From NCBI GenBank assembly GCA_019057975.1, contig JAHLWJ010000168.1, forward strand, positions 1 to 9,307: a stretch of 9,307 bases of DNA, read 5' to 3'. Positions 1 to 9,307 of the stretch are shown here, in pieces. The position numbers were made by a program, and so were the translations under genes. Source of the DNA: Promethearchaeota archaeon (GTDB lineage: Archaea > Asgardarchaeota > Lokiarchaeia > Sigynarchaeales > SOKP01). The notes below the pieces were generated by a model that saw only the letters and a list, made by a program, of their open reading frames with translations, was not told the DNA's origin and did not search any database. Each line of letters begins with the position of its first letter. Position 1 is the first letter of the stretch.

Positions 1-1
1 T

Positions 2-2230
2 TACACTGGAAATAGAGTTTATGCTCAGGAGAATGAACAGTTAGAAATAACAGACTTAAAATATCCGATGTATGAATATGCGGACAAAATTGACCAAGTA
101 AATAATACCCAATCAATTGGAATTGCTTTACCTTCAGACACATGGAATGTTACGAAATTTGAACTAAATTTTACCGATATAAAATTAGGAAGAGAGACAA
201 AAGAATTCGAGGTATATGATAGTGGTTTTAAAGTAATTGAAAAATTTGGTAAAGATTATGGATACGGTGTTCAAATCAATATCTCTGAACCTACAACTGT
301 TTATGGTACTTATATTTATGGTTTTAAAAATGAATACGCTGATAAAGTATTAAAAGTTCAAATCAATGGATACAATCCCGTGAAAAATGCTCCTAATGAT
401 ACAGTTTATGGTAATCCAACCACCCTTAATATAACTAAGAATTTGGGATGGTTTTATCAAAAATTTGAAAATCCAATTAATCTTTCAATTGGAAAATATT
501 TCTTAGTGGTTGATGGTTCAAATATATTTACAGCAGATGATAAATACTATTGGGGATATAATGCTTATGGTCAATTTTCAAATCTACACGTCTCAAGATA
601 TGATGGGTATACGTGGAGCGATGGAGTAAAGAATTCCACTCTATTATACAAATTAGTCCAAAACACTGAACAAATATATAATCCCCAAGAAATAAATATG
701 ACAATAGAAATCGAAAATACGTATTACAACATCTTGAATGGTATTAATAATGGAACTGGTTATGTTAAAATACCCAAATTAAACTATTCACCTAATACGA
801 ATCTTCTACAAATTCCAATTAAAAGCAACATTTCAGTAACACTTAATTTTAGTTATAGCTATTCTTTAAGGATAAAAAATAAATTTGATGCAGATGGCTC
901 TATGATTTTAGAATTAGATCAAGAAATTAAGTGGAGAATTGAACCCTTAATAAGTAGAATAGAGGGTAATTACTCAATTGAATTCTATTATCCCGACAAT
1001 TGGAATGACATAAAAATATACAGGAATGGTTTGGTTGTTAATTCAGAATTAAATGTTGTGATAAATACAGATGAAAAATATATTTATTTAGAAAGCGATA
1101 GTATCATAACTGGGGCAACTTGGTTGATAACAGCATTATCTTCTCAAGAAATATTAGACATAAACTTTCCTATTATAAAATTTGAACCTAATCAAGAACT
1201 AAGGTTTTCAATAGAATTACCTCAAGTTAACGGGAATGTTTCTTGGAGGTTGATTGACCCTTGGGATTTAGTAGAATTTTCTGATACAGAAGAGGTTAGT
1301 TCGATAATAATGACTTTTTCTTATCCAATTCCAGAAAACCCACACGAAGGAGATTATAAGGTTGTAATTTTTTGGTATAATGATCATAAGGCAAGTGTAG
1401 TTTCACAAGACATCAAAATAACTGTTGCATTTACTTTAAACCCTCAGTTTATTATTTTAATTGTAATAATTATAGGGATAGTTTCAACTGTTAGTGCCGG
1501 TTCATATATAACGATTAAAAGAGTTAGAAATAAAATTCGGCGAAATAGGAAAAATTTAGTAGGTAAATGTACGGATGTGTTTAGCATGAATTATTTTATG
1601 GTTATAGATAAGGAATCTGGACTATGTGTGTATGAAGAAAACTTTTCAGGTAAAAATATCGATTCTGCATTGATTTCTGGATTCTTAGATGCCATACGTT
1701 CATTTGGAATCGAACTAATAGGCTCTTATCAACAATCTAAGACAATTAGATTAGAATATAAAGATTCAAAAATACTAATGGTTGAGTTTAAGAATTTTAG
1801 GTTGGTATTTATAATGAAAGAGAATCCTTCTAATGATTTTTTAAAATCGATTACTGACTTATCTTATGAAATTGATGAAGAATACGGTCATCTCCTCTCA
1901 AATTTTAATAATGATGTTATGCCGTTTAAAGGGATAAAAATCCTTGTAAAAAAGCATTTAAACACCTTATTTTTAGCACCTTTAAGTGTTGTAGAGAATA
2001 AAAATATAAAATTAAATTCAGCAGAGAAAAATGAATATAATAGAGCATTGGATTTTATGAAGAAAAATTACCTGGATTATTTTTTTACGAGTTTTTTGTT
2101 AAATCAACATGAGTATGAAGCAAGTAAGATAAAAGCTATATTTAATTTAATTGAAAAAAATATATTTCAGCTTTATGATATTGAAAAGGTTAAAATTCCA
2201 AAAGCGAATAATGAAATAAATAAAAATTAA
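2..2230 (+). CDS. Partial single-pass membrane receptor-like protein with cytosolic longin-like domain
   Basis: The frame is open to the left edge, so the true start lies upstream. The first visible residues, YTGNRVYAQENEQ, look like the stretch just after a signal peptide. Numbering from the ATG at 68 (720 aa): residues 1-455 are a beta-rich ectodomain with 14 N-x-S/T sequons, whereas the ~230 residues after the membrane have about one. Residues ~60-198 look like a jelly-roll or carbohydrate-binding-like module (by eye only). A TM helix spans ~461-487 and is followed by a basic stop-transfer stretch (KRVRNKIRRNRK), giving an outside N-terminus. Residues ~508-625 have longin/roadblock order: two strands (NYFMVIDKESGLCVY), helix (DSALISGFLDAI), three strands, helix. 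A helical tail runs to 720. The GTPase gene follows after 13 bp. Inferred role: surface sensor or adhesin that recruits or regulates the GTPase through its tail. Confident of topology, moderate on the longin call, unsure of ligand. Confidence 0.85.
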   Translation, partial: YTGNRVYAQENEQLEITDLKYPMYEYADKIDQVNNTQSIGIALPSDTWNVTKFELNFTDIKLGRETKEFEVYDSGFKVIEKFGKDYGYGVQINISEPTTVYGTYIYGFKNEYADKVLKVQINGYNPVKNAPNDTVYGNPTTLNITKNLGWFYQKFENPINLSIGKYFLVVDGSNIFTADDKYYWGYNAYGQFSNLHVSRYDGYTWSDGVKNSTLLYKLVQNTEQIYNPQEINMTIEIENTYYNILNGINNGTGYVKIPKLNYSPNTNLLQIPIKSNISVTLNFSYSYSLRIKNKFDADGSMILELDQEIKWRIEPLISRIEGNYSIEFYYPDNWNDIKIYRNGLVVNSELNVVINTDEKYIYLESDSIITGATWLITALSSQEILDINFPIIKFEPNQELRFSIELPQVNGNVSWRLIDPWDLVEFSDTEEVSSIIMTFSYPIPENPHEGDYKVVIFWYNDHKASVVSQDIKITVAFTLNPQFIILIVIIIGIVSTVSAGSYITIKRVRNKIRRNRKNLVGKCTDVFSMNYFMVIDKESGLCVYEENFSGKNIDSALISGFLDAIRSFGIELIGSYQQSKTIRLEYKDSKILMVEFKNFRLVFIMKENPSNDFLKSITDLSYEIDEEYGHLLSNFNNDVMPFKGIKILVKKHLNTLFLAPLSVVENKNIKLNSAEKNEYNRALDFMKKNYLDYFFTSFLLNQHEYEASKIKAIFNLIEKNIFQLYDIEKVKIPKANNEINKN

Positions 2231-2243
2231 AAAGGTTTGAAAA

Positions 2244-2786
2244 TTGGGAGATAAGAATAGCAAAATTCTGATATTAGGCTTGGATAACTGTGGGAAAACT
2301 ACTATTTTATTGAGTTTAAAAGAAGAAACCAATCTATTATCTTATTTATCTTTAAAACCAACCAGGGGCGTAAACATTGAGCAATTCCAAGAGAACAATT
2401 TTAATATATATGTGTGGGATTTTGGAGGTCAAAAAGAATACCGCTCAGATTACATTACAAATTTTGCTAAGTATATAAAAAAAGTAGATGAAATTCTATA
2501 TATTATTGATGTTCAAGACTATAATAGATATAATCAAGCGTTAAAATACTTAGAGGATATCATAAAGTCTATAGAACAAGAAGAAAAAATTATTGAATTG
2601 TCTATATTCTTACACAAATATGATCCAAACTTGAAAAATAAAGCTGAATTTAAAGATATTGACGAAAAAATAAATGTTTTGATAAATAAACAAATTTTTA
2701 ATTTAATCCCTGCTAAATTTAAGTTTAGAATTTACAGATCCAGCGTATATACATTATTTGAGAAGAATTTAATATTTTCAAATTAA
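2244..2786 (+). CDS. Arf/Rag-like small GTPase
   Basis: A 180-aa Ras-superfamily G domain. Motifs seen: G1 GLDNCGKT (12-19); switch I PTRGVNIE (39-46), close to the Arf PTIGFNVE pattern; G3 WDFGGQ (58-63) with the catalytic-type Gln present; G4 HKYD (124-127), where Arf and Ras have NKxD and Rag/Gtr proteins have HKxD; a weak G5 around SSVY (166-169). It should bind and hydrolyse GTP as a switch. The protein ends only ~15 residues after G5, so helix alpha-5 is short. No C-terminal prenylation box is seen. The start is TTG at 2244: an in-frame TGA sits at 2238, no ATG precedes G1, and AAAGGT lies 7 bases upstream. It is 13 bp after the membrane protein gene and 21 bp before the longin-like gene, so it is co-transcribed with both. 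Its frame continues open into the next gene after its TAA. Arf-like versus Rag-like placement needs a tree; GTPase identity is secure. Confidence 0.93.
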   Translation: MGDKNSKILILGLDNCGKTTILLSLKEETNLLSYLSLKPTRGVNIEQFQENNFNIYVWDFGGQKEYRSDYITNFAKYIKKVDEILYIIDVQDYNRYNQALKYLEDIIKSIEQEEKIIELSIFLHKYDPNLKNKAEFKDIDEKINVLINKQIFNLIPAKFKFRIYRSSVYTLFEKNLIFSN

Positions 2787-2791
2787 AGGAG
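2785..2791 (+). promoter_or_regulatory. Shine-Dalgarno-like AAAGGAG with a long spacer
   Basis: AAAGGAG overlaps the stop codon of the GTPase gene and lies 16 bases before the ATG at 2808, which is longer than usual. A weaker GGT sits at 2801-2803, four bases from the ATG. No other in-frame start exists between the TAA at 2784 and the ATG. The overlap with the stop would suit translational coupling. Confidence 0.4.
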
Positions 2792-2807
2792 TACTATCAC
2801 GGTAAAT

Positions 2808-3200
2808 ATGAGTAATATCAGCAGTATTTATATAATAGATAATAAGGAAACCCCTATTTTCACTTTAGAGATACATAAACAAGGTTCAAATGCAATTAAT
2901 AAGTCCCTATTATCTCATTTTATTTATTCCTTACAATCTATTGCTTCACAAATGGAAAGCGATGAGGGTCGAGTAATAAAGATTGGTAATGAAAATTATT
3001 TTATTATAAAAGATTCAATAATTAATTTTAAGTATATAATCGAATATGGCAATGAGACCACATTTGACCAAATATCCCTAATCTTAAATAAAATTAAACA
3101 AAAATTTATTGAAAGTTTTGAGGGCAAATTAGATTTGCCAGTATCAATGAAAATCGAGCTTGTAGCTTCATTAAAAGAGTATATCTTAAACATTATTTAA
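2808..3200 (+). CDS. Small longin/roadblock-like domain protein
   Basis: A 130-aa soluble protein with no TM segment or signal peptide. Element order fits a longin/roadblock fold: two strands (SIYIIDNKETPIFTLEI, 6-22), a helix (NKSLLSHFIYSLQSIASQM, 31-49), three strands (RVIKIGNENYFIIKD, 55-69, then FKYIIEYG), a helix (FDQISLILNKIKQKFIESF, 86-104), and a final amphipathic helix. The same elements occur in the same order in the cytosolic tail of the membrane protein two genes upstream. Such domains act as dimerising platforms or regulators for small GTPases (Rag C-terminal domains, Ragulator, Mon1-Ccz1), so a role with the adjacent GTPase is likely but inferred. It lies in the GTPase's frame, with only TAA 2784-2786 and seven sense codons between them. 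ATG 2808 is the only ordinary start. The fold call is by eye and needs a profile search. Confidence 0.78.
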   Translation: MSNISSIYIIDNKETPIFTLEIHKQGSNAINKSLLSHFIYSLQSIASQMESDEGRVIKIGNENYFIIKDSIINFKYIIEYGNETTFDQISLILNKIKQKFIESFEGKLDLPVSMKIELVASLKEYILNII

Positions 3201-3203
3201 GAT
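3183..3203 (+). terminator. Perfect 8-bp hairpin over the stop codon
   Basis: ATCTTAAA (3183-3190) and TTTAAGAT (3196-3203) are exact reverse complements around a 5-base CATTA loop. The right arm contains the TAA stop of the longin-like gene. With only one G-C pair per arm-pair (two G/C positions in total), the stem is weak. It may help define the mRNA 3' end together with the T-run 36 bases further on. Confidence 0.35.
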
Positions 3204-3239
3204 TGAGTTAAGTTAAAAAGGGTATTATGAAAAAGTAAA

Positions 3240-3252
3240 TTTTTTTTTTTTT
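3240..3252 (+). terminator. Poly-T terminator of the receptor-GTPase operon
   Basis: Thirteen consecutive T lie 40 bases after the stop of the last operon gene and before the convergent RCK gene. T-rich tracts are the usual intrinsic termination signal for archaeal RNA polymerase. In the opposite direction, a six-T run (3278 down to 3273 on the minus strand) is a weaker candidate end for the RCK gene. Confidence 0.65.
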
Positions 3253-3299
3253 ATTCTTTCACGTATATACCTAAAAAAGATGTTTTACAAAGTTCAATC

Positions 3300-4451
3300 T
3301 TATTTAGAACAAATTGCTGAATCGGGTGCAACTTCTTTTTGAAGCATTTTAAACGCGTTGCTAGATGTTGAAAAGGTTTTTGCATTGTATTTTTCTACCA
3401 AGTCTATGAGTTCTTCATCAAAAATTCGCACAAATACCTCAATATGAGGATAACGAGAATTTAGCTTTGATGCTAGATAAAGAGATTCATCGAATTCAGA
3501 TTCACGTTTCCAGCAAATAAATGCTTGGGTAATTTCATCTAAATTTACATGAGAACGTAGATCACTTAAAAAATAAGCTAATTCATTGATAATATGTAAT
3601 CGTTCATTGACCACAAATTCAATACCATCATGCTCATCGTCAAAAAGAAAAGCTTCGCGCTCTGGTTGCAGAGAGAGGTTATAAGCAATTCGATGGGTTA
3701 AATAATCACGTCCTATCACAATCGCATTACCAGTTTTATCTCTCGTCCATTCTTGGATGCCATCCATCGCCCATTTTGATGTAGAAAATGAAAATGCGTT
3801 TAATGGGGTTTGTCTAAGATACTCTTGCACATGATCTTCGAATGCACGGACATATATCGAGCATTCATCATTCATTTTACGAACTTTTTCTGTACAAATT
3901 ATCGCTATCCTAACGTCATCTATAGTAATAAATACCTCTTTCGCGTTTTTTACATTTGCGAATTCTAGGTTAGTTGTTTCAGTAGGATCTCCAACAACTA
4001 CTGGTTTTCCAATACTAATTAAATCTTCTACTAATTCATGGTGATCCTCTATAAGACTAAAAGATTCTTTATTTGCGATGCAATATTCTACTATTCTCTC
4101 AGAAAGATGTTGATAACCTATAACAACTATATGATTTCGTTGGTGTCGAGCGAGAATTCTACTCGTAATAAGAGGATTATACTTTTGCAACAATTCACCC
4201 ATGATAAATCCAAAAAAAATCACTTCCAGTAAAATAGGCCATATTAAGGCATAAAACTTGGCTAAATCACCTGCATCCATGGGAGAACGTACCGTTAAGG
4301 AATATATGAATATTTCTCCTAAACTATCACCGGATTCTGTAAAAAAGAAAAATAGAAAACCTGCGAACCAAAATAAGAAGAAAAATAAAAACTGCAATCT
4401 GTATTGCTTAAGTTTCAAATGGATTTCAATAAAAAAGTTTATTAAACTCAT
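3300..4451 (-). CDS. Two-TM protein with tandem RCK/TrkA-N-like domains, no selectivity filter
   Basis: 383 aa. TM1 (~21-38) and TM2 (~64-86) flank a loop, and two Rossmann-like RCK domains follow: the first at ~105-235 (HIVVIG, acidic ED at 135-136 ending beta-2, VVVGDPTE at 151-158) and the second at ~241-380 (NAIVIG, DDEH at 271-274). This is the layout of MthK- and Kch-type potassium channels or their regulators. However, the loop that should carry TVGYGD reads SLTVRSPMDAGD (51-62). In the first RCK domain the glycine motif GxGxxG is degenerate (GYQHLS), so NAD binding is doubtful. It may be a channel of changed selectivity, a membrane-bound regulatory subunit, or a non-conducting sensor. 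ATG 4451 is the only good start; an ATG 17 bases upstream is out of frame. It faces the operon tail-to-tail and diverges from the flavoprotein gene. Family call strong, activity uncertain. Confidence 0.85.
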   Translation of the reverse strand: MSLINFFIEIHLKLKQYRLQFLFFFLFWFAGFLFFFFTESGDSLGEIFIYSLTVRSPMDAGDLAKFYALIWPILLEVIFFGFIMGELLQKYNPLITSRILARHQRNHIVVIGYQHLSERIVEYCIANKESFSLIEDHHELVEDLISIGKPVVVGDPTETTNLEFANVKNAKEVFITIDDVRIAIICTEKVRKMNDECSIYVRAFEDHVQEYLRQTPLNAFSFSTSKWAMDGIQEWTRDKTGNAIVIGRDYLTHRIAYNLSLQPEREAFLFDDEHDGIEFVVNERLHIINELAYFLSDLRSHVNLDEITQAFICWKRESEFDESLYLASKLNSRYPHIEVFVRIFDEELIDLVEKYNAKTFSTSSNAFKMLQKEVAPDSAICSK

Positions 4452-4498
4452 AAAAGAAAATAAGCCATTTCAATATAAAAAACATTTGAAATTCAATC

Positions 4499-4506
4499 TA
4501 TTTAAA
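4499..4506 (-). promoter_or_regulatory. Candidate TATA box for the RCK gene
   Basis: Read on the minus strand this is TTTAAATA, about 50 bases before the ATG at 4451. A start site ~25 bases downstream would leave a leader of roughly 25 nt. A second AT-rich stretch (TTTTTTATATTG, around 4472-4483) is closer, so the assignment is tentative. Confidence 0.3.
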
Positions 4507-4550
4507 CAAGGTGAGTAATTCAAAAAGTTTTTTTAACCTTACAAGGAAGA

Positions 4551-4558
4551 TTATATTA
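4551..4558 (+). promoter_or_regulatory. Candidate TATA box and SD for the flavoprotein gene
   Basis: TTATATTA is centred about 41 bases before the ATG at 4596, which predicts a leader of about 15 nt. That leader would hold GTGAT (4585-4589), which matches the GGTGAT part of the consensus Shine-Dalgarno sequence, six bases from the start codon. The spacing is consistent, but the region is AT-rich throughout. Confidence 0.35.
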
Positions 4559-4595
4559 TTAAAGAAATTTAATTAAAATCCAAAGTGATAATTCT

Positions 4596-5645
4596 ATGGT
4601 AATTAAGACAAATATAACTGAAATGTTTGGGATAAAACATCCCATAATATCTGCACCAATGGGCCCATTTTATACGACGGAACTAACAGTAGCAGTTTCT
4701 GAGGCAGGGGGTCTTGGTGTATTAAGTAATACTGGTTTGATTAGCGAGTATCAAGCAGGAAAAAGTCCTGTTGATATAATGAAAGAAAATATGAAATATG
4801 TAGTTGAACACACTGATAAGCCTTTTGGTTTTAACATTTTAGCTTCACGAATAGCCCCCTCTGCTTCTGCTCTTGCTAAAGATATTCCTCAATTCATTAT
4901 GGAAAATCCAAAAATCAAGGAACAATGTATTTATGCTTTAACTAGTGCGGGATCTTCAAAATTGCTCCCATCATCAAAATCTTTCCAAAAATTAAGAGAG
5001 ACCTCAAACATTAAACATTTTCATGTAGCTCCTGCTCTATGGCTTGCTGATAAATGTGTTGCTTCAAATGTAGATGGCATGGTAATAACTGGAAACGAAG
5101 GTGGAGGTCATCAATCCTATGAGAGAGTCACGTCATTAATTTTACTCCAACAAGTTACACAAAAATATCCAGATATACCTATTGCTGCCTGTGGGGGTTA
5201 TGCAACTGGTCAAGCGCTCGCAGCTGCTTTATCTATGGGTGCTGGAGCTATTGTAATGGGTTCACGGTTTATAGGATCAAAAGAGAGTGAATTCCATGAT
5301 GCAATAAAGAGTGTAATTCCTCCTGCTAGAGCACAAGATACAGTTTTGGTAACAGGTGGATTTGGACCAATAAGACTCTGGAAGAACAAATATTCTTTAA
5401 CCCGTGACCTTGTTGTTTCGAAGGAAGATAAGATGGCTCAAGAGTCTCAAACAAGTCCTGAAGAGTTTGTTGAACAATCGAAAAAATATGAACTTGCTTA
5501 CAGAGGGAATGTCAATGATGGTGCTGTTCTTTTAGGACAAAGTATTGGGATCATCAACAGCATAGAACGAGTACCGGATATTATTGATGACGTTATTAAA
5601 ATTGCAGAAAAACGCATAAAAATTGTCTCTGCTTATTTAAAGTAA
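4596..5645 (+). CDS. Nitronate monooxygenase-family FMN-dependent oxidoreductase
   Basis: 349 aa, the usual length for the NMO/2-nitropropane dioxygenase family (TIM barrel). Motifs in order: HPIISAPMG (15-23) at the first strand; GGLGVLS (38-44); GFNIL (78-82); GNEGGGHQS (166-174), holding the conserved His placed at the active site; AACGGYATG (197-205) and GAGAIVMGSRF (215-225), the FMN phosphate-binding region; GFGPIRLWKN (255-264); and a C-terminal GQSIG (314-318). Family members oxidise alkyl nitronates with O2 and often serve in detoxification; some relatives (FabK) reduce enoyl-ACP. FabK activity is unlikely because archaea lack a type II fatty acid synthase. ATG 4596 fits the family start and has GTGAT upstream. 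It appears monocistronic, with a divergent RCK gene upstream and T-runs downstream. The true substrate in a probably anaerobic archaeon is unknown. Confidence 0.9.
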   Translation: MVIKTNITEMFGIKHPIISAPMGPFYTTELTVAVSEAGGLGVLSNTGLISEYQAGKSPVDIMKENMKYVVEHTDKPFGFNILASRIAPSASALAKDIPQFIMENPKIKEQCIYALTSAGSSKLLPSSKSFQKLRETSNIKHFHVAPALWLADKCVASNVDGMVITGNEGGGHQSYERVTSLILLQQVTQKYPDIPIAACGGYATGQALAAALSMGAGAIVMGSRFIGSKESEFHDAIKSVIPPARAQDTVLVTGGFGPIRLWKNKYSLTRDLVVSKEDKMAQESQTSPEEFVEQSKKYELAYRGNVNDGAVLLGQSIGIINSIERVPDIIDDVIKIAEKRIKIVSAYLK

Positions 5646-5650
5646 TATGA

Positions 5651-5683
5651 TTTTTTTTAAATTTAGATTCAATATTTTTTTTT
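5651..5683 (+). terminator. Double poly-T terminator after the flavoprotein gene
   Basis: T8 at 5651-5658 and T9 at 5675-5683 lie 6 and 30 bases after the stop codon. Paired T-runs fit archaeal intrinsic termination and make read-through into the ten-TM gene less likely. TTTAAATTT (5656-5664) within this stretch could double as a TATA box for that next gene. Confidence 0.5.
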
Positions 5684-5702
5684 AATTTTATATTATGAAA
5701 TG

Positions 5703-5709
5703 AAAGGAG
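5703..5709 (+). promoter_or_regulatory. Shine-Dalgarno AAAGGAG for the ten-TM gene
   Basis: AAAGGAG lies 13 bases before ATG 5723, a rather long spacer. In-frame codons between the TGA at 5696 and the ATG hold no alternative start, so ATG 5723 stands. The same AAAGGAG with a long spacer precedes the longin-like gene. Confidence 0.5.
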
Positions 5710-5722
5710 TAAAAAAACCGAT

Positions 5723-7099
5723 ATGAGTAAATTTCAAGATTTATTAGATAAGCATTTTCATCAGATCTTTAGTAACAATCATTTTTTCTATACAGTAGCA
5801 TTTCTCCTATCATCTTTAATAATTGCATTATTGAGTTTTATTCCAAGTTCAAGCGTAGGAAATGTGATTCTATTTTTAGCGACAACATTTTCGATGACAT
5901 TTATTTTTTTAATGTTTGAAGGCCTTATTCCGCAATTGGAGAAGTATCTCTTTTCTCCAGAAAAAAAATTTGATCAGAAGAAGTTAATTTGCTTTTTAAT
6001 TAACTATTTCATCGCGTTTTTTATTATTCTTGCATACTTCTTAACTAGCACTTCTGATCAATTAATAATCCAATTCCTCGCATGGGATATAGCGTTACCT
6101 ATTATTTTCATTACTATATATTTCGGGTGGAATCTAATTCAAATATTTTATCTAAGAATTGGCTTTGAAGATGCTTCAGTAAAAGTTAATGAGAAGGTAA
6201 ATGATAAATTTGGTTCTTCTAAGAAAAAAGAATTAATTGACATTCTCATTCTCATTGTAGCACTGATTATCCCAGTTTTAATCCAATTAGGAACTTTTTT
6301 TGGATTTCTACCGGAATTCACACCACAATCAGGAGAACCTACTGAACCCTTAGTTTGGTATGCAGCATCCAATATAATCATAGTTCTGATAATTATTATT
6401 ACTTCTTGGCGTCTAATCACGCTATTTCACAGAAGTAGAAAATTTGGCTCAAGCAATTCATATTCTTCAATGTTTTATATTCTTCTATGGCTAATAATCT
6501 GGTTCAGGACTTTTAGTTTCTTTAGCGCTATGCAAGGTGTAGTTCAAACAACAACAGAATTGGAAATACTAACAAGACTTATCGATATATTACTTATGGT
6601 TCTTACAGCATTCTTAGTCTTAAAAAGTCTTGGTGATAAAATTTATGACTCCGTAATTTTTAAACCAAATAATATTGCATTCTTCCTTTTCTCATTCACC
6701 CTCTTGTATATCGAGGGACAGATTATCATGATTACCGGCGTAGGTTCACTTACAGGAGTTTTTGCAGATAGAAACCAGATTAATCTCATAAATAATTTTT
6801 TGATAATCATCATAACCGTGAGCTTCTACTGGTGGTATTCTGAACATGCCCTTGAAAGAAAAGGATTTATTATTAGAACACGGTTTTATCCCGAAGATGT
6901 CGTATCAATAATAAACGACTTTAAGGATTTCTTAGAAACTAAAGATGCTTTAGATACAAATAAAATTGGAGATACTGAAGTACAAGATTTTTTAGATTCA
7001 AAAAAAATTCAGATTCAAGTTATAGAACCAATTGAAGATAACCCAGATATTATAGAGGAAGATTCCGGAATTAATACTGAGAATTTAAAACATTATTAG
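5723..7099 (+). CDS. Uncharacterised polytopic membrane protein (about 10 TM)
   Basis: 458 aa; I do not recognise the family. Hydrophobic segments fall near residues 21-40, 45-69, 87-107, 119-143, 171-195, 210-228, 239-260, 274-291, 307-330 and 345-363. Polar loops are at 70-86 and 145-168 (lysine-rich, FGSSKKKE), and an extracytosolic-looking loop lies at 196-209 (PEFTPQSGEPTEPL). The C-terminal ~95 residues are soluble and acidic, with repeated EE/ED/DN pairs (QVIEPIEDNPDIIEEDSG). No signal peptide, transporter signature or catalytic motif is visible. Charged or polar residues inside helices include W121-D122 in TM4 and E321 in TM9. It seems monocistronic: T-runs separate it from the flavoprotein gene, and it converges on the exchanger gene with 39 bp between. 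It could be a transporter, a channel or a membrane scaffold; the sequence does not decide. Confidence 0.85.
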   Translation: MSKFQDLLDKHFHQIFSNNHFFYTVAFLLSSLIIALLSFIPSSSVGNVILFLATTFSMTFIFLMFEGLIPQLEKYLFSPEKKFDQKKLICFLINYFIAFFIILAYFLTSTSDQLIIQFLAWDIALPIIFITIYFGWNLIQIFYLRIGFEDASVKVNEKVNDKFGSSKKKELIDILILIVALIIPVLIQLGTFFGFLPEFTPQSGEPTEPLVWYAASNIIIVLIIIITSWRLITLFHRSRKFGSSNSYSSMFYILLWLIIWFRTFSFFSAMQGVVQTTTELEILTRLIDILLMVLTAFLVLKSLGDKIYDSVIFKPNNIAFFLFSFTLLYIEGQIIMITGVGSLTGVFADRNQINLINNFLIIIITVSFYWWYSEHALERKGFIIRTRFYPEDVVSIINDFKDFLETKDALDTNKIGDTEVQDFLDSKKIQIQVIEPIEDNPDIIEEDSGINTENLKHY

Positions 7100-7121
7100 T
7101 CTAATAATTCTAAAAGTATTG

Positions 7122-7129
7122 AAAAAAAA
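7122..7129 (-). terminator. Poly-T terminator of the cation exchanger gene
   Basis: On the minus strand an eight-T run begins nine bases after the TAG stop of the exchanger gene, inside the 39-bp convergent gap. It fits an archaeal T-tract terminator. No comparable T-run is seen for the opposing ten-TM gene. Confidence 0.5.
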
Positions 7130-7138
7130 TGAGTTTTC

Positions 7139-8158
7139 CTAAACTTGAAACATAGATAATTTCAAAATTGTATAAACGCCATAAAAACTAATTAAAAGTA
7201 TTCCTTCCCATCTTTTTAGGCTTTTTTCGGTCCATAGGAAATATAACGCTATAATTAACGCCAAGAATAGAACTGGAATATCAAAAACCAGAATTATCAA
7301 CGGAACTCTAAAACTAACCAATATTGCTCCTGATCCTGTAGCTAATAAAATATCACATATATTGGAGCCTAAGATATCTCCTACAGCGATTCCAATAGAT
7401 CCTCTCCTTATAGCAGTTAAATCAGCAACTAGTTCAGGTAAACTTGTACCAAACCCAACTATTAAGATTCCAACTACATTTGTGGGAATATTAAATTCAT
7501 GTGATATATCATGGGCTGCTATTAGTGTGATTTCTGCTGCGAATAATAGTATAAAAAGACCTATTAAGAGAAAACCAATATCTTTAGATGTTGATGATAG
7601 TTCATGAGGACTCTCAATTGGTGTAAAACTCACAGTATCTAAGCGTTGTTTTTCCATATAATTATATTTTAGGCTAATTTTTTGTAAACGTCTCTCACTC
7701 CAAATTACTAATGATAGATAAGTGAAATATATAATTATCATCAATAGTGCTTCAAATTGTGTAATAATTCCATCAAGGGAGAAAATAAGAAAAATCAATA
7801 TGGAAATAAAGAGCATAGGCCCTTCTCTTCTCAGTTCCCACTTACTAACGAAAATCGGTTGTGTAGCTGCTAAAATTCCAATGATTAACGTAATTTGAGT
7901 CAAAAAAGATCCAACTTTATTTCCAATTACTATTCCATCAATGTTAGGATCAATACCTAAAATCTTATCAAAGGCACCCATTACACTTACAGCTATTTCT
8001 GGTAAGCTAGTCCCAATCGATAAAATCGTCAGCCCCACCATTAGATGACTAATATGTAAGCGATCAGCAATATTTTCGAGCCCGATTATCACAAATTTCG
8101 CACCAAAATATAACCCTACAAACCCTACTATTAGAAGAAGAATTGCATATCCAAGCAT
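7139..8158 (-). CDS. CaCA-family sodium/calcium exchanger-like antiporter
   Basis: 339 aa, about 10 TM helices in two inverted repeats, close to the archaeal NCX (Methanocaldococcus NCX_Mj) in size. Alpha-1: GTSLPE at 49-54 (acid E54) and GNKVGSFLTQ at 79-88. Alpha-2: GFGTSLPELVAD at 235-246 (acid E242) and GDILGSNICD at 260-269 (S265, D269). The family pattern in the second half of each repeat is GSNxxN/D. Alpha-2 keeps it, but alpha-1 has SFLTQ, with F for the first Asn and Q for the ion-site Asn. A polar loop (~155-190) links the halves. It should exchange Ca2+ or another cation against Na+ or H+ across the cell membrane, but ion choice is uncertain. ATG 8158 starts directly at TM1, with a TATA box about 28 bases upstream and no clear SD, suggesting leaderless mRNA. 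Confidence 0.92.
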   Translation of the reverse strand: MLGYAILLLIVGFVGLYFGAKFVIIGLENIADRLHISHLMVGLTILSIGTSLPEIAVSVMGAFDKILGIDPNIDGIVIGNKVGSFLTQITLIIGILAATQPIFVSKWELRREGPMLFISILIFLIFSLDGIITQFEALLMIIIYFTYLSLVIWSERRLQKISLKYNYMEKQRLDTVSFTPIESPHELSSTSKDIGFLLIGLFILLFAAEITLIAAHDISHEFNIPTNVVGILIVGFGTSLPELVADLTAIRRGSIGIAVGDILGSNICDILLATGSGAILVSFRVPLIILVFDIPVLFLALIIALYFLWTEKSLKRWEGILLISFYGVYTILKLSMFQV

Positions 8159-8180
8159 GCCTAGTTAATAAAAATAGAAT

Positions 8181-8200
8181 CACATATAAACTTTAATTTT
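8181..8200 (-). promoter_or_regulatory. BRE/TATA promoter of the exchanger gene
   Basis: On the minus strand the sequence reads TTAAAG followed by TTTATATG. The box is centred about 28 bases before ATG 8158, which is where a TATA box sits when transcription starts at or just before the start codon. The purine-rich bases before it suit a TFB recognition element. Confidence 0.5.
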
Positions 8201-8240
8201 AGAAATAAATCGTGTTCTACAACTTAAAAACAAGTTAAAC

Positions 8241-8999
8241 TCACAAATTATCAAGAAAGTTTTGAGTAAGTTTTTTATTTATTCTCCTTATGGTTTCTGA
8301 AAGTGCAGATGGAGATATTTGAAGCTTTTTAGCGAAATGGGTTAAGGAGATCTTTCTTGGTATCTCAAAATAACCAAATTTATATGCTTTCTTGAGAATC
8401 TCTTTCTGTTTCTTAGTCAATATGACTTTTTTTTGATAATAACCAATACTCCGAATGTCTACTTGAATTCCTCGTTTTTCTAGTTCATTTAAAAAGTGGT
8501 CAATTTTTTTTCGCTCAGCGATTATATCTACATTCAGTTTAGCATCCTTTACAATTATCGGATATGTAAATAGTAATTCTGTTTTTATTAAAGTATTCAA
8601 AACCCAAGGGTCATCTTCTTTAACATTTATTATAATAAAATCATTTCCTGAAAAAAGAATTTGCTGGGAAAGAGCTAATTTATTGTGTTTTAAATCAGAA
8701 TTAAAATCTTCAATATTTAGCCCTTCTATTTGGAGCAATAAAATCCCTTCATTTCTATCTAAAAGATAATTTGAAAGAATTTTAAAAACTAAATTAGGGT
8801 AATTTCTATTTATCTGAGCAAGCCATTTACTTCTTGGAATTGATATTCTTAATTTTACATAGACAACATCTTCGACGCGAAAGGTAACTTCATACTCAAA
8901 ATGTAAAAACTCGTTAGCTAAGAATGGAAAATTTGTTACAGTTGATATCCAATCGGTGATTTTTAAATATATGTTGAATAAAAAGGTGAGAGGGTACAT
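8241..8999 (-). CDS. HTH_10 (Bat-type) transcriptional regulator with doubtful N-terminus
   Basis: The C-terminus (193-246) is a HTH_10 domain: LTKKQKEILKKAYKFGYFEI, then ISLTHFAKKLQISPSALSE as turn and recognition helix. The middle (~44-190) resembles the alpha/beta sensory part of haloarchaeal bacterio-opsin-activator relatives (VVYVKLRISIPRSKW, then a 140-190 alpha/beta segment). It likely binds DNA and responds to an unknown cue. No cysteine or histidine metal cluster is visible. The only in-frame ATG is at 8999, and no early GTG or TTG is present. Residues 1-39 are encoded antisense to a dehydrogenase remnant, so they are probably not ancestral. The native start may be lost or non-canonical near 8880-8940; a TATA-like TATATTTAAA lies inside the first codons (about 8960-8970). 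It sits 82 bp upstream of the co-oriented exchanger gene, but that gene has its own promoter. Confidence 0.8.
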   Translation of the reverse strand: MYPLTFLFNIYLKITDWISTVTNFPFLANEFLHFEYEVTFRVEDVVYVKLRISIPRSKWLAQINRNYPNLVFKILSNYLLDRNEGILLLQIEGLNIEDFNSDLKHNKLALSQQILFSGNDFIIINVKEDDPWVLNTLIKTELLFTYPIIVKDAKLNVDIIAERKKIDHFLNELEKRGIQVDIRSIGYYQKKVILTKKQKEILKKAYKFGYFEIPRKISLTHFAKKLQISPSALSETIRRINKKLTQNFLDNL

Positions 9000-9168
9000 G
9001 GGTAATGTTGTTGCTGAAAAACTTGATCATCTCAGAGATCTCATTGAAGCCGGAAAGATTAAATCAGTTGTTGATAAAGTTTATCCATTGAGCCAGATTA
9101 CCGAGGCTCATAGACATTATGAAGAAGGTCATCCAAGAGGAAAAATTGTGATAAGCTTGCAAGAGTAA
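8881..9168 (+). pseudogene. 3' remnant of a medium-chain dehydrogenase/quinone reductase gene
   Basis: The open frame after a TAG at 8860 encodes the C-terminal ~95 residues of an MDR-superfamily protein of ~320-340 aa. Recognisable parts: YSKCKNSLAKNGKFVTVD (from 8893), the end of the Rossmann region; KKVRGYM; LRDLIEAGKIKSVVDKVYPL; EAHRHYEEGHPRGKIVIS, the family's ending, then TAA at 9166-9168. The first ~230 codons, with the cofactor glycine motif, are missing. Upstream of ~8881 the DNA codes for the HTH_10 regulator on the other strand. Internal GTG 8956, ATG 8971 and ATG 8998 could start short products; ATG 8998 has AAAAGGTGAG just upstream, giving 56 aa. Such a piece cannot be an active enzyme. 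A read in the next frame at 8871-8885 (FDAKG) hints the homology may go a little further through a frameshift, but this is weak. Confidence 0.75.
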
Positions 9169-9217
9169 TCAGAAATGATAATCAGAATTTCTTCAGAATT
9201 AAAATAAAATTTATATC

Positions 9218-9224
9218 TTTATAA
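9218..9224 (+). promoter_or_regulatory. Candidate TATA box near the right edge
   Basis: TTTATAA is centred about 27 bases before an ATG at 9248, the spacing for a leaderless archaeal transcript. A similar TTTATATC lies just before it at 9210-9217. The whole 9169-9307 stretch is AT-rich, so chance matches are likely. Confidence 0.25.
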
Positions 9225-9247
9225 CAGGATCAGTAATTTATTTTTTA

Positions 9248-9307
9248 ATGTATAAAAATAAGAATAAGAGAATAATATCAAAAAAAAAAATTAATTCTTC
9301 TAATAAG
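9248..9307 (+). CDS. Possible start of a gene cut by the right edge
   Basis: ATG 9248 opens 20 codons without a stop to the window end. The residues begin MYKNKNKRIISKKK, a lysine-rich start that could be the basic head of a signal peptide or membrane anchor, or simply A-rich noise. A TATA-like box 27 bases upstream supports it slightly. The rest of 9169-9307 shows no other gene. The A-run at 9280-9290 could instead be the poly-T terminator of a minus-strand gene beyond the edge. The two readings compete. Confidence 0.2.
   Translation, partial: MYKNKNKRIISKKKINSSNK

Follow-up and report, generated by a model that had tools for sequence, protein, structure and literature searches.

The window, that is the whole stretch of 9,307 nucleotides analysed, is Lokiarchaeal and carries genes for a membrane receptor, a Rag/Arf-like small GTPase and a stand-alone longin (Table 1). 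Spacers of 13 bp (receptor to GTPase) and 21 bp (GTPase to longin) separate the three genes, and the ORF scan placed them where the initial annotation had described them. The closing T-run was likewise found, though the terminator scan gave no stem-loop there. Matches to sigma-70-like promoters occur at about chance level (35 observed, 29.3 expected, sd 5.5). Relative to locus L001, dN/dS is ~0.37 for the receptor, ~0.23 for the GTPase and ~0.23 for the longin, and relative to the closer L004 it is ~0.9, ~0.27 and ~0.23, respectively; these values exclude chance ORFs for all three genes.

Table 1. Features of the three-gene cassette, with positions in the window.
Feature	Position	Strand	Basis and remarks
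Receptor gene	2..2230	+	ORF scan; codons 23-764, the preceding 22 being outside the window
Ectodomain, residues 33-500	32..1435	+	β-rich, sequon-rich
Single membrane helix, residues ~503-525	1442..1510	+	Hydropathy scan; basic residues at the cytoplasmic end
Tail longin domain, residues 551-655	1586..1900	+	Order β-β-α-β-β-β-α in AF2 model; profile match to stand-alone longins
C-terminal tail part	1901..2191	+	Mostly helical in AF2 model
Rag/Arf-like small GTPase gene	2244..2786	+	ORF scan; TTG start, 180 aa, G domain only
G1 motif	2277-2300	+	In GTPase gene
G3 motif WDFGGQ	2415-2432	+	In GTPase gene
G4 motif HKYD	2613-2624	+	In GTPase gene
Stand-alone longin gene	2808..3200	+	ORF scan; 130 aa
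Run of 13 T, possible archaeal terminator	3240..3252	+	Sequence; 40 bp past the longin stop

The full receptor has 764 aa. Its missing 22 aa (MKMFKK...VYAQ) were supplied by the 764-aa protein P0001, reported as 100% identical to the window receptor, with at least one residue differing, and the true N-terminus obtained in this way, as the initial annotation had called for, was judged by eye to be a Sec-type signal peptide. Besides this peptide, the hydropathy scan gave one membrane helix, followed by KRVRNKIRRNRK, and the AF2 model of the receptor (86-sequence alignment, mean pLDDT 84, pTM 0.51) has a helix at residues 503-550. The ectodomain includes a domain matching a phage baseplate protein (residues 85-243) and an MG2/Ig-like domain (residues 403-498). 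It contains 15 sequons against 5.8 expected, a number reached in 0 of 2000 shuffles; in 86 aligned relatives the mean is 17.8 for the ectodomain (7.4 expected) and 1.15 for the tail (1.55 expected). The ectodomain is probably N-glycosylated. With the signal peptide, the one helix and the sequon excess over shuffles, the receptor is the single-pass membrane protein with a sequon-rich ectodomain that had been proposed. Ectodomains vary among proteins with the common tail type, and in one relative an unrelated ectodomain is joined to a 92%-identical tail.

Structure prediction gave the 130-aa protein the topology β-β-α-β-β-β-α-α, which is that of a longin, and the protein matches solved longins over most of its length. 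Vamp7, zeta-COP, sigma-adaptin and SRX-SR-β chains are among its fold matches, as are Ragulator-Rag and MglA-MglB, and Foldseek matched it to LokiRagO (8yl2) at rank 31 (E 1.2e-3). A profile of 28 relatives matched VAMP7 (E 7.7e-4), BET5 (1.3e-3) and MON1 (8.8e-3). In Pfam, the single sequence matched only Sybindin (E 0.014, below the curated cut-off), and 5 of the 28 relatives matched Fuz_longin_1. Topology, fold matches and profile matches thus agree with the earlier description of this protein as longin/roadblock-like.

In the full-length receptor model, the tail has strands at residues 551-558 and 564-569, a helix at 577-589, strands at 602-608, 611-618 and 621-627, and a helix at 633-655 (pLDDT over tail blocks 44-86), in the same order as in the 130-aa longin. 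Comparison of the tail with stand-alone longins by hhalign, with controls, gave 97%; 60 tails and 19 longins had given only 16-46%, and the match emerged clearly once 91 tails were set against 42 longins. The non-operon longin subset used for this comparison was a cleaned set without L253, which is possibly tail-linked. As judged by the topology in the full-length model and by hhalign, the receptor tail carries a longin domain homologous to the stand-alone longin. The longin-like tail of the initial annotation, residues 506-720, therefore stands in part: the longin takes up only residues ~551-655 of the full protein, and the final ~95 residues make up a separate, small helical domain, which on the model looks, by eye, perhaps winged-helix-like. 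Assignment of the tail to the roadblock rather than the longin fold was rejected, as a profile comparison gave <0.1% against 27 Lokiarchaeal roadblock proteins (29 from 30 loci, less two of >170 aa). Stand-alone longin and roadblock profiles scored 9-43% against each other, which may be expectable for related folds.

Searches with the tail profiles returned no meaningful match and no significant longin in PDB, and no significant longin for the receptors in Pfam; the window tail itself had no Pfam longin match. Intu_longin_1 was matched in Pfam by one of 60 tails at 0.063 and by one of 30 tail-type proteins, the free-standing L257 protein, at 2.2e-4, below the cut-off. No longin for the tail was among the matches listed in the whole-receptor fold searches, because ectodomain matches took these places.

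The GTPase matches the Pfam families Arf (E 3.3e-26) and Gtr1_RagA (E 2.1e-20), and its H124, K125 and D127 are invariant in 34 relatives. Its nearest solved chain is LokiRagO (8yl2). With these matches and HKxD, a Rag signature, the Arf/Rag-like assignment is upheld. The protein stops after the G domain and so lacks the Rag C-terminal roadblock-type domain, and, with the G domain starting within the first residues, it also lacks the Arf N-terminal amphipathic helix. No membrane anchor was seen in the GTPase; N-myristoylation (MGDKNS) was considered and dropped, as Gly2 is not kept in orthologues.

The three-gene order was found in six relatives, at identities down to 32-52%. A TrkA-N gene downstream is also common to the window, L004, L001 and L002 (72-96% identity), and some of the local order is therefore simply inherited. 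That the whole grouping is mere neighbourhood, with three unrelated surface and cytoplasmic genes co-inherited, is nevertheless very improbable: L036 and L042 keep all three genes at 32-52% identity with adjoining genes that match no compared flank, the tail and the longin are homologous domains, and the genes are also linked in separate pairs, namely tail and longin without this GTPase in 3 genomes, and GTPase and longin without the receptor in 5 genomes.

The latter pairs would also fit a Rag-like cytoplasmic switch in two pieces, its G domain and C-terminal domain being separate genes and the receptor one of several clients. Such a C-terminal domain is present in ~320-aa relatives of the GTPase, the longin has its Foldseek match to LokiRagO, and Asgard Arf-like GTPase-longin fusions are described in the available portions of two published studies (PMC4917890, PMC10933270). 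However, matching the additional domains of Rag-like relatives to the longin and tail profiles gave at most 9-11% (23 C-termini of the 318-aa class, against the longin profile) and <2% for the rest, and no evidence of a GTPase-longin fusion ('Rosetta') was found among Rag-like relatives of ~318, 415 and 485 aa. The tail-longin pairs without this GTPase also count against a two-piece switch, which is improbable.

The conserved tail is present in at least 78 of 83 genomes of the class and at least 108 of 227 of the phylum, and the genome counts for tails, longins and GTPases are all lower bounds. In the search for relatives of the receptor, the best 7991 candidates by common words were scored, and other searches, among them the one that listed the tail places, scored up to a fixed number of candidates in each genome; the G025 longin was recovered by a longin profile built for this analysis and missed in another longin search, and L003, a close orthologue, was left out on account of unread bases (N). 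Among the first 150 tail-bearing places listed, a longin adjoins only 10 and the GTPase 7, and the cassette is therefore a special case within a large receptor family. The gene order was accordingly rejected as a rule for the whole family, and the conservation that the initial annotation had set as a test holds in the six relatives but is confined to one receptor subgroup. Neither refuting outcome it had named, a tail or 130-aa protein lacking a longin/roadblock fold or a gene order not shared by relatives, was observed. In a tail tree of 63 rows, the window group (4 rows) has support 100/99, and a group of L036, L042, L034 and L047, which includes two tail-longin pairs, has 83/89; this tree is compatible with one origin of the gene triple or with more than one. 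L047 is a lone 4.1 kb contig and may be a misassembly.

The gene grouping and the longin tail suggest a simple mutual control of surface protein and membrane GTPase. We put the probability at about 0.5 that the cassette encodes a GTPase-control unit anchored in the membrane, in which the free longin and the tail longin are a membrane-fixed pair for recruiting and regulating the GTPase. The signal peptide would export the ectodomain, and the one helix would anchor the receptor in the cell membrane. The free longin would pair with the tail longin, like longin and roadblock pairs elsewhere, and on this pair the GTPase, which is only a G domain, would dock and be regulated in a GEF-like or GAP-like manner. 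Binding of a ligand, a surface or a neighbouring cell by the ectodomain would then locally change GTPase recruitment or nucleotide state. Against this reading are the 140 listed tail places without an adjoining longin and the 143 without the GTPase, the longin places with neither partner (8 of 23), and the lack of any significant longin when tail profiles were run against PDB and Pfam. In addition, the downstream gene is kept in four orthologues, so the order may in part be plain inheritance, and the L047 contig could be misassembled.

Control may also flow from the inside out, the GTPase and the longin placing, clustering or packing an adhesion or cargo receptor into vesicles or protrusions, so that the ectodomain need not signal. 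Arf and small longin-fold coat subunits handle membrane cargo, and chains of zeta-COP and sigma-adaptin are, with Vamp7, among the matches to the longin. The Ig-like and phage-baseplate-like domains fit adhesion, and differing ectodomains on the same tail are in keeping with such a role. The tail is, however, a longin domain itself and not a short sorting peptide, no large coat-type subunits were noticed next to the genes, and inside-out flow appears rather unlikely.

Returning to the control unit, a wider form of it is tentatively proposed, with the odds against it: Lokiarchaea and their relatives would possess an undescribed class of single-pass receptors, with interchangeable ectodomains on one conserved tail and a longin as output. 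By pairing, tail longin and free longins would offer Rag/Arf-like and Ras/Rab-like GTPases exchange platforms under the control of a receptor. Such platforms would be pre-eukaryotic relatives of Mon1-Ccz1-type pairs and a principle of prokaryotic transmembrane signalling beside kinases and chemoreceptors. A search of open-licence literature listed no paper describing the cassette or any Asgard receptor with a transmembrane helix and a longin, which is not proof of absence. Asgard genomes hold dozens of small GTPases still without assigned jobs and regulators, and the cassette singles out one of them together with a likely longin partner and the membrane protein that the two would serve, all small enough to express. 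A wider family of longin-tailed receptors would connect the archaeal cell surface with eukaryote-type GTPases.

Among known systems, SR-α/SR-β resembles the model in having a longin (SRX) with an Arf-like GTPase at the membrane, and SRX-SR-β is among the fold matches. In SR it is the GTPase that is anchored in the membrane, and no receptor with an ectodomain is known, whereas the anchor of the cassette sits on a longin. In Mon1-Ccz1, Fuzzy-Inturned and TRAPP, a small GTPase is acted on by two paired longins; Fuzzy, Bet5 and MON1 are matched by the free longin, and Intu_longin_1 by the L257 tail-type protein. These are multidomain cytosolic or peripheral Rab complexes, whereas the cassette combines a receptor-tail longin with a Rag/Arf-like GTPase. 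Ragulator-Rag and MglA-MglB likewise provide a roadblock/longin-type platform for holding a small GTPase at a membrane or regulating it there, but they use roadblock and are not known to include a receptor, where the cassette has longin and receptor; Rag GTPases also have the C-terminal domain that the cassette GTPase lacks.

Like the cassette, the Haloferax ArvABC vesiculation operon (PMC10927574) is, in the available part of its description, an archaeal three-gene unit of a small GTPase and two conserved partners. The ArvABC partners are DUF2073 and DUF2072, and that part names neither a receptor nor a longin; in Pfam at E≤1, DUF2073 and DUF2072 are absent from the cassette, the receptor giving no match and the 130-aa protein Sybindin only. 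Asgard GTPases that carry a longin or roadblock domain are reported in the accessible sections of Dey et al. 2016 (PMC4917890) and Tran et al. 2024 (PMC10933270). According to the latter sections, GTPase genes of MK-D1 generally lie outside operons with such genes, and genome layout hampers the matching of GTPases to regulators. The cassette has the same GTPase class and adaptor fold, also in Lokiarchaea, but, unlike the fusions covered in those sections, it has longin and GTPase as separate genes and adds a longin-bearing membrane receptor.

The three-gene arrangement of receptor, GTPase and longin reported in the initial annotation was correct. The 130-aa protein encoded by the third gene is a longin by fold, with matches that include MglB, Ragulator, TRAPP and SRX chains, and, with 28 relatives aligned, by sequence as well. 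In the PDB, the best rows for the 28-member profile were VAMP7 (E = 7.7e-4), BET5 (1.3e-3), a TRAPP subunit (4.1e-3) and MON1 (8.8e-3), unrelated chains starting at E = 0.07. Pfam matches among the 28 relatives were to Sybindin (8/28), Fuz_longin_1 (5/28), Longin (4/28) and Robl_LC7 (4/28).

As judged by profile comparison, the cytoplasmic tail of the receptor and the stand-alone longin are related. A match of 16-46% between 60 tails and 19 longins was suggestive only, with other pairs below 5% except two GTPase sets. When 91 tails were compared with 42 longins, a strong match of 97.45% over 94 columns was obtained (E = 9e-12 for one comparison); its score of 71.1 compares with a maximum of 19.7 in 60 column shuffles and 10.7 for a reversed alignment. 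Once every tail with linkage to a longin or GTPase had been excluded, together with every tail-linked longin, the remaining 74 tails and 17 longins still matched at 97.16% (E = 4.5e-11). Independently built tail and longin alignments (A7 and A6) matched at 97.3%, as compared with 0.05% for A7 against the GTPase as control. The longin nature proposed for both the tail and the 130-aa protein was borne out.

Coordinates of the cassette and of other features in the window and in relative loci (L numbers)
Sequence	Position (strand)	Feature	Remarks
Window	2-2230 (+)	Receptor, codons 23-764 of the 764-aa full protein	
Window	1901-2191 (+)	Last ~95 residues of tail	Conserved; winged-helix-like by eye
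Window	2244-2786 (+)	GTPase, 180 aa	
Window	2808-3200 (+)	Stand-alone longin, 130 aa	
Window	3300-4451 (-)	Two-helix TrkA-N protein after cassette	Common to window, L004, L001, L002 (72-96% identity); absent after L036, L042
Window	8956-9168 (+)	70-aa ORF, gene remnant adjoining HTH_10 regulator	Match confined to the C-terminal ~50 residues of zinc-binding dehydrogenases (PF13602, E = 3e-15)
L257	581-2485 (-)	634-aa protein with terminal tail-type longin	Weak Fuz_longin_1 match (0.023)
L257	4696-5151 (-)	Free-standing tail-type longin facing G-only GTPase	INTU/CCZ1/HPS4 first-longin model, E = 3.3e-4, under cut-off
L228	7341-8425 (-)	Arf-like GTPase (E = 6e-18) and ~186-aa protein, 4-bp overlap	Beside longin-tailed receptor; ~186-aa protein longin plus winged helix by eye
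L020	2186-5873 (+)	~647-aa TPR protein, Ras-family GTPase (E = 1.3e-42), second small GTPase	Upstream of longin-tailed receptor; TPR protein end longin-like by eye
L247	1377-5570	GTPase-longin pair	Back to back with MASE3/PAS histidine kinase
L057	250-1152 (-)	Response-regulator receiver (E = 2e-25)	C-terminal half longin-like by eye; near G-only GTPase

The receptor is 91% identical to its counterpart in L004 (MAG Candidatus Lokiarchaeia ABR03) and 73-75% identical to those in L001, L002 and L003. Protein searches at E<=1e-3 found at least 166 receptor relatives among the best 7991 candidates scored, 165 relatives of the GTPase and 14 of the 130-aa protein. At E<=1e-15, GTPase relatives numbered 9-17 per genome in eight genomes, many in ORFs of 310-500 aa.

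Conservation of the three-gene order, which the initial annotation had set as a check, was confirmed in six of the 48 receptor loci compared with the window (L001, L002, L004, L036, L042 and L047; the L034 sequence stops within the GTPase gene), and the 21-bp gap between GTPase and longin genes in the window recurs in L001, L002 and L004. The order does not extend to the tail family at large, as among the 150 tail places listed only 10 adjoin a longin and 7 the GTPase of this family. A profile search of 83 genomes of the class (G numbers) gave 23 longin places at E<=1e-11, with partners assigned by the coordinates of tail and GTPase matches and by ORFs. Seven lie within a triple (G001, G002, G004, G006, G007, G034, and G035, split across two contig ends), three sit beside a tail receptor without an intervening member of this GTPase family (G030, G040, G049), five adjoin a GTPase of the family (G009, G012 twice, G036, G078), and eight have neither a tail receptor nor such a GTPase adjacent. 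One of the G012 places starts within the GTPase, and the sequence there does not reach the upstream gene. Counting a further place in G025, outside the 23, five genomes have GTPase-longin pairs without the receptor. The search profile had been seeded with six of the 23 places; nine of the other 17 have a partner. At a density of roughly one GTPase of this kind and four tails in 3.7 Mb, the number of these places with a neighbour within 500 bp by chance alone should, by rough arithmetic, be well below one.

The tail domain was found in at least 78 of 83 class genomes and at least 108 of 227 phylum genomes, on proteins of ~750 aa and many of 1100-2300 aa, and also on a TPR-like protein and, in L257, a free-standing protein. 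No match to the receptor ectodomain profile was detected at E<=1 in twenty tail-bearing proteins or fragments (L223-L242). L047 and L042 are alike in tail (213/231 identical residues), GTPase (165/185) and longin (127/147), and the L047 ectodomain had no significant match among the ectodomains compared (best E = 0.067). Unless L047 is misassembled, the conserved unit would be the tail, GTPase and longin, with a replaceable outer part of the kind seen in receptors. Between the window and L004, the closest pair, dN/dS is ~0.9 for the receptor (dN 0.041, dS 0.045) and ~0.25 for the GTPase (0.014/0.052) and longin (0.016/0.069), so that rapid change of the outer protein is likely. Linkage among the three genes is more modular than the sequence alone could show, and the cassette is one particular arrangement within a large receptor family, not a general Asgard operon.

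In G030 the genes of two Ras-family GTPases (Ras E = 2.2e-35 and 1.4e-31) lie upstream of the tail-longin pair, and in G040 one such gene (5e-43) faces it; receptor and longin may work as a pair with different GTPases. Layouts like that of L228 were seen beside 1100-1340-aa longin-tailed receptors in L224, L225, L227 and L229-L232, and layouts similar to that of L020 in L026 and L044. G-domain-only GTPases of a sister group (L054, L055, L058, L059, L115, L118, L120-L124, L126-L131) are flanked by a ~110-aa ORF on one side and a multi-helix membrane protein on the other, forming a second sensor-GTPase cassette; where scanned, the ORF is an ArsR-type HTH (L054, L059, L118, L122) and the membrane protein a MASE3/PAS sensor (L054, L118, L122, L129).

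Longin and roadblock domains often pair and bind small GTPases. The presence in one cluster of two homologous longins, one membrane-fixed, and of a GTPase without a visible anchor suggests a membrane-fixed longin pair, which would recruit and regulate the GTPase. Beyond co-occurrence and homology, we infer every step of this mechanism; the initial interpretation was right as to the components and plausible as to the mechanism. Longin-like domains in Loki number 41, five fused to Arf-like GTPases, according to Dey et al. 2016 (PMC4917890), who raise the question of whether operons will reveal GTPase targets. Tran et al. 2024 (PMC10933270) report fusions of Asgard GTPases with longin or roadblock domains and state that in MK-D1 the GTPase genes are generally outside operons with longin/roadblock genes; the words transmembrane and receptor are absent from their main text. 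No description of a longin-tailed receptor class was found in searches of open-licence literature.

The best Pfam models for the GTPase are Arf and Gtr1_RagA, and its closest solved chains are 8yl2 (LokiRagO) and 8zla ('GTP-binding protein'), followed by a miniGq construct and Arl3. G1, G3 including its Gln, and HKxD are conserved across 34 relatives. The protein lacks the C-terminal domain of Rags as well as the N-terminal helix of Arf.
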